A stretch of DNA of 64,000 bases from Mediterranea massiliensis (lineage in GTDB: Bacteria > Bacteroidota > Bacteroidia > Bacteroidales > Bacteroidaceae). The translations under genes and the position numbers were made by a program. Of the stretch, positions 1-64,000 are shown piece after piece (position 1 is the stretch's first letter; each line of letters begins with the position of its first letter). Under the pieces are notes generated by a model that was not told the DNA's origin, did not search any database, and saw only the letters and a list, made by a program, of their open reading frames with translations. The DNA lies in the NCBI GenBank assembly GCA_015060695.1, contig SUYA01000003.1, positions 124,001 through 188,000 on the forward strand, read 5' to 3'.

Positions 1-1561
1 GTGTAGTGCCTACCCACAATCGTTGTTTATAGTCAGTACATAAAGCTTCTATAGCTTCGAATTCGTTATTGCTTTGAGGAAAGAGAATGCGCTCAAAACT
101 TTTGGTTGACTTGTCATAGAAATGCAGTCCTCGGGTAGAGCCAAACCAGATTCCTCTATTCAATAAGTCTTCGCAGGCACTATTTATGAAGTCGCCTTCG
201 ATAGAAGGGTATTCTTCGCGAGTATATCGGTGGAAACGGTTGTTTTTGGGGATGTTCAAATCTAAAAAGTTGATGCCTACTCCCCAAGTATAAGCCCATA
301 AGTGATTGTCGTTGTCTATCAACAAACCTGTCAATGTGTTATTGCTGATAGTGTTAAGGTCATTGGGTGAGAATAGGTGTTGAGTTATGGGTTGATGAGG
401 AGCTTTTAATACGCTTAATCCTCTTTCCATATGGGCAACATATAAATTGCCTTGCAAATCTTCGGCAATGGCATTTACTGGTTGTGTATTCTTTTCCGGT
501 TGCCACAAATCTACTTGCAAGCGTTTTTTTGTCAGCAAATTTACGCCTCCGCTTTCGGTACCAAGCCAGATGTTATCATTTTCAGTCAATAGGCAATTGA
601 TAGAGTTACAATTAATGTTACTACGATCGTTGTTTTGCCGGATAAAAGAGAAAGTATCTGTTTCGCGATGATATACGTTCAACCCGTTTAGTGTAGCTAC
701 AATTAAGTCGCCATGTTTGGTTAATTTAATGTCTGTGATATACGCCTGACTTAACATACCTGGGCGATGTGTAGAATAGCGGTAACGTTTCATCTGCTTA
801 TGGGTATGGTCATAGCGAAACAAACCACGATTTGTTCCTATCCAAAGATAATTTCCATCGGGTTGCATACACAAAATGCGCCAGTCTGGGCTAAAGGATG
901 GAAGTAGTTGTTCAGGAATGGGATTGTATTCTATGCTATGTCCCTCCTTCTTGTTTAGCTTGCAAATCCTATTATCGATGCCAGCCCATATTTCACCCTG
1001 TGTTTCAACAATGGCTTGTATAGGTGATGAACCTATTTGTGGTAATGTGTAGAAATCTGTGACTTTGTTCTCTTTCAGTTGCAAACACCATAAGGTATAT
1101 TCGTTGGCCAGCCAGATGTTTCCATCACTATCTTTGTAAAGCGTTTGAATACTTTCGGTTAAAAGTTGATTCAAGCGCTCGTCTATTCTTAAATCAAGTG
1201 TTATTAGGCTGTGCTTTTGTAAATCAATCAAATCGATACCCCCCTCAGAAGCAATCCATAATCGATGTTCATTGTCTTCACAGATATGGCGTACAAAATT
1301 GTTTTTCAGTGTGATGGGAGTAGAGTGGGTGTGATAGTGGTTGAATCCATATCCGTCATAGCGCACCACTCCTCGTTGGGTGGCTATCCAGATGTAACCT
1401 TGACTATCTTGTATCAGGTGATTGACATGACTATGTGGTAGTCCAGTTCGCTCGGTAATGAATTCCGAACTGTATTGACTAAAAAAACGATTTACTTCTT
1501 GTGCATGGGTTAGTATTGCAGAAAGTAGGTATATTGTAAACTGTATGATACGATTCTTCAT
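1..1561 (-). CDS. Two-component regulator propeller sensor, N-terminal part (3' end beyond window)
   Basis: Reading leftwards from ATG at 1561 the frame stays open to the window edge, so the C-terminal part is missing. It begins with a signal peptide (MKNRIIQFTIYLLSAILTHA) and continues as repeated propeller blades with motifs such as DSQGYIWIATQRGVVRYDG, DSDGNIWLANEY and DNIWLGTESGGVNLL. This is the periplasmic input domain of Bacteroidetes hybrid two-component systems or of related propeller-linked kinases; whether a kinase and regulator domain follow cannot be seen. Its ATG overlaps the TGA of the upstream permease in an ATGA junction, which suggests translational coupling. The ligand is unknown. 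Confidence 0.85.
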   Translation of the reverse strand, partial: MKNRIIQFTIYLLSAILTHAQEVNRFFSQYSSEFITERTGLPHSHVNHLIQDSQGYIWIATQRGVVRYDGYGFNHYHTHSTPITLKNNFVRHICEDNEHRLWIASEGGIDLIDLQKHSLITLDLRIDERLNQLLTESIQTLYKDSDGNIWLANEYTLWCLQLKENKVTDFYTLPQIGSSPIQAIVETQGEIWAGIDNRICKLNKKEGHSIEYNPIPEQLLPSFSPDWRILCMQPDGNYLWIGTNRGLFRYDHTHKQMKRYRYSTHRPGMLSQAYITDIKLTKHGDLIVATLNGLNVYHRETDTFSFIRQNNDRSNINCNSINCLLTENDNIWLGTESGGVNLLTKKRLQVDLWQPEKNTQPVNAIAEDLQGNLYVAHMERGLSVLKAPHQPITQHLFSPNDLNTISNNTLTGLLIDNDNHLWAYTWGVGINFLDLNIPKNNRFHRYTREEYPSIEGDFINSACEDLLNRGIWFGSTRGLHFYDKSTKSFERILFPQSNNEFEAIEALCTDYKQRLWVGTT

Positions 1562-2799
1562 GATGGGGTGTGGGTTAATAGCTTTTTACTTAAGTGTCGG
1601 ACAGGATACCATACGGCCAAAAAACCTACCGAGACGACGGTGATGAATATAAGCAGAATGTCTGTAAAGTGTACTTTCACCGGATATGCGTCCACTACGA
1701 ATTGTCCGTTGCCCCCTCCTAAAGAGATGAAACCGAATTCTTGTTGTAACCTGCACAATATGATACCGATTACAATCCCTATAAGTGTGCCTATCAGTGA
1801 AATAAGTCTCCCTTCAAAAAGAAATATTCGGCTGATAATTTGGTCGTTTGCACCCAATCGGCTCAAGGTTTTTACATCTTCGACTTTGTCAAGGATAAGC
1901 ATTGTAAGTGTACCAATGACATTGAAACAAGCGATGGCTACGATGAATGTTAGAAATAAATAGGAGATGAATTTCTCTATTTCCATGATGCGAAATACAT
2001 CGGCCTGTTGTTCATAACGATTTTGCACAATAAAATCTTCCCCTAAAATGTTTTGAATCTTTTTTTTCGTCTTTTCAGTATCGTACTCTGGCTTTAGTTT
2101 TAATTCGATAGCCGATACTTCGTCAGTATAGTCGAAAAGCTTTCGAGCAAAGTCAATGGAGGTTAATAGATATTGGGCGTCGTATTTTTGCTGATTGACC
2201 ATAAATACTACACCCGGAGAATGAAGGTAATCTCGGTGAAAAGAGGAAGAGGGATTGGCTATATTTATTCTTGCATGACGGCGGGGAGCATAAATTTTTA
2301 GTGCATCTATAAATTGAATGCCGGTACCCAATTCAGCCATTAAATCTACCCCTAAGATGGCATAATCTACGATGGAATCGTGTAATATGAATGTTCCGGC
2401 TCCATGCAACAAACTATCAATGGAGGCCAGTTGCCGGAAGTTGTCGTCCACCCCCTTGATGGTTGCTACCAATTGGCGTTCTTTGTATTGCACCATGGCA
2501 TTTTCTTCTAACGTCTCCGACCATATTTGGATGTCGGGCAGTTGGCGAACTTCTTGGATAGCCAGATGATTGGGTGTAAACACTTTCCCTTGTGTGGCTG
2601 TAATTTTCAGTTCGGGGTCGAATGCCGTAAAAAAGCCTGCTACCATTTCTTGAAAGCCATTGAATACAGAGAGTGTGCATACCAATGCCATGGTTGCCAA
2701 GGCCACTCCACACATAGATATGCCGGAAATGACGTTAATGGCACCCACCTTTTTAGGGGAGAATAGGTAGCGCCGGGCGATATAAAACGGCAGATTCAT
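1558..2799 (-). CDS. FtsX/LolE-family ABC transporter permease
   Basis: This 413-residue protein has the permease layout of the lipoprotein-releasing LolC/LolE family. It has an N-terminal membrane segment (about residues 20-45, starting NLPFYIARRYLFSPKK), a long periplasmic domain (about 45-270), and three C-terminal membrane segments carrying the FtsX core (ISYLFLTFIVAIACFNVIGT, then EDVKTLSRLGAN). The family works with a LolD-type ATPase to extract lipoproteins from the inner membrane. No ATPase is adjacent; a LolD-like gene lies at 25.8 kb. It follows rbfA by 5 bases in the same direction. The exact substrate is inferred from family only. Confidence 0.88.
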   Translation of the reverse strand: MNLPFYIARRYLFSPKKVGAINVISGISMCGVALATMALVCTLSVFNGFQEMVAGFFTAFDPELKITATQGKVFTPNHLAIQEVRQLPDIQIWSETLEENAMVQYKERQLVATIKGVDDNFRQLASIDSLLHGAGTFILHDSIVDYAILGVDLMAELGTGIQFIDALKIYAPRRHARINIANPSSSFHRDYLHSPGVVFMVNQQKYDAQYLLTSIDFARKLFDYTDEVSAIELKLKPEYDTEKTKKKIQNILGEDFIVQNRYEQQADVFRIMEIEKFISYLFLTFIVAIACFNVIGTLTMLILDKVEDVKTLSRLGANDQIISRIFLFEGRLISLIGTLIGIVIGIILCRLQQEFGFISLGGGNGQFVVDAYPVKVHFTDILLIFITVVSVGFLAVWYPVRHLSKKLLTHTPS

Positions 2800-2804
2800 T
2801 TTTT

Positions 2805-3137
2805 TTATTTCAGTAGTTCGTCGATACGTTCTAAGTAATCAAGCGAATCATCTACAAAGAATTTCAGTTCCGGAATGATTCGTAGTTGGTGGCGTACACG
2901 GGTGCCCAGTTCGTAACGAATAGATTTTGTGTTGTTATTAATGTTCTTGATGATTTCTTCTGCTCTTTCTGATGGGAATACACTGAGGTATCCACGAGCA
3001 ATGCTCATGTCGGGGCTGATGCGGACGGTGCTTACTGAAACAAGTACGCCGGGCATGGCTTTGGTTTGTTTCTGAAAAATGTCGCTCAGTTCTTTTTGCA
3101 GTAGACGTGCTATTTTGTTTTGGCGGGTTGTTTCCAT
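2805..3137 (-). CDS. rbfA: Ribosome-binding factor A
   Basis: The 110-residue product matches RbfA in length and in its conserved features: the N-terminal QNKIARLLQKELSDIF helix, the ISPDMSIARGYLSVFP strand and the C-terminal RHQLRIIPELKFFVDDSLDY segment. RbfA binds the 30S subunit and helps 16S rRNA maturation, notably in the cold. The gene is first in the unit rbfA-permease-propeller sensor and has a good promoter-like site just upstream (3175-3207). Confidence is high from the full-length match to the family pattern. Confidence 0.95.
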   Translation of the reverse strand: METTRQNKIARLLQKELSDIFQKQTKAMPGVLVSVSTVRISPDMSIARGYLSVFPSERAEEIIKNINNNTKSIRYELGTRVRHQLRIIPELKFFVDDSLDYLERIDELLK

Positions 3138-3174
3138 ATCTGTTTTGTTTTTTAATTAATGATTAATGTGTTTG

Positions 3175-3207
3175 CAAAAATAGTGGAAATCTTTAATCAA
3201 AGACAAA
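3175..3207 (-). promoter_or_regulatory. Bacteroides-type promoter for rbfA
   Basis: Read on the minus strand, TTTG (3207-3204) is followed by 21 bases and TATTTTTG (3182-3175), fitting the TTTG / TAnnTTTG pattern of Bacteroides primary-sigma promoters. It ends 37 bases before the rbfA start codon. Confidence 0.6.
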
Positions 3208-3345
3208 ATAATATATCCTATTGGTCGATAAAAAAGTGCTTTTTGTAGATTTCTCTTGTTCGTTTCAAAATTTCCAGTTATTTTTGACCCAGTTTCAAAA
3301 AGAGACTCTCTCTAAATAGCGTTTTTTCATGTATTATTGACTTGT

Positions 3346-3379
3346 CCGCTCTTACCTGTGAAGGTAGGAGCGGTTTTTT
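3346..3379 (+). terminator. Hairpin with U tract after yfhO
   Basis: A 12-bp stem (CCGCTCTTACCT at 3346-3357 and AGGTAGGAGCGG at 3362-3373, one G-U pair as plus-strand RNA) is followed by six T on the plus strand. It lies directly after the stop of the minus-strand yfhO-like gene, for which it could act as a bidirectional terminator. The U tract itself points the other way, where no gene is seen. Confidence 0.55.
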
Positions 3380-5876
3380 ATGCTTGTTTTTCTTTCTTGA
3401 AATGTAGGATAAAAGCTGTTATGCATCCCAGTAGCAATAATAGCATAGCGCCATAGGCAATACCCTCTGTGACATGTAGGCTTTGAGGGTCGAATCTCAT
3501 TTCAATAATGTGTTTGCCGGCGGGGATGTGAAGGGCACGCAAGATGTAGTTGGCACGTGCCAGTGCTACCGGTTGTCCGTCGATGGTTACTTGCCATCCA
3601 TCGGGATAATAGATTTCGGAGAAGACGGCAACGGCATCTTGTGTATTGTTACATTCATAAACCAATCGGTTGGGGGCATACGAGGTCAGTTGTATCTGCG
3701 ATGTGCTGTCCTTATGACTTTCGTTCATGCCTTTCAGTGTTTCTTTGAAGCGTACATCTACTACGGCTGTTTCCAATGGATGTATTTCGTTCAAGGCTTC
3801 TATTTCTTGATTGGCGTTATCTACATATTTAACATGGTTGACAAACCAGGCATTGCCGTAGGCGTATGGGTTTTGTATGGGTATTCCGTCCTTATTGTTT
3901 CCGGCCGGTAGGATGAGGTATTTGGTATTCAGCATGTTCAATACACGGAATTTGTCGGCATTTACGCTATCCATATCCCCTCCGGCGGTAGCAATTTCCC
4001 GATAGGCTTCTTGCATTTGGGGGGCTATGTGGTGTTCAATCATCTCTTGATAACGGCGCAACTTGGCGGCATGGTATCCACCTATGCTTTTGTGCCAGTA
4101 GGAGGTGTTGTTTTCATTGAAAGTGTTGGTTGTCAAATTCAGTACACGATAGTTGAGCGACTTGTCTTGCAAGATGATTTTATCGGCTTGGGTTTGTACA
4201 AATGTATCTTTCCGGATGCTGCGTGGCACAAATTGTTCATCGTTCAGGTAACGTTTGTTTACGCCCCACATATCAATCAAGCAAAGCAGGGCAATGGCAC
4301 CGATGGTGTATTCCTTTTTTAATTTTCCTTGAATAAAGAAGTGTAGTATGCATAGACCGATGGCAATAATCAACAGGCTTCTTAAGGCGTCGGCACTGAC
4401 CATGGCGGCACGCATTTCGCGCATATTGTCTAAAATAGGTATTAGTTCGTTGCCCTGTATGGCATTTTTCAGCATTTGCATCTCTTGGGCGGGGATGAAG
4501 TTGTTGCCAAGGAATCCTGGCCATAGCCATACAATGAATGATACGCCCAATGTAAGTGCTGTACTGATAAGAAATCCTTTCCTTTCTTTTTTGAGTACTT
4601 CCGGTTCTTCGAGAAGACGTTTTAAAGCGAAGATGGCTAGCAGAGGGATCGTAAATTCGGCAATGACAAGGATGGACGACACTGTGCGGAATTTGTTGTA
4701 CATCGGTATGTAGTCTATAAACAGGTCGGTCAATGGCATGAAATTCTTGCCCCAAGACAAAAGAATGGAGAAGAGGGTAGCTCCAAAAAGTGCCCATTTC
4801 ATCGGTCCTTTTACAATGAAGCAGCCCAGAATGAACAAGAATAGTACAAAGGCTCCTACATATACCGGCCCTACGGTCATGGGTTGGTCGCCAAAGTATT
4901 GTGTCAATTGGGTGTATAGACTGTTGTATATGGGGTTGGCTTTTTCCATAGCCGTTTCGTTTTGGCTTAAAGGAACCGAGCCGCCTCCTTTGAAGTTGGG
5001 TATTAGTAATGTCCAAGTTTCGCCAATGCCATAACTCCATTGAGTGATGTAGTCGCGGTCAAGTCCGCTACTGGTTTGCTTGGCGGCATCACCGGTATAA
5101 ATCAATTCGCTTTTGCCGCGCATGCTTTCCTGGCTGTAGGTATAGGTGTGATATAGGTTACTCAAGTTAACAGCTACCCCTATCAGCCCTGCTATTACCA
5201 ATATGCCGGTGCTTTTCCAGAAGCGGGGCATCTCTTGTTGTTTCCAGGCTTTTACTCCGTAGGCTATGGCCATAAAGAGCATGACGAACAGGAAGTAGTA
5301 GGACATTTGTATGTGGTTGGAGGTAATTTGAAGGGCGACGAACAAGGCGGTCAAGATGCTGCCCCACAACAGCTTGCCTCGATATACCAATACCATGCCG
5401 GCAATGGTGGGCGGTATGTAGGCCAAGGTAATGAATTTCCATAGATGACCGGCGGAGATAATGATAAAGAAGTAGGATGAAAAGGCCCAAATAATGCCAC
5501 CCAAGCCGGATAGCCAGGCCGAGAAACCGAAAGCCCGTAGTAAGATGTAGAAGCCAAACATCAGGATGAATGTAAGTTGCACATATTCGGGCAGGAAGAG
5601 TTGATAGGCTTTTTTAACCCAAGACAACGATTGGGTAGAGTCGTACGACGGTGCCATTTGATAGGTCGGCATTCCTCCGAACAAAGAGTTTGTCCAACGA
5701 GTGCGTTCACCGGTGACTTCGTGGTGTATCGAAGCCTCTTGACCACCACCCACACCGGCTGTTGTGTCGTGTTGGAACAAAATGCGGTTTTCTACGTCGG
5801 CCGGAAAGAAGTAGGCAAACGAAATCAGTGCAAAGGCTGCAATAACTATCAAGTCGGGAATAATCTTCTTTATCAT
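3378..5876 (-). CDS. YfhO-family polytopic membrane protein
   Basis: The 832-residue protein has an N-terminal membrane segment (IPDLIVIAAFALISFAYFFP), about a dozen further hydrophobic helices up to residue ~540, and a large C-terminal extracytoplasmic part that ends with another helix and a lysine-rich tail. The arrangement, with the segment FEGGMPTYQM-like (here FGGMPTYQM) after the first helix and a C-terminal VFSEIYYPDGWQVTIDG motif, is typical of YfhO. In Firmicutes YfhO acts in glycosylation of cell-wall polymers; the Bacteroides role is unknown. It stands alone, 240 bases upstream of rbfA's start, and is followed by a hairpin. Confidence 0.85.
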   Translation of the reverse strand: MIKKIIPDLIVIAAFALISFAYFFPADVENRILFQHDTTAGVGGGQEASIHHEVTGERTRWTNSLFGGMPTYQMAPSYDSTQSLSWVKKAYQLFLPEYVQLTFILMFGFYILLRAFGFSAWLSGLGGIIWAFSSYFFIIISAGHLWKFITLAYIPPTIAGMVLVYRGKLLWGSILTALFVALQITSNHIQMSYYFLFVMLFMAIAYGVKAWKQQEMPRFWKSTGILVIAGLIGVAVNLSNLYHTYTYSQESMRGKSELIYTGDAAKQTSSGLDRDYITQWSYGIGETWTLLIPNFKGGGSVPLSQNETAMEKANPIYNSLYTQLTQYFGDQPMTVGPVYVGAFVLFLFILGCFIVKGPMKWALFGATLFSILLSWGKNFMPLTDLFIDYIPMYNKFRTVSSILVIAEFTIPLLAIFALKRLLEEPEVLKKERKGFLISTALTLGVSFIVWLWPGFLGNNFIPAQEMQMLKNAIQGNELIPILDNMREMRAAMVSADALRSLLIIAIGLCILHFFIQGKLKKEYTIGAIALLCLIDMWGVNKRYLNDEQFVPRSIRKDTFVQTQADKIILQDKSLNYRVLNLTTNTFNENNTSYWHKSIGGYHAAKLRRYQEMIEHHIAPQMQEAYREIATAGGDMDSVNADKFRVLNMLNTKYLILPAGNNKDGIPIQNPYAYGNAWFVNHVKYVDNANQEIEALNEIHPLETAVVDVRFKETLKGMNESHKDSTSQIQLTSYAPNRLVYECNNTQDAVAVFSEIYYPDGWQVTIDGQPVALARANYILRALHIPAGKHIIEMRFDPQSLHVTEGIAYGAMLLLLLGCITAFILHFKKEKQA

Positions 5877-6030
5877 GGTAAATCAGTCTTATTTGAATAA
5901 TGTCGCAAATGTATGCAAAATATCCGACTTATGGGGGCAAATGCCTCAATATTTCAAGTTTCTTTAGAAACGATACTCACTCAACCCCGCTCAGACATAC
6001 GCTATTCGTGCCAACCCTTTCAAAAACGTT

Positions 6031-6108
6031 GGCAGTGGAGTGCCAACGCTGTGGCAGTGAAGTGCCAACGTTATGGCAGTAGAGTGCCAAAGTTGTGGCA
6101 CTGATAGT
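6031..6108. repeat. 22-bp tandem palindromic repeat array
   Basis: Three and a half units start at 6031, 6053, 6075 and 6097, a strict 22-base period. Each unit carries the dyad TGGCA-N6-TGCCA (TTGGCAgtggagTGCCAA in the first). Spacer bases vary while the arms are kept; the last unit is degraded. The array fills the middle of the 348-base gap between the yfhO-like and mscS-type genes, ending 62 bases before the mscS promoter. The rest of the gap is AT-rich with no other signal apart from that promoter. Confidence 0.85.
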
Positions 6109-6170
6109 AGAGTAGTAACTATACGTTTGCTATATTTATCACTCTGTTTAGTCTCATTTAAAACTTCCGG

Positions 6171-6202
6171 TTTGGGGGTATTATGTAGATTTCGTACTTT
6201 TG
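6171..6202 (+). promoter_or_regulatory. Bacteroides-type promoter for the mechanosensitive channel gene
   Basis: TTTG (6171-6174), a 20-base spacer and TACTTTTG (6195-6202) match the Bacteroides promoter pattern; the start codon follows 22 bases later, so the leader is short. Confidence 0.75.
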
Positions 6203-6224
6203 TAGCACGAAATACAATTTTGAT

Positions 6225-7481
6225 ATGGAAATACTGACTTTGATTGATACTTGTTTGGAGGGATTAGGCATATCGGCCCGATGGGCAGAATGGCTCGATC
6301 AATACATAGCTTTCGCTTTGATTCTGATATTGGCCGGAGTATCGCGTTGGCTTTGTAGAATGTTGCTACTCAAGGGAGTGACACGTTTGGTAAAAAATAG
6401 CCGAGCAACGTGGGACGACATCCTCTTCAGTGAAGAGGTGTTGCGGCGCTTCAGCAACTTAGTTGCCCCTTTCGTCCTGACCAACTTTATTCCGTTGGTC
6501 TTTGCTAAGCTTGCTTCCGGCCTGCTGGTTTTTATTGTACACCTTTGCGACATCTACCTGCTAATCACCCTTTTGAAACTGCTCAATGCCCTGATGAAAG
6601 CCCTCTATGCAGTCTATAGCCAAAAGGAACACCTGCGCAACCGCCCGCTGAAGGGGCTTTTGCAAACCGGGCAAGTGGTGTTGTGGTTTGTGGGTGTCAT
6701 CTTAGTGATAGCCATTCTCTTCAACAAGCAACCCTTGTCGTTATTGGCCGGGCTAAGTGCTTCGGCTGCTATCCTGATGTTGGTGTTCAAGGATTCCATT
6801 ATGGGTGTAGTGTCGGGCGTGCAACTATCGGCCAACGACATGCTGAAGGTGGGCGACTGGATAACCATGCCCAAATGTGGTGCCGACGGAACGGTTATCG
6901 AAGTAACGCTCAACACCGTTAAGGTGCAGAATTGGGACAATACCATTGTTACCATCCCTCCCTACTTGTTGGTCAGCGACTCCTTCCAGAATTGGCGAGG
7001 CATGAGTGAGAGTGGTGGCCGACGCATCAAGCGAAGCATCAACATCGACATGACCAGCGTCAGCTTCTGTACGCCGGAAATGTTGGAGAAGTATCGTAAA
7101 ATTCAGTTGCTGAAGGATTATATTGAACAAACCGAACAGGTGTTAACCGAATATAATGCCCAAAACAAGATAGACAACAGTGTTCTGGTAAACGGCCGCC
7201 GACAAACCAACCTCGGCGTTTTCCGTGCCTATCTGACAGCCTATCTGAAGAATATGCCCCGTGTAAATCAAGGCATGACACTCATGGTGCGCCAACTGCA
7301 ACCCACCGATAAAGGCATCCCTATGGAACTCTACTTCTTCTCTGCCAATACCGATTGGGGCGCAACCGAAGACCTACAATCCGATGTCTTCGACCACCTG
7401 TTGGCCATCATACCCGAATTTGGCCTTCGCGTCTTCCAATCGCCTACCGGTGCCGACTTGCAAGACTTGGCCTCTAATTAG
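6225..7481 (+). CDS. MscS-family mechanosensitive channel, YbdG-like
   Basis: At 418 residues this is the size of E. coli YbdG (MscM), not the shorter MscS. It has about five N-terminal membrane helices, then the pore-lining and beta-domain signature of MscS proteins: LLAGLSASAAILMLVFKDSI, VSGVQLSANDMLKVGDWI, and TVKVQNWDNTIVTIPPYLL. It should gate in response to membrane tension and release ions and osmolytes during hypo-osmotic shock. It heads a plus-strand run with mtnN, luxS and ybjQ (24-base gap to mtnN) and has a clear promoter at 6171-6202. Confidence 0.9.
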   Translation: MEILTLIDTCLEGLGISARWAEWLDQYIAFALILILAGVSRWLCRMLLLKGVTRLVKNSRATWDDILFSEEVLRRFSNLVAPFVLTNFIPLVFAKLASGLLVFIVHLCDIYLLITLLKLLNALMKALYAVYSQKEHLRNRPLKGLLQTGQVVLWFVGVILVIAILFNKQPLSLLAGLSASAAILMLVFKDSIMGVVSGVQLSANDMLKVGDWITMPKCGADGTVIEVTLNTVKVQNWDNTIVTIPPYLLVSDSFQNWRGMSESGGRRIKRSINIDMTSVSFCTPEMLEKYRKIQLLKDYIEQTEQVLTEYNAQNKIDNSVLVNGRRQTNLGVFRAYLTAYLKNMPRVNQGMTLMVRQLQPTDKGIPMELYFFSANTDWGATEDLQSDVFDHLLAIIPEFGLRVFQSPTGADLQDLASN

Positions 7482-7505
7482 TAATTATTTGATATAGATA
7501 AATAT

Positions 7506-8204
7506 ATGAAACTTGGAATAATCAGTGCAATGGATAGTGAGCATCGCCAATTGGCAGATCGCTTGCAGGATAAACAAGAAGTGAAAGACGACTCTTTTAG
7601 CTATGTAATAGGCCGATTGGGTGATAACGATGTGGTGTTGACGCAGTGCGGCATCGGTAAAGTAAATGCTGCTGTTGGTACTTCAGAGTTGATTCGTCGC
7701 TATCGCCCCGATTGCATTATCAGTACCGGTGTGGCCGGAGGCATAGACAACTGCCTGCAAGTGACCGACGTGGTGGTGAGTAGCCGTGTAGTGCATCACG
7801 ACGTGTGGTGCAGCATGGGCAACGAGTATGGTCAGGTACAAGGATTACCACTCTACTTTGAAGGCTATGCACCGTTGTTGCAACACGCCCTTTCACTCAA
7901 TAACACCGGTTTGGAGAGCCGCATTCATGGGGGATTAATCTGCACCGGTGACCAGTTCATCGAAGACAAACAACAATTGGCCACTATTAAAAGCCACTTC
8001 CCCGAAGGCCTGGCGTGCGATATGGAGTCGGCAGCCATTGCACAAACATGCTACCTTTATGGCGTAAACTTCCTCAGCTTCCGCATCATCAGTGATACAC
8101 CGGGAGCTAATGAAGAAAACTTTAATCAGTACCTCGATTTTTGGGGTACAATGGCCGAACGTTCGTTCCAAACCACGTGGGCATTCCTATCAACAATTAA
8201 ATAA
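7506..8204 (+). CDS. mtnN: 5'-methylthioadenosine/S-adenosylhomocysteine nucleosidase
   Basis: The 232-residue protein shows the MTA/SAH nucleosidase pattern: MKLGIISAMDSE start, CGIGKVNAA (about 48-56), STGVAGGI, and the catalytic CDMESAAIAQTC segment followed by RIISDTPG. It hydrolyses S-adenosylhomocysteine to S-ribosylhomocysteine plus adenine, which is exactly the substrate of LuxS encoded 11 bases downstream, so the two form a complete SAH recycling and AI-2 producing route. Full length, no oddities. Confidence 0.95.
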   Translation: MKLGIISAMDSEHRQLADRLQDKQEVKDDSFSYVIGRLGDNDVVLTQCGIGKVNAAVGTSELIRRYRPDCIISTGVAGGIDNCLQVTDVVVSSRVVHHDVWCSMGNEYGQVQGLPLYFEGYAPLLQHALSLNNTGLESRIHGGLICTGDQFIEDKQQLATIKSHFPEGLACDMESAAIAQTCYLYGVNFLSFRIISDTPGANEENFNQYLDFWGTMAERSFQTTWAFLSTIK

Positions 8205-8215
8205 ACAGCATAATT

Positions 8216-8695
8216 ATGAAGAAGATACCCAGCTTTACCATCGACCACATTCGTCTGGTACGTGGCATTTTTGTATCTCGCAAGGATGAACTGAATGGCG
8301 AAGTAATTACAACCTTTGATGTTCGCATGAAAGAACCCAATCGCGAGCCGGCATTAGGACAAGGAGCTCTACATACCATTGAGCACTTGGCCGCCACCTA
8401 TTTGAGAAACGAGCCGATTTGGAAGGACAGAATCATCTATTGGGGCCCTATGGGATGCCTCACCGGCAACTACTTGCTGATGAAAGGTGAACTTACTCCA
8501 CAAGACATTCTGCCGCTGATGCAAGACACCTTCCGTTTTATTGCCAACTACGAAGGCGAAATACCCGGCGCTACCGCCAAAGATTGTGGCAACTACCTGT
8601 TGCAAGACCTTCCTATGGCACGTTGGGAAGCAAAGAAATACCTCGAAGAGGTGCTCTTGCAGATGAAAGAGGAAAATATGAACTATCCTGCATAA
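8216..8695 (+). CDS. luxS: S-ribosylhomocysteine lyase (AI-2 synthase)
   Basis: The 159-residue product has the LuxS metal site HTIEH (His53, Glu56, His57) with the third ligand Cys124 in AKDCGNY, and the catalytic Cys81 in GPMGCLTG. It converts S-ribosylhomocysteine to homocysteine and DPD, the precursor of autoinducer 2. It lies 11 bases after mtnN and is surely co-transcribed. All active-site residues are present, so the strain should make AI-2. Confidence 0.97.
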   Translation: MKKIPSFTIDHIRLVRGIFVSRKDELNGEVITTFDVRMKEPNREPALGQGALHTIEHLAATYLRNEPIWKDRIIYWGPMGCLTGNYLLMKGELTPQDILPLMQDTFRFIANYEGEIPGATAKDCGNYLLQDLPMARWEAKKYLEEVLLQMKEENMNYPA

Positions 8696-8769
8696 TTTGT
8701 TACATCCGTTGCAACTTTTTAGCTATTTGTATCGTCTAATAAGCAACAAGTAACTTAAAACAAAAAAAT

Positions 8770-9090
8770 ATGTTAGTAACAACAACTTCAACGCTTCAAG
8801 GTAAGCAGATAACTCGCTATTTGGGCATTGTATCGGGAGAAACGATTATCGGTGCCAATGTATTTCGTGACCTTTTTGCCAGTATACGAGACATTGTAGG
8901 CGGTCGCAGTGGTTCTTACGAAGAGGTGCTTCGCAAAGCCAAGGATACTGCATTGAACGAGATGAAACAACAAGCAGCAGCCATGGGTGCTAATGCAGTG
9001 ATTGGAGTAGATTTGGATTATGAAACCGTAGGCGGTAGTGGAAGTATGCTGATGGTAACAGCTGCCGGTACGGCTGTAGTGGTAGAATAA
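8770..9090 (+). CDS. YbjQ/UPF0145 family protein
   Basis: This 106-residue protein is full length for the YbjQ family and shows its marks: [24 protein letters not shown], the [20 protein letters not shown] segment and [14 protein letters not shown]. The family forms homo-oligomers of unknown function and is sometimes labelled heavy-metal binding without firm evidence. It follows luxS by 74 bases in the same direction and is closed by a strong terminator, so it is probably the last gene of the run. Confidence 0.9.
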
Positions 9091-9092
9091 AA

Positions 9093-9124
9093 TTAAGGAA
9101 GCGTGCTATTGCACGCTTCCTTAA
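9093..9124. terminator. Bidirectional terminator between ybjQ and acyl-CoA ligase
   Basis: A perfect 14-bp stem (TTAAGGAAGCGTGC at 9093-9106 with GCACGCTTCCTTAA at 9111-9124) and a 4-base loop lies between two convergent genes, directly touching the stop codon of the minus-strand ligase. Confidence 0.85.
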
Positions 9125-10777
9125 TTAAATAATGGTAATTCCTTGTTCTTCGCAAAGTTTCAAACCAAGATCTTTCAGTTTGAACTTCTGAATCTTGCCG
9201 CTACCCGTCATGGGGAACTCTTTGATGAAGAAAATGTACTTTGGAATTTTATAGCGAGCAATTTTTCCCATGCAGAATTCGCGAACGTCAGATTCGTGCA
9301 TATCTACCCCTTCGTGCAAGATGATGAATGCACCTACGGCTTCGCCATACTTCTTTGATGGGATACCGGCTACTTGAACGTCTTTTACACCCTCCAATTT
9401 GTAGAGGAATTCTTCTATTTCGCGCGGATAGATGTTCTCGCCTCCTCGGATAATCATATCTTTGATACGACCGGTGATGCGGTAGTTACCGTTTTCATCT
9501 TTGATGCCTAAGTCGCCAGAGTGCAAGAAACCATTCTTGTCAATTACTTCGGCGGTGGCTTGCGGATTCTTATAATAACCTTTCATGGTGTTGTAACCAC
9601 GATTACACATCTCACCTTGAACGCCAACGGGACACTCTTCACCTGTTTCGGGGTCGATAACTTTTACTTCAGTAAACTCGAAGTCGCGTCCCACGGTAGT
9701 GCAACGCACCTCGAAGGGGTCGTCCACACGGGTATGTGTCATGCCTGGCGATGCTTCGGTAAGACCATACACACTGGTTACCTTCATGAACATCTTCTCT
9801 TCTACCTGACGCATCAGTTCGATTGGGCAGAGGGCACCTGCCATGATGCCTACACGTAGGCTCGACATATCGAACATATCGAACATGGGATGATTCAACT
9901 CGGCAATGAACATGGTGGGTACACCATAAACCGACGTACAGCGTTCCTTGTGGATAGAGGCCAAAACAACCAATGGGTCAAAACGTTCTACCATTACTTC
10001 TGTACAACCATGTGTCAAACAGTTCATAGTGGCTAATACCACACCGAAGCAGTGGAACAAGGGCACGCAGACGCAAAGTTTATCATCTTGTGTGAACTTC
10101 ATATGTTCGCCCGTAAGGAAACCATTGTTAGCAATGTTGTAGTGGGTAAGCATTACGCCCTTAGGGAAACCTGTAGTGCCGGAAGTGTATTGCATGTTCA
10201 CTACATCGTAGCAAGACACCTGACTTTTTAATTCCTGAAGACGATTATCGCTGATGTTATGTCCCAATAGCAGTATCTCGTTGGTAGTGTACATACCTCG
10301 AAACTTTTCCTGTCCCATGTACACCACATTCTTCATACGAGGAAATCGTTCACTTTTCAAGTGACCGCGTTGGCAAGTACGCAATTCTGGTAACATGGTA
10401 TAGGTCATCTGCACAAAATCGCTATCTTTCTCGCCATTAACGATACACAAGGTATGCATATCCGAGTTTTCGCACAGATATTCTAATTCCGATTGTTTGT
10501 AGTTGGTATTTACGGTTACGGCCACTGCACCTAATTTAGCGCAAGCATAAAGAATGGTGAGCCAGTCGGGTACGTTAGCAGCCCACAAGCCTACATGGGT
10601 ACCACGTTCTACACCGATGGCAGCCAAGCCCTTGGCCATGTCATCTACCCGCTCGTTGAATTGCTTCCAAGTAAAGCGCAGATTACGATCGGAATAGACA
10701 ATATACTCTTTGTTGGGTGTGGTCTCGGCCCAATGCTCAAGCCACTGTCCCAATGTCCTTTCTGATAGTGATAGCAT
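9125..10777 (-). CDS. AMP-binding acyl-CoA ligase (FadD-like)
   Basis: The 550-residue enzyme carries the adenylate-forming motifs in order: [16 protein letters not shown] (phosphate loop), [43 protein letters not shown] hinge and the C-terminal [10 protein letters not shown] with its catalytic lysine. It should activate a carboxylic acid, probably a medium or long fatty acid, to its CoA thioester; the chain length cannot be read from sequence. It starts 3 bases after an HTH-cupin regulator, forming a two-gene unit. A similar pair sits at 60.4-62.6 kb. Confidence 0.9.
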
Positions 10778-10780
10778 ATA

Positions 10781-11362
10781 TTAAATAGGTGTATAAACGA
10801 CGGCTAAGATTTTTGCAGCCTGACCTTGATAAGCATGTACATGGTGGGGTACAATTGAATCGTAATAGATGCTGTCGCCCTCATTTAGCAGATAGGTGTT
10901 CTGGCCGTAGCTGATTTCCATTGTTCCTTCCATTACAAAGATGAATTCTTCGCCTTCGTGAGAAGATAGCACAAAGTCTATATTGTCCGTCATTGGGTTT
11001 ACATCAATGATGAATGGTTCCATGTGGCGGTCGCTTTTGGGACCTGCTAAAGCATGGTATTCCATGTGTTTCCGACTCTGGATGGCGTTGTTTGAGAAAC
11101 TGATGGTGTTGTCTGCAGAGTCTATCTTGCGGCATACAACAGGGCCATTCTCTACTTGGTCATCGAGGAATGTTCCTAAACGTACACCCAATACACGTGC
11201 TATCTTGATGAGAGGTGCCAACGAAGGCAAGTCAATATTGCTCTCAATGCGCTCTACTTGTTCGATAGCCAAGCCCGAACGTTCAGCCAACTCCTCTAAA
11301 CTAATAGATTGGCTTTCACGAAGCGACTTAATCTTTTCTCCTACAATTTTGCTGGTATCCAT
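10781..11362 (-). CDS. HTH (XRE)-cupin transcriptional regulator
   Basis: The 193-residue protein has an N-terminal Cro/C1-type helix-turn-helix (about 8-62, IKSLRESQSISLEELAERSG) and a C-terminal cupin_2 domain (about 110-190, EEFIFVMEGTMEISYG then LNEGDSIYYDSIVPHHVHA). Such regulators usually sense a small ligand in the cupin and control the neighbouring genes. It is transcribed with the acyl-CoA ligase downstream, so an acyl or acid ligand is a reasonable guess. A typical promoter lies at 11398-11428. Confidence 0.92.
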   Translation of the reverse strand: MDTSKIVGEKIKSLRESQSISLEELAERSGLAIEQVERIESNIDLPSLAPLIKIARVLGVRLGTFLDDQVENGPVVCRKIDSADNTISFSNNAIQSRKHMEYHALAGPKSDRHMEPFIIDVNPMTDNIDFVLSSHEGEEFIFVMEGTMEISYGQNTYLLNEGDSIYYDSIVPHHVHAYQGQAAKILAVVYTPI

Positions 11363-11397
11363 ATGGTAATGTTTTATTAATTTAATATTAAGAGGCG

Positions 11398-11428
11398 CAA
11401 AAGTAGAACAAATTTCTTTTTTTTCAAA
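11398..11428 (-). promoter_or_regulatory. Bacteroides-type promoter for the HTH-cupin/ligase pair
   Basis: On the minus strand TTTG (11428-11425), 19 bases and TACTTTTG (11405-11398) form an excellent match. The -33 box is inside an imperfect hairpin (11407-11420 with 11426-11438) that begins at the stop codon of ribF, so promoter and possible ribF terminator overlap. Confidence 0.7.
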
Positions 11429-11436
11429 AGAAATTG

Positions 11437-12357
11437 TTACAAAATTCTATTTTTGAGCAATGCTTTAACTTCTTCTTTGTCTTTACTGAGTTGTGTTACT
11501 AACTCATTTATAGAATCAAAAGAAAGTATATTGCGAGTGTGCGCAATAAATGCCACCTCGATAGGTTCATTGTAAATGTCCTTTTGGAAGTCGAATATAT
11601 GTACTTCAATGCTTCGATTATCCCCATTTTTAAAGGTAGGGCGACGTCCGATGCTTAACATACCTCCATAGTTTTCTCTTTCAATAGTTACTTGTACGGC
11701 ATAGACCCCATCGGCAGGGATTAGTTTGTCATTTTCTGTCACTTGTAAGTTGGCTGTTGGATAACCTATCTCTCTCCCATTGCGGTAACCGCCTACTACA
11801 ATGCCGTGAAGTCGGTAAGTGTATCCCAACAATATGTTGGCTTTACTAACGTTCCCATTGTATAATAAACGGCGGATAGCCGAAGAGCTAACTTCAATTT
11901 CGGAATATACCTCTGCCGGCAATATCTCTATATCTAATTCTTTGCCATACCGTACATAATCGTGGAAACCTTCACTGCGATTGTGTCCGAAACGATGATC
12001 GTATCCGATAACTAATACCCTTACATTATAATCTTGGCGCAACACTTCCATGAATTGGCGTGCCGAAAAACGGGAAAGTTCGGGAGTAAAAGCCAATAAA
12101 AAGACGTGATGGACTCCTGTTTCTTTTAGTAGTCGTTGCTTTTCTTCACAACTTGTCAATAGTTCGGGAGTGAACTCTGATTGCATTACTTTTCTGGGGT
12201 GTTGAGAAAATGTAATGACTGCGGTGTCCATGGAGCGAGAAGCGGCTATTTCGGAGACCTGTTTTATTAAGTAACGATGTCCCCGATGTACTCCATCAAA
12301 GAAACCTATAGTTGCTACGATGGCTTGCTTATTCGAATAAATGGCTCCAGTCTTCAT
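11437..12357 (-). CDS. ribF: Bifunctional riboflavin kinase/FAD synthetase
   Basis: The start at 12357 (MKTGAIYSNKQAIVATIGFFDGVHRGH) gives 306 residues, the usual RibF length; a frame extension to 12426 would add 23 residues of no family resemblance. The N-terminal nucleotidyltransferase carries GFFDGVHRGH and VLVIGYDHRFGHNRSEG, and the C-terminal flavokinase domain carries GYRNGREIGYPTANL. It makes FMN then FAD from riboflavin. The chosen start lies 29 bases inside the end of the HAD gene, so the two are translationally linked. Confidence 0.93.
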   Translation of the reverse strand: MKTGAIYSNKQAIVATIGFFDGVHRGHRYLIKQVSEIAASRSMDTAVITFSQHPRKVMQSEFTPELLTSCEEKQRLLKETGVHHVFLLAFTPELSRFSARQFMEVLRQDYNVRVLVIGYDHRFGHNRSEGFHDYVRYGKELDIEILPAEVYSEIEVSSSAIRRLLYNGNVSKANILLGYTYRLHGIVVGGYRNGREIGYPTANLQVTENDKLIPADGVYAVQVTIERENYGGMLSIGRRPTFKNGDNRSIEVHIFDFQKDIYNEPIEVAFIAHTRNILSFDSINELVTQLSKDKEEVKALLKNRIL

Positions 12358-12943
12358 TGTCTTGGGGTGAATATGTGGTGATGCCCAGCGATTCTGCGGT
12401 GAGGCAGTTTTGGACTGAGTCGTCAATTAAAAAAGTTTCGGTAGGTAAAATGCCGGTATCTTCTAAGAGTGTAGTATAGATTTCTTTTTCTGGCTTGACC
12501 ATTTTCATTTTGTAGGAAAGGAAAATTTTATCGAAATAATCTTCGGCTTTATATCCTTTGTATGGAAAGAGGTGCTGGCATGACCATTCCCAATGCATTT
12601 CGTTAGTGTTACTCAGTAGGTAGAGATTATATTTTTTGCGAAGTTTTATTAATAATTCTAGTTTATAAGTTGGTATGTTTATTAAAAAACTATTCCAAGC
12701 ATTGTCAATCTCTTGGTCGGTCAAGGGCTTGTCTGTTAAACGGCGGATGTGTTGGCGAAATTCATTAGTGTCAATCGTTCCTTTTTCATACTCAAAGAAG
12801 AAATCAGACTTGTGGCTAAGCCCAATGGATTGTTCAATATCGGCTATTCCCAATTGTTTGAATTGCTTGATACATTGTGCATAATCAAGCCCAACCAGCA
12901 CAATACCAAAATCGATGATTAAATGTTTGATATGTTTCTCCAT
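12329..12943 (-). CDS. HAD-superfamily hydrolase (YihX-like)
   Basis: The 204-residue protein has the HAD motifs in order: IIDFGIVLVG with the nucleophile Asp11 (a glycine stands where many HADs have the second aspartate, as in other YihX-like proteins), LLSNTNEMHW (motif II), KMVKPEKEIY (motif III lysine) and FLIDDSVQNC (motif IV). The substrate is probably a sugar phosphate or nucleotide but is unknown. It lies between the calcium ATPase (11-base gap) and ribF in one transcription unit; a role in FMN dephosphorylation is possible but only suggested by position. Confidence 0.85.
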   Translation of the reverse strand: MEKHIKHLIIDFGIVLVGLDYAQCIKQFKQLGIADIEQSIGLSHKSDFFFEYEKGTIDTNEFRQHIRRLTDKPLTDQEIDNAWNSFLINIPTYKLELLIKLRKKYNLYLLSNTNEMHWEWSCQHLFPYKGYKAEDYFDKIFLSYKMKMVKPEKEIYTTLLEDTGILPTETFLIDDSVQNCLTAESLGITTYSPQDNEDWSHLFE

Positions 12944-12954
12944 ATTTTATGTCG

Positions 12955-15630
12955 TTATTTGTTTTTTATCCGTTTCATCCAACGAATAAATTCTCCTATC
13001 CACAATACTACCGAAGTAGAGAGTATGATGCTTGCCCATTCTTTCCAGGAAAGTGGATCGGTTCGGAAAACATCACCTCCAAATTCTACAATTAGGTATT
13101 GCCCTATTAATATGGCTAATGCAATTATCTCCATACCGTATGATTTGGATATACCTTTAAATGTTGACTCATTGGTCCCGAAGACGCGAACATTAAACAG
13201 ATTCCAAAATTGTAGCATGACAAAGATTGTAAAGAATTTCGTTAATTCGTGTGTGGTAAGTATGTCTTCTTTATTTTCGTATATGACCAATAATGTCATC
13301 AAAATACAAGTGAAAGCTAACCCTACACCAAATATCATATTTGCCATGTCATGTGAAATGATGAAATCATTGCTTTTACGTGGCTTTTCTAACATCACAC
13401 TTTCACTAGGAGGGATGGATGCCAATGCTAATGCGGCAAAGGTATCCATAATAAGATTTACCCACAACATTTGAGTAACGGTGAGAGGCAATTCGGTACC
13501 AATTATGGACCCTAACAAGACGATGGCTAATGCTACAAAATTGATGGTCAATTGGAAAACAATGAAGCGTTGTATGTTTTTATATAAAGAGCGTCCCCAC
13601 ATGACAGCTGTACCTATGCTGTTAAATGAGTCATCTAACAATGTGATGTCACTTGCTTCTTTAGCAACGGAAGTTCCTGAACCCATAGAAAGGCCTACTT
13701 GAGCATGATTCAATGCAGGAGCATCGTTGGTACCGTCACCAGTTACAGCAACAACAGCACCTTTTTGTTGCAATAATTGCACTAACCGTTGCTTGTCAGT
13801 GGGGCGAGCTCGCGACATGATTTTTAAATCCATGACTCGCTCTAAAGCTTCTTCGTCTTTTAATTCTGCAAAAGCGTTACCCGTAATACGGTTATAATCT
13901 GTATCGTCTGCAGTCCAAAGGCCAATTTGTTTTGCTATTTCTGTCGCTGTTCCTGGTGTGTCACCCGTTACAATTTTGACATTAATGCCTGCCGATTGAC
14001 ATTTAGAAACGGCTTTAGGAACATCCGAGCGTATAGGGTCGCTGATGGCCACAATGCCAAGAAAAGTAAGTCCTTCCAGATTTTGTAAATCAAGCTTTTC
14101 ATTTTCGGCTAATATCTTATAGGCAAATCCTAAAGTGCGCATAGCCATGTTTTGATATTCTAATAATTGATTGTCAACTTGATTTTTGTAATCAATGGTT
14201 TTCAGTTGCTTGTCTTTAGTTGCAACATAACTACATTTTTCATACACAATTTCAGGAGCACCTTTTACATAAACTACTTTTTCCTTTAAAAGAGGTGATT
14301 CTATTAATGTAGCCATGTATTTACGTTCGGTCGAGAAGGTTAATTGTTCAATGATATGAGCCTCTTCGCGCAGTGGTAAATAATTTATGTGTTGTTCATG
14401 AAGCCATAGTAGTAACGCTACTTCAGTAGGGTTACCCATCCCTTTCTGTTTTTCTATTCCTTCTTGCGTTTCAAGAAATGCTGTAGAATTCACACTGATA
14501 CCTTCTTTTATAAGGAGGCTAAATGTATCTGTTCCTAATTCTTGTTCTTCTTTTAAAGGATAGAATCGGGATTGATGTACTTGCATCAGATTCTGCGTCA
14601 ATGTTCCGGTTTTGTCTGTACAAATTACAGTGATGGCTCCCATGGTTTCACAAGCGTGCATCTTGCGTACCAAATTGTTAGTGTTTAGCATACGGCGCAT
14701 ATTCAAGGCCAAGCTAAGAGTGACACTCATTGGCAATCCTTCGGGGACTGCAACAACAATGAGAGTAACAGCCATCATGAAATATTGTAATGTGGATTTT
14801 AACGCCGGTAACCAATCGTTAAATGTTTGGAAGGAGGTAAAATCATAGTGGAGCAATACATCTTTTATAAAGAAGATGGTAAAAGCAATACCTGCTACAC
14901 TGAAACCAATTTTTTCGATTAGTTTTGCCAATCTATTTAATTGGATGTTTAGTGGGGTCGGTTCTGTTCCTTGTTCACTACTTTGGTGGGCTACTTTACC
15001 TATTTCGGTAGCATCACCTACATGCTTAACCTGCATTATGCCATGGCCATCCACTACAGTAGTGCCACGCAATACCCAATTACTGGCATATGTGGCCTCT
15101 TTGTTGAAGTAGGCTTCGTTGGTTGTTTTGCTAACAACAGGTTCACCGGTTAAATTTGATTCATTTATTTGTAGGGATATGGCTTCAATAAGTTCACCAT
15201 CGGCTGGGATTTCCTCACCCGTTTCTAATATAACAATATCGTCCACCACTACATCTTTTCGGGGAATTTCAGTTACATTGCCATTGCGGATGACTTTGAC
15301 TAACGTATCTTCGTTTACCGCATTGAGCAAATCGAATTTTTTTCCTGCATCGTATTCGAAATAAAAGCCTATGCCAGTAGCCAATAGGATTGCAATGATA
15401 ATGCCAACAGTTTCTGCATATTCATTTTCTATGATAGAGATGGCCATTGAAAGAGATGCTGCTACTAAAAGAATGCGGATGACCGGATCTTCAAATTTTT
15501 CCAAATATAGTTTCCATATGGATGGGCGTTTAGGAGGGGTCAGCAAATTGCTGCCATATTTCGAGCGGTTTATTAATACTTCCTCGTCGTTTAAGCCGGC
15601 TTGATAGTGCTGTTTAGATGCTTTTGCCAT
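12955..15630 (-). CDS. Calcium-transporting P-type ATPase (PMCA type)
   Basis: The 891-residue protein has all P-type ATPase marks: LTGEPV (actuator), VAVPEGLPMSVTLSLALN in membrane helix 4, the phosphorylation site CDKTGTLTQN, KGAPE nucleotide-binding segment, TGDGTNDAPAL and the C-terminal six-helix bundle. The PEGL signature in helix 4 indicates calcium export of the PMCA/SERCA type rather than heavy metal transport. The N terminus AKASKQHYQAGLNDEEVLINRSKYG is the cation ATPase N domain. First gene of the unit with the HAD hydrolase and ribF. Confidence 0.92.
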   Translation of the reverse strand: MAKASKQHYQAGLNDEEVLINRSKYGSNLLTPPKRPSIWKLYLEKFEDPVIRILLVAASLSMAISIIENEYAETVGIIIAILLATGIGFYFEYDAGKKFDLLNAVNEDTLVKVIRNGNVTEIPRKDVVVDDIVILETGEEIPADGELIEAISLQINESNLTGEPVVSKTTNEAYFNKEATYASNWVLRGTTVVDGHGIMQVKHVGDATEIGKVAHQSSEQGTEPTPLNIQLNRLAKLIEKIGFSVAGIAFTIFFIKDVLLHYDFTSFQTFNDWLPALKSTLQYFMMAVTLIVVAVPEGLPMSVTLSLALNMRRMLNTNNLVRKMHACETMGAITVICTDKTGTLTQNLMQVHQSRFYPLKEEQELGTDTFSLLIKEGISVNSTAFLETQEGIEKQKGMGNPTEVALLLWLHEQHINYLPLREEAHIIEQLTFSTERKYMATLIESPLLKEKVVYVKGAPEIVYEKCSYVATKDKQLKTIDYKNQVDNQLLEYQNMAMRTLGFAYKILAENEKLDLQNLEGLTFLGIVAISDPIRSDVPKAVSKCQSAGINVKIVTGDTPGTATEIAKQIGLWTADDTDYNRITGNAFAELKDEEALERVMDLKIMSRARPTDKQRLVQLLQQKGAVVAVTGDGTNDAPALNHAQVGLSMGSGTSVAKEASDITLLDDSFNSIGTAVMWGRSLYKNIQRFIVFQLTINFVALAIVLLGSIIGTELPLTVTQMLWVNLIMDTFAALALASIPPSESVMLEKPRKSNDFIISHDMANMIFGVGLAFTCILMTLLVIYENKEDILTTHELTKFFTIFVMLQFWNLFNVRVFGTNESTFKGISKSYGMEIIALAILIGQYLIVEFGGDVFRTDPLSWKEWASIILSTSVVLWIGEFIRWMKRIKNK

Positions 15631-15668
15631 GATAGTTCTTATGTTGTCTGTTTTTTTATTAGAGAATG

Positions 15669-15676
15669 CAAAAATA
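15669..15676 (-). promoter_or_regulatory. Probable -7 box for the calcium ATPase gene
   Basis: TATTTTTG on the minus strand (15676-15669), 39 bases before the start codon, matches the Bacteroides -7 pattern. The -33 region 20 bases further up reads TTCG rather than TTTG, so the site is only moderate. Confidence 0.45.
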
Positions 15677-15758
15677 GGATATTTTATTGGTTATAACGAA
15701 CTTTTGCTGACTTTTGTTGTTCTAAATTTAAGTTATACAGATTTAATAATGAATGTTT

Positions 15759-15923
15759 ATGAGGAAATACATTTGTGAACTTTGCGGATATGTATATAAT
15801 CCGATTGTAGGTGACCCGGATGGTGGGATAGAACCCGGAACTTCTTTTGAGGATATTCCAGATGATTGGGTTTGTCCTTTATGTGGGGTTGGGAAAGATG
15901 ATTTCTCATTGTACGAGGAGTAG
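15759..15923 (+). CDS. Rubredoxin
   Basis: A 54-residue protein, [20 protein letters not shown]..., with the complete rubredoxin iron site: Cys6 and Cys9 (CELCG) and Cys39 and Cys42 (CPLCG), plus the usual [14 protein letters not shown] ending. Rubredoxins carry single electrons, in anaerobes often to peroxide- or oxygen-reducing enzymes. It is a free-standing gene between the divergent calcium ATPase and the convergent Na/Pi transporter, closed by a hairpin at 15935-15970. A longer minus-strand frame over the same bases is a shadow. Confidence 0.96.
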
Positions 15924-15934
15924 TGAGTAAAATG

Positions 15935-15970
15935 AATAAGACATGGATCCGAAAAAATCCATGTCTTATT
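15935..15970. terminator. Bidirectional terminator after rubredoxin
   Basis: A perfect 14-bp stem (AATAAGACATGGAT at 15935-15948, ATCCATGTCTTATT at 15957-15970) separates the convergent rubredoxin and Na/Pi cotransporter genes. Confidence 0.85.
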
Positions 15971-15992
15971 ATTAGTATATTCAAAAAGAAAC

Positions 15993-17696
15993 TTATGCTG
16001 TTTTCTTTTCTTTCATATCGCTACTTGCTTCAACTACATTGACAACATAATCACCTAATTTTTCACATTCGGCTATAATATCCATATAATATACTCCCAT
16101 CTGATAATCGTATTCCTTGTTGTTTACATCCAAGATGTTTTGATTCTTCAGTTGGTTGCGGTAGTTGTTTATTTCATTTTCGAGATTGAATGATTTGTTG
16201 GCATCTACATCGCGATTTTCATGCTCAGAGTGGTCAATGACTACAATCATTTGTTTTAATGTTTGATCTACCAATGCCATCATGGTGTGGATGCGTTCAT
16301 ATTGCTTTTCGGTAAAGTCTTTGCTTGTCTGACGCTTACGATTAATGGTACGTGCCAAGTTATAACAACTATCACCGATACTTTCAATTTCGGTTACAGC
16401 GCGAAGCATTGCACGAATTTCCAGTTTACTTTCCGAACTGAGTCGTCCTTCAGATACTTGATTTAAGTAGTTCGCAATTTCTAATTCCATGTTATCGCTA
16501 ATACTTTCGTATTTTTCAATGCGGCTGAACAATTTGTTGAATTCATCGTCTTTTTCTGTATGGAGTAGTTGCTGTACCATGCCATACATGCGGTGAGTGC
16601 GTTCGGCAAAAAGATGGATTTCTTTCTTGGCTTGCAAGATTGAAAGTTCTGCGGTTGAGAGTAAACCACCAGAAATGAAGCGTAAACGATATTCTTCATC
16701 CTGTTCTTTGGAAGGATAAATCATGCAAACTGTACGCTCAATCAGCTTCACAAACCAAATCAAAAGACATACATTGCAAATATTAAAGGCGGTATGGAAG
16801 GCAGATAGCTTGAACGGTACGGCTACAGAGGTTTCGGTAACGCCCATTATATTTTCTACAAACCATGATACTCCGCTTGTTACAAATGGGAAAAGACAAA
16901 GTACCCAAATTACACCAAAAATATTGAATACCAAGTGGGCAAGAGCGGCTCGACGAGCTTGTGTGTTACCTGTTAATGCAGCTAAGTTGGCGGTGATGGT
17001 TGTACCGATGTTTTCACCCAATACTAAGGCAGCACCAAGTTCAAAACTTATCCAACCGTTGGCACACATAATTAGGGTAATGGCCATAGTGGCGGCCGAG
17101 GCTTGTACTATCATGGTAAGGATTGTACCAATTAGTACGAAAAGCAAGATTGATAAATAGCCCATATCGGCCCAGTTCTGTACAAAAGCAAGCATTTCCG
17201 GATTCTGTTGCAAGTCGGGAGCATTTGCTTTCAGATAGGAAAGCCCCATGAATAGAAATGAGAACCCGAAAATAAATTCGCCGGCAGACTTACGACTGCT
17301 TTTTTGAGAGAACAATAACGGAAGTCCAAAGAAAAGTAGCGGAATGGCAAAGGCTGCAATATCTACTTTAAAGCCCAATGCCGAAATAATCCAAGCGGTA
17401 ACTGTAGTACCGATGTTTGCACCCATAATGACCCCAATAGATTGGGAAAGGGTTAATAATCCTGCATTTACAAAACTTACAACCATTACGGTAGTGGCCG
17501 AGGAAGATTGGATTAATGCAGTAATTAGCATACCGGTAATGACGCCCATTACTCGGTTGGTTGTCATGGCTGTCAGAATACGACGAAGTCGGTCGCCGGC
17601 AAATTTCTGAAGTCCTTCACTCATAATTTTCATTCCATAGAGGAATAGGGCTAACGAGCCGAGTAGTTTTAAAAAATCATAAAAAGAATATTCCAT
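15993..17696 (-). CDS. Na/Pi cotransporter family protein with PhoU-like tail
   Basis: The 567-residue protein has two internally repeated sodium/phosphate cotransporter modules with the QSSSATTVMVVSFVNAG motif (about 63-79) and the matching QASAATMAITLIMC motif (about 199-212), then a cytoplasmic C-terminal part (about 340-560) of PhoU-like helices (ESIGDSCYNLARTINRK). It should move phosphate with sodium, or sense phosphate; direction is not certain for this family. Single gene, ending at the shared terminator with rubredoxin. Confidence 0.9.
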   Translation of the reverse strand: MEYSFYDFLKLLGSLALFLYGMKIMSEGLQKFAGDRLRRILTAMTTNRVMGVITGMLITALIQSSSATTVMVVSFVNAGLLTLSQSIGVIMGANIGTTVTAWIISALGFKVDIAAFAIPLLFFGLPLLFSQKSSRKSAGEFIFGFSFLFMGLSYLKANAPDLQQNPEMLAFVQNWADMGYLSILLFVLIGTILTMIVQASAATMAITLIMCANGWISFELGAALVLGENIGTTITANLAALTGNTQARRAALAHLVFNIFGVIWVLCLFPFVTSGVSWFVENIMGVTETSVAVPFKLSAFHTAFNICNVCLLIWFVKLIERTVCMIYPSKEQDEEYRLRFISGGLLSTAELSILQAKKEIHLFAERTHRMYGMVQQLLHTEKDDEFNKLFSRIEKYESISDNMELEIANYLNQVSEGRLSSESKLEIRAMLRAVTEIESIGDSCYNLARTINRKRQTSKDFTEKQYERIHTMMALVDQTLKQMIVVIDHSEHENRDVDANKSFNLENEINNYRNQLKNQNILDVNNKEYDYQMGVYYMDIIAECEKLGDYVVNVVEASSDMKEKKTA

Positions 17697-17779
17697 CCTT
17701 TAGTTATTTAAATTTTGATTGTTATGTCGTTGTAAAATACCTACCTTTAGCGGGGAAAACCGTTAAAAATAGATGAATT

Positions 17780-19438
17780 ATGAAACATATGTTACAAATC
17801 TGTTGCAAAAATAATAATATTTCTAAAAAGTTCCCTATTGGAAGCACACTTTTGGAAATTTATCGTGATTTTAATCTTGATTTTCCTTATCAATTGGTTA
17901 GTGCAAGGGTAAACAATAAGAGTGAATGGTTGAATTTTCAGGTCTATTCTGATAAGGACGTGGAGTTTTTAGATGTCCGTAATTCTTCGGGAATGAGGAC
18001 TTATGTCCGAAGTCTTTGTTTTGTACTTTACAAGGCGATTAAAGAAATTTACCCTAAAGGAAAATTTCATTTGGAGCATCCGGTGTCGAATGGCTATTTT
18101 TGTGACTTGCAATTAGGGAGGCCTATTGTATTAGAAGATGTGACACTTATCAAGAAAAAGATGCAGGAAATCATCGCGCAAGATATTCCGTTTCAACGAG
18201 TAGAGTGTCATACAGATGAGGCAATAAAGATATTTTCCCAACAAGGTTTGGAGGATAAAGTGAAATTGTTAGAGAGTTCAGGCTCTTTATATACATATTA
18301 TTATAAATTAGGTGATACCTATGATTATTATTATGGGAATTTAGTACCGAGTACAGGGTATATTTATCTGTTTGATTTGGTAAAGTATTATGATGGCCTT
18401 TTACTTCGTATCCCCAGTCGAAGCAATCCTTTGGAATTGGGTGAAATTGTCAAGCAAGAAAAAATGTTTGAGGTATTTAAAGAACATTTGCAATGGATGA
18501 AAATTTTAGGAATGAGTAATGTTGGCGATTTCAATATCGCTTGTAAAAAAGGGCATGCTACTAGCCTTATAAAAGTAGCTGAAGCTCTGCAAGAGAAGAA
18601 AATAGCCCGTATTGCCGATGAAATTGCTGCTCGAGGCTCAAAATTAGTACTTGTTTCTGGCCCTTCTTCTTCAGGAAAAACAACTTTCAGTAAAAGGCTC
18701 AGCATTCAGTTGATGACCAATGGACTGTTACCTTTCCCAATAGCTTTAGATAATTATTTTGTCAATCGTGAAGATACCCCACGTGATGTCAATGGTGAAT
18801 ATGATTATGAATCTATTCATGCACTTGATTTAAAACAATTTGAAGAGGATTTACAAGCGTTGTTGCGAGGCGAAGAAGTATCACTTCCTACATTTAATTT
18901 TACTACAGGAAAACGTGAGTACCGAGGCGAAAAATTGTGTCTTGATGAACATATGGTGTTGATTTTGGAAGGTATCCATGCTTTAAATCCTAAATTAACG
19001 CCACAAATTCCTAAAGAGCAGAAGTATAAAATATATGTTTCTGCTTTAACTGCTATTTCGCTTGATAATCATAACTGGATTCCTACTACCGACAATCGTT
19101 TGCTTCGTCGCATAATTCGTGACTTTAATTATCGAGGCTATTCGGCTCAAGAAACCATTTCACGTTGGCCCAGTGTGCGTGCCGGTGAAGACAAATGGAT
19201 TTTCCCATATCAAGAAAATGCAGATGTGATGTTCAATTCGGCTATGCTGTATGAATTGGGTGTGTTGCGTAGCTATGCCGAGCCTATACTTCATTGTGTA
19301 CCTCGTAATTGTTCAGAATATGCTGAGGCTCATCGCCTATTGAAATTCTTAAAATATTTCACCTCCGTTCCAGACAAAGAGATACCACCAACTTCTTTGT
19401 TGCGCGAATTCTTAGGAGGTAGTAGTTTCCGTTATTAA
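17780..19438 (+). CDS. Uridine-kinase-family nucleoside kinase with N-terminal TGS-like domain
   Basis: The 552-residue protein has an N-terminal part resembling the TGS and second domains of threonyl-tRNA synthetase (residues 1 to about 230, with HLEHPVSNGYFCDL) fused to a phosphoribulokinase/uridine kinase domain. Its Walker A is VSGPSSSGKTTFSKRL (about 293-308) and LILEGIHALNP is a later landmark. This fused architecture is known in Bacteroidetes and Thermotoga and is annotated as nucleoside kinase; the N-terminal domain's role is unclear. A second in-frame ATG lies three codons in (17789). Confidence 0.88.
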   Translation: MKHMLQICCKNNNISKKFPIGSTLLEIYRDFNLDFPYQLVSARVNNKSEWLNFQVYSDKDVEFLDVRNSSGMRTYVRSLCFVLYKAIKEIYPKGKFHLEHPVSNGYFCDLQLGRPIVLEDVTLIKKKMQEIIAQDIPFQRVECHTDEAIKIFSQQGLEDKVKLLESSGSLYTYYYKLGDTYDYYYGNLVPSTGYIYLFDLVKYYDGLLLRIPSRSNPLELGEIVKQEKMFEVFKEHLQWMKILGMSNVGDFNIACKKGHATSLIKVAEALQEKKIARIADEIAARGSKLVLVSGPSSSGKTTFSKRLSIQLMTNGLLPFPIALDNYFVNREDTPRDVNGEYDYESIHALDLKQFEEDLQALLRGEEVSLPTFNFTTGKREYRGEKLCLDEHMVLILEGIHALNPKLTPQIPKEQKYKIYVSALTAISLDNHNWIPTTDNRLLRRIIRDFNYRGYSAQETISRWPSVRAGEDKWIFPYQENADVMFNSAMLYELGVLRSYAEPILHCVPRNCSEYAEAHRLLKFLKYFTSVPDKEIPPTSLLREFLGGSSFRY

Positions 19439-19471
19439 TGTAATGTAAAGCTTAGAATTAAATAAAGTTTT

Positions 19472-19504
19472 TTTCTTTCATATTACTAAAAACAATTATC
19501 TTTG
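19472..19504 (+). promoter_or_regulatory. Probable promoter for the histidine-kinase-like gene
   Basis: TATCTTTG (19497-19504) is an exact -7 match 25 bases before the start codon; a TTTC at 19472-19475 is a partial -33 box at a 21-base spacing. Confidence 0.5.
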
Positions 19505-19529
19505 CCAGCCAAATTATAAAAACGATAAA

Positions 19530-20885
19530 ATGAAAAAGATATTCATGATGCTGCTTATGGCGGCCATTAGTTTAGGTGTTATTGCTCAAAATAAAGAGGC
19601 TGAAGCTTTTATTAAAAAAGCACAACGTCAGCAGGCACGAAATGAATTGAAGGAAGCATTTGAGTCATTGCGTCATGCAGCAGCAGCTTCTACTGATCCT
19701 CAAATCCATTATGCTATTACTAAAGAGCGTATCCAAATGTATATCCGTTTGCGCAACAGTAGTCGTGCCAAGGATCAACTGACTCGTTTAGAGGGTTATG
19801 CCAAGACTATTGCAAACGATTCGCTTGACAATGATTTACTTTACACTGCAGCTAACGTATACTATACTTTTGGTGATTCTAACAAAGGAGATGCAAGTAT
19901 CAATAAGTTGATCGACAAGTATAAAAAACAACAGGAATATGATAAAGTAAGTGAGTGCTATCAAACATTAATTGGTATTGCTCGACGTGCAGGCAATGCC
20001 GCTATGACAGCTCGTACCTATGAGAAATACATGTTGTGGAATGATTCTGTAAAAGCATTAGCGGCAAAGGATGAGTTCAATCAATTGAAACAAAAATACG
20101 ATGCAACTCTTCAGACAATACAAGAAAAAGACGATACGTTGTCTGTAAAACAATATATTATCATTGCTCTTTGTGTATTGGTTGCAGTCTTGGCTGCAGT
20201 TTTGATATTGGGTTCAATCGTTTTGTTACGATTCATCTTGTTGACTCGTAAACAAAAGAAAATGATTCAAACAGCAGTTGAACATAATGAACTCAAAACG
20301 AAGTTTATTCGAAACATTTCAGCGCAAATGGAGCCTACGCTCAATACTTTACCTGCATCTTTACCCGGTGTTGAAGCTTTGCGCTCGTTTTCTCTACATA
20401 TCCAACAACTTTCATTGTTAGAAAGTACACAAGATGAAGCATATGAAAGTGAAAGTCTAAATGTCTCTACTTTCTGTGAAGAAGTAATGGATACTATTCG
20501 TAATAAGATACAATCAGATGTAACACTTACGGTGAATGCTCCGAAACTAAATGTTAAGATTTGCGCTGAACCGCTGAGGCATGTATTGACACATTTGCTA
20601 CAAAATGCAGCCGAATTTACCCAAACAGGAGGAAAGATTACCCTCGATTTTAAGAAAAGAGGAGCACATACACATCAATTTATTGTTAGTGATACCGGTT
20701 GTGGGATTGCTGAAGAATTACGCAATAGTTTATTCAAGCCCTTTGCTGAAATAAAAGACTTGACTCAAGGTGACGGATTAGGACTTCCTATCTGTTCTTT
20801 GATGGTGATGAAAATGAATGGTACATTGTCGTTGGATGCAACTTATACTAAAGGAGCCCGTTTTGTCTTGGAACTACATGTTTAG
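19530..20885 (+). CDS. Histidine-kinase-like protein with TPR domain, phospho-acceptor His missing
   Basis: The 451-residue protein has a signal peptide (ending VIAQ), TPR-like helices (about 22-195), one membrane helix (about 206-235, IIIALCVLVAVLAAVLILGS), and a cytoplasmic kinase core. The ATP-binding part is intact: HLLQNAAEFT (N box), SDTGCGIAEE (G1) and GDGLGLPICSLMVMKMNG (G2). In the dimerisation helix, however, FIRNISAQMEPTLN stands where kinases have F-x-x-N-x-SHExRTPL, with Ala265 (codon 20322-20324) in place of the histidine. No response regulator is adjacent. It may be an allosteric partner or a phosphatase-type protein. Confidence 0.85.
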   Translation: MKKIFMMLLMAAISLGVIAQNKEAEAFIKKAQRQQARNELKEAFESLRHAAAASTDPQIHYAITKERIQMYIRLRNSSRAKDQLTRLEGYAKTIANDSLDNDLLYTAANVYYTFGDSNKGDASINKLIDKYKKQQEYDKVSECYQTLIGIARRAGNAAMTARTYEKYMLWNDSVKALAAKDEFNQLKQKYDATLQTIQEKDDTLSVKQYIIIALCVLVAVLAAVLILGSIVLLRFILLTRKQKKMIQTAVEHNELKTKFIRNISAQMEPTLNTLPASLPGVEALRSFSLHIQQLSLLESTQDEAYESESLNVSTFCEEVMDTIRNKIQSDVTLTVNAPKLNVKICAEPLRHVLTHLLQNAAEFTQTGGKITLDFKKRGAHTHQFIVSDTGCGIAEELRNSLFKPFAEIKDLTQGDGLGLPICSLMVMKMNGTLSLDATYTKGARFVLELHV

Positions 20886-21721
20886 ACTTTTTGGGAATGA
20901 TATTCTATCAATCCTTTCATAGCCGTGTCTTCAATAAGATCGACTTGAGTGCCGAATTCTGCAGCTACTTCTTGCAATAGCTTGGTGTGACTATAAGCTT
21001 GAGAACCGACAAAGCGAATAGGATACTCCTTATAATCATATTGGCAGATGTTGCGTATGAAGAAGTTGCGGAAATTCTTTGTTATCAAATCATGAACGTA
21101 TTCCATTTCTGTGTAGTCTTCCAAAAAACGTGAAACATACGCTAAAAAACGATTAGGAAACGGATGGTTATATATGGCATCCAACAATTCATCGTAGCTA
21201 TATTCATGGCTATCAAAGAAAGATTCTTTAAGTTCTTGGGGGGCTAAATCCTTGATAATATCTGCAAGAAAGTAGCGTCCCAATGCTGCGCCACTACCTT
21301 CATCTCCAAGTATGTATCCACCGGAACGTATGTTTTTGACAATCTTTTTGCCGTCATAAAGGCATGAGTTAGAACCGGTACCTAAAATACAAGCTATTCC
21401 AGCCTCGTTTTTCATTAAACCGTGGGCTGCGGCAAGCAAGTCGCTTTTCACCTCAATTGGTGCTTTAAATTGGGCTACTAATGAAGCTTCAATAATACTT
21501 TTTTTCTCTGGAGTGCTGCAACCGGCTCCATAATAGTGTATGAGCTCAGCTTTTTTCTTAAAAAAGACGGCAGGTAGTCCTAAACGGACGCTGTGGCTTA
21601 TTTCCCTTCGAGTTTGGAAATAAGGGTTCAAACCTTCAGTTATGGCATGGTGAATCACTTCTCTTCCTTCAATCAAAGCCCATTCGGTGCGGGTAGAACT
21701 ACTATCTGCTATCAGTTTCAT
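20882..21721 (-). CDS. BadF/BadG-family ATPase, N-acetylglucosamine-kinase-like
   Basis: The 279-residue protein belongs to the ASKHA fold: MKLIADSSSTRTEWALIEG (phosphate 1 motif), GIACILGTGSNSCLYDG (phosphate 2) and GDEGSGAALGRYFLADII. This small form is annotated as BadF/BadG or N-acetylglucosamine kinase in Bacteroidetes; an amino-sugar recycling role is likely but not shown by the sequence. Its stop codon overlaps that of the convergent histidine-kinase-like gene by four bases, and it has its own promoter at 21747-21778. Confidence 0.85.
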   Translation of the reverse strand: MKLIADSSSTRTEWALIEGREVIHHAITEGLNPYFQTRREISHSVRLGLPAVFFKKKAELIHYYGAGCSTPEKKSIIEASLVAQFKAPIEVKSDLLAAAHGLMKNEAGIACILGTGSNSCLYDGKKIVKNIRSGGYILGDEGSGAALGRYFLADIIKDLAPQELKESFFDSHEYSYDELLDAIYNHPFPNRFLAYVSRFLEDYTEMEYVHDLITKNFRNFFIRNICQYDYKEYPIRFVGSQAYSHTKLLQEVAAEFGTQVDLIEDTAMKGLIEYHSQKV

Positions 21722-21746
21722 GGTATAGGGTTTTAATATTTGGAGA

Positions 21747-21778
21747 CAAATATATTGTTTTTCTAATAATTATCCAAA
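21747..21778 (-). promoter_or_regulatory. Bacteroides-type promoter for the BadF-like gene
   Basis: On the minus strand TTTG (21778-21775), 20 bases and TATATTTG (21754-21747), 26 bases before the start codon. Confidence 0.7.
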
Positions 21779-21800
21779 AAACAGACTGATTATATAACTT

Positions 21801-21835
21801 GTTACCCCTGCCAAAACTAATTTAGCAGGGGTAAC
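21801..21835. terminator. Hairpin after asd
   Basis: A perfect 11-bp stem (GTTACCCCTGC at 21801-21811, GCAGGGGTAAC at 21825-21835) lies between the asd stop and the BadF promoter. There is no long U tract, so it is a terminator by position more than by tail. Confidence 0.6.
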
Positions 21836-21866
21836 AACTTATATATTTCATGGGGTGAAGCAACCG

Positions 21867-22874
21867 TTATCTTTTTTCGTTGGCAATCAGCCATTCGGCT
21901 ATCTGTACGGCATTCAATGCAGCCCCTTTCTTTATTTGGTCTCCTACAATCCAGAAGGTTAACCCATTCTCGTTACTTAAATCCTTACGGATACGTCCCA
22001 CATAGACCGGATCTTTGCCTGCTAAAAACAACGGCATCGGATACTCTTTCGTTGCCGGATTGTCCATCAATACCAAACCTTCTCCTTCGGCAAAGGCATT
22101 TCGGGCTTCTTCGATAGAGATGGGGCGTTCAGTTTCTAACCATATACTTTCTGAATGAGAGCGTAAGGCAGGGACTCGAACACAAGTGGCACTTACTTTT
22201 ATATCGCTGTGCATAATCTTGCGAGTTTCATTGTACATTTTCATCTCCTCTTTGGTATAGCCGTTATCGGTAAATACGTCGATTTGCGGGATAAGGTTGA
22301 AGGCTAATTGATAGGCGAATTTATTTACGGTTACAGGTTCGTTAGCCAATACTTGGCGATATTGTTCGTATAACTCATCCATAGCTGCTGCCCCGGCACC
22401 GCTGGCAGCTTGATAAGTAGATACATGCACTGTTTTGATGTGTGATAAGTTTTCAATAGCTTTCAAGGCTACTACCATTTGAATAGTGGTGCAGTTCGGA
22501 TTTGCAATGATGCCTCGCGGACGGTTCAATGCATCAGAAGGATTCACTTCTGGTACAACCAAAGGTACATCATTGTCCATACGGAAAGCACTTGAATTGT
22601 CAATCATGATTGTACCATATTTGGTAATAGTTTCCGCATATTCTTTTGATGTACCGGCTCCGGCAGAGGTAAATGCTATGTCTATATTTTTAAAATCATC
22701 ATTATGCTGCAAGAGTTTAACCTCGATTTCTTTGCCACGGAAAGTGTATTTGCGTCCGGCACTGCGTTGAGAACCGAATAATACCAACTCATCCAGCGGA
22801 AAATTTCTTTCATCGAGCACCCGAAGGAATTCTTGTCCTACGGCTCCGCTAGCTCCAACAATAGCTACTCTCAT
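21867..22874 (-). CDS. asd: Aspartate-semialdehyde dehydrogenase
   Basis: The start at 22874 gives [17 protein letters not shown], the family's standard N terminus; a 13-residue upstream extension would run into the promoter. The 335-residue enzyme shows the NADP loop GASGAVG, the catalytic cysteine in [11 protein letters not shown] and the substrate-binding [12 protein letters not shown]. It reduces aspartyl phosphate in the lysine, threonine, methionine and diaminopimelate pathways. It is divergent from the cation/proton antiporter. Confidence 0.95.
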
Positions 22875-22910
22875 TCTGATAATCTGTTTTAGTTTGACAT
22901 AAATTGGGCG

Positions 22911-22918
22911 CAAATTTA
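22911..22918 (-). promoter_or_regulatory. Probable -7 box for asd
   Basis: TAAATTTG on the minus strand (22918-22911) lies 36 bases before the chosen asd start and supports that start over the upstream ATG at 22913, which overlaps it. No clear -33 box was found. Confidence 0.45.
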
Positions 22919-22988
22919 TAACAAAATGTTGTATAAGGGGCAGAATACGGGATTTTTTTCTTTATTTTGCACCCTAAATCTAATAAAT

Positions 22989-25118
22989 ATGTCTATGGAG
23001 TGGCTCAGCCTCAATATAAAATTGCCGATAACCGATCCCACTTGGATATTCTTCCTGGTGCTTGTTGTCATATTGTTTGCACCTTTGTTATTAAGTCGAT
23101 TGCGAATTCCTCATATAATTGGGCTCATATTGGCGGGTTTGGTGTTAGGCGAATATGGCTTGAATATATTAGAACGTGATAGCAGTTTTGAATTGTTTGG
23201 TAAAGTAGGTATCTACTACATTATGTTTTTGGCCGGTCTTGAGATGGATATGGGGAACTTTGCTCGTCACGGTCGTCAGGGGGCTATTTTCGGGCTATTT
23301 ACTTTCTTGTTGCCATTTGTTATCGGTTTATTGGTAGGCATATATGTGCTAAACTATTCCTTGTTGACCTCCATGCTATTAGCTTGTATCTTTTCTTCAC
23401 ATACCTTAGTGTCTTATCCCATAGTGGGGCGTTACGGTGTTGAGAAGCATGTCAGTGTAGTGCTTTCTATTGTAGCTACAGCTATTGCCTCGTTTGCTGC
23501 TTTGTTGATATTGGCTGGAATTGTAGGATCACATGAAGAAGATTCTGGTAGTTTCTTTTGGGTGTGGTTTGCTCTAAAATTCATACTTTATGGCCTTTTT
23601 GTTGTATGGGTGTTTCCCAAAGTAGGGCGTCGATTTTTCCGTCGTTATGACGATAGTGTGATGCAATATATATTTGTTTTAGCATTGGTATTCTTTAGCG
23701 CCGCTTTAGCCGAATTGGCCGGCCTTGAAGGATTGTTAGGAGCTTTCTTGGCCGGACTTGTTATAAATCGCTTGATTCCCAAAGTATCCCCGCTGATGAA
23801 TCGTATCGAATTTGTTGGTAATGCTCTTTTCATCCCCTATTTCTTGATAGGGGTTGGCATGTTGATCAATGTTAGAATACTGTTTCAAGGAGTCGATTCG
23901 TTGTGGGTAGTATTTGTAATGATTGTAACGGCTACGTTTACCAAATGGACATCTGCCTATTTAATGCAGAAATTGACAGCTATGAACAACCATTCGCGTC
24001 AAATGATGTTTGGCTTGACCAATGCTCATGCAGCAGGTGCATTGGCAATGGTGATGATAGGTACGCAGATAGAGATAGAGCCGGGTGAATATCTGATGAA
24101 CGATGTGTTATTGAATGGAACAGTAATGGTTATTCTTGTTTCATGCATTATTAGTTCGTTGGCAACAGAACATGCCGCACGAGGCATAGCTATGAGCGAT
24201 GCTTCTTTAGAAGATAATCGAGGAAGCAATCACGGCAAGTGTTTGATAACCTATTCAAATCCGGCAACAGTGGATATGTTGACACAATTGGCCATGATGA
24301 TTCGTAACCCTCGTATTCCCGACAGTTTGTTGGGATTGACGGTAGCTTTTGATGATGAACAAGGAGAGCGTCGTTTGGCGCAAGGAAAGCAGAATTTAGA
24401 AAAGGCAAAAAAAATAGCGGCGGCGGCCGATGTAAGCATGACTACTGTCAGCCGAGTCAGCAACAATGTGGCTGCAGGAATTATTCATACGATGAAAGAA
24501 TATGATGTAGGTGAAGTGGTTTTAGGATTGCACCATAAGGCTAATATCGTTGATTCTTTTTTTGGCTCAATTGTTGATAATGTGTTGAAAGGTACCCACC
24601 GTGAAGTGATGGTAGTTCGTTGTGTAATGCCTCCCAATACTTTACGACGCATTGTAATAGCCGTGCCGGTTAAAGCCGAATATGAAGTAGGCTTTTATAA
24701 ATGGTTGGAACATCTTTGTCGTATGGGCGAACAATTAGGCTGCCGGATGCATTTCTATACACACCCCGATACGGGGAAATATATAGAGGGATATGTAAAG
24801 CAAATGCATGAGCGTGTGCGTGCCGAATTTTCTGATTTAGAAGACTGGGATGACTTACTTTTGTTGACTCGCGAGGTAGATTACGACCACTTGCTTGTCA
24901 TTGTCAGTGCTCGTGTCGGATTTATTTCCTATCAACCCTCTTTTGAAAGAATTCCCATGCAAGTATCTAAGTATTTCAGTAACAATAGTGTAATGCTGCT
25001 TTACCCCGACCAATATGGTGATCCTTTGGAGAGTGTATCTCTCTTTAGCCCAAGTGTGCATACCTCTACTCGTCGATATGCCATCCTACATAAGTGGTTC
25101 AAAAGAAAAGAAAAATGA
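22989..25118 (+). CDS. CPA2-type cation/proton antiporter with universal-stress-like tail
   Basis: The start at 22989 (MSMEWLSLNIKLPI) gives 709 residues; an in-frame ATG at 22926 would add 21 residues without a membrane pattern and is less likely. The first ~400 residues are a sodium/proton exchanger domain (RIPHIIGLILAGLVLGEYGL, AELAGLEGLLGAFLAGLVINR, FGLTNAHAAGALAMVMIG). The last ~290 residues are soluble with USP-like segments. It should exchange a monovalent cation for protons. It overlaps tcdA in an ATGA junction and so probably heads a three-gene unit. Confidence 0.9.
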   Translation: MSMEWLSLNIKLPITDPTWIFFLVLVVILFAPLLLSRLRIPHIIGLILAGLVLGEYGLNILERDSSFELFGKVGIYYIMFLAGLEMDMGNFARHGRQGAIFGLFTFLLPFVIGLLVGIYVLNYSLLTSMLLACIFSSHTLVSYPIVGRYGVEKHVSVVLSIVATAIASFAALLILAGIVGSHEEDSGSFFWVWFALKFILYGLFVVWVFPKVGRRFFRRYDDSVMQYIFVLALVFFSAALAELAGLEGLLGAFLAGLVINRLIPKVSPLMNRIEFVGNALFIPYFLIGVGMLINVRILFQGVDSLWVVFVMIVTATFTKWTSAYLMQKLTAMNNHSRQMMFGLTNAHAAGALAMVMIGTQIEIEPGEYLMNDVLLNGTVMVILVSCIISSLATEHAARGIAMSDASLEDNRGSNHGKCLITYSNPATVDMLTQLAMMIRNPRIPDSLLGLTVAFDDEQGERRLAQGKQNLEKAKKIAAAADVSMTTVSRVSNNVAAGIIHTMKEYDVGEVVLGLHHKANIVDSFFGSIVDNVLKGTHREVMVVRCVMPPNTLRRIVIAVPVKAEYEVGFYKWLEHLCRMGEQLGCRMHFYTHPDTGKYIEGYVKQMHERVRAEFSDLEDWDDLLLLTREVDYDHLLVIVSARVGFISYQPSFERIPMQVSKYFSNNSVMLLYPDQYGDPLESVSLFSPSVHTSTRRYAILHKWFKRKEK

Positions 25119-25843
25119 TGAAACAAATTATTATGGAAGATTGGAAGCAACGAACCAGATTGTTACTGGGCGACGAAAAGATGAATCGTTTGCAGCAAGC
25201 CCATGTATTGATTGTAGGCTTGGGTGGAGTAGGGGCTTATGCCGCCGAGATGTTGTGTCGTGCCGGTGTAGGCAGAATGACATTGATTGATGCAGATACA
25301 ATACAATCAACAAACCTTAATCGCCAACTACCGGCTTTACACTCTACTTTAGGCAATTTCAAGGTAGAGGTGTTGGCAAAACGTTTCCGAGATATTAATC
25401 CGGAAGTAGAACTTCAAGTAAAATCTCTTTATTTGGAAGAAGGCAATATCCCGTCTCTATTAGCCGAAACACACTATGATTTTGTGGTTGATGCCATTGA
25501 TACCATTTCTCCTAAATGTCATTTGATTGCCGAATCATTAAAGAGGAAACTGAAAATCATATCAAGTATGGGAGCCGGAGCAAAAATGGATGTAACACAG
25601 ATTCGTTTGGCCGATTTATGGGATACATACCATTGCGGATTAAGTAAGGCTGTGCGTAAGCGTTTACAGAAAATGGGTATAAAGCATAAGATTCCCGTCG
25701 TTTTTAGTACAGAACAGGCTCATCAGGAAGCAATTATTCTTACTGAAAATGAACAAAATAAGAAATCAACAACAGGAACGGTAAGTTATATGCCTGCGGT
25801 ATTCGGATGTTATTTGGCAAACTACGTGATACAGAAACTATGA
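25115..25843 (+). CDS. tcdA: tRNA threonylcarbamoyladenosine dehydratase (TcdA/ThiF-E1 family)
   Basis: The ATG at 25115 overlaps the antiporter's TGA; alternative ATGs follow at 25118 and 25133. The 242-residue protein is an E1-like adenylating enzyme: [21 protein letters not shown] (nucleotide loop), [15 protein letters not shown] and [10 protein letters not shown]. The short ThiF-like form with [18 protein letters not shown] is the TcdA pattern, which cyclises the t6A37 base of tRNA. There are no thiamine or molybdopterin genes nearby, which also favours TcdA over ThiF or MoeB. Confidence 0.88.
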
Positions 25844-26502
25844 TACAGCTACAAGGAATAACAAAAAGTTTTGGCACCTTGCAAGTATTGCGAGGCATTG
25901 ATTTGCAGATTGCCAAAGGAGAGATAGTCAGTATAGTCGGTCCAAGTGGAGCAGGAAAGACTACTTTGTTGCAGATTATGGGAACATTAGATGCTCCCGA
26001 TAGTGGCATTGTCTGTATCGATGGAATCCAAGTAAATAAAATGAAAGAACGCGAATTGGCAGCTTTTCGTAACCAACGAATAGGGTTCGTGTTTCAGTTC
26101 CATCAGCTTTTATCCGAATTTACAGCTCTGGAAAATGTAATGATACCGGCTTTTATTGCCGGTAAAACAGAACGAGAGGCTAAAAAAACAGCACAAGAGT
26201 TGTTGACGATGATTGGTTTGGCCGAACGTTCTCATCATAAGCCCAACGAATTGTCTGGAGGAGAAAAACAGCGTGTTGCAGTAGCGCGTGCGCTCATAAA
26301 TAGGCCGGCTGTAGTATTGGCCGACGAACCATCAGGAAGTTTGGATACTAAAAACAAAGAGGAGTTACATCAGCTATTTTTCGATTTAAGAGAAAAGTTG
26401 GGGCAATCATTTGTCATTGTAACCCATGATGAGGGATTGGCGAAGTTGACCGATCGCACCATTCATTTGTGTGACGGACAGGTCGTGGATATGTGCTGTT
26501 GA
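25840..26502 (+). CDS. LolD-like ABC transporter ATP-binding protein
   Basis: The ATG at 25840 overlaps the tcdA stop and gives [22 protein letters not shown], the usual LolD/MacB-type N terminus (220 residues). Walker A is [11 protein letters not shown], the signature is [15 protein letters not shown] and Walker B is [33 protein letters not shown] is typical of lipoprotein-release and FtsE-like ATPases. No permease is adjacent. The LolE-like permease at 1.6-2.8 kb is a possible partner, by family only. Confidence 0.9.
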
Positions 26503-26512
26503 TGGTCGAAGT

Positions 26513-27250
26513 TTATTCAAAAGATAAATAGGGGGCTAAGCGTACCCAGTCTCTTTCTGTAAACTCTTCGTATAATGACAAATCCTTCATATTCTTGATG
26601 TTGCCGTGTTTTCGGCGATGCTCGACAATGACACGAGCCTGATGAAAATTTATATATGGATGTCGGCGTAGCTGATTGATGGTAGCTCTATTTACCTGTA
26701 AGGGAAGAATAAGAGAGTTGTCTATGGTAAACCACGGAGTTAATAATGTGTCATTAATTTCTATCTCTTTCAATTGCTTTATGTGATAGAAACCTCCCAA
26801 TTGTTTGCGATAATTAACGATGCACCGGGATATAAAACTACCTATTCCCGGAATCTGTTTTAACAAGGTCGTATCGGCATTGTTTAGCTCTATTTTGTTC
26901 CCTTGGGCACGTTTTAGGGTGTCATACTGAGTTGCCGGCAAATACAATTTAGGAGTGTGGCGTGTAGAATCTTTTTCCTTCTTTGTGTTTGGCAACCGGG
27001 TAGGTTCATACTTTTTTTTAGCGTAGTATGGTGGTCGCTCATCTCTTTTTTTCACACTTTTCATGAAAGCCATTTGTTTCATGATAGAGTCTTGTTGTTG
27101 TACTCCTATTGCTTTTGTAGCATCTTTATCTTCTCGATGGTGATAAAGTGAAGTACAAATAGAGGCTAAAAGCAGAATGGCTGATAATGCCAACACTCCT
27201 CGCCTCTCTTTGTGTGTCAGTAAGGTGAAAAAAGAAAGCAATTTGCGCAT
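26513..27250 (-). CDS. ComEA-like helix-hairpin-helix protein
   Basis: The 245-residue protein has one N-terminal membrane helix (about 18-35, GVLALSAILLLASICTSLYH), a charged linker, and helix-hairpin-helix repeats in the C-terminal half (IELNNADTTLLKQIPGIGSFISRCIVNYRK, about 120-150; a second at about 190-220). ComEA-type proteins bind DNA at the cell surface for uptake; the Bacteroidetes forms are longer and untested as far as I know. It is transcribed from the same side as the symporter, 9 bases away. Confidence 0.85.
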   Translation of the reverse strand: MRKLLSFFTLLTHKERRGVLALSAILLLASICTSLYHHREDKDATKAIGVQQQDSIMKQMAFMKSVKKRDERPPYYAKKKYEPTRLPNTKKEKDSTRHTPKLYLPATQYDTLKRAQGNKIELNNADTTLLKQIPGIGSFISRCIVNYRKQLGGFYHIKQLKEIEINDTLLTPWFTIDNSLILPLQVNRATINQLRRHPYINFHQARVIVEHRRKHGNIKNMKDLSLYEEFTERDWVRLAPYLSFE

Positions 27251-27259
27251 TACATTTTC

Positions 27260-28624
27260 TTATAAAATCCCCAGCTGGTTCAGGAAGATTAAAATAATGG
27301 ACATTGGTACTATAAATCTTAATAAAAACAATAGCGTATTACTGATTACAGGATTCAGAGTGCCGTGATTACTGATTTCGTCCCATACAATTTTTTTATT
27401 TAAATACCAACCTACAAAGATGGCTATCAATAGTCCACCGATAGGCATCATTAGTTTGGCAGTTACATAATCGAAGAAGTCGAATAGTGACATACCGAAT
27501 AAGGTCAATTCTTTACCAACACCTAACGACAAAGAACTTAATACTCCGATGAACGTACAGCATGCCGTTACAATGCGTGCAGCTTTTTTGCGGGTCATCT
27601 TAAATTCTTCGTGCAGATAGGCTGTTACAACTTCGTGCAACGAAATGGTCGAGGTCAAAGCTGCTACGGCCAAAAGAATATAGAACATGAGTGACAAGAG
27701 GATGGCTGCAACAGGTATATCTCCAAAGGCTTGTTGGAAGACGTTGGGCAGAGTAATGAACAGCAAGCTGGGACCGGAATCCGGCTGGATGCCTACGGCA
27801 AATGCGGCAGGAAATATGATGATACCTGCCAATACAGCCACACAAGTATCTATGATGCCTACATTGAGTGCCGTTTTAGGTAGGTTTATATCTTTCTTAA
27901 AATAAGACGCATAAGTACATAAGCAGCCCATACCTACGCTGAGCGAAAAGAAAGCCTGTCCCATAGCTGCTAAGAATGCTCCTTGGTCTATCTTGCTGAA
28001 ATCGGGTTTGAATAAAAATTCTATACCGGCACCGCTGCCCGAAAGTGAGAGCGAGCAAACGGCCAATATGATAAGTAGGATAAAGAGCATGGGCATCATG
28101 ATTTTCGATGAACGTTCAATGCCTTTCTCCACTCCCTTTACGATAATGAAGTGTGTGGCCATCATAAATAGACACATCCAAAGTAGAGGCTTCCAAGGAT
28201 TGGTAATAAAACTATCGAACGAAGCAATGAAATCGTTAGCCGACTTGTTGGCAAAACTATTGGTTCCTGCTTCAACAATGAACTCCAATGTCCAGCCCGC
28301 TACTACCGAATAATAGCCCAAGATAATGAATCCACAGAAAACCCCCATTCTGCCTACCCACTTCCATGCTGTACCGGGAGCCAATACCTGATAGGCACCT
28401 GCTGTGTTAGCCTTTGAACGTCGGCCGATTAAAAATTCTGCTACCATGATGGGAATTCCCATTAATAGCACGCAAGCTATGTAGATAAGGATAAAGGCTG
28501 CACCACCATGTTCACCGGTTTCATAGGGGAATCGCCAAATGTTACCTAACCCAACTGCCGAACCGGCTGAGGCCAATATTACACCAAGTTTGCTGCCGAA
28601 ATTGGCTCTTTTTTCTCTTGTCAT
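27260..28624 (-). CDS. Sodium-dependent neurotransmitter-symporter (NSS) family transporter
   Basis: The 454-residue protein begins RANFGSKLGVILASAGSAVGLGNIWRFPYE, the sodium- and substrate-binding first helix of the NSS/SNF family, and has about eleven membrane helices with FSLSVGMGCLCTYASYF (helix 6 region). Bacterial members such as LeuT and MhsT carry amino acids with sodium. Substrate cannot be told from sequence. First gene of a two-gene unit with the ComEA-like gene. Confidence 0.9.
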   Translation of the reverse strand: MTREKRANFGSKLGVILASAGSAVGLGNIWRFPYETGEHGGAAFILIYIACVLLMGIPIMVAEFLIGRRSKANTAGAYQVLAPGTAWKWVGRMGVFCGFIILGYYSVVAGWTLEFIVEAGTNSFANKSANDFIASFDSFITNPWKPLLWMCLFMMATHFIIVKGVEKGIERSSKIMMPMLFILLIILAVCSLSLSGSGAGIEFLFKPDFSKIDQGAFLAAMGQAFFSLSVGMGCLCTYASYFKKDINLPKTALNVGIIDTCVAVLAGIIIFPAAFAVGIQPDSGPSLLFITLPNVFQQAFGDIPVAAILLSLMFYILLAVAALTSTISLHEVVTAYLHEEFKMTRKKAARIVTACCTFIGVLSSLSLGVGKELTLFGMSLFDFFDYVTAKLMMPIGGLLIAIFVGWYLNKKIVWDEISNHGTLNPVISNTLLFLLRFIVPMSIILIFLNQLGIL

Positions 28625-28649
28625 ACGTTATCATTTGTTATTAATGCCA

Positions 28650-28687
28650 CAAAAGTACATAAATATGGAGAAAGAACACTACTTTTG
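28650..28687. promoter_or_regulatory. Divergent -7 boxes for the NSS transporter and vanZ
   Basis: TACTTTTG appears on the minus strand at 28657-28650 (26 bases before the NSS start) and on the plus strand at 28680-28687 (28 bases before vanZ). Each is an exact -7 match, but clear -33 boxes are lacking, and the two promoters would overlap. Confidence 0.5.
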
Positions 28688-28715
28688 CTGAGTAATTATA
28701 AGGAAATATAAGACT

Positions 28716-29096
28716 ATGCTGTACTATATTAAGAAATATCCCCTCTCTTTGTTGGTAATCTTAACGGTCATTTACCTCTCTTTCTTTAAACCACCTACCG
28801 ACAGCAAGATACCCGACATTCCTCATTTAGACAAGCTAATGCATATCTGTATGTATTTTGGAATGTCCGGTATGCTGTGGATTGAGTTCTATCGGGCGCA
28901 TCGTCAAGAACGCCCGCCAATGATTCATGCCTGGATGGGTGCATGCCTCTCTCCCATATTATTCAGTGGGGCAATAGAACTGTTGCAACAATATGCCACT
29001 ACTCATCGGGGTGGCGACTGGATGGACTTTGTGGCCAACACTTTTGGAGTGTTATTGGCCACCTGGATGGCCCGTCGTTGGTATGCTTCCCATTAA
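28716..29096 (+). CDS. VanZ-family membrane protein
   Basis: The 126-residue protein has about four membrane helices and the VanZ pattern DIPHLDKLMHICMYFGMSGMLW, then ELLQQYATTHRGGDWMDFVANTFGV near the C terminus. VanZ proteins are linked to teicoplanin resistance in enterococci, but most members have no known role. The stop overlaps that of the convergent murF by four bases. Confidence 0.85.
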   Translation: MLYYIKKYPLSLLVILTVIYLSFFKPPTDSKIPDIPHLDKLMHICMYFGMSGMLWIEFYRAHRQERPPMIHAWMGACLSPILFSGAIELLQQYATTHRGGDWMDFVANTFGVLLATWMARRWYASH

Positions 29097-30400
29097 AGAT
29101 ACTCTACTACGCTGTTCAGCCTAATACCGTTCGAACCTTTTATTAATAGCGTTTTTTGGGTAGGCTTCTGTAGTTTTAAGAACTCAATCAATGCCTTTAC
29201 ATCGGGATAATGGGTATAGTGATGGGTGGTTGCACCAAATTGGTCGCCTACTAAAATCACCTCTTCGAAGCCACATTCTTCCAGATAGTTCACTATTTGT
29301 TGATGTTCCGAAGCACTTTCCTCTCCCAATTCTCTCATATCCCCTAAAATCAACCATTTATTGGGGGCATCCATTTTGTGGAAGTTCCCGATGGAGGCTC
29401 GCATGCTGGTGGGGTTTGCATTGTACGCATCTATGATTAGGGTATTGTCGGCCGTTTGTTTCAGTTGCGAGCGGTTGTTTTGCGGCATGTAGTTACTCAA
29501 TGCTTCTTCTATTTGTGCCGCATCTACATTAAAGTAGCGTCCTACGCATACTGCAGCCAAGGCATTGGTCAGGTTGTATTCTCCGATGAGTCGGGTAGAT
29601 ATGGTGTGCTTCTGTGTACAGTTTTTTTCTTGCCACTCCAAGGTGAGGTAGGGCGAGTTACTAATGCTCCAACCACTGATAGATAATCCGTTACTACTGC
29701 CGTAGCCTATCTGTTTCAGATTCCCGGCTATCTTTTTCAAGTAGGCATTATCGTCGTCTATGAAAATTAAGCTGTCGGGCTTGCTGCGTAAGTACTCATA
29801 CAACTCACCTTTGGTTTGAATCACCCCTTCCAATGAGCCGAATCCTTGCAGATGGGCTTTCCCCACGTTGGTAATGAGGCCGAAGTTAGGCTCGGCAATC
29901 TCCACCAATTCCTTGATGTCACCCGGATGGCTGGCTCCCATTTCAATGACGGCCAGATTGTGCGTTGGCTTCAGGCACAATAAGGTGAGCGGTACACCGA
30001 TGTGATTGTTCAGATTACCTTGCGTGTATAGCAGGTTATATCGGGTGGACAACACGGCAGCCATCAGCTCCTTGGTGGTAGTCTTCCCATTGGTGCCGGT
30101 AATGCCGATTACAGGGATGTTCAGTGTGCGCCGATGCAGGCGTGCCAATTGCTGGAGAGCCAACAAGCAGTTGTCCACTACAATGTATCGTTTGTCATTA
30201 TGGGCAGGAATATACTGTTCTTCATCTATAACGGCATAGCGGCATCCGCTTTCCAATGCTTTAGCGGCAAATGCATTTCCATTGAAGTTTTCACCCTTCA
30301 ACGCAAAAAACATACTTCCTTCGGGGCAGTTCCTACTATCGGTTGTCACGCCGTTACATGCTAAAAAGTGTTGGTAAAGTGTTTCAACTTCCATCTTCAT
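29093..30400 (-). CDS. murF: UDP-N-acetylmuramoyl-tripeptide--D-alanyl-D-alanine ligase
   Basis: MurF by its motifs: GVTTDSRNCPEGSMFFALKGE (substrate loop), VIGITGTNGKTTTKELMAAVL (ATP loop), LAVIEMGASHPGDI, LIGEYNLTNALAAVCVGRYF and IIDAYNANPTSM. It adds D-Ala-D-Ala to the UDP-MurNAc-tripeptide in peptidoglycan synthesis. I take ATG 30400 (435 residues, MKMEVETLYQHF) because the bases before it are AT-rich as usual here; 30418 and 30394 are alternatives. It stands apart from the main mur-fts cluster, as is common in this phylum, and is divergent from folP. Confidence 0.94.
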   Translation of the reverse strand: MKMEVETLYQHFLACNGVTTDSRNCPEGSMFFALKGENFNGNAFAAKALESGCRYAVIDEEQYIPAHNDKRYIVVDNCLLALQQLARLHRRTLNIPVIGITGTNGKTTTKELMAAVLSTRYNLLYTQGNLNNHIGVPLTLLCLKPTHNLAVIEMGASHPGDIKELVEIAEPNFGLITNVGKAHLQGFGSLEGVIQTKGELYEYLRSKPDSLIFIDDDNAYLKKIAGNLKQIGYGSSNGLSISGWSISNSPYLTLEWQEKNCTQKHTISTRLIGEYNLTNALAAVCVGRYFNVDAAQIEEALSNYMPQNNRSQLKQTADNTLIIDAYNANPTSMRASIGNFHKMDAPNKWLILGDMRELGEESASEHQQIVNYLEECGFEEVILVGDQFGATTHHYTHYPDVKALIEFLKLQKPTQKTLLIKGSNGIRLNSVVEYL

Positions 30401-30472
30401 ATTTATTTTAGGGTTCAATGCGGCGAAGTTACAGATTTTTGTTGTAAGTTTGTAGTCGATTAGGAAACAATT

Positions 30473-31333
30473 ATGCAGATGACTTCCAAGAAAACTTATA
30501 CAATCAATGTAAACGGACGTTTGATGGACTTGGCAAAGCCGAAGGTAATGGGCATATTAAACGTAACACCCGACTCGTTTTTTGCCGATAGTCGTTGCCA
30601 ATCGGAGGCAGAGGTGGTAACTCGTATCGAGCAATTCTGTGCCGAAGGTGCCGATATGATAGACATAGGAGCCTATTCTTCTCGTCCGGGTGCTTCTGAA
30701 GTATCGGTTCAGGAAGAGATGAAACGCCTGCGTTGGTCGTTGGCTATAGTGCGTCGTGTCTGGCCCGATGCTGTTGTGTCGGTCGATACGTTTCGTGCAG
30801 AAGTAGCAAGGATGTGTGTCGAAGAGTACGGGGCAGCCATTATCAATGACATTTCGGCAGGGTCGTTGGATGCCGAGATGTTTCCCACTTTGGCTCGGCT
30901 GAATGTTCCCTATATCATGATGCACATGCAGGGCACGCCATTAGATATGCAGCAGGCCCCTGCCTACAATGATGTATTAAAGGAGGTGATGCTCTATTTT
31001 GCAAAGCGGGTGCAGCAATTACACGCCTTGGGTGTGAAAGACATCATTATAGACCCCGGCTTCGGTTTCGGCAAGACGTTGGAGCACAATTATGAACTGT
31101 TTGCCTGTCTGGAAGAATTCCGCCTGCTCGAACTCCCTTTGTTGGTAGGTGTGTCACGAAAGTCTATGATTTACCAACTGCTGGGCACTACTCCCGATGA
31201 GGCCCTGAATGGTACTGCCGTATTGCATGCGGCTGCTTTAATGAAAGGAGCAAACATATTGCGGGTACACGATGTGAAGCCGGCCAAGCAAGCCGTTGCA
31301 CTGATAGAAAAGCTGAAAATGTATAAACCTTGA
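30473..31333 (+). CDS. folP: Dihydropteroate synthase
   Basis: The 286-residue enzyme has the DHPS signatures VMGILNVTPDSFFADSR, DIGAYSSRPGA, VSVDTFRAEVA, DPGFGFGKTLEHNYEL and VGVSRKSMI. It joins para-aminobenzoate to the pterin pyrophosphate in folate synthesis and is the target of sulfonamides. A second ATG two codons on (30479) is possible. cdaA starts 25 bases downstream. A possible -7 box, TAAGTTTG, lies at 30445-30452. Confidence 0.95.
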   Translation: MQMTSKKTYTINVNGRLMDLAKPKVMGILNVTPDSFFADSRCQSEAEVVTRIEQFCAEGADMIDIGAYSSRPGASEVSVQEEMKRLRWSLAIVRRVWPDAVVSVDTFRAEVARMCVEEYGAAIINDISAGSLDAEMFPTLARLNVPYIMMHMQGTPLDMQQAPAYNDVLKEVMLYFAKRVQQLHALGVKDIIIDPGFGFGKTLEHNYELFACLEEFRLLELPLLVGVSRKSMIYQLLGTTPDEALNGTAVLHAAALMKGANILRVHDVKPAKQAVALIEKLKMYKP

Positions 31334-31358
31334 ATTGATAACTTAAATAACTGAAAAC

Positions 31359-32120
31359 GTGTTTTTTGAATTTGGCATAAAAGATTTCATAGACATCCTG
31401 TTGGTAGCCTTCCTGCTCTACTACAGCTACAAGCTGATGAAGGCATCCGGCTCTATCAACGTGTTTACCGGCATATTAGTTTTCATCCTTTTGTGGTTAG
31501 TGGTTTCTCAGGTGCTTGAGATGAAACTGCTTGGCTCTATTTTCGACAAGTTGGTCAGTGTGGGAGTGTTGGCACTGATTGTAATCTTTCAAGAAGAGAT
31601 ACGCCGTTTCTTGCTGACGCTTGGCTCCCATCACCATGCCAGTGCCCTGGTTCGTTTCTTTACAGGCAATAAGCAAGACGATTTACAACACGACGATATG
31701 ATGCCCATCGTGATGGCCTGTATGAACATGTCTCGGCAGAAGGTAGGGGCGTTGATTGTGATAGAGCACGATATGCCCCTTAGCGAGGTGGTGCGTACCG
31801 GCGACGTGATAGATGCAAGTATCAACCAGCGGCTGATTGAAAATATCTTTTTCAAGAATAGCCCTTTACACGATGGAGCCATGGTCATCAGCAAGCGGCG
31901 CATCGAGGCAGCCGGATGCATCTTGCCCGTCTCTCATAGCCTGAACATTCCGAAAGAATTAGGCCTTCGCCATAGGGCAGCCATGGGCATTTCGCAAGTA
32001 TCAGACGCCCACACCATCATCGTTTCCGAAGAAACCGGTGCCATTTCAGTGGCCTACAAGGGGCAGTTCTTTTTGCGCCTGACAGCCGAAGAGCTGGAGA
32101 GCATCTTGACGAAAAGATAA
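31359..32120 (+). CDS. cdaA: Diadenylate cyclase (c-di-AMP synthase), CdaA type
   Basis: The frame starts with GTG at 31359 (FFEFGIKDFIDILLVAFLLYYSYKLMK) and encodes 253 residues: three N-terminal membrane helices (to about residue 80), then the DisA_N domain with the two catalytic signatures PLHDGAMVI (about 170) and LRHRAAMG (about 204). It makes c-di-AMP from two ATP. The folP-cdaA order is common in Bacteroidetes. The 3' side is unusual: about 380 bases of repeats run to a strong terminator at 32503-32537. Confidence 0.94.
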   Translation: MFFEFGIKDFIDILLVAFLLYYSYKLMKASGSINVFTGILVFILLWLVVSQVLEMKLLGSIFDKLVSVGVLALIVIFQEEIRRFLLTLGSHHHASALVRFFTGNKQDDLQHDDMMPIVMACMNMSRQKVGALIVIEHDMPLSEVVRTGDVIDASINQRLIENIFFKNSPLHDGAMVISKRRIEAAGCILPVSHSLNIPKELGLRHRAAMGISQVSDAHTIIVSEETGAISVAYKGQFFLRLTAEELESILTKR

Positions 32121-32228
32121 TTTTTTTTCATGATTTTTCGGTTTTAAATGGTTTTTGGCAAGGTAATAGACCCAACCTTTGTTTGGCTCTTTTCACTCCA
32201 CCTGCTTCATGCTTCTGCAGCAGCACTT

Positions 32229-32440
32229 GTCGGTGGTTACTTCGCTTCCGGTTCGCTTCTTGGTCGCTCCTCGCACGCTACGTGTACGCACGCTGCTCGG
32301 TCGTTCTTCGGTCGTTGTTCGGTGTTTGTTCGCTCTCTATAGGACCGAAGAACGACCGAAGAAACACCGAACAAACACCGAAGCGAGAGCGAACCAGAAG
32401 CGAGCCAAGTACGGCCGAGAAGCGAAGCGGGTTTTCGGTG
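32229..32440. repeat. Two-armed array of 11-bp repeats in opposite orientations
   Basis: Left-arm units of the form CGGTCGTTCTT start at 32298, 32309 and 32320. Right-arm units of the form ACCGAAGAACG start at 32344, 32355, 32366 and 32377. Each arm has an 11-base period, and the arms are inverted about ~32340. Exact inverted pairs include a 16-bp pair (32298-32313 with 32343-32358) and a 14-bp pair (32318-32331 with 32369-32382) which cross each other. Weaker copies extend the symmetry to about 32229 and 32440. Base composition is G+C-richer than the flanks. Frames through it are low-complexity and not genes. Confidence 0.8.
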
Positions 32441-32502
32441 GCCCCTTGAGGGTAGCGTGGCCTTTGCTCTCCTCGCGGGACGTGCAAATATATAACACCA
32501 CC

Positions 32503-32537
32503 CTTCGGTTTTAGGTACTCGGAAACCGAAGTTTTTT
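32503..32537 (+). terminator. Rho-independent terminator, end of cdaA leader-out region
   Basis: A perfect 9-bp stem (CTTCGGTTT at 32503-32511, AAACCGAAG at 32523-32531) followed by six T is a textbook plus-strand terminator 383 bases after the cdaA stop, implying that the repeat array is transcribed. Confidence 0.8.
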
Positions 32538-32734
32538 CAAAATTAACAGTTGATAACAGTGAAACAGGCTGATTATCAACGAAGTGAAAATAGAAAAATA
32601 AGAGTTCTTTTTGTTTTGTCAAGATGAAAGAAAATTAATCTGATTTGTTTACAGTTCTATCTCTTTATATTGTCGTTAAACATCTTTTATGCCAATGAAA
32701 ACGACTTCTATTTTGGAAGACAGAAACCACCATG

Positions 32735-32757
32735 AAAAGGAGAAAAATTCTCCTTTT
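32735..32757. terminator. Hairpin between cdaA region and acetyltransferase gene
   Basis: A perfect 10-bp stem (AAAAGGAGAA at 32735-32744, TTCTCCTTTT at 32748-32757) could end minus-strand transcription from the acetyltransferase gene, whose stop is 126 bases away. The rest of 32538-32882 is AT-rich and shows no gene. Confidence 0.5.
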
Positions 32758-32882
32758 AAGCGAATGTTATGCTTAAATGACAAATGCTCTATTTGCATAA
32801 ATTAACAAAAGTTATTTTACTTTACAAATAGGGTTTTATTTATAAATCCTCTTAGGCTTTCAGCAGTATGGGTGATAACTAT

Positions 32883-33905
32883 TCAAATATTCAGCATCAG
32901 GCTCATGTAGGGTTGCTCGTCGAGCAGTAGCATTGCTGTCAGTTCGGCGGCAGATAATGGTTTGTAGCAGATGGCGGGTTGTCGTTCGCTTTTCCTGCAT
33001 TCGCCTTGTTCGATGTGGTAATATCCATTGTTTTCGGGCAGTTCTTTGTCGCTTAGTTTGATGTTTATTTGCCGTTCGGGGTGGGCGGCTGCGTATAGTT
33101 GCAACATGGGTTCGGCACGAAGGATGCGGGCCATTCCTAAGGAGGTAGTGGGGCATCCGGGGGCTTCAGCCGGTGGTAGCATCACCTTCAGTTCGTCCAC
33201 CTTTTCTTGTAGGCAAATGGCTTGTAGTAATTGGTTACGGCTTTTGTTACTGCTGGCTGCTATTTCGCCTATCAGCAGTGCTTTTGGGTTGCTTGTGGGG
33301 TAAGCCATTGCTATCCCTTTTATGCTCTCTTTGTGATATAGCAGGTGTATTTTCCCTCCCGATAGTTGTAGGTCGCTTACGATGACGCGGAAGTTTTCTT
33401 CTGTGTGTAGCACGCAGCAGGGGCGGGATACTTGTTTGTGATAGAGGTATTGCCACGCAGTTGGGCTGAAATGGTTGATACTTTTCAATGTGATGCTTTC
33501 ATCCGAATGGTTGGTGTTGCGGTAGTGGAGAGTGGCATAATCAAAGCAGCGGATGTAGCCGACGTTCGCATAATAATCGAACAACCAAGGTTCGGCCGGT
33601 ATCAGTGTGGTAAGTGCGTAGCCTTTTTCTCTCATTTCGTGAAGTGCTTTCTCCAATAGTCTCTTCATCAAACCTTTGCCTCGGTAAGCCGGATGAGTAC
33701 ATACGCCTGATAGGTAGCCGCTCATTATGGTATGTCCACAGTAACTCATGGGGTAGGGTAGCATTTGCATGGCAGCTGTTATGACTTTGCCCTCGTGAAA
33801 CGCAATATTGACGTCGTTACTATAGAGTGTATTGAAGTATAACTCCACGAAGCTGTCTGCATCATTGAAACAGAGTTTCCATAGCTCTTTTACCTGCTCT
33901 TTCAT
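32883..33905 (-). CDS. GNAT-family N-acetyltransferase, Eis-like two-domain form
   Basis: The ATG at 33905 (MKEQVKELWKLCFND) lies 4 bases after the upstream stop; a frame extension to 33935 would overlap that gene. The 340-residue protein has an N-terminal GNAT domain with the acetyl-CoA loop VCTHPAYRGKGLMKRLLEKAL (about 76-96) and a C-terminal half like that of Eis-type or sterol-carrier-like acetyltransferases. The substrate is unknown. It is co-transcribed with the DUF2156 gene. Confidence 0.85.
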   Translation of the reverse strand: MKEQVKELWKLCFNDADSFVELYFNTLYSNDVNIAFHEGKVITAAMQMLPYPMSYCGHTIMSGYLSGVCTHPAYRGKGLMKRLLEKALHEMREKGYALTTLIPAEPWLFDYYANVGYIRCFDYATLHYRNTNHSDESITLKSINHFSPTAWQYLYHKQVSRPCCVLHTEENFRVIVSDLQLSGGKIHLLYHKESIKGIAMAYPTSNPKALLIGEIAASSNKSRNQLLQAICLQEKVDELKVMLPPAEAPGCPTTSLGMARILRAEPMLQLYAAAHPERQINIKLSDKELPENNGYYHIEQGECRKSERQPAICYKPLSAAELTAMLLLDEQPYMSLMLNI

Positions 33906-33909
33906 ACGC

Positions 33910-34827
33910 TTACCAGTGGATGTGATTGATGGCATTGTCCTTTCGGCAAATCATGTATTTGCTTAAAAGGGCGATAGGTTGGTAGGAGAGTTTGGCATGT
34001 CGCAATCCTTCGATACCTAAATCTTCTTCGCGATTCAGGTATGTGTATTGTTCGGGAATGCGGCGAGCAAATTCTTGATTAATCATGGCATAGGCTCCTT
34101 GGATGCGTGTGTCTGCTTTTTCTGCATGTATTCCGAAAGTGTCTTGATTGATGGGCATGCCATAGGTAAAGGCGGCAATCTCGCCATTTACTCGCAAGAT
34201 GCCTCCCGTCAGCCCTAATTCTTCGAAGTGGTGCAAGGCGTAAACCAATGCCCGACGCTCATTGCCGGTTCCCTCTATCTGGTCGCAATGATTGACGGCG
34301 CACCAAGTGGCTTCTAAATCCAAGCACTCTTTCACTTCTTTCGCTGTGAGCGGCAGGTATTCGTAGTTGCTATAGGTGCGCTTGAATTTGTTTACGTGGT
34401 TGCGTTTGGCTTGCAGTTTTTTACCGGATAGGGTAGCCAGGTCAGTGCGCAAGTACAGGTAGTCGGCATAGTTACGCTCTTCTGAAAAGCAGAATTGACC
34501 GGGCATTACCTTTTCTATCTCCTTACAAGTCTCTTGGCTGGCCCCTAAAATAGTGAACTCTTCTCCGATACTATGTGCATCTTCCATCATTACTTTCAAG
34601 GCATCAGACAAATCTCCCTTGCCGATGGGAGGCATGTAAACCATTTGTTCATCGACCCGAAATCTTATAATCAGGGACTCTTGGTAGAGGGCGAAGTGGG
34701 TGTCGTACAGAAAGCTCCAACTGCACAAGTTGGAAAAGGAGAGGTCACAATTGCGTTGCGAACTGTTCAGTGTAATGTGACTAATCAACTCTTTGTCTTG
34801 CAATTCTATCTTTTTGAAGGGTAGCAT
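33910..34827 (-). CDS. DUF2156 / phosphatidylglycerol lysyltransferase C-domain-like protein
   Basis: The 305-residue soluble protein has the double GNAT-like fold of the DUF2156 (LPG synthase C-terminal) family: LSFSNLCSWSFLYDTHFALY, DYLYLRTDLATLSGKKLQAKRNHVNKFKR and GGILRVNGEIAAFTYGMPIN. The full lysyltransferase has a membrane part that is absent here. It may transfer an aminoacyl group, but the acceptor is unknown. First gene of a pair with the GNAT gene; TATCTTTG at 34862-34855 on the minus strand is a likely -7 box. Confidence 0.85.
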   Translation of the reverse strand: MLPFKKIELQDKELISHITLNSSQRNCDLSFSNLCSWSFLYDTHFALYQESLIIRFRVDEQMVYMPPIGKGDLSDALKVMMEDAHSIGEEFTILGASQETCKEIEKVMPGQFCFSEERNYADYLYLRTDLATLSGKKLQAKRNHVNKFKRTYSNYEYLPLTAKEVKECLDLEATWCAVNHCDQIEGTGNERRALVYALHHFEELGLTGGILRVNGEIAAFTYGMPINQDTFGIHAEKADTRIQGAYAMINQEFARRIPEQYTYLNREEDLGIEGLRHAKLSYQPIALLSKYMICRKDNAINHIHW

Positions 34828-34854
34828 ATCTCTTTCTTTATTCTAAATAACAAG

Positions 34855-34862
34855 CAAAGATA
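34855..34862 (-). promoter_or_regulatory. Probable -7 box for the DUF2156/GNAT pair
   Basis: TATCTTTG on the minus strand, 27 bases before the start codon; no clear -33 box. Confidence 0.45.
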
Positions 34863-34943
34863 GAATTTGTTTTTCAGACTGCCGCATACTTCTATAAATA
34901 TATTGTTCGTTGTAAAAAAATAATGGGATTTTATTAGGAGTAC

Positions 34944-34996
34944 GTGCGATTTCGCACTATTTTTGTGCGGTATCGCACACTTTATAGCGATTTGTA
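34944..34996. repeat. 21-bp tandem palindromic repeats
   Basis: Two units, GTGCGATTTCGCAC at 34944 and GTGCGGTATCGCAC at 34965, each a dyad, are spaced 21 bases, and a third half-unit (GCGATTT at 34987) follows in near register. They sit in the 275-base divergent gap, about 110 bases before the ABC permease start. Nothing else was found in this gap except the -7 box for the minus-strand pair. Confidence 0.75.
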
Positions 34997-35102
34997 AAAT
35001 TGTTTTGCTCTGAATATCAATGCATTAAAGTTTGGCACAGTATTTGCTGTATAAGTAGTGTAGAACTTTGCTTTGAGTAGGAATTTTATAATGCTTTAAA
35101 TT

Positions 35103-37481
35103 ATGATTATACACTATTTTAAAGTTGCCATGCGCAACTTGTTGAAGTACAAAACGCACAATCTTATTTCAATCGTGGGATTGGCAGTGGGCCTTTTCTG
35201 TTTCTGTCTCTGTTTTTACATCAGTCGATTCGTAATAGATGTAGATAAATGTTTCAGCAATTACGAACAGATAGCCGAAATCTTTCTGAGGTCGGATGGG
35301 CGAAATTACAGCGGAGTGCCTTTTCGGCTGCTCGACAGAGTGAAACAGCAGCATTGTCAGGAGGTGGAAGGCTTTACGCTATTGTCCTACCTACAGCAGA
35401 AGGAGTTCAATCTAAGGGGTAAGGACGAGCGTTTGATTCCTTACGAATTGGATTACATGGAGGTGGATAGTCTTTATCAGAGAATTTTTACCCCGACTAT
35501 TCTTTCCGGTAGCTGGGAACGGGCTGCCAACGAACCCAATTCCATTGTGTTGACCGAAGCCGTTGCCTTACGAATGTTTCCGGACATTCATCAGGCCATC
35601 GGTAAGTCCTTCTTGCTGAACGCTCGCCAGCATACGGGCACCCCTGTTACCTATACTGTCAGAGCCGTTATTGCCAACTTGCCCGAAAATACCAGCATGA
35701 ATTTTATGCGTAAGATAGATATGCTGACGCTGAATGATGAAGATGGGGGAGTAAACTATTACGATGCCGACATAACCGGTTACTATCTCTATGCTTTGCT
35801 GAAAGAGGGCTATACTTCGGAGCAACTGAACCAATCGATGAGAGAGAGGAATTTTACATTTTATATGTTTGGAGAGGAAATTCCTGTGGTAACCGATGAC
35901 ATTGGAAGTGGCAAGCAGTCACAACAGATGGGTATGTTTATCGGTGTGATAACCTCTATCGTTGCCTTCCTCATCTTGTTGGTAGCTTCTTTGAACTTCT
36001 TTCATTTTCAGACCGGAAGTTTTCTTAACCGCAACAAGGAGTTTGGCATTCGTCGGGTATTGGGCAACGGTGTACTGGGGCTCTTCTGTATGCAATTCAT
36101 TCAGATACTTATTGTTATCTTCTTTGCCACTTTGCTTTCAGGAAGCCTCATCGAACTGACTGCTCCTTTCCTTCAAATCTCTCTTTTCCGCTTCTCCATA
36201 CAGATGGATATGAAGGAGTTGTTGCAACATCTGATGCAATATATGGTAGGTATGTGCTTGATTACTGCGTTGATAGCTGCCGGCATTTCGCTTTATATTC
36301 ATCACAACAGGGTGCAAAGCAATCTTTTTGCTTACGGAAAGACCAACGGTAAGAAGCGGCTTCGCAATACATTGTTAGGCATTCAGTTCTTCATCTCTTG
36401 GCTCTTTGTTGCCATGACCATTGCTCTCTATCTGCAAGCCGAAAAGACCACTTCCAGTATGTTCGATACCTTTACCCGACAAGAAAAGAAGGAGCTTATC
36501 CGGGTAGCCCTTAATTATAACTTCTTGAAACCGGCCGAACGAGTTACCTTGATTGAGCGTTTCAGACAACATGCCGGAGTGGCTGATGTGTTGATGAGCG
36601 ATTGCCAGTTTGTTTCGAACAGAATGACTTCGTTGTTCGAGACTTCGGAAAAGAAACAGTCGAAGAGCGTACGAGTTATGGGGGTGTCTGCCAACTTCCC
36701 TTCTTTCTTGAAGTTGAACTTAGAAGGTCGTCCTGCTGAAAACTATCATGAAATTGTGGTAGGAAGAAACTTGGCCAACAAATACACTGAAAGTATTCTT
36801 GGAAAGACATATTATGACTACACAGGTCGCGCCCTTACCGTAGTGGGGATTGTAGATAACCCGAAAAACTATGTATATAACGACGGCTATGGAAGGGCTG
36901 ATTATGGAAATGTCTATTTCTTGACCGATGAAACGACGCAAGTAGATTACTGCTACTTGAAATGCCATCCGGGGAAATCCGATGAGGTTACAGAATGGAT
37001 AGATGAGATACTTCGTGAAACATTTCCCGTCAGTATTGAACCGGATTTCGCTACGCTTCTTGAGGACATTGAAGCGGAACAGGCATTGGAGAATAAACTG
37101 AAAGACATAGTGTTGCTCTTCTCGTTGGTCTCTTTGACCATTACGCTGTTGGGCGTTTATTCCGCCATTACGCTCGATACCGAACGTAGGCAGAAGGAAG
37201 TAGCCATCCGCAAAGTGAATGGGGCAGGAATCAAAGAGATTATTCGTCTTTTTGCTCGTTTGTATGTCAAACTGTTGGTAGGCAGTGCCCTTTTTGCATT
37301 CCCATTGATTTTCTTGATATTGCATGCTTGGAAAGAGATGTACACCGTGTTCTTTAATGACGGCCTTCTCTATTGGGGCGGTGTGATTCTTGTTGTAACC
37401 TCTGTTACAGCTTTGACCATCATTTTCCGCATCTTGAAAATAGCTCATCTCAATCCGGCTTTGGTGATAAAAAATGAATGA
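35103..37481 (+). CDS. FtsX-like ABC permease, large Bacteroidetes form
   Basis: The 792-residue protein has two MacB/FtsX modules. Each has a membrane helix, a periplasmic domain and three helices: first helix HNLISIVGLAVGLFCFCLCFYI, FtsX core GIRRVLGNGVLGLFCMQFIQ at about 315-335, and a C-terminal module with RQKEVAIRKVNGAGIKEIIRLF. Such permeases usually come in clusters with an ATPase and are thought to act in export or envelope stress; here it is alone. The gene uses ATGATTATACACTATTTTAA as its start. Confidence 0.88.
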   Translation: MIIHYFKVAMRNLLKYKTHNLISIVGLAVGLFCFCLCFYISRFVIDVDKCFSNYEQIAEIFLRSDGRNYSGVPFRLLDRVKQQHCQEVEGFTLLSYLQQKEFNLRGKDERLIPYELDYMEVDSLYQRIFTPTILSGSWERAANEPNSIVLTEAVALRMFPDIHQAIGKSFLLNARQHTGTPVTYTVRAVIANLPENTSMNFMRKIDMLTLNDEDGGVNYYDADITGYYLYALLKEGYTSEQLNQSMRERNFTFYMFGEEIPVVTDDIGSGKQSQQMGMFIGVITSIVAFLILLVASLNFFHFQTGSFLNRNKEFGIRRVLGNGVLGLFCMQFIQILIVIFFATLLSGSLIELTAPFLQISLFRFSIQMDMKELLQHLMQYMVGMCLITALIAAGISLYIHHNRVQSNLFAYGKTNGKKRLRNTLLGIQFFISWLFVAMTIALYLQAEKTTSSMFDTFTRQEKKELIRVALNYNFLKPAERVTLIERFRQHAGVADVLMSDCQFVSNRMTSLFETSEKKQSKSVRVMGVSANFPSFLKLNLEGRPAENYHEIVVGRNLANKYTESILGKTYYDYTGRALTVVGIVDNPKNYVYNDGYGRADYGNVYFLTDETTQVDYCYLKCHPGKSDEVTEWIDEILRETFPVSIEPDFATLLEDIEAEQALENKLKDIVLLFSLVSLTITLLGVYSAITLDTERRQKEVAIRKVNGAGIKEIIRLFARLYVKLLVGSALFAFPLIFLILHAWKEMYTVFFNDGLLYWGGVILVVTSVTALTIIFRILKIAHLNPALVIKNE

Positions 37482-37533
37482 TGTGTAAGTGTGAAGATCT
37501 TGATGTAATAATGATAAGTGTGAACAAAAGGTA

Positions 37534-37579
37534 GGTAGCTTATGGGTAGGGTTGTTTCTTTCACTACCCTATGGCTACC
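37534..37579. terminator. Hairpin after the ABC permease
   Basis: A long imperfect stem (GGTAGCTTATGGGTAG at 37534-37549 with CTACCCTATGGCTACC at 37564-37579) lies 52 bases after the permease stop and may end it; the U tract is weak in both directions. Confidence 0.45.
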
Positions 37580-37590
37580 CAACAAAATGG

Positions 37591-37623
37591 AACGTCCTTT
37601 AAATCATTGATTTAAAGGACGTT
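37591..37623 (-). terminator. Terminator of the tRNA operon
   Basis: A perfect 15-bp stem (AACGTCCTTTAAATC at 37591-37605, GATTTAAAGGACGTT at 37609-37623) directly follows tRNA-Leu on the minus strand and is followed there by CCATTTTGTT. Confidence 0.8.
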
Positions 37624-37628
37624 TCTTG

Positions 37629-37713
37629 TACTCGAAGCGGGACTTGAACCCGCACAGCCGCAATGGCCAAGGGATTTTAAGTCCCTCGTGTCTACCGATT
37701 CCACCATTCGAGC
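37629..37713 (-). tRNA. tRNA-Leu (anticodon TAA)
   Basis: The 85-base gene starts GCTCGAATGG on the minus strand, has the anticodon loop CTTAAAA (anticodon TAA), a long variable arm as in all leucine tRNAs, the T loop GGGTTCAAGTCCC and an acceptor stem GCTCGAA/TTCGAGT with one G-U pair. CCA is not encoded. It is the last gene of a tRNA operon. Confidence 0.95.
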
Positions 37714-37728
37714 ATCCTCGGAAATGAG

Positions 37729-37801
37729 AGCGGAAAACGAGGCTCGAACTCGCGACCCCAACCTTGGCAAGGTTGTGCTCTACCAACTGAGCTATTTCCG
37801 C
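37729..37801 (-). tRNA. tRNA-Gly (anticodon GCC)
   Basis: The 73-base gene reads GCGGAAATAGCTCAGTTGG on the minus strand, with anticodon stem-loop CAACC-TTGCCAA-GGTTG (anticodon GCC), T arm GCGAG-TTCGAGC-CTCGT and a full seven-pair acceptor stem GCGGAAA/TTTCCGC. CCA is not encoded. It lies 15 bases before tRNA-Leu. Confidence 0.95.
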
Positions 37802-37875
37802 ATTGCTTGCTCTACTAATCACGTTGCTTTCGCATCATTACCTTGCCAAGGTTGGTTTACTTTCCCATTCTTTGG

Positions 37876-37910
37876 GGCAAGGTTGTGCTCTACCAACTGA
37901 GCTATTCCCG
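37876..37910 (-). pseudogene. Truncated tRNA-Gly, 5' half only
   Basis: On the minus strand the 5' half of a glycine tRNA is present (CGGGAATAGCTCAGTTGG through CAACCTTGCC), matching the intact tRNA-Gly base for base from the D arm into the anticodon. It then stops: no T arm or 3' acceptor strand follows. A 16-base piece identical to the anticodon arm (ACCTTGCCAAGGTTGG, ~37839-37855) is present nearby in the inverted orientation. This remnant is first in the operon, right after its promoter. Confidence 0.8.
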
Positions 37911-37933
37911 AAGGAAATTTTGTAGAACGGGTG

Positions 37934-37964
37934 CAAAGATAAGCAGTTTCTGCTTTCCTGCAAA
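37934..37964 (-). promoter_or_regulatory. Promoter of the tRNA operon
   Basis: On the minus strand TTTG (37964-37961), 19 bases and TATCTTTG (37941-37934) make a near-perfect Bacteroides promoter; its transcript would begin just before the truncated tRNA-Gly. Confidence 0.75.
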
Positions 37965-37987
37965 ATTTTTCTACGAAAAAAGATTCA

Positions 37988-39328
37988 TTATTTGTTCAGT
38001 AAACTCTGTTCGGCGATTTCCATGTTGCTAAAATTGAATCCTTCTACAACTTGTTGCATCAGTTTTTTTATCTGTTCATTGCACAGATTGCCAATACTTC
38101 CTTCGTGGGTGTGAGATACTTGCTTGTTATGGGTGAAATTACCGGCTTCGATGTCAAGCCCCACTTTTTTGTAAGCATCGCGGAATGGCATTCCTTCGCG
38201 AGCCAGTCGGTTCACTTCTTCTACGCTGAATATATATAGGTATTTGTCGTCATCTAAAATATGCTCATTTACTTTTATTTCGTTGATGATGTAAGTGGTC
38301 ATTTGTAAGCAGTCTTTCAACTCTTGGAAAGCAGGCAGGAATACCTCTTTAATGATTTGCAGGTCTCGGAAGTAGCCTGATGGTAGGTTGTTAGCAATCA
38401 TCATGATTTGTTGCGGAAGCGATTGCAACTTGTTGCATTTGGCACGGGTTAACTCAAATACATCGGGATTCTTCTTGTGTGGCATGATGCTGGAGCCTGT
38501 GGTACATTCGTCTGGCAGTTTTACGAAACCGAAGTTTTGACTATTGAACATGCAGGCGTCGAAAGCCAGTTTAGAGATGGTTCCGGCTATGCTGGCCAAT
38601 GCGAAGGCTACATTGCGTTCCATCTTGCCTCGTCCCATTTGGGCGTAAACAACGTTATAGTTCATGGAATCGAATCCTAACAGTTTGGTGGTCATGTCGC
38701 GATTCAATGGGAAAGAGGAACCATAACCGGCGGCTGATCCTAAGGGATTGCGGTTGCACATCTTGAAAGCGGCTTGCAGGAACATCATGTCATCTACAAG
38801 GCTTTCGGCATAGGCGCCAAACCATAATCCGAATGAAGAGGGCATGGCTATTTGTAGGTGGGTATATCCCGGCATCAATACGTGCTTGTAGTGTTCGCTC
38901 TGTTTGATAAGTGCTTCGAAAAGTAGCTCGACAGCTTCGGCAATTTCTTTCAATTGGGCACGGGTGAAGAGCTTTAGGTCGAGTAACACTTGGTCGTTGC
39001 GCGAGCGGCCACTATGTATTTTTTTTCCTACATCGCCCAGGCGTCGTGTTAACATCAGCTCTACTTGTGAATGGACATCTTCGACACCTTCTTCAATGAT
39101 GAATTCGCCACGCTCGGCCATGGAAAATATATTTTTCAACTCTGCCAATAATTTTTTCAGTTCTTCGGAAGTTAATAGTCCGATGCTTTCCAGCATGGTG
39201 ATGTGAGCCATCGAGCCGAGCACATCGTGCTTGGCCAAGTAAAGGTCCATTTCTCGATCGAGTCCTACCGTGAATCGTTCAATCTCTTTGTTTACTTGGA
39301 CGGATTTTTCCCAAAGTTTTTGTGCCAT
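37988..39328 (-). CDS. argH: Argininosuccinate lyase
   Basis: The 446-residue enzyme has the fumarase/lyase signature GSSIMPHKKNPD, together with HSGRSRNDQVLLDLK and MPGYTHLQIAMPSSFG. It splits argininosuccinate to arginine and fumarate in arginine synthesis. No other arg genes are in the window. Full length, normal start at 39328. Confidence 0.96.
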   Translation of the reverse strand: MAQKLWEKSVQVNKEIERFTVGLDREMDLYLAKHDVLGSMAHITMLESIGLLTSEELKKLLAELKNIFSMAERGEFIIEEGVEDVHSQVELMLTRRLGDVGKKIHSGRSRNDQVLLDLKLFTRAQLKEIAEAVELLFEALIKQSEHYKHVLMPGYTHLQIAMPSSFGLWFGAYAESLVDDMMFLQAAFKMCNRNPLGSAAGYGSSFPLNRDMTTKLLGFDSMNYNVVYAQMGRGKMERNVAFALASIAGTISKLAFDACMFNSQNFGFVKLPDECTTGSSIMPHKKNPDVFELTRAKCNKLQSLPQQIMMIANNLPSGYFRDLQIIKEVFLPAFQELKDCLQMTTYIINEIKVNEHILDDDKYLYIFSVEEVNRLAREGMPFRDAYKKVGLDIEAGNFTHNKQVSHTHEGSIGNLCNEQIKKLMQQVVEGFNFSNMEIAEQSLLNK

Positions 39329-39350
39329 ATGTTTCTGTCTTTATTTCGGG

Positions 39351-39761
39351 TTAGTAGCTTATCATGGAAAGCATTTCAGCGAGTTTTTCTACGCCTTCTT
39401 GCAACGGTTTCTGAACCATGGCTTTCATAAATGGATTGATTTCCAGACCAATAGTCAACTTCATCTTACATTCGTTTTCGGTTACGGGTAATAGTTGAAT
39501 CCAAAGGTTGAATGGAAGCGGTGAAGAGGTGGTTCCGAATTTTATGCATTTGCAAGGTTCTTTTTCTATGATTTGTAGGATTACATTGCCTGCAGGTGGT
39601 ATTTCTACCGAGAGACTATCGGATGTGAAACTCAAGTTTTTCACTTTGTCTTCGGGGAGTTTGTCTTTTACTTTTTCTAGGTTGTTGAGGTCGGAAAGTT
39701 TCTCGAAAACAAGTTCTTGTGAAAAAGGAAGTGTTTTAATGCTACTCTCAAATTTTGTCAT
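39351..39761 (-). CDS. SRPBCC-fold protein
   Basis: The 136-residue protein begins MTKFESSIKTLPFSQELVFEKLSDLNNLEKVKDKLP, the usual opening of small START/polyketide-cyclase-like (SRPBCC) proteins, and ends with a long amphipathic helix (LQEGVEKLAEMLSMI). The fold binds hydrophobic ligands; no function is known. It lies 22 bases before argH and may be co-transcribed with it. A terminator separates it from pyrE upstream. Confidence 0.8.
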   Translation of the reverse strand: MTKFESSIKTLPFSQELVFEKLSDLNNLEKVKDKLPEDKVKNLSFTSDSLSVEIPPAGNVILQIIEKEPCKCIKFGTTSSPLPFNLWIQLLPVTENECKMKLTIGLEINPFMKAMVQKPLQEGVEKLAEMLSMISY

Positions 39762-39784
39762 ATCTATTTTCTTTTAAAGACAAA

Positions 39785-39822
39785 AAAGAACTATTCGACC
39801 AAATTTGGTCGAATGGTTCTTT
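39785..39822. terminator. Terminator between pyrE and the SRPBCC gene
   Basis: AAAGAAC and ATTCGACC pair with GGTCGAAT and GTTCTTT around a six-base loop (39785-39822), a 15-pair stem with one mismatch, 28 bases downstream of pyrE on the minus strand. Confidence 0.75.
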
Positions 39823-39850
39823 GATTTATTTTAACAAAGTATGAATGCAA

Positions 39851-40489
39851 TTATTTACCAGCATCCCAATGTGCAGGATCTTTGCGCCACTCGTTCAATG
39901 TGGGTATATCCTCTTGTTCGATGTAACCTGTGCGGAGTGCCACTTCTAAAACAGCATCATAGTTGGTCAGTGTTACCAAAGGTACTTTAGCCTCTTTGAA
40001 TGCTTTTTCGGCAACGGGGAATCCATAGGTGTAGGATGCTACCATACCAATAACTTCGCAGCCGTCACGGCGGATGGCTTCAACAGCTTTCAAACTGCTA
40101 CCACCGGTAGAAATCAAATCTTCAATAACTACTACCTTCATGCCTGGGCGAAGTTCACCTTCGATGAGATTTTCCAAACCATGGTCTTTAGGGGTAGAAC
40201 GAACATAAACGAACGGCAGGTTCAATGCGTCGGCTACCAAGGCTCCTTGTGGAATGGCACCTGTTGCTACACCGGCAATGGCATCTACTTGTCCGAAACG
40301 TTCCAAGATGATACGGGTAATTTCGGTTTTTACAAAATTACGTAATGAGGGGTAAGACAATGTCTTACGGTTGTCACAATAGAATGGAGATTTCCATCCT
40401 GAAGCCCATGTAAAAGGATTGGCCGGTTGAAGTTTTATGGCTTTAATCTTCAACAACTTTTCAGCAAACAATCTTTCTAAAGTTTTCAT
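39851..40489 (-). CDS. pyrE: Orotate phosphoribosyltransferase
   Basis: The start at 40489 (MKTLERLFAEKLLKIKAIKL) gives 212 residues, the family's normal length; the frame's 11-residue extension overlaps promoter-like sequence. The PRPP-binding loop is VVVIEDLISTGGSSLKAVEA, and NPFTWASGWKSPFYCDNRKT is the conserved N-terminal segment. It makes orotidine monophosphate in pyrimidine synthesis. TACATTTG at 40527-40520 on the minus strand is a probable -7 box. Confidence 0.95.
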   Translation of the reverse strand: MKTLERLFAEKLLKIKAIKLQPANPFTWASGWKSPFYCDNRKTLSYPSLRNFVKTEITRIILERFGQVDAIAGVATGAIPQGALVADALNLPFVYVRSTPKDHGLENLIEGELRPGMKVVVIEDLISTGGSSLKAVEAIRRDGCEVIGMVASYTYGFPVAEKAFKEAKVPLVTLTNYDAVLEVALRTGYIEQEDIPTLNEWRKDPAHWDAGK

Positions 40490-40567
40490 GTCAATATAAT
40501 ATATATATAATTCCGAGTGCAAATGTACTGAAACGAAGTGAAAATAAAAACAGAATACCGTTTTTTT

Positions 40568-41047
40568 TCATTCGTTGTCTGAAAATTCATCGCCAACGTC
40601 GATGTAACGTCTAATGTCTTTCATTTCGTAGCCTCTGCTTAAGGCGAAACGTATTAATTTGGCGTTGCGTTCGTATTCGGTTTCAGCGTGGATACTTTTC
40701 TTTTTTGTTTCTAACAAGCGTCGTAGGGTGTTATCGTATTCATTATTATCTATCTCGTCCCATAAAGTGGCATAGATATGCTGTGGGATTTTTTTTACAT
40801 ATAGTGCTTGAGCTATTTTTTGTTTGCCCCATTTGGCTATGAGGTATTTGTCGCGAATAAATGCACGACAATAACGCTCTTCGTCTATAAATTTGTTCTC
40901 CTCCAATTTTTGGATGATGCGATCGATGGTGTCATAAGGCATACTCCATCGTTGTAACTTTTCGATTATTTCCGATTTACAACGTTCGGCAGCCGAACAA
41001 TAATTCATCATCTTTTTTAAAGCTTCTTCTTCTGTAAATTCGCTCAT
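40568..41047 (-). CDS. recX: Regulatory protein RecX
   Basis: The 159-residue protein shows RecX's three-helix repeats: AAERCKSEIIEKLQRWSMPYDTIDRIIQKLEENKFIDEERYCRAFIRDK, where LxxxxxIDDxRYA-like (here FIDEERYCRAF) is the family mark. RecX modulates the RecA filament. recA is not in the window. Its start overlaps the end of prmC by four bases, so the two are probably translated together. Confidence 0.9.
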   Translation of the reverse strand: MSEFTEEEALKKMMNYCSAAERCKSEIIEKLQRWSMPYDTIDRIIQKLEENKFIDEERYCRAFIRDKYLIAKWGKQKIAQALYVKKIPQHIYATLWDEIDNNEYDNTLRRLLETKKKSIHAETEYERNAKLIRFALSRGYEMKDIRRYIDVGDEFSDNE

Positions 41048-41880
41048 TTTCTTGTAATTATAAAACGATTGTTGCCTGAGAGGTCTTTTCTTACCTGTAT
41101 GTCTGAGTATCCCATTTGCTTCAGCATGGCGGCAATCTCTTCTCCATAGGCACGGTTAATTTCAAAATACATGCATCCTTCTTTGCTAAGTAATGTGTGT
41201 CCTATTTCGGCAATGCGCCGGTAGAAGCACAACGGGTCATTATTGGGCACGAATAAGGCTGTTGCTGGTTCCCAAAGCAGCACATTGGCTTCCATTTCGG
41301 CCTTCTCATGTTCAGTAATATAAGGAGGATTGCTTACTATAATATCATACGCTCCTGTTTCGGTGGACTCATAAGTCAGAACATCTTGCTTTACGAAGTT
41401 TACTCCTGCATCTAATGCCTGATTGTTGCATTGAGCAATGTGTAATGCCTCTTCTGAAATGTCCCATCCTGTCACTTTTGCTTGAGGAAGGGCTTTTGCC
41501 AAACTGATAGCAATGCATCCGCTACCGGTACCGATATCTAAAATTCGAGCATTGGGTGCTATCTCTTTCAGCATAAGTTCGACCAGCTCTTCTGTTTCAG
41601 GTCGAGGAATCAATACTCCTTTACCTACTTGAAAGCGGTTGCCGCAGAAATTACAAAACCCTTGGATGTATTGAATCGGTTCGTAATTGCTTAAACGGGA
41701 AAGAATGTATTGTAGATTTTCTTCCTCATTTGCTGATAATGTTATATCTTTGCCCAAATAAAAATCAATATTGTTTTGCCGTAGTATTTCACAGCAGACA
41801 ATACGAGCAAGAGCAGTAGCCTCTTGAGGAGAATAATGCTTTTGCAAAGTTTCACGAATGGCTATGGGGGTCGTACTCAT
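41044..41880 (-). CDS. prmC: Peptide chain release factor N5-glutamine methyltransferase
   Basis: The 278-residue protein has the SAM-binding DIGTGSGCIAISLAKALP and the catalytic NPPYITEHE motif of PrmC/HemK, plus the RPETEELVELML segment before them. It methylates the GGQ glutamine of release factors RF1 and RF2. It has a strong promoter at 41904-41934 and is followed by recX. Confidence 0.95.
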   Translation of the reverse strand: MSTTPIAIRETLQKHYSPQEATALARIVCCEILRQNNIDFYLGKDITLSANEEENLQYILSRLSNYEPIQYIQGFCNFCGNRFQVGKGVLIPRPETEELVELMLKEIAPNARILDIGTGSGCIAISLAKALPQAKVTGWDISEEALHIAQCNNQALDAGVNFVKQDVLTYESTETGAYDIIVSNPPYITEHEKAEMEANVLLWEPATALFVPNNDPLCFYRRIAEIGHTLLSKEGCMYFEINRAYGEEIAAMLKQMGYSDIQVRKDLSGNNRFIITRK

Positions 41881-41903
41881 TAAAGCTTAACGTTAATTGG
41901 CCG

Positions 41904-41934
41904 CAAAAGTAGCAAATTATTTTAGTATGTCAAA
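41904..41934 (-). promoter_or_regulatory. Bacteroides-type promoter for prmC-recX
   Basis: On the minus strand TTTG (41934-41931), 19 bases, TACTTTTG (41911-41904), 23 bases before the prmC start. Confidence 0.75.
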
Positions 41935-42034
41935 AAAATGCGGTTTTAATAAAGTTGTAAAAACCCTGTTTGCTTTTTTCTATATAAATGTATGATATAG
42001 AGGGTTGGAAGGAATTGGATACTGATAAAAAAGA

Positions 42035-43084
42035 ATGATGATGAAAATAAATCAGGATGAGATGTATATGCGCCGTTGCATTCAATTGGCGCAAAATGGT
42101 TTGTATGGTGCACCGCCCAATCCGATGGTGGGAGCTGTGGTGGTGCACGATAACTTAATAATAGGCGAAGGCTATCATGCTCGCTGTGGAGAAGCCCATG
42201 CTGAAGTAAATGCGATAAATTCAGTAAAAAATGTAAAACTATTAAGAGAATCTACCATTTATGTTAGTTTGGAACCTTGTTCGCATTATGGCAAGACGCC
42301 ACCGTGTACTGATTTAATTATTGAAAAGCAGATTCCACGAGTGGTAATAGGTTGTAGAGATCCTTTTGACAAGGTTTCAGGGCGAGGAATCAAAAAGTTG
42401 AAGGAGGCTGGAGTTGAAGTGAAAGTAGGTGTTTTGGAAGAGGAATGTCGTTATCTTATACGTCGTTTTATAACTTTTCATACAGCGAAACGTCCTTACA
42501 TTACATTGAAATGGGCCGAGTCGGCAGACGGATATATCGATTATCGTCGTATAGGGGGTGAAGCCGTGAAGTTGTCGTCTCCTCATTCTTCGATGTTGGT
42601 GCACAAAAAACGTGCCGAACATAGTGCCATCATGGTAGGTACTCGTACGGCATACTTGGATAACCCATCGTTGACGGTTCGTTATTGGGAGGGAAAGTCG
42701 CCTGTGAGAATAGTGTTGGATAGAAATCTTTCACTGCCTTCATCCCTCTCTATCTTCGATGGTTCTCAAACTACGTTGCTCTTTACCGAGAAAGAGGCAC
42801 CGAATCAAAAGGGAATTGAGTACATTACATTACATAAAGAGCAACCTTTGTTGCCTCAAATATTGGAGAAATTGTATGAACGCAATTTGCAATCTTTGTT
42901 GGTTGAAGGGGGAAGTCAATTGCTTCAATCTTTTATTGATGCAGAATTGTGGGATGAAATTGTAGTGGAAGAGTGTCCCTATTTTTTGCGAGAAGGGGTG
43001 TCAGCTCCAACGATAATTTCGTCTTTTAATTACCAAAGAGAGGCATTTATGGGGCGAATATACCGTCATTATGAGCGAAAGTAA
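42035..43084 (+). CDS. ribD: Bifunctional riboflavin deaminase-reductase
   Basis: The 349-residue enzyme has the N-terminal cytidine-deaminase-like zinc site HAEVNAI and EPCSHYGKTPPC, then a RibD C-terminal reductase domain (KWAESADGYID, about 160-345, with LLVEGGSQLLQSF). It performs two successive steps from the GTP-derived pyrimidine in riboflavin synthesis. Three ATGs in a row open the frame (42035, 42038, 42041); the true one is undecided. It diverges from prmC. Confidence 0.95.
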   Translation: MMMKINQDEMYMRRCIQLAQNGLYGAPPNPMVGAVVVHDNLIIGEGYHARCGEAHAEVNAINSVKNVKLLRESTIYVSLEPCSHYGKTPPCTDLIIEKQIPRVVIGCRDPFDKVSGRGIKKLKEAGVEVKVGVLEEECRYLIRRFITFHTAKRPYITLKWAESADGYIDYRRIGGEAVKLSSPHSSMLVHKKRAEHSAIMVGTRTAYLDNPSLTVRYWEGKSPVRIVLDRNLSLPSSLSIFDGSQTTLLFTEKEAPNQKGIEYITLHKEQPLLPQILEKLYERNLQSLLVEGGSQLLQSFIDAELWDEIVVEECPYFLREGVSAPTIISSFNYQREAFMGRIYRHYERK

Positions 43085-43137
43085 GTTAAAATGCGTATAA
43101 AACTTTTGCACAAAGCTGTTTATAGAAAAAATGTTCC

Positions 43138-43145
43138 TATTTTTG
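43138..43145 (+). promoter_or_regulatory. Probable -7 box for the DUF6242 gene
   Basis: TATTTTTG, 37 bases before the start codon; the -33 box is unclear. Confidence 0.45.
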
Positions 43146-43182
43146 CAGCTTGTAAATAACACAAGTAGAAAATAACATAGAA

Positions 43183-44517
43183 ATGAGAACTAAGTTTTTA
43201 TCTGTAATTGCAAGTTTCCTATTCTTGTCATTGGCTTTTAGTGCCTGTCTCGATTCGGAAGACAATTACGAGTTTAGCTCAGATGCTTCGGTTTATGCTT
43301 TTGGTATAGACACTATTCACGGCAAATACTATAAATTCTCGATTGATCAAGTGAACAGACTTATTTTCAATCAAGACTCGTTGCCATTGGGTGCCGATAC
43401 TCTTTTGGATAGTATTGTTGTCGATACATTTACAGTGAGCGGAACGGTTACATCCGGACAGTTGGATACTGTTTTTTCAATCGACGAACCTGTTGATTTG
43501 AGGGGGGCTATCAATAATGATGAAGGATTAAGTTTTAAGATTTATGCCCTTGATGGCTTGTCAACTCGTATTTATAAACTCCTTATTCGGGTTCATAAGC
43601 AAGATCCTGATTCGCTGACATGGAATGAAATGACAGCTTCAGTAGGCAATCTGCTTCCTGCAACTCCGTTGTTAGATAAGCAGAAGAGCGTGATGTTGGG
43701 TAATGACCTATTGTTATATACATATCCTAACGGGGTATTGTCTGTTTTGAAAACTTCTACTGAGAATCCTGACCAATATCAATGGAGTGCATTGACGGTG
43801 ACCGGACTTCCGAAATATGTAGATATGAGTACTGTTGTGAATTGTGCCGACCAATTGTATGTTACCACTCTTTCTGGCGATGTATATTCATCGGCAGATG
43901 GGGTAACATGGAATAAACAAGAGGGCTTGAGTGGAGGTGTAGTCACATTGCTGGCCGCTTTCCCCGAAACGTTGGTGGGTATCAAGCAGATAAAAGGTGT
44001 GAATTACTATTGTACAGCCAATGTAACTGCTTCTTCGTCAGAAGTGACGTGGACTCAAGGTGATGCTGTGGCTGATGGATTCCCGACAAAAAAAATATAC
44101 TCAACAGTATTCACTACCGATAATGGCGTGGAAAAAGCAGTGCTTGTAGGTATGTATTCGACAGAGAATGATTATACAACTCCTTGGTTCTCAATGGATG
44201 GATTGAACTGGGGAAGTTTGGCAACCAGCTCAGATTTCAAATGCCCCATAAAGAAAAATCCGACTATCATTCACTATGCAGATATGTTTTATGCATTGGG
44301 CGATGATTTGCAAACATTCTATTCGTCTGAAGTAGGCATTGCATGGCAACCGGTTGAAAATAAGTTTATGCTGCCTTCAGAAGTGAGAGGAAAAAAGCAT
44401 TATTCAATTACTATAGATAAACACAACTTTATTTGGTTGATTATTGGCGGTGAAGCAGAAGGTGAAAACCAGGTGTGGCGAGGCCGATTGAACCGGTTAG
44501 GTTTTGAAATCCAATAA
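43183..44517 (+). CDS. DUF6242-family surface lipoprotein
   Basis: The 444-residue protein has a lipoprotein signal peptide (SFLFLSLAFSAC, cysteine at about residue 21) followed by acidic residues, which suits export to the outer membrane surface in Bacteroides. An N-terminal DUF6242-type beta domain (to about residue 130) is followed by propeller-like repeats (SADGVTWNKQEGL, SMDGLNWGSL, SSEVGIAWQPV). It is common next to uppS-bamA in Bacteroides, but its function is unknown. Confidence 0.8.
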   Translation: MRTKFLSVIASFLFLSLAFSACLDSEDNYEFSSDASVYAFGIDTIHGKYYKFSIDQVNRLIFNQDSLPLGADTLLDSIVVDTFTVSGTVTSGQLDTVFSIDEPVDLRGAINNDEGLSFKIYALDGLSTRIYKLLIRVHKQDPDSLTWNEMTASVGNLLPATPLLDKQKSVMLGNDLLLYTYPNGVLSVLKTSTENPDQYQWSALTVTGLPKYVDMSTVVNCADQLYVTTLSGDVYSSADGVTWNKQEGLSGGVVTLLAAFPETLVGIKQIKGVNYYCTANVTASSSEVTWTQGDAVADGFPTKKIYSTVFTTDNGVEKAVLVGMYSTENDYTTPWFSMDGLNWGSLATSSDFKCPIKKNPTIIHYADMFYALGDDLQTFYSSEVGIAWQPVENKFMLPSEVRGKKHYSITIDKHNFIWLIIGGEAEGENQVWRGRLNRLGFEIQ

Positions 44518-44554
44518 CGCATTATATAATAATGTGTAGCAGATAGAATAAAAG

Positions 44555-45289
44555 ATGTCGTATATAGAAGAAATAGATAAGACAAGGATACCTCAACATG
44601 TGGCCATCATAATGGATGGAAATGGGCGATGGGCAAAGGCTCGTGGACATGAGCGTAGTTTCGGGCATCAAGCCGGTGCCGAGACAGTGCATGTTATTGC
44701 CGAAGAGGCTGCCAGAATGGGAGTGAAATTCTTGACGTTATACACATTCTCTACAGAGAACTGGAGTCGACCTGTCGATGAAGTGGCGGCTCTTATGGCA
44801 TTGTTGTTCGAAAGTATTGAAGAAGAAACGTTTATGAAGAATAATATTCGCTTTCAGATAATTGGTGATACTGCCAAATTGCCCGACAACGTGCTTCAAC
44901 GCCTGCAGGAGTGTATCAAACGTACTTCTGTTAATACAGGTATGTGTTTGGTGTTGGCACTAAGTTATTCTTCACATTGGGAATTGACGGAAGCCGTTAA
45001 ACAAATTGCCTTGCAGGTAAAGAATGGCGAATTGACATCGGAGGATATTACGGATGAAACCATTGCGGCTCATCTTACCACGAACTTTATGCCCGATCCG
45101 GATTTGTTGATACGTACTGGTGGTGAATTGCGACTTAGTAACTATCTGTTGTGGCAATGTGCTTATACAGAGTTGTATTTCTGCGATACGTATTGGCCCG
45201 ATTTTCGTGGAGAGGAATTTTGTAAGGCTATTTACGACTATCAGCAGAGAGAACGTAGATTTGGGAAAACAAGTGAACAAGTAAAATAA
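44555..45289 (+). CDS. uppS: Isoprenyl transferase (undecaprenyl diphosphate synthase)
   Basis: The 244-residue enzyme has the cis-prenyltransferase signatures [20 protein letters not shown] (catalytic Asp), [13 protein letters not shown] and the C-terminal [27 protein letters not shown]. It makes the C55 carrier for cell wall and surface glycans. It is 21 bases upstream of bamA, the standard Bacteroidetes arrangement. Confidence 0.96.
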
Positions 45290-45310
45290 AACATATAAAT
45301 TAGTAGATAG

Positions 45311-47932
45311 ATGCAATATCGAATATTATCCATACTCATGATGTTTGCCTCTTTGTTCGGAGGGGTGAGAACTTTGTATGCGCAAAACACGACAGAAACA
45401 GAAAAGCCGGTAGTGCTTTATTCGGGTGTACCAAAGACATACGAATTGGCTGGCATTAACGTAGAAGGTGCCGATAACTACGAAGACTATGTGATAGTTG
45501 GTATTTCTGGTTTGGTGAAAGGACAGACTGTAACCATTCCCGGTGAAGAAATCTCGCAAGCAGCTAAACGCTTTTGGCGTCATGGCCTTTTTTCTCATGT
45601 ACAAATTACGCAAGACAGCATTGCAGGCGATAAGACCTGGATTACGATTCATGTAAAATTACGTCCTCGTGCTTCAGAAATTGTGTTCAAAGGTGTGAAA
45701 AAATCAGAACGTGAAGATTTGGAAGCACGCATCGGTATGATAAAAGGTGGGCAAGTGACCCCCAATCATATAGACCGTGCAAAGATATTGGTTCAACGTT
45801 ACTATGATGATAAGGGATTCAAGAACGCTGAAATTACAATTACCCAACGTGATGACCCAAAGAACGAAGGTCAGGTGATTATAGAAGTGGAGGTTGACAA
45901 AAAGGAAAAAGTAAAGGTACACTCTATTACTATTGAGGGAAATGAAGCACTGACAGCTAAAAAGCTGAAGCGGGTTATGAAGAAAACCAATGAGAAGAAT
46001 AAATTGCGCAACATTTTCCGTACCAAGAAGTTTGTGGAAGAAAACTACGAAGCCGATAAGCAACTTATCATTGACAAATACAACGAGCTGGGTTATCGTG
46101 ATGCAACCATTGTAGAAGACAGTATCTCTCCTTACGATGACCGCACGGTAAATGTTTATATGAAGATTGATGAAGGTCAGAAGTACTACTTGCGTAACAT
46201 CACTTGGGTGGGAAATACACTTTATCCATCGGAACAGTTGGACTTCTTGCTTCGCATGAAGAAGGGAGATGTTTATAACCAGAAGTTGTTGCAAGAGCGT
46301 ATCATGGAAGATGAAGATGCCATCGGAAATCTCTATTATAACAATGGTTACTTGTTCTATCAGTTAGATCCGGTAGAAGTGAATATCGTGGGTGACTCTA
46401 TCGACTTGGAAATGCGTATTTTCGAAGGTCGTCAAGCTACTATCAATAAAGTTAGCATTAATGGTAACGACCGTCTTTATGAAAACGTAGTGCGTCGTGA
46501 GTTGCGCGTTCGCCCAGGTCAGTTGTTCAGCAAGGAAGACTTAATGCGTTCAATGCGTGAAATACAACAGATGGGACACTTCGACCCTGAACAGATTGAC
46601 CCAGGCGTTTCGCCACGCCCTGAAGACGGAACAGTGGATATTAACTTAGGATTGGTTTCCAAAGCTAATGACCAAGTGGAATTTTCGGCCGGTTGGGGGC
46701 AAACGGGTATCATCGGTAAATTGAGTTTGAAATTCACCAACTTCTCTTTGGAGAACCTGTTGCATCCGGGTGAAAACTATCGTGGCATCTTGCCGCAAGG
46801 TGATGGACAAACATTGACTATTAGTGCGCAAACCAATGCGAAGTACTACCAATCTTATAGTGTATCGTTCTACGATCCATGGTTTGGGGGTAAGCGTCCT
46901 AATGCATTCTCTGTATCGGCTTATTACTCGCGTCAGACAGATATCAGTAGCCAATATTATAACTCGGCTTACATGAACAGCTATTACAACAGCTACTATA
47001 GTGGAATGTATGGTTATGGTATGTATAACTATGGCAATTACAATAGCTATGAAAACTACTATGACCCCGATAAGAGTATCCAGATGTATGGATTGGCTTT
47101 GATGTTTGGTAAACGTTTGAAGTGGCCCGATGACTATTTCCAATTCTCTGCAGAACTTTCGTTCCAACGTTATGTATTGAGCGATTGGCAATATTTCCCA
47201 GTAACGAATGGTAAGTGTAACAACCTCAGTTTGAACTTGACGTTGGCACGTGCCTCTTACGATAACCCCATCTATCCTCGTCGTGGTTCAGACTTCTCAT
47301 TCTCGTTGCAGATTACACCGCCCTATTCTCTTTTCGATGGAAAAGATTATAGTAAGTATAATACCAACAACCAGGATGATATGAACAAAATGCATAAGTG
47401 GATTGAGTATCATAAGTGGAAATTTAAATCAAAGACATATACTGCATTGAGCGGTGGTCAGAAGTGTCCGGTGTTGATGACTCGTGCTGAGTTTGGTTTG
47501 TTGGGACATTTCAATAAACATAAAAAGTCACCTTTCGAAACATTCGATGTGGGTGGTGACGGTATGACAGGATACTCTACTTACGCCACAGAAATGATTG
47601 CCCTCCGTGGCTATGAGAATAGTTCTTTGACACCCTATGGCTACGAAGGCTATGCTTACGCCCGTTTAGGTTTGGAGTTGCGTTATCCGTTGATGTTGGA
47701 AACAAGTACCAGTATCTATGCGTTAGGTTTTGTGGAAGCCGGTAATGCTTGGCAAGAGGTTAATCAATTCAATCCGTTTGAATTGAAACGTTCGGCCGGT
47801 CTTGGTGTACGTATCTTCTTACCGATGATTGGTATGATGGGTATCGACTGGGCTTATGGTTTCGACAAGGTATTTGGTTCGACTTCTTACGGTGGCAGCC
47901 AGTTCCACTTTATTTTGGGACAAGAGTTCTAA
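45311..47932 (+). CDS. bamA: Outer membrane protein assembly factor BamA
   Basis: The 873-residue protein has a signal peptide (ending TLYAQ), five POTRA domains (about 45-440, each with ITIEGNEAL- or WVGNTLYPS-like strands), and a C-terminal 16-strand barrel ending in ...SQFHFILGQEF, with an aromatic terminal residue as needed for its own assembly. It inserts barrel proteins into the outer membrane. A tyrosine-, asparagine- and serine-rich stretch at about residues 550-590 lies in an expected surface loop. It is followed by two Skp-type chaperone genes. Confidence 0.95.
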   Translation: MQYRILSILMMFASLFGGVRTLYAQNTTETEKPVVLYSGVPKTYELAGINVEGADNYEDYVIVGISGLVKGQTVTIPGEEISQAAKRFWRHGLFSHVQITQDSIAGDKTWITIHVKLRPRASEIVFKGVKKSEREDLEARIGMIKGGQVTPNHIDRAKILVQRYYDDKGFKNAEITITQRDDPKNEGQVIIEVEVDKKEKVKVHSITIEGNEALTAKKLKRVMKKTNEKNKLRNIFRTKKFVEENYEADKQLIIDKYNELGYRDATIVEDSISPYDDRTVNVYMKIDEGQKYYLRNITWVGNTLYPSEQLDFLLRMKKGDVYNQKLLQERIMEDEDAIGNLYYNNGYLFYQLDPVEVNIVGDSIDLEMRIFEGRQATINKVSINGNDRLYENVVRRELRVRPGQLFSKEDLMRSMREIQQMGHFDPEQIDPGVSPRPEDGTVDINLGLVSKANDQVEFSAGWGQTGIIGKLSLKFTNFSLENLLHPGENYRGILPQGDGQTLTISAQTNAKYYQSYSVSFYDPWFGGKRPNAFSVSAYYSRQTDISSQYYNSAYMNSYYNSYYSGMYGYGMYNYGNYNSYENYYDPDKSIQMYGLALMFGKRLKWPDDYFQFSAELSFQRYVLSDWQYFPVTNGKCNNLSLNLTLARASYDNPIYPRRGSDFSFSLQITPPYSLFDGKDYSKYNTNNQDDMNKMHKWIEYHKWKFKSKTYTALSGGQKCPVLMTRAEFGLLGHFNKHKKSPFETFDVGGDGMTGYSTYATEMIALRGYENSSLTPYGYEGYAYARLGLELRYPLMLETSTSIYALGFVEAGNAWQEVNQFNPFELKRSAGLGVRIFLPMIGMMGIDWAYGFDKVFGSTSYGGSQFHFILGQEF

Positions 47933-47964
47933 TTAATTTACTAACCTTAAAAACAGAACGCATA

Positions 47965-48480
47965 ATGAAGAAGAGTATTTTATTGATTGTATGTCTGATG
48001 CTTACTGCTGTGGCTGCTCATGCTCAGAAGTTTGCGTTGGTGGATATGGAGTATATCATGGAACGTATTCCTGCCTATAAAAATGCCAACGAACGATTGG
48101 ATGAGTCTTCGCGTCAATGGCAGGCAGAGATTGAGAAGGTGGGCGATGAGGCCAAGTCATTGTATGATGCCTATCAGAAGAATGCTAAGAATTTGACCGA
48201 TGCAGAGCGTACGAAGCGTGAAGAAGCCATTATAAACAAGGAGAAAGAGATGGCCGAGTTGCGTCGTACCTATTTCGGTCCCGATGGTGAAATGGCCAAG
48301 CTGCAAGATTCTTTGATTGGTCCCATAGAGGATAAGATTTATGAGGCTATAAAATCTATTGCCCAGCAACGTAATTATGCGGCGGTGGTGGATAGAGCTT
48401 CGGCAAGTAGCTTGATTTTTGCTTCTCCCGAAATAGATATTAGCAATGAAGTCCTTTCAAAGTTAGGATATTCAAATTAA
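47965..48480 (+). CDS. OmpH/Skp-family periplasmic chaperone, first copy
   Basis: The 171-residue protein has a signal peptide (ending AAHAQ) and then the Skp pattern FALVDMEYIMERIPAYKNANERLDESS with a long coiled-coil middle (about 40-125). Skp forms a trimer that holds unfolded outer membrane proteins on their way to BamA. It lies 32 bases after bamA and 65 bases before a second paralogue; the two share layout but differ in sequence. Confidence 0.9.
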   Translation: MKKSILLIVCLMLTAVAAHAQKFALVDMEYIMERIPAYKNANERLDESSRQWQAEIEKVGDEAKSLYDAYQKNAKNLTDAERTKREEAIINKEKEMAELRRTYFGPDGEMAKLQDSLIGPIEDKIYEAIKSIAQQRNYAAVVDRASASSLIFASPEIDISNEVLSKLGYSN

Positions 48481-48545
48481 TTTCATACATTTGTACCCGC
48501 TTAGCAAAAAAGAATTAATAATTAAAATCATAAACAGAAAAAGTT

Positions 48546-49052
48546 ATGCTTAAGAAAATCGTACTATTAGTAGCTATGTTCATCCTTCCGTTGGGTGTGA
48601 TGGCACAAGCTAAGTTCGCTCACATGAACTCGCAAGAAGTAATTATGGCTATGCCCGAATTTGCCAAGGCGCAAGCTGACCTTGACGCTATGTCTAAGGA
48701 GTATCAAAAAGAAATGGAACGTGCTCAAGAAGAGTTTACAAAGAAGTATCAAGCCTTTGTAGCTGAGGTAGATTCATTGCCTAAGAATATTGCAGAGCGT
48801 CGTCAAAAGGACTTGGTTGACATGGATCAACGTCAACAACAATTCCAACAAGAGGCTTCACAAGCGTTGCAAAAGGCTCAACAAGATGCGTTGACTCCTA
48901 TTTATCAGAAGTTGGAAACTGCTGTTGAAGCTGTAGGTAAGGCTGAGGGCGTGATTTATATCTTTGACATTGCCCGCACTCCGTTGGCTTTTATCGGCAA
49001 TCAAAGCATTGATCTTACTGCCAAGGTTAAAGCTCAGTTAGGCATTAAGTAA
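48546..49052 (+). CDS. OmpH/Skp-family periplasmic chaperone, second copy
   Basis: The 168-residue protein has a signal peptide (ending VMAQ), then AKFAHMNSQEVIMAMPEFAKAQADL and a glutamine-rich coiled coil (about 40-115). It is a paralogue of the gene just upstream. A TACATTTG at 48486-48493 may be a -7 box giving it some separate transcription. A terminator follows at 49082-49120, which ends the uppS-bamA-skp-skp run. Confidence 0.9.
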   Translation: MLKKIVLLVAMFILPLGVMAQAKFAHMNSQEVIMAMPEFAKAQADLDAMSKEYQKEMERAQEEFTKKYQAFVAEVDSLPKNIAERRQKDLVDMDQRQQQFQQEASQALQKAQQDALTPIYQKLETAVEAVGKAEGVIYIFDIARTPLAFIGNQSIDLTAKVKAQLGIK

Positions 49053-49081
49053 TTCTTTACCAGAGAATTTGTATTATAAAG

Positions 49082-49120
49082 ACACGGATTATACGGATAA
49101 ACATGCCGTGTAATCCGTGT
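49082..49120 (+). terminator. Terminator after the second skp
   Basis: ACACGGATTATACGG (49082-49096) pairs with CCGTGTAATCCGTGT (49106-49120) with at most one mismatch; a T-rich stretch follows on the plus strand. Confidence 0.7.
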
Positions 49121-49143
49121 TTACTTTTATCTCTATCTGTCTC

Positions 49144-49986
49144 ATGAAAAACAACTACTCCTCTGCTCCCGGTCCTATTGGTGTATTCGATTCCGGTTAT
49201 GGTGGCTTGACCATCCTAAGTAAAATTCGTGAAGCATTACCTCAATACGATTATCTTTATTTGGGCGACAATGCTCGCACGCCTTATGGTACCCGTTCGT
49301 TCGAAGTGGTTTATGAATTTACTTTACAGGCTGTTGGCAAGTTGTTCGATATGGGTTGTCATCTGGTTATATTGGCTTGTAATACGGCTTCGGCCAAGGC
49401 TTTGCGTACCATTCAGATGAACGACCTTCCCCGAATGGATGCCAACCGGCGCGTATTGGGAGTTATACGTCCTACGGTAGAGTGTGTGGGCGACATTACC
49501 CGTAGTCGCCACGTTGGTGTATTGGCCACATCCGGCACTATCCGTTCGGAATCCTATCCTATGGAAGTCAATAAACTGTTTCCCGATGTGACGGTGGTAG
49601 GCAAGGCTTGTCCGATGTGGGTGCCTTTGGTGGAGAATGGAGAGGCACAAGGGGACGGTGCCGATTATTTTGTTCGCAAATATATAGACGAATTGTTGCA
49701 GGCAGACCGTTTGATTGATACAGTTATTTTAGGGTGTACACACTATCCGTTGCTTTTACCCAAGATAGTAAGCCATCTTCCACACGGTGTAAAGGCTATT
49801 GCGCAGGGCGAATGGGTCGCTTCGAGCCTGAAGGATTACCTATCGCGCCATCCTGAAATGGATGCCAAATGTACCAAGCAGGCTACTTGTATGTACTATA
49901 CTACCGAAGCCGAAGAAAAGTTTAAGGAGTCGGCTTCCACTTTTCTGAACGAGGAGATTTCAGTTAAGCGCATTGCGTTGGATTAG
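49144..49986 (+). CDS. murI: Glutamate racemase
   Basis: The ATG at 49144 gives MKNNYSSAPGPIGVFDSGYGGLT (280 residues); an upstream ATG at 49117 lies in the terminator's tail and is unlikely. Both catalytic cysteines are present: ILACNTASAKAL and LGCTHYPLL. It makes D-glutamate for peptidoglycan. It is separated from skp by a terminator, so it probably has its own promoter, which I could not place. Confidence 0.95.
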   Translation: MKNNYSSAPGPIGVFDSGYGGLTILSKIREALPQYDYLYLGDNARTPYGTRSFEVVYEFTLQAVGKLFDMGCHLVILACNTASAKALRTIQMNDLPRMDANRRVLGVIRPTVECVGDITRSRHVGVLATSGTIRSESYPMEVNKLFPDVTVVGKACPMWVPLVENGEAQGDGADYFVRKYIDELLQADRLIDTVILGCTHYPLLLPKIVSHLPHGVKAIAQGEWVASSLKDYLSRHPEMDAKCTKQATCMYYTTEAEEKFKESASTFLNEEISVKRIALD

Positions 49987-50106
49987 TTTTGCACAACTGT
50001 AATAGTATGAAGGGGCATGCTTTTCAGGCACGCCCCCTCGATTTAAACCCTACGGCTACGCTTAGCCGAAACTCTTATTTGTCGTTGCAAAGGTAAAAAA
50101 AGAGGG

Positions 50107-50129
50107 GCACTCTTTCCCAAAAAGAGTGT
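50107..50129 (-). terminator. Terminator of the plug-domain gene
   Basis: Read on the minus strand, ACACTCTTT pairs with AAAGAGTGC around a short loop and is followed within six bases by seven T. The remaining bases of the 190-base gap (49987-50176) hold a second imperfect GC-rich hairpin near 50013-50037, probably ending murI. Confidence 0.65.
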
Positions 50130-50176
50130 TGCAGGTTTGCCACACTTCCGTGGCAGATGTTACATAGGTAGAGTGG

Positions 50177-50860
50177 TTAATATTGTTTGGTAAAAATCAG
50201 TATCGCACCGTTAGCACCCTTGGCACCATAATAGCTACCATCTTTCAGCACTTCAACATAGTCAATAAAGTGTATGCCTACATCGTCGATAGTAGGTATA
50301 ATTACTCCGTCCAGCACAAACAGTGGGGTTGTGTCGCTGTTGAAGCTGTTGATACCCCGCATGCTGACTTTAGATACACCTCCTAAGTCGTCTTTCGATA
50401 TGTTCAGCCCGGGTACTTTCCCATGCAGGGCTTTCAGTAAGTTAGGCTCTCCGCTTTGTCTGATCTTTTCTCCGGTAACAATCATCCCTAAACTTCGTTC
50501 TCTTCGGGCGGTGTGGTCAAAGCCTTTTTGAGTCAGTTCATGGTCTTCCATGGTAATGCTTTCTCCGGATATGGGATCCAATTGAATGGTAAGGCTCTTA
50601 CGGCTGTTTACAGGCACCTTGTAGGTTTTCTTGTTAATAAGAATCTTCAGTGTGTCATTGGGTTGTACATCTGTTAACCCAAAGATGCCTAACTTGTTGA
50701 CTACCGCATAGTTTTTAGGCGTAGTAACATACACACGAGCCTTTTTGAAAGGCTTTCCGGACAAATCTTTCAAGATGCCGTTGAAGGGCACTTTCCGCTC
50801 TTGGGCATATCCGGCTTGGATGGCCAGTAGAGTCAGCATGATAAGAACCAACTTGCGCAT
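50177..50860 (-). CDS. Stand-alone SusC-type plug-domain protein
   Basis: The start at 50860 (MRKLVLIMLTLLAIQAGYAQ) gives a clean signal peptide and 227 residues. It has a carboxypeptidase-regulatory-like beta domain (about 20-95) and then the TonB-receptor plug of SusC proteins: VSMRGINSFNSDTTPLFVLDG and YVEVLKDGSYYGAKGANGAILIFTKQY. It stops exactly where a SusC barrel (some 700 further residues) would begin, so there is no barrel. No frame-shifted barrel remnant follows, so it looks like a gene in its own right. It may interact with TonB or a receptor; its function is unknown. Confidence 0.85.
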   Translation of the reverse strand: MRKLVLIMLTLLAIQAGYAQERKVPFNGILKDLSGKPFKKARVYVTTPKNYAVVNKLGIFGLTDVQPNDTLKILINKKTYKVPVNSRKSLTIQLDPISGESITMEDHELTQKGFDHTARRERSLGMIVTGEKIRQSGEPNLLKALHGKVPGLNISKDDLGGVSKVSMRGINSFNSDTTPLFVLDGVIIPTIDDVGIHFIDYVEVLKDGSYYGAKGANGAILIFTKQY

Positions 50861-50888
50861 AATAGTAGGTATTTGATTGTTTTTTGAC

Positions 50889-50918
50889 AAAGATACGGTA
50901 AATAATGGAATATCAAAA
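50889..50918 (-). promoter_or_regulatory. Promoter for the plug-domain gene
   Basis: On the minus strand TTTG (50918-50915), 18 bases, TATCTTTG (50896-50889), 29 bases before the start codon. Confidence 0.6.
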
Positions 50919-50974
50919 CAATTCTTTCCTAAATTAATGGTTTTATATCTTTGTAAACATATATCGGGTGATTT

Positions 50975-51193
50975 TTATCGGTTCCCTTTCTCTTGGGTCT
51001 GTTCATATAGTTCTTGGAAGAAGTTTCGGTTTAGTATGATGGAAATGCGTTGCAACAGTTTTGTGTCTATACTCTCTTTTTGAAATAACCGATAGATGTT
51101 CGAGCGGTCGCACGAGAGTTTGCGAGCCAGCCAACTGACGCTGCGTTCTTGTCGTTCCAGTTCTTCCTTGATAAGGATTCCTATAGGTCTCAT
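50975..51193 (-). CDS. Small helix-turn-helix protein
   Basis: The 72-residue protein, MRPIGILIKEELERQERSVS..., has a Cro/C1-like helix-turn-helix (about 17-45, SWLARKLSCDRSNIYRLFQ) and a short tail. It has no ligand domain. It could regulate the plug-domain gene downstream on the same strand, 56 bases plus promoter away, but no operator was recognised. Confidence 0.75.
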   Translation of the reverse strand: MRPIGILIKEELERQERSVSWLARKLSCDRSNIYRLFQKESIDTKLLQRISIILNRNFFQELYEQTQEKGNR

Positions 51194-51227
51194 CTTTCCT
51201 GCTTTTGCCTACACTCCCTTATAGCAC

Positions 51228-51258
51228 TTTGGTTATAATTATTTGTGGCATATTTATG
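51228..51258 (+). promoter_or_regulatory. Promoter for a candidate non-coding RNA
   Basis: TTTG (51228-51231), 19 bases, TATTTATG (51251-51258; one base off the -7 consensus). The predicted start, about 51263-51266, falls at the first base-paired position of the structure described next. Confidence 0.5.
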
Positions 51259-51261
51259 AAG

Positions 51262-51540
51262 AACGTGGGAGTTTGTCATTGGCTTATCCCACAAGTAGGC
51301 TTCTCGCATTGCCCGGAAAGAAAGATAAGCAATGAAAACAGCCCACGTATATGCTAATATTCATCCAGATCTGTCATAAGAAGACACATCTGGAGATATA
51401 CAGTTATCGTGGACGTTTTGTTGCATTGTCTTCTTCTTTCCTAAATTTTTGCGAGAAATTTACTTGTAGAAGAATACGCTTCTTGAAAACGTCTATCAAT
51501 AAATATGTCGGTTCTTTTCACTCTGTTGAAAAGAACCGAG
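51262..51540 (+). ncRNA. Candidate structured RNA with three hairpins
   Basis: In the 605-base gap before the DUF2007 gene the plus strand can fold as follows. An outer stem ACGTGGG (51263-51269) pairs with CCCACGT (51342-51348). After a symmetric 7x7 internal loop, CATTGGCTTATC (51277-51288) pairs with GATAAGCAATG (51324-51334), with one bulged G. A second hairpin is CCAGATCTGTC (51365-51375) with GACACATCTGG (51383-51393), one mismatch. A third is CGGTTCTTTTC (51509-51519) with GAAAAGAACCG (51528-51538), perfect. A closing stem with a large bubble is the layout of 6S-type RNA, but length and family are unproven. Frames inside are not protein-like. Confidence 0.45.
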
Positions 51541-51798
51541 GCAAAGATAACGGAAAGAGATTGATTCTCCTAATACTTGACAAGAAAAGTGTGATTCACT
51601 TGTTTTATTCTTTTCCGAACCATTCTCTTTTTTAAGTGTTGCTGATGTAGAAGGAGCAAAGGTGACAGATTGTATGGGTTTTGACTATTTGATTCGAAGG
51701 AGTGATATTTTTGTAGAAAAATGTCGTTATTATGCTTTTTTGCCTATCTTTGCAATTTTTAAATCAACTGTTTGTTTAACCCTTAACTGTTTTGTATC

Positions 51799-52038
51799 AT
51801 GAAAGAGGAAGATAAAAGCAGACTTGTAGAAGTGTTTAGTGGTGCCTTGTGGAGGGCCGACTTGCTGAAGAGTATCTTAGAAGACAAGGGTATCCCTGCT
51901 GTCACCGCCGGGGGAACGGCTGTCAACATAGCTTTACCAACCATCAATGTAGATGTGGCAGTTTTGGTAAACGAGTGCGACTATGAGGCTGCCATGGTGG
52001 TGGTAGCCGATTATAAGAAAAAGGAGGGAGAGGAGTAA
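51799..52038 (+). CDS. DUF2007 (putative signal-transducing) protein
   Basis: The 79-residue protein reads RLVEVFSGALWRADLLKSILEDKGIPAVTAG..., the pattern of small DUF2007 proteins with a PII-like or ferredoxin-like fold and no known ligand. It ends 7 bases before proB and is probably co-transcribed with it. Two TAnnTTTG sites lie upstream (51706-51713, with TTTG at 51680-51683, and 51745-51752). Confidence 0.8.
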   Translation: MKEEDKSRLVEVFSGALWRADLLKSILEDKGIPAVTAGGTAVNIALPTINVDVAVLVNECDYEAAMVVVADYKKKEGEE

Positions 52039-52045
52039 TGCCGCT

Positions 52046-53128
52046 ATGGAACAGTTGTTTACAAGAGTAGCAGTCAAGGTAGGTAGTAACGTACTGACTC
52101 GACGTGATGGTACGCTCGACGTTACTCGCATGTCGGCTTTGGTCGATCAGATTGCCGAGTTGCGCCACTTGGGTGTGGAGGTGCTGCTCATTTCGTCGGG
52201 TGCTGTGGCCTCAGGGCGTAGCGAAGTGCGTTCGCTCAAGAAACTTGACAGTGTTGACCAACGCCAACTTTTTTCGGCCGTTGGGCAGGCCAAACTCATT
52301 AACCGTTATTACGAGCTTTTCCGCGAGCATGGCATTCCCGTAGGGCAAGTGCTTACCATGAAAGAGAGCTTCGCTACCCGTCGTCATTACCTCAATCAAA
52401 AAAACTGCATGACGGTGATGCTCGAAAACGGGGTAATACCCATTGTTAACGAAAACGACACCATCTCTGTCAGCGAGCTGATGTTTACCGACAACGACGA
52501 ACTTTCCGGTTTGATAGCTACCATGATGAATGTGCAGGCTCTGATTATCTTGAGTAACATTGATGGTATCTACGACGGTTCTCCGGCCGACCCTGATTCG
52601 CAAGTCATCCCCTTTATTTATCCCGATACCGATGTAAGCAGTTACATTCAGGCCGGAAAGTCCAGCTTTGGGCGGGGTGGTATGCTGACCAAGACCAACA
52701 TTGCGCGTAAGGTGGCAGACGAGGGCATTGCCGTTATTATAGCCAACGGTAAGCGCGACAACATACTGATCGACCTGTTGACACACCCCGAAGAAACAAT
52801 CTGTACGCGATTTTCGCCCTCTTCGCAGCCGGTTTCCAGTGTAAAGAAATGGATTGCACATAGCGAAGGCTTTGCCAAGGGCGAGTTGCATCTGAACGAG
52901 CAAGCCGTACAGGTGCTGACCTCCGACAAGGCTGTCAGTCTGTTGCCGGTAGGTATCATTGCCATAAAAGGCGAATTTGAGAAAGACGACATAGTACGCA
53001 TCATAGCTCCCGACGGTTCCTCCATCGGGGTGGGCAAGGCGCATTGCGACAGTGTTGAGGCACGCGCTTCGATGGGACGACACGGTTGTCGCCCTGTGGT
53101 GCATTACGATTATTTATATATAGAATGA
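52046..53128 (+). CDS. proB: Glutamate 5-kinase
   Basis: The 360-residue enzyme has an amino-acid kinase domain ([46 protein letters not shown]) and a C-terminal PUA domain (about 270-360). It makes glutamyl-5-phosphate, the first step to proline. Its TGA overlaps the proA ATG (ATGA at 53125-53128). Confidence 0.95.
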
Positions 53129-54372
53129 AACTGACAGAAACCTTTGCCGCCGTACAAGCGGCCGGCCGCCAATTGCTGGCCTTGAGCGATATTGAGATAA
53201 ACCACATCTTGTTGGCCGTAGCAGATGCTGCCGTGGCACAAACCGACTACATTTTGGCCGAAAATGCCAAAGACTTGGCACGCATGGAGCCAACGAATCC
53301 CAAATATGACCGTTTGAAGTTAACCCCTGAACGAATAGAAGGAATAGCATCTGACATGCGAAATGTAGCCAAATTACCTACACCTGTGGGGCGAATACTT
53401 GACAAACGTACATTGCCTAACGGGCTTCGCTTGACAAAAGTCAGTGTGCCTTTCGGAGTGATTGGTGTCATCTACGAGGCACGCCCCAATGTCAGTTTTG
53501 ATGTCTTCTCACTTTGTCTAAAGAGCGGCAATGCCTGCATCTTGAAGGGCGGTAGCGATGCCGATTGCTCCAACCGAGCCATTGTAGGCATCATCCGAGA
53601 GGTGTTGAAGCAATCGGGCGTCAATCCCGACAGCGTAGTGTTGCTTCCGGCTGACCGCGAAGCTACTACCGAATTGCTTCATGCCAACGGTTATGTCGAT
53701 CTCATTATCCCCAGAGGTAGCAGTAGCCTGATAAACTTTGTACGTCAGCATGCCACCATCCCCGTCATAGAAACCGGTGCCGGCATTTGCCACACCTACT
53801 TCGACCGCTATGCCGACTTACAAAAGGGGCGCGCCATCATTCACAATGCGAAGACTCGCCGTGTCAGCGTCTGCAATGCCCTCGACTGCCTGCTTATCGA
53901 CCTCGACCGCCTCTCGGCCTTGCCCGTACTCTGTGCGCCGTTGGCCGAAAGTCGTGTTCTTATCTATGCCGACCTGCCCGCTTATGTAGCCTTGCAGGGC
54001 CATTATCCCGACGAATTGCTGCAACAGGCTACCGACGAAGACTTTGGCCGCGAGTTCTTGGATTATAAAATGTCTGTTAAGAGTGTCGATGGCATCCATG
54101 AAGCTTTGGCTCACATTGCCCGCTACAGCTCCAAGCACAGCGAATGCATCGTCACCGAAGACGAGGAACATCGCCGCCTCTTCTGCCGCGACGTCGATGC
54201 AGCTTGTGTCTATGTCAACACACCCACCTCGTTTACCGACGGTGCGCAGTTCGGTTTGGGAGCCGAAATAGGCATCAGCACCCAGAAACTTCATGCACGC
54301 GGCCCCATGGCTTTGCAGGAAATCACTACTTACAAATGGCTGATAGAGGGCGAAGGGCAAATACGTCAGTAA
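53125..54372 (+). CDS. proA: Gamma-glutamyl phosphate reductase
   Basis: The ATG at 53125 ([16 protein letters not shown]) gives 415 residues and overlaps the proB stop; the longer frame is unneeded. Motifs: [31 protein letters not shown] and the catalytic-cysteine region [13 protein letters not shown]. It reduces glutamyl phosphate to the semialdehyde. The final proline gene, proC, is 5.2 kb further on beyond the NVEALA array and a porin. Confidence 0.95.
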
Positions 54373-54471
54373 CCCTTTTGGCACCTTTGGGATAATTTGT
54401 ACGTTTGAAAAATTGTTAAAACAACGTTTGTAGTTTCCGAATATGTATGTATGGCGTCCGTTTTGTGCGTC

Positions 54472-54578
54472 GAAACAATCTGTTTCTCTCTACGAAACAA
54501 AGTGTTTCAGCGCATGAAACAGAGTGTTTCACCCTATGAAACAAACAGTTTCACCACCTTGAAACAAAGGTTTGTGTA
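54472..54578. repeat. 22-bp tandem palindromic repeat array
   Basis: Five units begin with GAAACA at 54472, 54494, 54516, 54538 and 54561 (periods 22, 22, 22, 23). In the first four, GAAACA-N3-TGTTTC or a one-base variant forms a dyad; the fifth is partial. Arms are kept while the inter-dyad bases vary. The array lies between proA and the remnant of the thiol-lipoprotein gene, in a gap of 240 bases with no other signal. Confidence 0.9.
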
Positions 54579-54611
54579 TGTTAACGATTTTAGTTGACAA
54601 TCTATTGTTTC

Positions 54612-54701
54612 ATTTTATCGCACATCAATATTTAAATAAAGATATGTTTGAAATTTATGTACGGATTTTGGCTTACATAATTAACAGCCTGCTTTTCATT
54701 C
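54612..54701 (-). pseudogene. Deletion remnant of the thiol-lipoprotein gene
   Basis: This 90-base piece matches the two ends of the intact gene at 56223-56729. Compared with it, 352 bases are missing between two copies of a 14-base direct repeat (TTTGGCTTACATAA, at 56275-56288 and 56627-56640 in the intact copy, one left at 54667-54680). A further 70 bases are missing that include the start codon and signal peptide. The 352-base loss also shifts the frame. Nothing functional remains. Confidence 0.9.
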
Positions 54702-54704
54702 TAA

Positions 54705-55784
54705 TTATTCTAATTTATATCTAAACAGGGCAAATTCACCGTTTTCATCCAATCCGACGGTATAAGCAGTTTTGCCATCTTTACTTAAGGACAATTCAAA
54801 CAAATATCTGTCTGTTTTATACGATTTTACAAAATTTCCATCCATATCAAACTTCATAATTAAAGGGAAATACTTCGGATCTTGATTCTTTTCCGGATCA
54901 AAAGAACGAACATCATGGGCATAACCATTATACAAAGTATAGAAATAATCGCCAACAACCCTACAGCAGACAGAAGCCATAGGCCTAAAAATGCGATATA
55001 CCAATGAACCATCATCTTCAATACTGATATTATCCAAATCTTTTTCGTAATCATCGGGAATGCGAATTTCCTTCAGCAGATTCAAACGATTGTCATATAA
55101 CTCCATGATGGGACTACCAAAACAAGCATACATAATCTTACCATGTGTACGAGAAACAGCAATATAACCGTTTGTCACATTGAACGGATAATATTTAAAA
55201 TCCGTTGGCAACCAACGTGTTGAGTTATCGCCTTTTTTAGCCACTTCCAAACGAGGAGCATCAATGTTTATACCTAATTTGTCATTTCGATACTTATATG
55301 AATTCAGCATAACCATGCAACTGTCATTCAACTCATCGAGTACATGATAGTCGGAATTGTAATTATGCCACACAGGCTTATAATGATTGCTCAACATCAA
55401 CGAGTCGATATTAACAAATGAAACCCTATCTCGCATAATATCTTTTACAGTCAATATATTATCACTCAGATATAGTTGAGCCGATAGCAATTCATCCGGA
55501 CCTTCTCCTTTTGCAAAGATTGATTTCAATAATTTTCCGGTATGCAGATTCCTGAATTCCACTATCTCTGTTTCCGACTTTAGGTTATTGCGAACAATCA
55601 GCAATGTGTCGTAAACAAAATAGCGATTGGCATAGATTAATTCCTCTTCAAAACGAACAAGTTCGCCTTTTACCAACTTGGCTTCTTTGCGAAAGTCTTT
55701 GTTAATGAAATGTACGGAAGAATCTTTGTTTGAGGAACAAGAAAGCAAAAGTATAGTAGCAAACAAACAAATAAATAATCTCAT
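54705..55784 (-). CDS. BF3164-type 6-bladed propeller lipoprotein, copy A
   Basis: The ATG at 55784 (MRLFICLFATILLLSCSSN) gives a lipoprotein signal with cysteine 16 and 359 residues; a start at 55808 would overlap the peptide gene. The rest is a beta-propeller of the BF3164/TolB-like type (KGELVRFEEELIYANRYFVYDTLLIV, LHTGKLLKSIFAKGEGPDEL). These proteins regularly sit beside NVEALA peptide genes in Bacteroides; function unknown. The protein is identical to copy B at 56735-57814. Confidence 0.85.
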   Translation of the reverse strand: MRLFICLFATILLLSCSSNKDSSVHFINKDFRKEAKLVKGELVRFEEELIYANRYFVYDTLLIVRNNLKSETEIVEFRNLHTGKLLKSIFAKGEGPDELLSAQLYLSDNILTVKDIMRDRVSFVNIDSLMLSNHYKPVWHNYNSDYHVLDELNDSCMVMLNSYKYRNDKLGINIDAPRLEVAKKGDNSTRWLPTDFKYYPFNVTNGYIAVSRTHGKIMYACFGSPIMELYDNRLNLLKEIRIPDDYEKDLDNISIEDDGSLVYRIFRPMASVCCRVVGDYFYTLYNGYAHDVRSFDPEKNQDPKYFPLIMKFDMDGNFVKSYKTDRYLFELSLSKDGKTAYTVGLDENGEFALFRYKLE

Positions 55785-55794
55785 AATTATGCAT

Positions 55795-56058
55795 TTAATG
55801 TTCAACAAATGTGCCGCTACAATCTACTTCTAAAGTACCAAAAAACATCGCTTTGTACTTTTCCTTACAATCAGTTTCTTCGTTACCTCTACACTCAAAA
55901 ATTATTTCCCCATTTTTCTTAATCTCACACCGGCTTAAAGCTTCTACTTCACCCAAAGCTATATCTGATAACATAGGAATTTGCTTCACCTTAGCAACAT
56001 TATATCCTGCAACCAGCATTATGATTGTCAGAAGAAAATAAACTTTTATCTTTTTCAT
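55795..56058 (-). CDS. NVEALA-family small secreted protein, copy A
   Basis: The 87-residue protein has an N-terminal hydrophobic segment (KVYFLLTIIMLVAGYNVAKV) and then the family motif as GEVEAL (residues 36-41; the usual form is NVEALA), followed by a mature part with four cysteines (44, 56, 64, 80). Four cysteines suggest two disulfides outside the cytoplasm. The gene is 10 bases upstream of the propeller lipoprotein and has a promoter at 56096-56126. The role of NVEALA proteins is unknown. Identical to copy B. Confidence 0.85.
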   Translation of the reverse strand: MKKIKVYFLLTIIMLVAGYNVAKVKQIPMLSDIALGEVEALSRCEIKKNGEIIFECRGNEETDCKEKYKAMFFGTLEVDCSGTFVEH

Positions 56059-56095
56059 AAAAACAGTTTTTAGTTTAAAAATATCAGAACATTTG

Positions 56096-56126
56096 CAAAT
56101 GTATATATATATTCAAAAAAAACAAT
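56096..56126 (-). promoter_or_regulatory. Promoter of the NVEALA unit A
   Basis: TACATTTG on the minus strand (56103-56096), preceded at 19 bases by ATTG (56126-56123). In unit B the same elements are 20 bases apart because of small insertions. Confidence 0.55.
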
Positions 56127-56222
56127 ATTCGATAAAACTTTTTTTAAAAAAATAAAATTTAAAGCAGTATTCAGCCCTTTTGGATTACAAACAACATAAT
56201 AATCATGGATAAAAGTCACATT

Positions 56223-56729
56223 TTATCGCACATCAATATTTAAATGAGGATATGTTTGAAATTTATGTACGGATTTTGGCTTACATAAAACATATAATTC
56301 ATTAAAATCAAGTAATATCTTTTCTTCCCAACAATCCTCTTCTACAGGAATTAAAATGACATGAGATAGTAGTTCGGCTTTTCTTGCATAATACTTAAAT
56401 GCATCCATATATGCAGATTGTAGAATAACATATAAAGGAATATTCTTTTGATTTCCACATACTTTTTCAACGAATTTGAATAATTCAACGATGCAATGAG
56501 AACAATCTGCATTCACTACACATAAGAATGCAATAGAATCATTAATATTTAAACTATCTTTTATTTCTTCATAAAAAGGAAGTTTTTGATAGGCTTCTAT
56601 TCTTGTTGTATCAATCAAGGAAAAGATTTGGCTTACATAATCCACAGCCTGCTTTTCATTCTTTGTTGCAGGTGAATGGCAAGAAGCCAACGATAACAAT
56701 AATAATATGACGGTCTGAACTTTTCCCAT
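56223..56729 (-). CDS. Thioredoxin-like thiol lipoprotein
   Basis: The 168-residue protein has a lipoprotein signal (ILLLLSLASC, cysteine 17) and a thioredoxin-like middle with a CSHC motif (Cys76 and Cys79 in VVNADCSHCIVELFKF), plus Cys70 and two more cysteines near the C terminus (EEDCWEEK, LYVLCKPK). A CxxC on a lipoprotein fits a periplasmic or surface redox or disulfide role, or one in handling a metal. Its neighbours encode a four-cysteine secreted peptide and a propeller lipoprotein. The neighbouring unit carries a deleted remnant of it. Confidence 0.75.
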   Translation of the reverse strand: MGKVQTVILLLLSLASCHSPATKNEKQAVDYVSQIFSLIDTTRIEAYQKLPFYEEIKDSLNINDSIAFLCVVNADCSHCIVELFKFVEKVCGNQKNIPLYVILQSAYMDAFKYYARKAELLSHVILIPVEEDCWEEKILLDFNELYVLCKPKSVHKFQTYPHLNIDVR

Positions 56730-56734
56730 TTTAA

Positions 56735-57814
56735 TTATTCTAATTTATATCTAAACAGGGCAAATTCACCGTTTTCATCCAATCCGACGGTATAAGCAGT
56801 TTTGCCATCTTTACTTAAGGACAATTCAAACAAATATCTGTCTGTTTTATACGATTTTACAAAATTTCCATCCATATCAAACTTCATAATTAAAGGGAAA
56901 TACTTCGGATCTTGATTCTTTTCCGGATCAAAAGAACGAACATCATGGGCATAACCATTATACAAAGTATAGAAATAATCGCCAACAACCCTACAGCAGA
57001 CAGAAGCCATAGGCCTAAAAATGCGATATACCAATGAACCATCATCTTCAATACTGATATTATCCAAATCTTTTTCGTAATCATCGGGAATGCGAATTTC
57101 CTTCAGCAGATTCAAACGATTGTCATATAACTCCATGATGGGACTACCAAAACAAGCATACATAATCTTACCATGTGTACGAGAAACAGCAATATAACCG
57201 TTTGTCACATTGAACGGATAATATTTAAAATCCGTTGGCAACCAACGTGTTGAGTTATCGCCTTTTTTAGCCACTTCCAAACGAGGAGCATCAATGTTTA
57301 TACCTAATTTGTCATTTCGATACTTATATGAATTCAGCATAACCATGCAACTGTCATTCAACTCATCGAGTACATGATAGTCGGAATTGTAATTATGCCA
57401 CACAGGCTTATAATGATTGCTCAACATCAACGAGTCGATATTAACAAATGAAACCCTATCTCGCATAATATCTTTTACAGTCAATATATTATCACTCAGA
57501 TATAGTTGAGCCGATAGCAATTCATCCGGACCTTCTCCTTTTGCAAAGATTGATTTCAATAATTTTCCGGTATGCAGATTCCTGAATTCCACTATCTCTG
57601 TTTCCGACTTTAGGTTATTGCGAACAATCAGCAATGTGTCGTAAACAAAATAGCGATTGGCATAGATTAATTCCTCTTCAAAACGAACAAGTTCGCCTTT
57701 TACCAACTTGGCTTCTTTGCGAAAGTCTTTGTTAATGAAATGTACGGAAGAATCTTTGTTTGAGGAACAAGAAAGCAAAAGTATAGTAGCAAACAAACAA
57801 ATAAATAATCTCAT
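56735..57814 (-). CDS. BF3164-type 6-bladed propeller lipoprotein, copy B
   Basis: Second copy of the propeller lipoprotein, identical in protein sequence to that at 54705-55784 (lipobox cysteine 16, 359 residues). It lies between NVEALA copy B (10 bases upstream) and the intact thiol lipoprotein (5 bases downstream), so unit B is the complete three-gene operon. Identity over the full length points to a very recent duplication or continued gene conversion. Confidence 0.85.
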   Translation of the reverse strand: MRLFICLFATILLLSCSSNKDSSVHFINKDFRKEAKLVKGELVRFEEELIYANRYFVYDTLLIVRNNLKSETEIVEFRNLHTGKLLKSIFAKGEGPDELLSAQLYLSDNILTVKDIMRDRVSFVNIDSLMLSNHYKPVWHNYNSDYHVLDELNDSCMVMLNSYKYRNDKLGINIDAPRLEVAKKGDNSTRWLPTDFKYYPFNVTNGYIAVSRTHGKIMYACFGSPIMELYDNRLNLLKEIRIPDDYEKDLDNISIEDDGSLVYRIFRPMASVCCRVVGDYFYTLYNGYAHDVRSFDPEKNQDPKYFPLIMKFDMDGNFVKSYKTDRYLFELSLSKDGKTAYTVGLDENGEFALFRYKLE

Positions 57815-57824
57815 AATTATGCAT

Positions 57825-58088
57825 TTAATGTTCAACAAATGTGCCGCTACAATCTACTTCTAAAGTACCAAAAAACATCGCTTTGTACTTTTCCTTACAA
57901 TCAGTTTCTTCGTTACCTCTACACTCAAAAATTATTTCCCCATTTTTCTTAATCTCACACCGGCTTAAAGCTTCTACTTCACCCAAAGCTATATCTGATA
58001 ACATAGGAATTTGCTTCACCTTAGCAACATTATATCCTGCAACCAGCATTATGATTGTCAGAAGAAAATAAACTTTTATCTTTTTCAT
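57825..58088 (-). CDS. NVEALA-family small secreted protein, copy B
   Basis: Identical in protein sequence to copy A (87 residues, GEVEAL motif, four cysteines). The start at 58088 matches copy A's; a frame extension to 58148 reads through the promoter and is not real. First gene of the intact unit B, with its promoter at 58126-58157. Confidence 0.85.
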   Translation of the reverse strand: MKKIKVYFLLTIIMLVAGYNVAKVKQIPMLSDIALGEVEALSRCEIKKNGEIIFECRGNEETDCKEKYKAMFFGTLEVDCSGTFVEH

Positions 58089-58125
58089 AAAAACAGTTTT
58101 TAGTTTAAAAATATCAGAACATTTG

Positions 58126-58157
58126 CAAATGTATATATACATATTCAAAAAAACAAT
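58126..58157 (-). promoter_or_regulatory. Promoter of the NVEALA unit B
   Basis: TACATTTG (58133-58126) with ATTG 20 bases upstream (58157-58154). The AT-rich spacer differs from that of unit A by insertion and deletion. Confidence 0.55.
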
Positions 58158-58248
58158 ATTCGATAAAACTTTTTTTTAGAAATATAATTTAAAGTAGTAT
58201 TCAGTCCTTTTGGGTTGCAAACAATATAATAATCATGGATAAAAGTCA

Positions 58249-58276
58249 CATTTTATCGCACATCAATATTTAAATA
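58249..58276 (-). pseudogene. 3' tail of a third thiol-lipoprotein copy
   Basis: Only the last codons (LNIDVR and stop) of the thiol lipoprotein remain, joined directly to the porin gene's 3' side. It marks the outer boundary of the duplication. Confidence 0.75.
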
Positions 58277-58299
58277 ATCTTTAACGTCGGATTCTTTGC

Positions 58300-59481
58300 T
58301 TAGAATACCGGAATGGTATAGACTAAACCCAATGAAATGCGTTGAGTATCGTCGACATGACATCCCAACGTCTTGGCACGGCCGGTCAGCGAGCGTCCTT
58401 TTTGCGATAGGTGCAGGAAGATGAGCATCCCTTCCACATCCTTGGGGAAGAACTCGGCACAAGCCTGAATGTTCCATGTGCGGCGATACAATCCTTTATC
58501 ATAAACTCCGTTGCTTTTATAAACACTTCCCAATTCGTAGGCTCCTTTTACATAAAGATTCCAGCAGGGATGTACTCGATAGTCGGCATTGGCAATCACG
58601 GTGAAGTAATCCACATTCTGTGCTGTTACTCCTCCTTGTGGGTGAACGGCCGACAATTCGCTGATAAGTCCCTTGCTGTCAATACCTTCTCTGGAGTACA
58701 TCACATCCAGGTAATACATGGCCGGTCCTCGTTCCCAAACGTTGCTACAAGTAAAGTAGAAGACATTCTTATTGCGAGCCAACTGACCGTAAGAGAGCGA
58801 ATAGCGGAACTGCAAAGCACCATCGTAGAACTTGCCGTCGTAGTTGGCCGTACCCAAGAAGGGTAATTTAGCCTTTTCAATTCCTTCCGGCACTCCGTAG
58901 GTATAGATTTCATCCTCCTCGCCGTTGCGAATGTTGGTTAGTTGCAAGTTTATCTCCTGCGAGGGCGTCAGGTGGAAAGCCGCATTGATACCGGCCTGAT
59001 AGAAAGGCAGGCTGCTGTTGAAGTCGCTGAATTCACGAATCTTGATGCCGTTCAGCCAATTCTCTTGTCCGCCGAAGTGAACAAACTGCTTGCCGATGGT
59101 CAGGTCGAATGCAGGCGTCAGTTTCCACTTTAAGAAGGCATACTCTACCGACGACGAAAGGTTGTCCAGTGAGTGCGGGTCGCTACCCTTGTTAAACGAT
59201 TGTCGGAAGTGATAAGAAAGGTTATTGCCGATGTTGCCCAATATCTCCAGGCGCACCTTGTTCAGTTTGAAGGCCAAATCTTGAAATACACCTCCGTCAA
59301 ACTCGGCGGCGGTCGAAGTATAGAACTGCAGGTTCATGTTGCTGCTGGCTATGGCCTTGCCATCCTTGCTGATGCGTCCCAACAACGTTTTGCTATCCTC
59401 GCTGCTGATTAACGGTTCTTGAGCTATGGCCGGAATGATGGATGCCATCAGTAAGATGGCCGTCAGTAATATCTGTTTCAT
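58300..59481 (-). CDS. Porin (OprO/OprP-like 16-strand barrel)
   Basis: The ATG at 59481 (MKQILLTAILLMASIIPAIAQ) gives a signal peptide and 393 residues; an upstream frame to 59769 overlaps proC on the other strand and is not real. The sequence alternates polar and hydrophobic residues as in a barrel, with the phosphate-selective porin pattern VRLEILGNIGNNLSYHFRQSFN, AFDLTIGKQFVHFGGQENW and the C-terminal aromatic TIPVF. Substrate is not certain; specific phosphate transport is not implied. TATATTTG at 59517-59510 is a likely -7 box. Confidence 0.85.
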   Translation of the reverse strand: MKQILLTAILLMASIIPAIAQEPLISSEDSKTLLGRISKDGKAIASSNMNLQFYTSTAAEFDGGVFQDLAFKLNKVRLEILGNIGNNLSYHFRQSFNKGSDPHSLDNLSSSVEYAFLKWKLTPAFDLTIGKQFVHFGGQENWLNGIKIREFSDFNSSLPFYQAGINAAFHLTPSQEINLQLTNIRNGEEDEIYTYGVPEGIEKAKLPFLGTANYDGKFYDGALQFRYSLSYGQLARNKNVFYFTCSNVWERGPAMYYLDVMYSREGIDSKGLISELSAVHPQGGVTAQNVDYFTVIANADYRVHPCWNLYVKGAYELGSVYKSNGVYDKGLYRRTWNIQACAEFFPKDVEGMLIFLHLSQKGRSLTGRAKTLGCHVDDTQRISLGLVYTIPVF

Positions 59482-59602
59482 ATTTTTGTTCGTATTAGAT
59501 TTCGGCATGCAAATATATAAGAATTTTATCAATTCGTAACCGATAACCCATACAAAATACCTATCTTTGTTGCCTAAAATGTGAAAATAGAAACATAAAG
59601 AT

Positions 59603-60379
59603 ATGAAAATAGCCATTATTGGAGCCGGAAACATGGGTGGAGCCATAGCTCGCGGACTATGTAAGGGAACGCAGGTCAAGGCCGAAGAGATAACCGTCAG
59701 CAATCCATCGCAAGGAAAGTTGGAGGCGTTGAAATCAGAATTCCCTTTGCTCAATGTCACCAACGACAATCGTCAGGCCGCAGCCGGAGCCGACACCATC
59801 TTGTTGGCCGTGAAACCTTGGTTCATCGAGCAAGTTATCAAAGAAATTCAACCTGCTTCGCAGCAGATAGTGATATCGGTGGCTGCCGGCATCAGTTTTG
59901 CCCAATTGGCCGACTATTGCGGTCGTTCCGAACAGACCCTGTTTAGGGTAGTTCCCAATACAGCCATTTCACTGATGGAGAGTCTTACCCCCATAGCTTC
60001 GTACAACGCCACCTCTGAGCAAGAACAGCAGTTATTAGCCATATTCAATGAGATGGGATTGGCCGTGCTGTTGCCCGAAGCCAAGATTCCCGCTGCTACT
60101 TCGCTAACCTCTTGCGGAATAGCCTATGTCTTGAAATATATTCAAGCAGCCATGCAAGCCGGAGTGGAACTGGGCATACCTGCCAAAGATGCCCAGACAA
60201 TGGTGGCACAAACCATGAAAGGGGCGGCCGAGATTATTCTGGCTGGACAAACACATCCCTCGGTAGAGATTGACAAAGTGTGTACCCCCGGCGGCATCAC
60301 GATTAAAGGCATCAATGCGTTGGAACATGGTGGATTTGCATCGGCCATTATAAAAGCCATCAAAGAAAGTACTTGTTGA
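59603..60379 (+). CDS. proC: Pyrroline-5-carboxylate reductase
   Basis: The 258-residue enzyme has the NAD(P) loop IAIIGAGNMGGAIARGL, VSVAAGISFAQL, FRVVPNTAISLMESLT and the C-terminal PGGITIKGINALEHGG signature. It makes proline from pyrroline-5-carboxylate, completing the route started by proB and proA. TATCTTTG at 59562-59569 is a likely -7 box. It is 23 bases before the HTH-cupin regulator. Confidence 0.95.
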   Translation: MKIAIIGAGNMGGAIARGLCKGTQVKAEEITVSNPSQGKLEALKSEFPLLNVTNDNRQAAAGADTILLAVKPWFIEQVIKEIQPASQQIVISVAAGISFAQLADYCGRSEQTLFRVVPNTAISLMESLTPIASYNATSEQEQQLLAIFNEMGLAVLLPEAKIPAATSLTSCGIAYVLKYIQAAMQAGVELGIPAKDAQTMVAQTMKGAAEIILAGQTHPSVEIDKVCTPGGITIKGINALEHGGFASAIIKAIKESTC

Positions 60380-60402
60380 CAAACAATAAATAACATAGAA
60401 CT

Positions 60403-60957
60403 ATGAACGAACAGATTAAACAAATAGCAGAACGATTGCGCGGATTGCGAGACGTGCTCGACTTGACCGCCGCCGATGTAGCTGCCGATTGCGGCATCTC
60501 TGTCGAAGAGTATCAAAAGGCCGAAAGTGGTGAAAGTGACATTTCGGTCAGCATGTTGCAGACCATTGCCCGACAATACAACATGTCACTCGATGTGCTG
60601 ATGTTTGGTGAAGAGCCCAAGATGAGCACCTACTTTCTGACTCGTGCAGGCAAGGGAGTTTCGGTGGAACGGAGCAAGGCATATAAGTACGAGTCGTTGG
60701 CCAGCGGTTTTCGTGACCGTAAGAGTGATCCTTTTATCGTAACCGTAGAGCCCAAGCCGAGCGATACTCCGATGCATCTGAACAGCCATCCCGGTCAAGA
60801 GTTCAACTATGTACTCGAAGGTCGTCTGTTGCTTAATATCAATGGCAAAGAACTTATTCTTAACCCTGGCGACAGCCTCTATTTCAACTCTCAATTGCCA
60901 CATGGCATGAAGGCACTCGATGGAAATCCTGTGCGCTTTTTGGCTACTATCTTATAA
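60403..60957 (+). CDS. HTH (XRE)-cupin transcriptional regulator
   Basis: The 184-residue protein has an N-terminal helix-turn-helix (about 8-63, LRGLRDVLDLTAADVAADCG) and a cupin_2 domain (about 108-180, GQEFNYVLEGRLLLNINGKE then LNPGDSLYFNSQLPHGMKAL). It is a second member of the type seen at 10781-11362. It is followed 13 bases later by an acyl-CoA ligase, so again regulator and ligase form a unit. Confidence 0.92.
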   Translation: MNEQIKQIAERLRGLRDVLDLTAADVAADCGISVEEYQKAESGESDISVSMLQTIARQYNMSLDVLMFGEEPKMSTYFLTRAGKGVSVERSKAYKYESLASGFRDRKSDPFIVTVEPKPSDTPMHLNSHPGQEFNYVLEGRLLLNINGKELILNPGDSLYFNSQLPHGMKALDGNPVRFLATIL

Positions 60958-60970
60958 TTAAGTAAAGAAT

Positions 60971-62629
60971 ATGTTAGAAAAATTTGTACCACAAACCAAA
61001 TTCACTTCGCAAGAAGACTTTATACAGAATTTCAAAGTAAATGTACCGAAAAACTTCAACTTCGGTTACGATATTGTAGATGCTTGGGCAGCCGAGCAAC
61101 CCGACAAAAAAGCCATTCTGTGGACCAACGATAAAGGCGAGTCTCATCAATATACTTATGCCGAACTGAAGGCTGAGACCGATCGCACAGCCGCCTATTT
61201 TCAGTCCCTTGGCATCGGACATGGTGACATGGTGATGCTCATCCTGAAACGTCGCATCGAGTTTTGGTTCTCTATCATTGCTTTGCACAAATTGGGTGCT
61301 GTAGTTATTCCGGCCACTCACCTGCTCACTAAAAAAGACATCGTCTATCGTTGCAATGCTGCTGACATCAAGATGATAGTTTGTGCCGGCGAATCAGTGA
61401 TTACCTCGCACATCATAGAGGCATTGCCTCAGTCGCCCACTTTGTCGCAACTGGTTAGCATCGGTCCTGATATACCTCAAGGATTCAAGGACTTCCATCA
61501 AGGCTTGGCTCAAGCACCGGCTTTTGTCAAACCCCAATCTCCCAATACTAATAGCGATACGTCGTTGATGTACTTCACTAGTGGTACTACCGGTGAACCA
61601 AAGATGGTGGCTCACGATTTTACCTATCCGTTAGGACACATTACTACCGCTTCCTTTTGGCACAATCTGTACGAAAATAGCCTTCATCTGACCATTGCCG
61701 ATACTGGTTGGGGCAAAGCTGTGTGGGGTAAGCTTTATGGACAGATGATTGCCGGTGCCAACATCTTTGTATATGACCACGAGAAGTTTACACCGGCCGA
61801 CATTCTACAGAAAATTCAAGAGTGTAAAATCACTTCGCTCTGCGCACCTCCCACCATCTTCCGCTTTCTCATTAAAGAAGATATTTCCAAGTACGACCTC
61901 TCGTCGTTGGAGTATTGTACTACTGCTGGCGAAGCATTAAACCATTCAGTTTACGAAACCTTTAAGAATATCACCGGCATTCGTTTGATGGAGGGATTCG
62001 GGCAGACCGAGACAACCTTGACATTGGCCACCTTCCCCTGGATGGAGCCAAAACCCGGTAGCATGGGTGTACCCAATCCACAATACGACATTGACTTGTT
62101 GACTCCCGACGGGCGTTCGGCCGAAGATGGTGAACAGGGACAGATTGTCATCCGAACCGACAAGGGCAAACCCTTGGGTCTCTTTAAAGAATACTATCGT
62201 GCGGCCGAGCTGACTGAAGATGCTTGGCACGACGACATTTATTATACTGGCGATGTGGCTTGGCGCGACGAAGACGGCTATTATTGGTTTGTAGGTCGTG
62301 CTGATGACGTTATCAAAAGCTCTGGTTACCGCATTGGCCCTTTCGAAGTAGAAAGTGCATTGATGACCCATCCTGCCGTAGTAGAATGCGCCATTACCGG
62401 TGTACCCGATGAGATACGCGGACAAGTGGTGAAAGCAACCATCGTTTTGAGCAAAGACTACAAAGCTCGTGCCGGCGAAGAACTTATCAAGGAGTTACAG
62501 AACCATGTGAAGAGAGTAACAGCCCCCTACAAGTACCCTCGTGTCATCGAGTTTGTCGATGAATTGCCTAAGACCATCAGCGGCAAGATTCGTCGTGTAG
62601 AAATCCGTAAAAATGATAATAAACAATAA
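60971..62629 (+). CDS. AMP-binding acyl-CoA ligase (ACSM-like)
   Basis: The 552-residue enzyme has MYFTSGTTGEPKMVAHDF, EGFGQTETTLTL, YYTGDVAWRDEDGYYWFVGR, ADDVIKSSGYRIGPFEVESAL and the C-terminal KTISGKIRRVEIR with its lysine. Its motifs are nearer to the acetyl-CoA and medium-chain (ACSM) branch than to the FadD-like ligase at 9.1 kb. It probably activates short- or medium-chain acids; the substrate is unknown. It is co-transcribed with the HTH-cupin regulator and perhaps proC. Confidence 0.9.
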   Translation: MLEKFVPQTKFTSQEDFIQNFKVNVPKNFNFGYDIVDAWAAEQPDKKAILWTNDKGESHQYTYAELKAETDRTAAYFQSLGIGHGDMVMLILKRRIEFWFSIIALHKLGAVVIPATHLLTKKDIVYRCNAADIKMIVCAGESVITSHIIEALPQSPTLSQLVSIGPDIPQGFKDFHQGLAQAPAFVKPQSPNTNSDTSLMYFTSGTTGEPKMVAHDFTYPLGHITTASFWHNLYENSLHLTIADTGWGKAVWGKLYGQMIAGANIFVYDHEKFTPADILQKIQECKITSLCAPPTIFRFLIKEDISKYDLSSLEYCTTAGEALNHSVYETFKNITGIRLMEGFGQTETTLTLATFPWMEPKPGSMGVPNPQYDIDLLTPDGRSAEDGEQGQIVIRTDKGKPLGLFKEYYRAAELTEDAWHDDIYYTGDVAWRDEDGYYWFVGRADDVIKSSGYRIGPFEVESALMTHPAVVECAITGVPDEIRGQVVKATIVLSKDYKARAGEELIKELQNHVKRVTAPYKYPRVIEFVDELPKTISGKIRRVEIRKNDNKQ

Positions 62630-62643
62630 ATCCTTGGAATACC

Positions 62644-64000
62644 ATGAAAAGAGAACGCTTTACAATCTTATTGTTCGCTCTTGCTGGGCTGAACATGGCT
62701 TTTGCTCAAACTTCCGTAGTGAAGAAAATCATTGAGTTAGGAACAACAGATAATCGCACCATGCATCACCTTGACGTGTTGACCAACCGCTTCGGTGGGC
62801 GTCTGGTAGGTTCTGATGCTTACGAGAATGCCGCTGAATGGATGCAATATGAATATAAGAAGTGGGGCATAGAGAGCCGTCAAGAAGTGGCTGGAGAAGT
62901 TTCTGTAGGTTTCAATCGTGGCCCTTGGTTCGGCCGGCTGATAGGAGGTGATCAATCCATGACTCTGCACTTTGCTACGCCTTCTTACACCGCCGGAACC
63001 AAAGGCATACAACGCGGTCATGTGCTGATAGAACCTGCTACTGAAGCCGAATTGAATCGCATGAAGCATACGCTGAAAGGTGCATGGGTGTTGGTAGGTG
63101 GAGTCAGTTCCGGTTGGCCTCTCGGACATTCTCAAAAGAACGATTCTTTGCGAGCTGCCATCAAGCAGGAAAACAAACAGATAGCACTGCGTAACGACTC
63201 CTTGCGCCGAGAAAACTACTTGAACGGTACCAATCACAAGCTACAACCCCTGCGTACCTATCCCGCCCTTTACTATGACGAGATGGTTGAGGCCGGCGTA
63301 TTAGGATTTATCCAATCCTCCACCGTACCCATTCGTGCCCTTTACGACCGTGCCATGCTCAACGAGATAAAGCCCACTTTTGATGAACTGCCCGAAGTGT
63401 GCGACATCAAACTCGATGAACATCAGTTTGCCACCATCTACCAGATGGCTAAAGAACGTCGCGACTTCTGGTTAGAGTTTGATATTCGTAACCATTGGAA
63501 ATTGGGCCCTATCCAATACAACAACGTGGTAGCCTCTATACCTGGCACCAAGTATCCCGATGAATATGTCATCATCAGCGGTCACCTCGATGCTTTCGAC
63601 GTAGCTACCGGCGGTGTAGATTGTGGAACCGGCATTGCGCCCATGATGGAAGCCGCTCGCCTGCTGGCCTTATCGGGTGCCAAACCTAAACGTACCATTT
63701 TGTTTGTCGCTTTTGCGGCCGAAGAATTTGGCCTATTGGGTGCCCAAGCCTTTGTCAAGACTCACAAGAACAAGTTGTCAAAGATTTCTAACCTCTTCAA
63801 CCGCGACGGTGGTCCTACTCCACCTGTCGGTATCAGCGTGCCGCAAGCTATGTATGACGACTTTGTGAAGATTTGCGAACCGATTAAGAACATCAATCCC
63901 GACTATCCGTTCGAAGTACGTATAGCTCAACCTCGCAAGAAGCCCACCTCTTTTGGCGGCACTGATGCGACGGTCTTTGCCGTAGAGGGTGTGCCTACCT
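62644..64000 (+). CDS. M28-family zinc metallopeptidase, N-terminal part (3' end beyond window)
   Basis: From ATG 62644 the frame is open to the window edge, so the C terminus is missing. It starts with a signal peptide (MKRERFTILLFALAGLNMAF, then AQ) and has a long N-terminal domain, then the M28 zinc site: SGHLDAFD (histidine at about residue 314), GGVDCGTG (aspartate), and AAEEFGLLGAQ (the two glutamates), with a later NRDGG. It should be an exported aminopeptidase or carboxypeptidase. A coiled, charged stretch (SLRAAIKQENKQIALRNDSLRREN) lies at about 168-195. It begins 14 bases after the ligase. Confidence 0.88.
   Translation, partial: MKRERFTILLFALAGLNMAFAQTSVVKKIIELGTTDNRTMHHLDVLTNRFGGRLVGSDAYENAAEWMQYEYKKWGIESRQEVAGEVSVGFNRGPWFGRLIGGDQSMTLHFATPSYTAGTKGIQRGHVLIEPATEAELNRMKHTLKGAWVLVGGVSSGWPLGHSQKNDSLRAAIKQENKQIALRNDSLRRENYLNGTNHKLQPLRTYPALYYDEMVEAGVLGFIQSSTVPIRALYDRAMLNEIKPTFDELPEVCDIKLDEHQFATIYQMAKERRDFWLEFDIRNHWKLGPIQYNNVVASIPGTKYPDEYVIISGHLDAFDVATGGVDCGTGIAPMMEAARLLALSGAKPKRTILFVAFAAEEFGLLGAQAFVKTHKNKLSKISNLFNRDGGPTPPVGISVPQAMYDDFVKICEPIKNINPDYPFEVRIAQPRKKPTSFGGTDATVFAVEGVPT

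Follow-up and report, generated by a model that had tools for sequence, protein, structure and literature searches.

Our analysis showed that a 64-kb stretch of DNA (the window, taken at its full length) carries two copies, spaced exactly 2030 nt apart, of a gene pair, one gene for a small exported peptide and one for a propeller lipoprotein. We read the locus as a tandemly doubled module of a modular family of secreted peptides, with a history of recombination and gene conversion and with peptidase and binder functions acting on the product, and from sequence comparison we give this reading, taken as a whole, a probability of about 0.5.

An exact doubled block between diverged flanks

Base-by-base comparison of the two copies showed that positions 54702–56109 equal 56732–58139 over 1408 nt with 0 mismatches, and that this block, on the minus strand, holds a promoter-like region together with both genes. 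The peptide gene (copy 1 at 55795–56058, copy 2 at 57825–58088) encodes 87 aa, with a 42-aa leader ending in GEVEALS and a four-cysteine core; the propeller lipoprotein gene lies directly downstream (54705–55784 and 56735–57814; 359 aa counted from the ATG, with C16 as the lipobox cysteine), with 10 nt from peptide stop to propeller ATG in both copies. Also inside the block we read TACATTTG (56096–56103, second copy 58126–58133, minus strand), which fits TAnnTTTG, the consensus of the Bacteroides -7 box. The first-pass annotation had reported the exact 2030-nt offset, the four-cysteine peptide with its motif and the identity of both proteins between copies, all of which held; the segments it proposed to align, 54702–56103 and 56732–58133, fall inside the block and show no differences.

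The same annotation described a tandem duplication of three genes, which stands for the peptide and propeller genes but not for the third, a CxxC (thiol) lipoprotein gene that is intact only once (56223–56729, minus strand; 168 aa, CSHC, lipobox LASC, from reading of the ORF and alignment with relatives). A 91-bp remnant of this gene adjoins copy 1 (54611–54701, minus strand), differing from the intact gene at 4 of 91 sites (4.4%) and carrying two internal deletions, one of 352 bp that lies between direct repeats of 14 bp (TTTGGCTTACATAA) and another of 70 bp; because of these deletions the border-to-border length of the left unit is 1608 bp instead of 2030. A 27-bp border repeat, R, occurs on the plus strand as three exact matches, at the left (54611–54637), in the middle, where it overlaps the stop codon of the thiol gene (56219–56245), and at the right (58249–58275), with none elsewhere in the whole assembly at up to 3 mismatches.

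The intergenic part 56110–56218 differs from 58140–58248 at 8 of 107 aligned sites (7.5%), with 3 gaps, so that the unbroken identity through intergenic parts that had been named as a sign of assembly error is not seen. Taken together, the flanking repeat parts are changed at 12 of 198 aligned sites, gaps besides, which set against the exact 1408-nt block gives a Fisher p of 9e-12; at the flank rate, about 350 synonymous sites would all stay unchanged with a probability of roughly 3e-10. With the flanks diverged and the thiol gene decayed, the duplication is therefore not brand-new, and it is the identity of the peptide and propeller genes that is recent. On this comparison the peptide-propeller part would have been homogenised after duplication, either by gene conversion or by a collapse of the assembly consensus.

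Under consensus collapse, real, diverged copies would have had their near-identical parts merged and placed twice, making the perfect identity artefactual and the duplication real. The assembly is a draft of 28 contigs, 86.6% complete, and the identical 1.4-kb block, with its differing flanks, is longer than short reads, which speaks for such a collapse; at the same time, a single contig spans both copies with their differing flanks and third-gene state, and few, long contigs would suggest good resolution, so we regard this explanation as rather unlikely. A trivial assembly duplicate is argued against by the flank divergence itself. We think it quite improbable that the copies are instead a very recent amplification held by dosage selection, as the first-pass annotation suggested: the genes are indeed identical, promoter-like region included, but the diverged intergenic part and remnant and the decayed third gene make "recent amplification" too simple, and tandem modules are common in the family to which the peptide is compared below. 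The annotation further placed the locus in a conserved stretch between proA and proC, which does not agree with 20 same-genus relatives, where in the approximately 4–9 kb read downstream of proA the porin gene stood next to proA in 2 and proC appeared in 0. In the window the module stands alone, with proA on one side and a porin gene on the other.

Families and models of the encoded proteins

The peptide matches PF14055 (NVEALA protein) at 22.1 bits (E 1.3e-4; copy 1, identical to copy 2), below the curated cut-off of 27, and at 21.8 bits in the genome search. Its motif reads EVEALS. Of 180 NVEALA hits, 162 have a [VI]EA motif (the other 18 were left out) and give 156 distinct peptides, in which the motif begins with Asn in 146 cases and finishes with Ala in 149. 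The propeller scores 29.8 bits against PF15869 (TolB_like), above the curated cut-off of 29.2, and its AlphaFold2 model (pLDDT 82.7, pTM 0.83; both on copy 1) has a beta-propeller fold (NHL-like), closest to NHL-type six-bladed propellers when Foldseek hits were re-ranked with VIA-align, a ranking in which folds outside that list may also fit. Searched against 5.8 billion proteins with a word-limited method, the propeller retrieved the 99% cluster to which it belongs and two relatives, 54 and 58% identical to it, with no others, and DNA scans added more distant relatives at 25–31% identity.

The thiol lipoprotein is a candidate for a thioredoxin fold, in which CxxC would follow a beta strand. 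Its CSHC aligns with CSVC/CSFC of relatives, and its length is close to that of its relatives (164–168 aa) in Parabacteroides sp. An277 (locus L069), a Prevotella MAG (L070) and a Mediterranea MAG (L074). Its Pfam matches are at chance level, a protein search gave no match at E 0.01, and its model reaches a pLDDT of just 57.3. A sequence search of solved structures returned chance matches only. A label of anti-phage defence was considered and is unsupported, PADLOC finding no match among 7 proteins (a library result that bears on phage defence only), and so is a known mobile-element carrier, with no related locus in viral contigs and no match in plasmid and phage collections.

NVEALA modules across the genus

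NVEALA peptides were found in 53 of 96 genomes of the same genus; the window's own genome has 12 such genes, and other genomes have as many as 21 (E 1e-3). Our survey covered 65 loci (5 from the own genome), chosen from the NVEALA matches listed, strongest first, and its module statistics therefore describe strong members. A propeller gene is the first recognised feature to follow, within 600 nt, for 137 of 178 surveyed NVEALA genes, a count of adjacency made without a control set, and tandem NVEALA-propeller modules are common. There are also propellers that lack a peptide: ORF matches in the survey number 262 propellers against 180 peptides, another propeller comes after 28 of the 137 pairs, and five of eight named loci found through their propeller (L068, L071, L072, L073 and L075) have no NVEALA gene alongside. 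The number of cysteines is even in 107 of 125 cores (12 of the 137 modules, lacking a matching motif, were excluded, duplicates were kept and one cysteine-free core was scored as even).

Among the 65 loci a large lipoprotein gene is present in 41, a Wzy_C gene in 28 and a signal peptidase gene in 33, while each is found in 0 of 20 control loci, which at about 10 kb cover less sequence than the NVEALA loci with their roughly 16 kb; none of the three lies in the 64-kb window. The large lipoprotein is, by our reading, probably transglutaminase-like; its sole Pfam match is to F5/8 type C, under the cut-off of that family.

Cores go with propellers, leaders mostly with the genome

In the array of modules on contig C5 of the window's own genome, blocks of upstream DNA and leader (78–439 bp) are 90–97% identical between modules, while no match of at least 60 bp and at least 75% joins cores or propellers; the leader of the window peptide is unlike the one common to these modules. 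Of 111 leader matches between pairs from the same genome, 90 stop at -3 to +12 nt relative to the NVEALA codons and 4 extend more than 120 nt past the motif, the window's pair being one of them.

Core similarity goes with propeller similarity (Mantel r 0.45, 0/2000 shuffles) and leader similarity does not (r 0.005, 833/2000), whereas the leader follows genome membership (0/2000) and the core (1356/2000) and propeller (576/2000) do not; 11 of 137 modules were dropped from these tests (no motif, short core or duplicate), and both the tests and the genome counts ignore relatedness. Within a 30-member GSVDCP clade the leader also tracks the propeller (r 0.30, 0/2000), and outside it, for 76 between-genome pairs with propeller identity of at least 0.35, leader identity is somewhat higher (0.57 vs 0.48). 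Propellers that are 0.84–0.94 identical stand beside unrelated cores in genome G101 (L136), also in comparison with G014 (L137) and G105 (L173), and the unrelated cores beside near-same propellers in G101 would speak against strict one-to-one recognition.

The covariation of core and propeller would also suit a peptide that is a signal and a propeller that is its surface receptor, instead of a toxin and its protector, and NHL-type six-bladed propellers, nearest to our model, are a general binding fold. The many different NVEALA genes per genome argue against such a pairing, and no regulator caught the eye next to the modules that were read; we consider this explanation unlikely.

A distinct signal peptidase I accompanies NVEALA genes

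A distinct signal peptidase I (at least 200 bits) is encoded in 47 of 53 NVEALA-bearing genomes (20/20 with strong NVEALA loci, 27/33 of the rest; 6 of the 53 are without it) vs 2 of 43 NVEALA-lacking genomes (2/30 and 0/13), and one of these two positives has two stop codons. In 20 genomes, 31 of 37 such peptidase genes lie within 15 kb of an NVEALA gene among the matches listed; a linked gene is common but, at 33 of 65 loci, not strictly defining. The own genome has one such signal peptidase I, in the C5 array, and none is linked in the window. Leader and peptidase covary (r 0.60), a value confounded by relatedness, and leader and ligase do so as highly (0.705). An earlier test with a sequence pattern for the peptidase (5/65 loci vs 0/20 controls) gave too weak a signal, and protein searches took its place.

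The leader could also stay uncut, anchoring the peptide in the membrane, with NVEALA as a purely structural motif; homology would then end at this point because constraint acts on the leader but spares the core. From the hydrophobic stretch to the motif, read from the sequence, the distance is about 20–25 aa; for signal peptidase I the usual distance is shorter. Across the 111 leader matches, identity averages only 83.5%. Against this, the closest pairs are 90–98% identical in the non-coding DNA ahead of the leader as well, which indicates recombination rather than protein constraint alone, and NVEALA genes co-occur with the distinct signal peptidase; an uncut leader therefore seems to us an unlikely outcome.

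A model for the doubled module

In the model of a doubled secreted-peptide module, unequal recombination at the border repeat would have made the duplicate, a slipped-strand deletion would have removed one thiol gene, and gene conversion would later have homogenised the two-gene core. The peptide would be exported by Sec with its 42-aa leader anchored in the membrane, and the distinct signal peptidase I from the C5 array, elsewhere in the genome, would cut behind the A-x-A/S motif of NVEALA type; the core set free in this way would be stabilised by disulfides, with help from the CxxC lipoprotein, and be bound at the envelope by its cognate propeller lipoprotein. The most likely purpose would be antagonism between close relatives, with the propeller serving as self-protection, and two copies would therefore raise peptide and protector together, one thiol gene serving both. 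As a guess within this model, we would put peptide and protector first, at somewhat short of an even chance, surface display or adhesion well behind, a signal and receptor a little further back, and any other purpose last.

More widely, and more tentatively, though we find it plausible, NVEALA may be a widespread, unrecognised family of secreted peptides in Bacteroides-type bacteria with a fixed leader and exchangeable cargo, in which a variable, disulfide-bonded core and the propeller matched to it are exchanged together as one cassette behind a leader specific to the genome, while a dedicated signal peptidase I cuts precisely at the motif; the window would then hold a cassette doubled before divergence of its cargo. 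Duplication by itself is ordinary for the family. If the wider reading is true, over half of the species examined in a common gut genus carry peptide genes of this kind, up to 21 each, most genomes having a signal peptidase of their own. The co-occurrence of the peptidase and the abrupt end of homology at the motif open the cleavage hypothesis to a direct test.

Comparison with known systems

The first-pass annotation stated that no function is known for this gene set, and our literature searches agree: a search on NVEALA found no paper in the collection searched, and one with the Pfam accessions returned only texts that look unrelated, mostly on malaria parasites and probably owing to Plasmodium gene numbers. 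In published table entries on B. thetaiotaomicron, an O-antigen ligase family protein (BT0662), a six-bladed propeller (BT0664) and a signal peptidase I (BT0667) are encoded near each other, with insignificant changes in expression (P 0.11–0.35; PMC10434189). The BT0662–BT0669 region, as given in these entries, resembles NVEALA loci in its clustered ligase, propeller and peptidase and differs in that no peptide is named there.

The window module shares with the NVEALA family (PF14055) a small exported peptide, a leader about 42 aa long that closes with a VEAL motif, a variable cysteine-rich core and a propeller lipoprotein downstream, and departs from it in its sub-threshold score and in GEVEALS, with a final Ser in place of Asn-Val-Glu-Ala-Leu-Ala. 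With the TolB_like six-bladed propellers (PF15869) its lipoprotein shares a score above cut-off, a lipobox and a predicted propeller. The order peptide, propeller, CxxC lipoprotein recurs in L069, L070 and L074, whose cores are related to that of the window (a C-E/D-x ... C-x-G pattern); L070 has two peptide genes, and the peptide and thiol proteins of L074 are identical in genome G011 (L017). All three adjoin the gene for a large lipoprotein, transglutaminase-like by our reading, and L069 also a signal peptidase gene, whereas the window module is alone.

Some bacteriocin precursors likewise have a fixed leader and a variable core. NVEALA modules, known here from their genes alone, differ from bacteriocins in a leader of the Sec/signal-peptidase type, not the double-glycine type, and in a partner that is a propeller lipoprotein, and they resemble bacteriocin precursors in a shared leader, an exchangeable cysteine-rich core and an adjoining partner gene.

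A doubled peptide-propeller module between proA and a porin gene

The module lies on the minus strand, with proA (end at 54372) on one side and the Porin_O_P (PF07396) gene at 58300-59481 on the other. In reading order it begins with peptide copy 2 (58088-57825), propeller lipoprotein copy 2 (57814-56735) and the thiol lipoprotein (56729-56223). Copy 1 of the peptide (56058-55795) and copy 1 of the propeller (55784-54705) follow, and what is left of a second thiol gene, a 91-bp remnant (54701-54611), comes last. All three borders carry a 27-bp sequence, R (starts 54611, 56219 and 58249), which overlaps the stop codon of the thiol gene and has no further site in the assembly with up to three mismatches allowed. 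The G+C content is 32.4% in the module vs 42.3% in the window. A 22-bp tandem repeat of the GAAAC/GTTTC type (4.6 copies, 54472-54573) lies between proA and the module. Elsewhere, 50177-50890 (minus strand) encodes the N-terminal part of a SusC/RagA-type protein, plug domain included, as a stand-alone 237-aa piece (TIGR04056, 87.5 bits, cut-off 368), and a 72-aa ORF close upstream of it (50975-51193) reads like a small helix-turn-helix regulator.

Base-by-base comparison of 54702-56109 with 56732-58139 showed equality at 1408/1408 positions, confirming that the peptide and propeller genes are identical between copies; identity ends in the diverged intergenic part of the repeat (8/107 sites differ, plus three gaps). 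The identical block contains a promoter-like sequence, TACATTTG, about 37 nt upstream of the peptide start. The three-gene tandem duplication described in the first-pass annotation stands for peptide and propeller but not for the second thiol gene, whose 91-bp remnant has 4/91 sites changed and has lost the stretch between a pair of 14-bp direct repeats (352 bp) and afterwards another 70 bp. Differences are thus far from homogeneous (0/1408 in the block vs 12/198 in the flanking repeat parts, Fisher p 9e-12), and the rough chance of zero changes at ~350 synonymous sites is 3e-10. Because the block is unchanged while the flanking repeat parts have diverged (12/198 sites and gaps), the duplication predates the sameness of its core; the recent amplification proposed earlier oversimplifies this history, and a clean recent duplication does not fit. 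The sameness of the block fits gene conversion, or else consensus collapse by the assembler. Among four same-genome module pairs (at least 85% over 500 bp), the window pair is the sole identical one.

Nor did proA-proC prove to be a conserved stretch: among 20 relatives the porin gene adjoins proA in two (G025 and G007), and proC was seen in none of the stretches read around proA (~4-9 kb downstream). In those two genomes, on which this reading is based, under 10 nt separate the proA match from the porin match, so the module was probably inserted between the two genes in the window's lineage.

The module belongs to a widespread arrangement

The same genome (2.53 Mb in 28 contigs, completeness 86.6%) gives 12 matches to the NVEALA family PF14055 at E 1e-3, including the window's two (21.8 bits each); an array on contig C5 accounts for seven, of which one contains a stop codon. 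Across 96 genus genomes (those at least 90% complete, plus this one), NVEALA peptides occur in 53, with a maximum of 21 per genome. We then kept 178 NVEALA genes from 69 sequences (the window, 65 genus loci and three named loci): looking up to 600 nt onward, the first recognised feature was a propeller gene in 137 cases, a further NVEALA gene in 19 and a thiol gene in five, while 17 genes had none. The 137 pairs were followed by a thiol gene (38), the next NVEALA gene (38), a further propeller (28), another linked gene (2) or none (31). Arrays of two NVEALA-propeller pairs and then one thiol gene recur (loci L126, L127, L148 and L170), so one thiol gene per two pairs is nothing out of the ordinary, in keeping with loss of the thiol gene beside copy 1. 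The C5 array (L030, C5:35000-52485) has two thiol/DUF1573 genes (12956-13534 vs 15099-15866, 98% over 342 bp), one of them shortened, a fate like that of the window's thiol gene. Loci of two species (L024 in G009, L026 in G043) encode the same propeller of 339 aa, which, judged by equal match scores, is probably present at two places in G043 (L026, L028). This suggests that modules have recently been transferred or copied.

Leaders vary separately from core and propeller

Blocks of upstream DNA plus leader (78-439 bp) are 90-97% identical between modules of the C5 array, while its cores (the part after the motif) and propellers gave no match of 60 bp at 75%. Of 111 same-genome leader matches (mean identity 83.5%), 90 stop close to the NVEALA codons (-3 to +12 nt) and four extend more than 120 nt further. 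In Mantel tests on 126 of the 137 modules, core identity followed propeller identity (r 0.45, 0/2000 shuffles), while leader identity had no relation to it (r 0.005, 833/2000); with the largest clade removed, the values were 0.27 (0/2000) and 0.05 (111/2000). Leader identity tracks genome (0/2000), while core and propeller identity do not (1356/2000 and 576/2000). By these comparisons, leader and cargo are decoupled. At the same time, within the 30-member GSVDCP clade the leader also tracks the propeller (0.30, 0/2000; core 0.26, 4/2000), and 76 close between-genome pairs outside that clade have slightly more similar leaders. Further counter-evidence comes from G101, where, also against G014 and G105, propellers are 0.84-0.94 identical and cores unrelated, and from ORF matches, which number 262 for propellers vs 180 for peptides; no NVEALA gene was seen at 5/8 named loci found via the propeller. 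A single array in G101 (L136, C1:40500-60400) has propellers 0.88-0.92 identical with unrelated neighbouring cores, as if the core had been exchanged while the propeller stayed.

A signal peptidase I accompanies the peptides

One gene of the C5 array encodes a signal peptidase I of 293 aa (PF10502, 107.5 bits), distinct from the genome's two other S26 genes, both on contig C22. With this protein as query, relatives at 200 bits or more occur in 47/53 NVEALA-bearing genomes (20/20 + 27/33) and in 2/43 NVEALA-lacking ones (2/30 + 0/13), one of the latter two genes having two stops. The groups separate (lowest member 200.4 bits, remaining matches below 90). In the genomes of the 20/20 set, 31/37 such genes have a listed NVEALA gene at a distance of 15 kb or less. 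The dedicated-type gene at G099:C24:119355-120119 has two in-frame TAG codons, and no NVEALA gene was detected in G099 in the genome survey; possibly the peptidase decayed after the peptides were lost. Signal peptidase sites call for an A-x-A pattern, and the final motif residue is Ala, as that pattern asks, in 149/156 distinct peptides.

NVEALA neighbourhoods also share a large lipoprotein gene (41/65 loci), transglutaminase-like on our reading of the sequence with no support from Pfam, and a Wzy_C ligase gene (28/65); both are absent from 20 control loci. At 24 loci leader identity correlated with that of the peptidase (r 0.60), the ligase (0.705) and, more weakly, the large lipoprotein (0.256); relatedness confounds all three correlations.

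In our reading, a single cassette of a peptide/partner system has been doubled here, and the processing genes of that system lie elsewhere in the genome. The peptide would be cleaved at the NVEALA-type motif, its core would form disulfides and be bound by the propeller, and the outcome may be protection. The window peptide is divergent: it scores below the 27-bit cut-off, ends its motif in Ser and has no peptidase nearby. We therefore leave it outside PF14055 but hold that it works like a member of that family. A search on NVEALA found no paper in the literature collection covered. In B. thetaiotaomicron, one study gives non-significant iron responses for BT0662, BT0664 and BT0667, and these genes, for an O-antigen ligase, a propeller and lepB, respectively, lie close together (PMC10434189).
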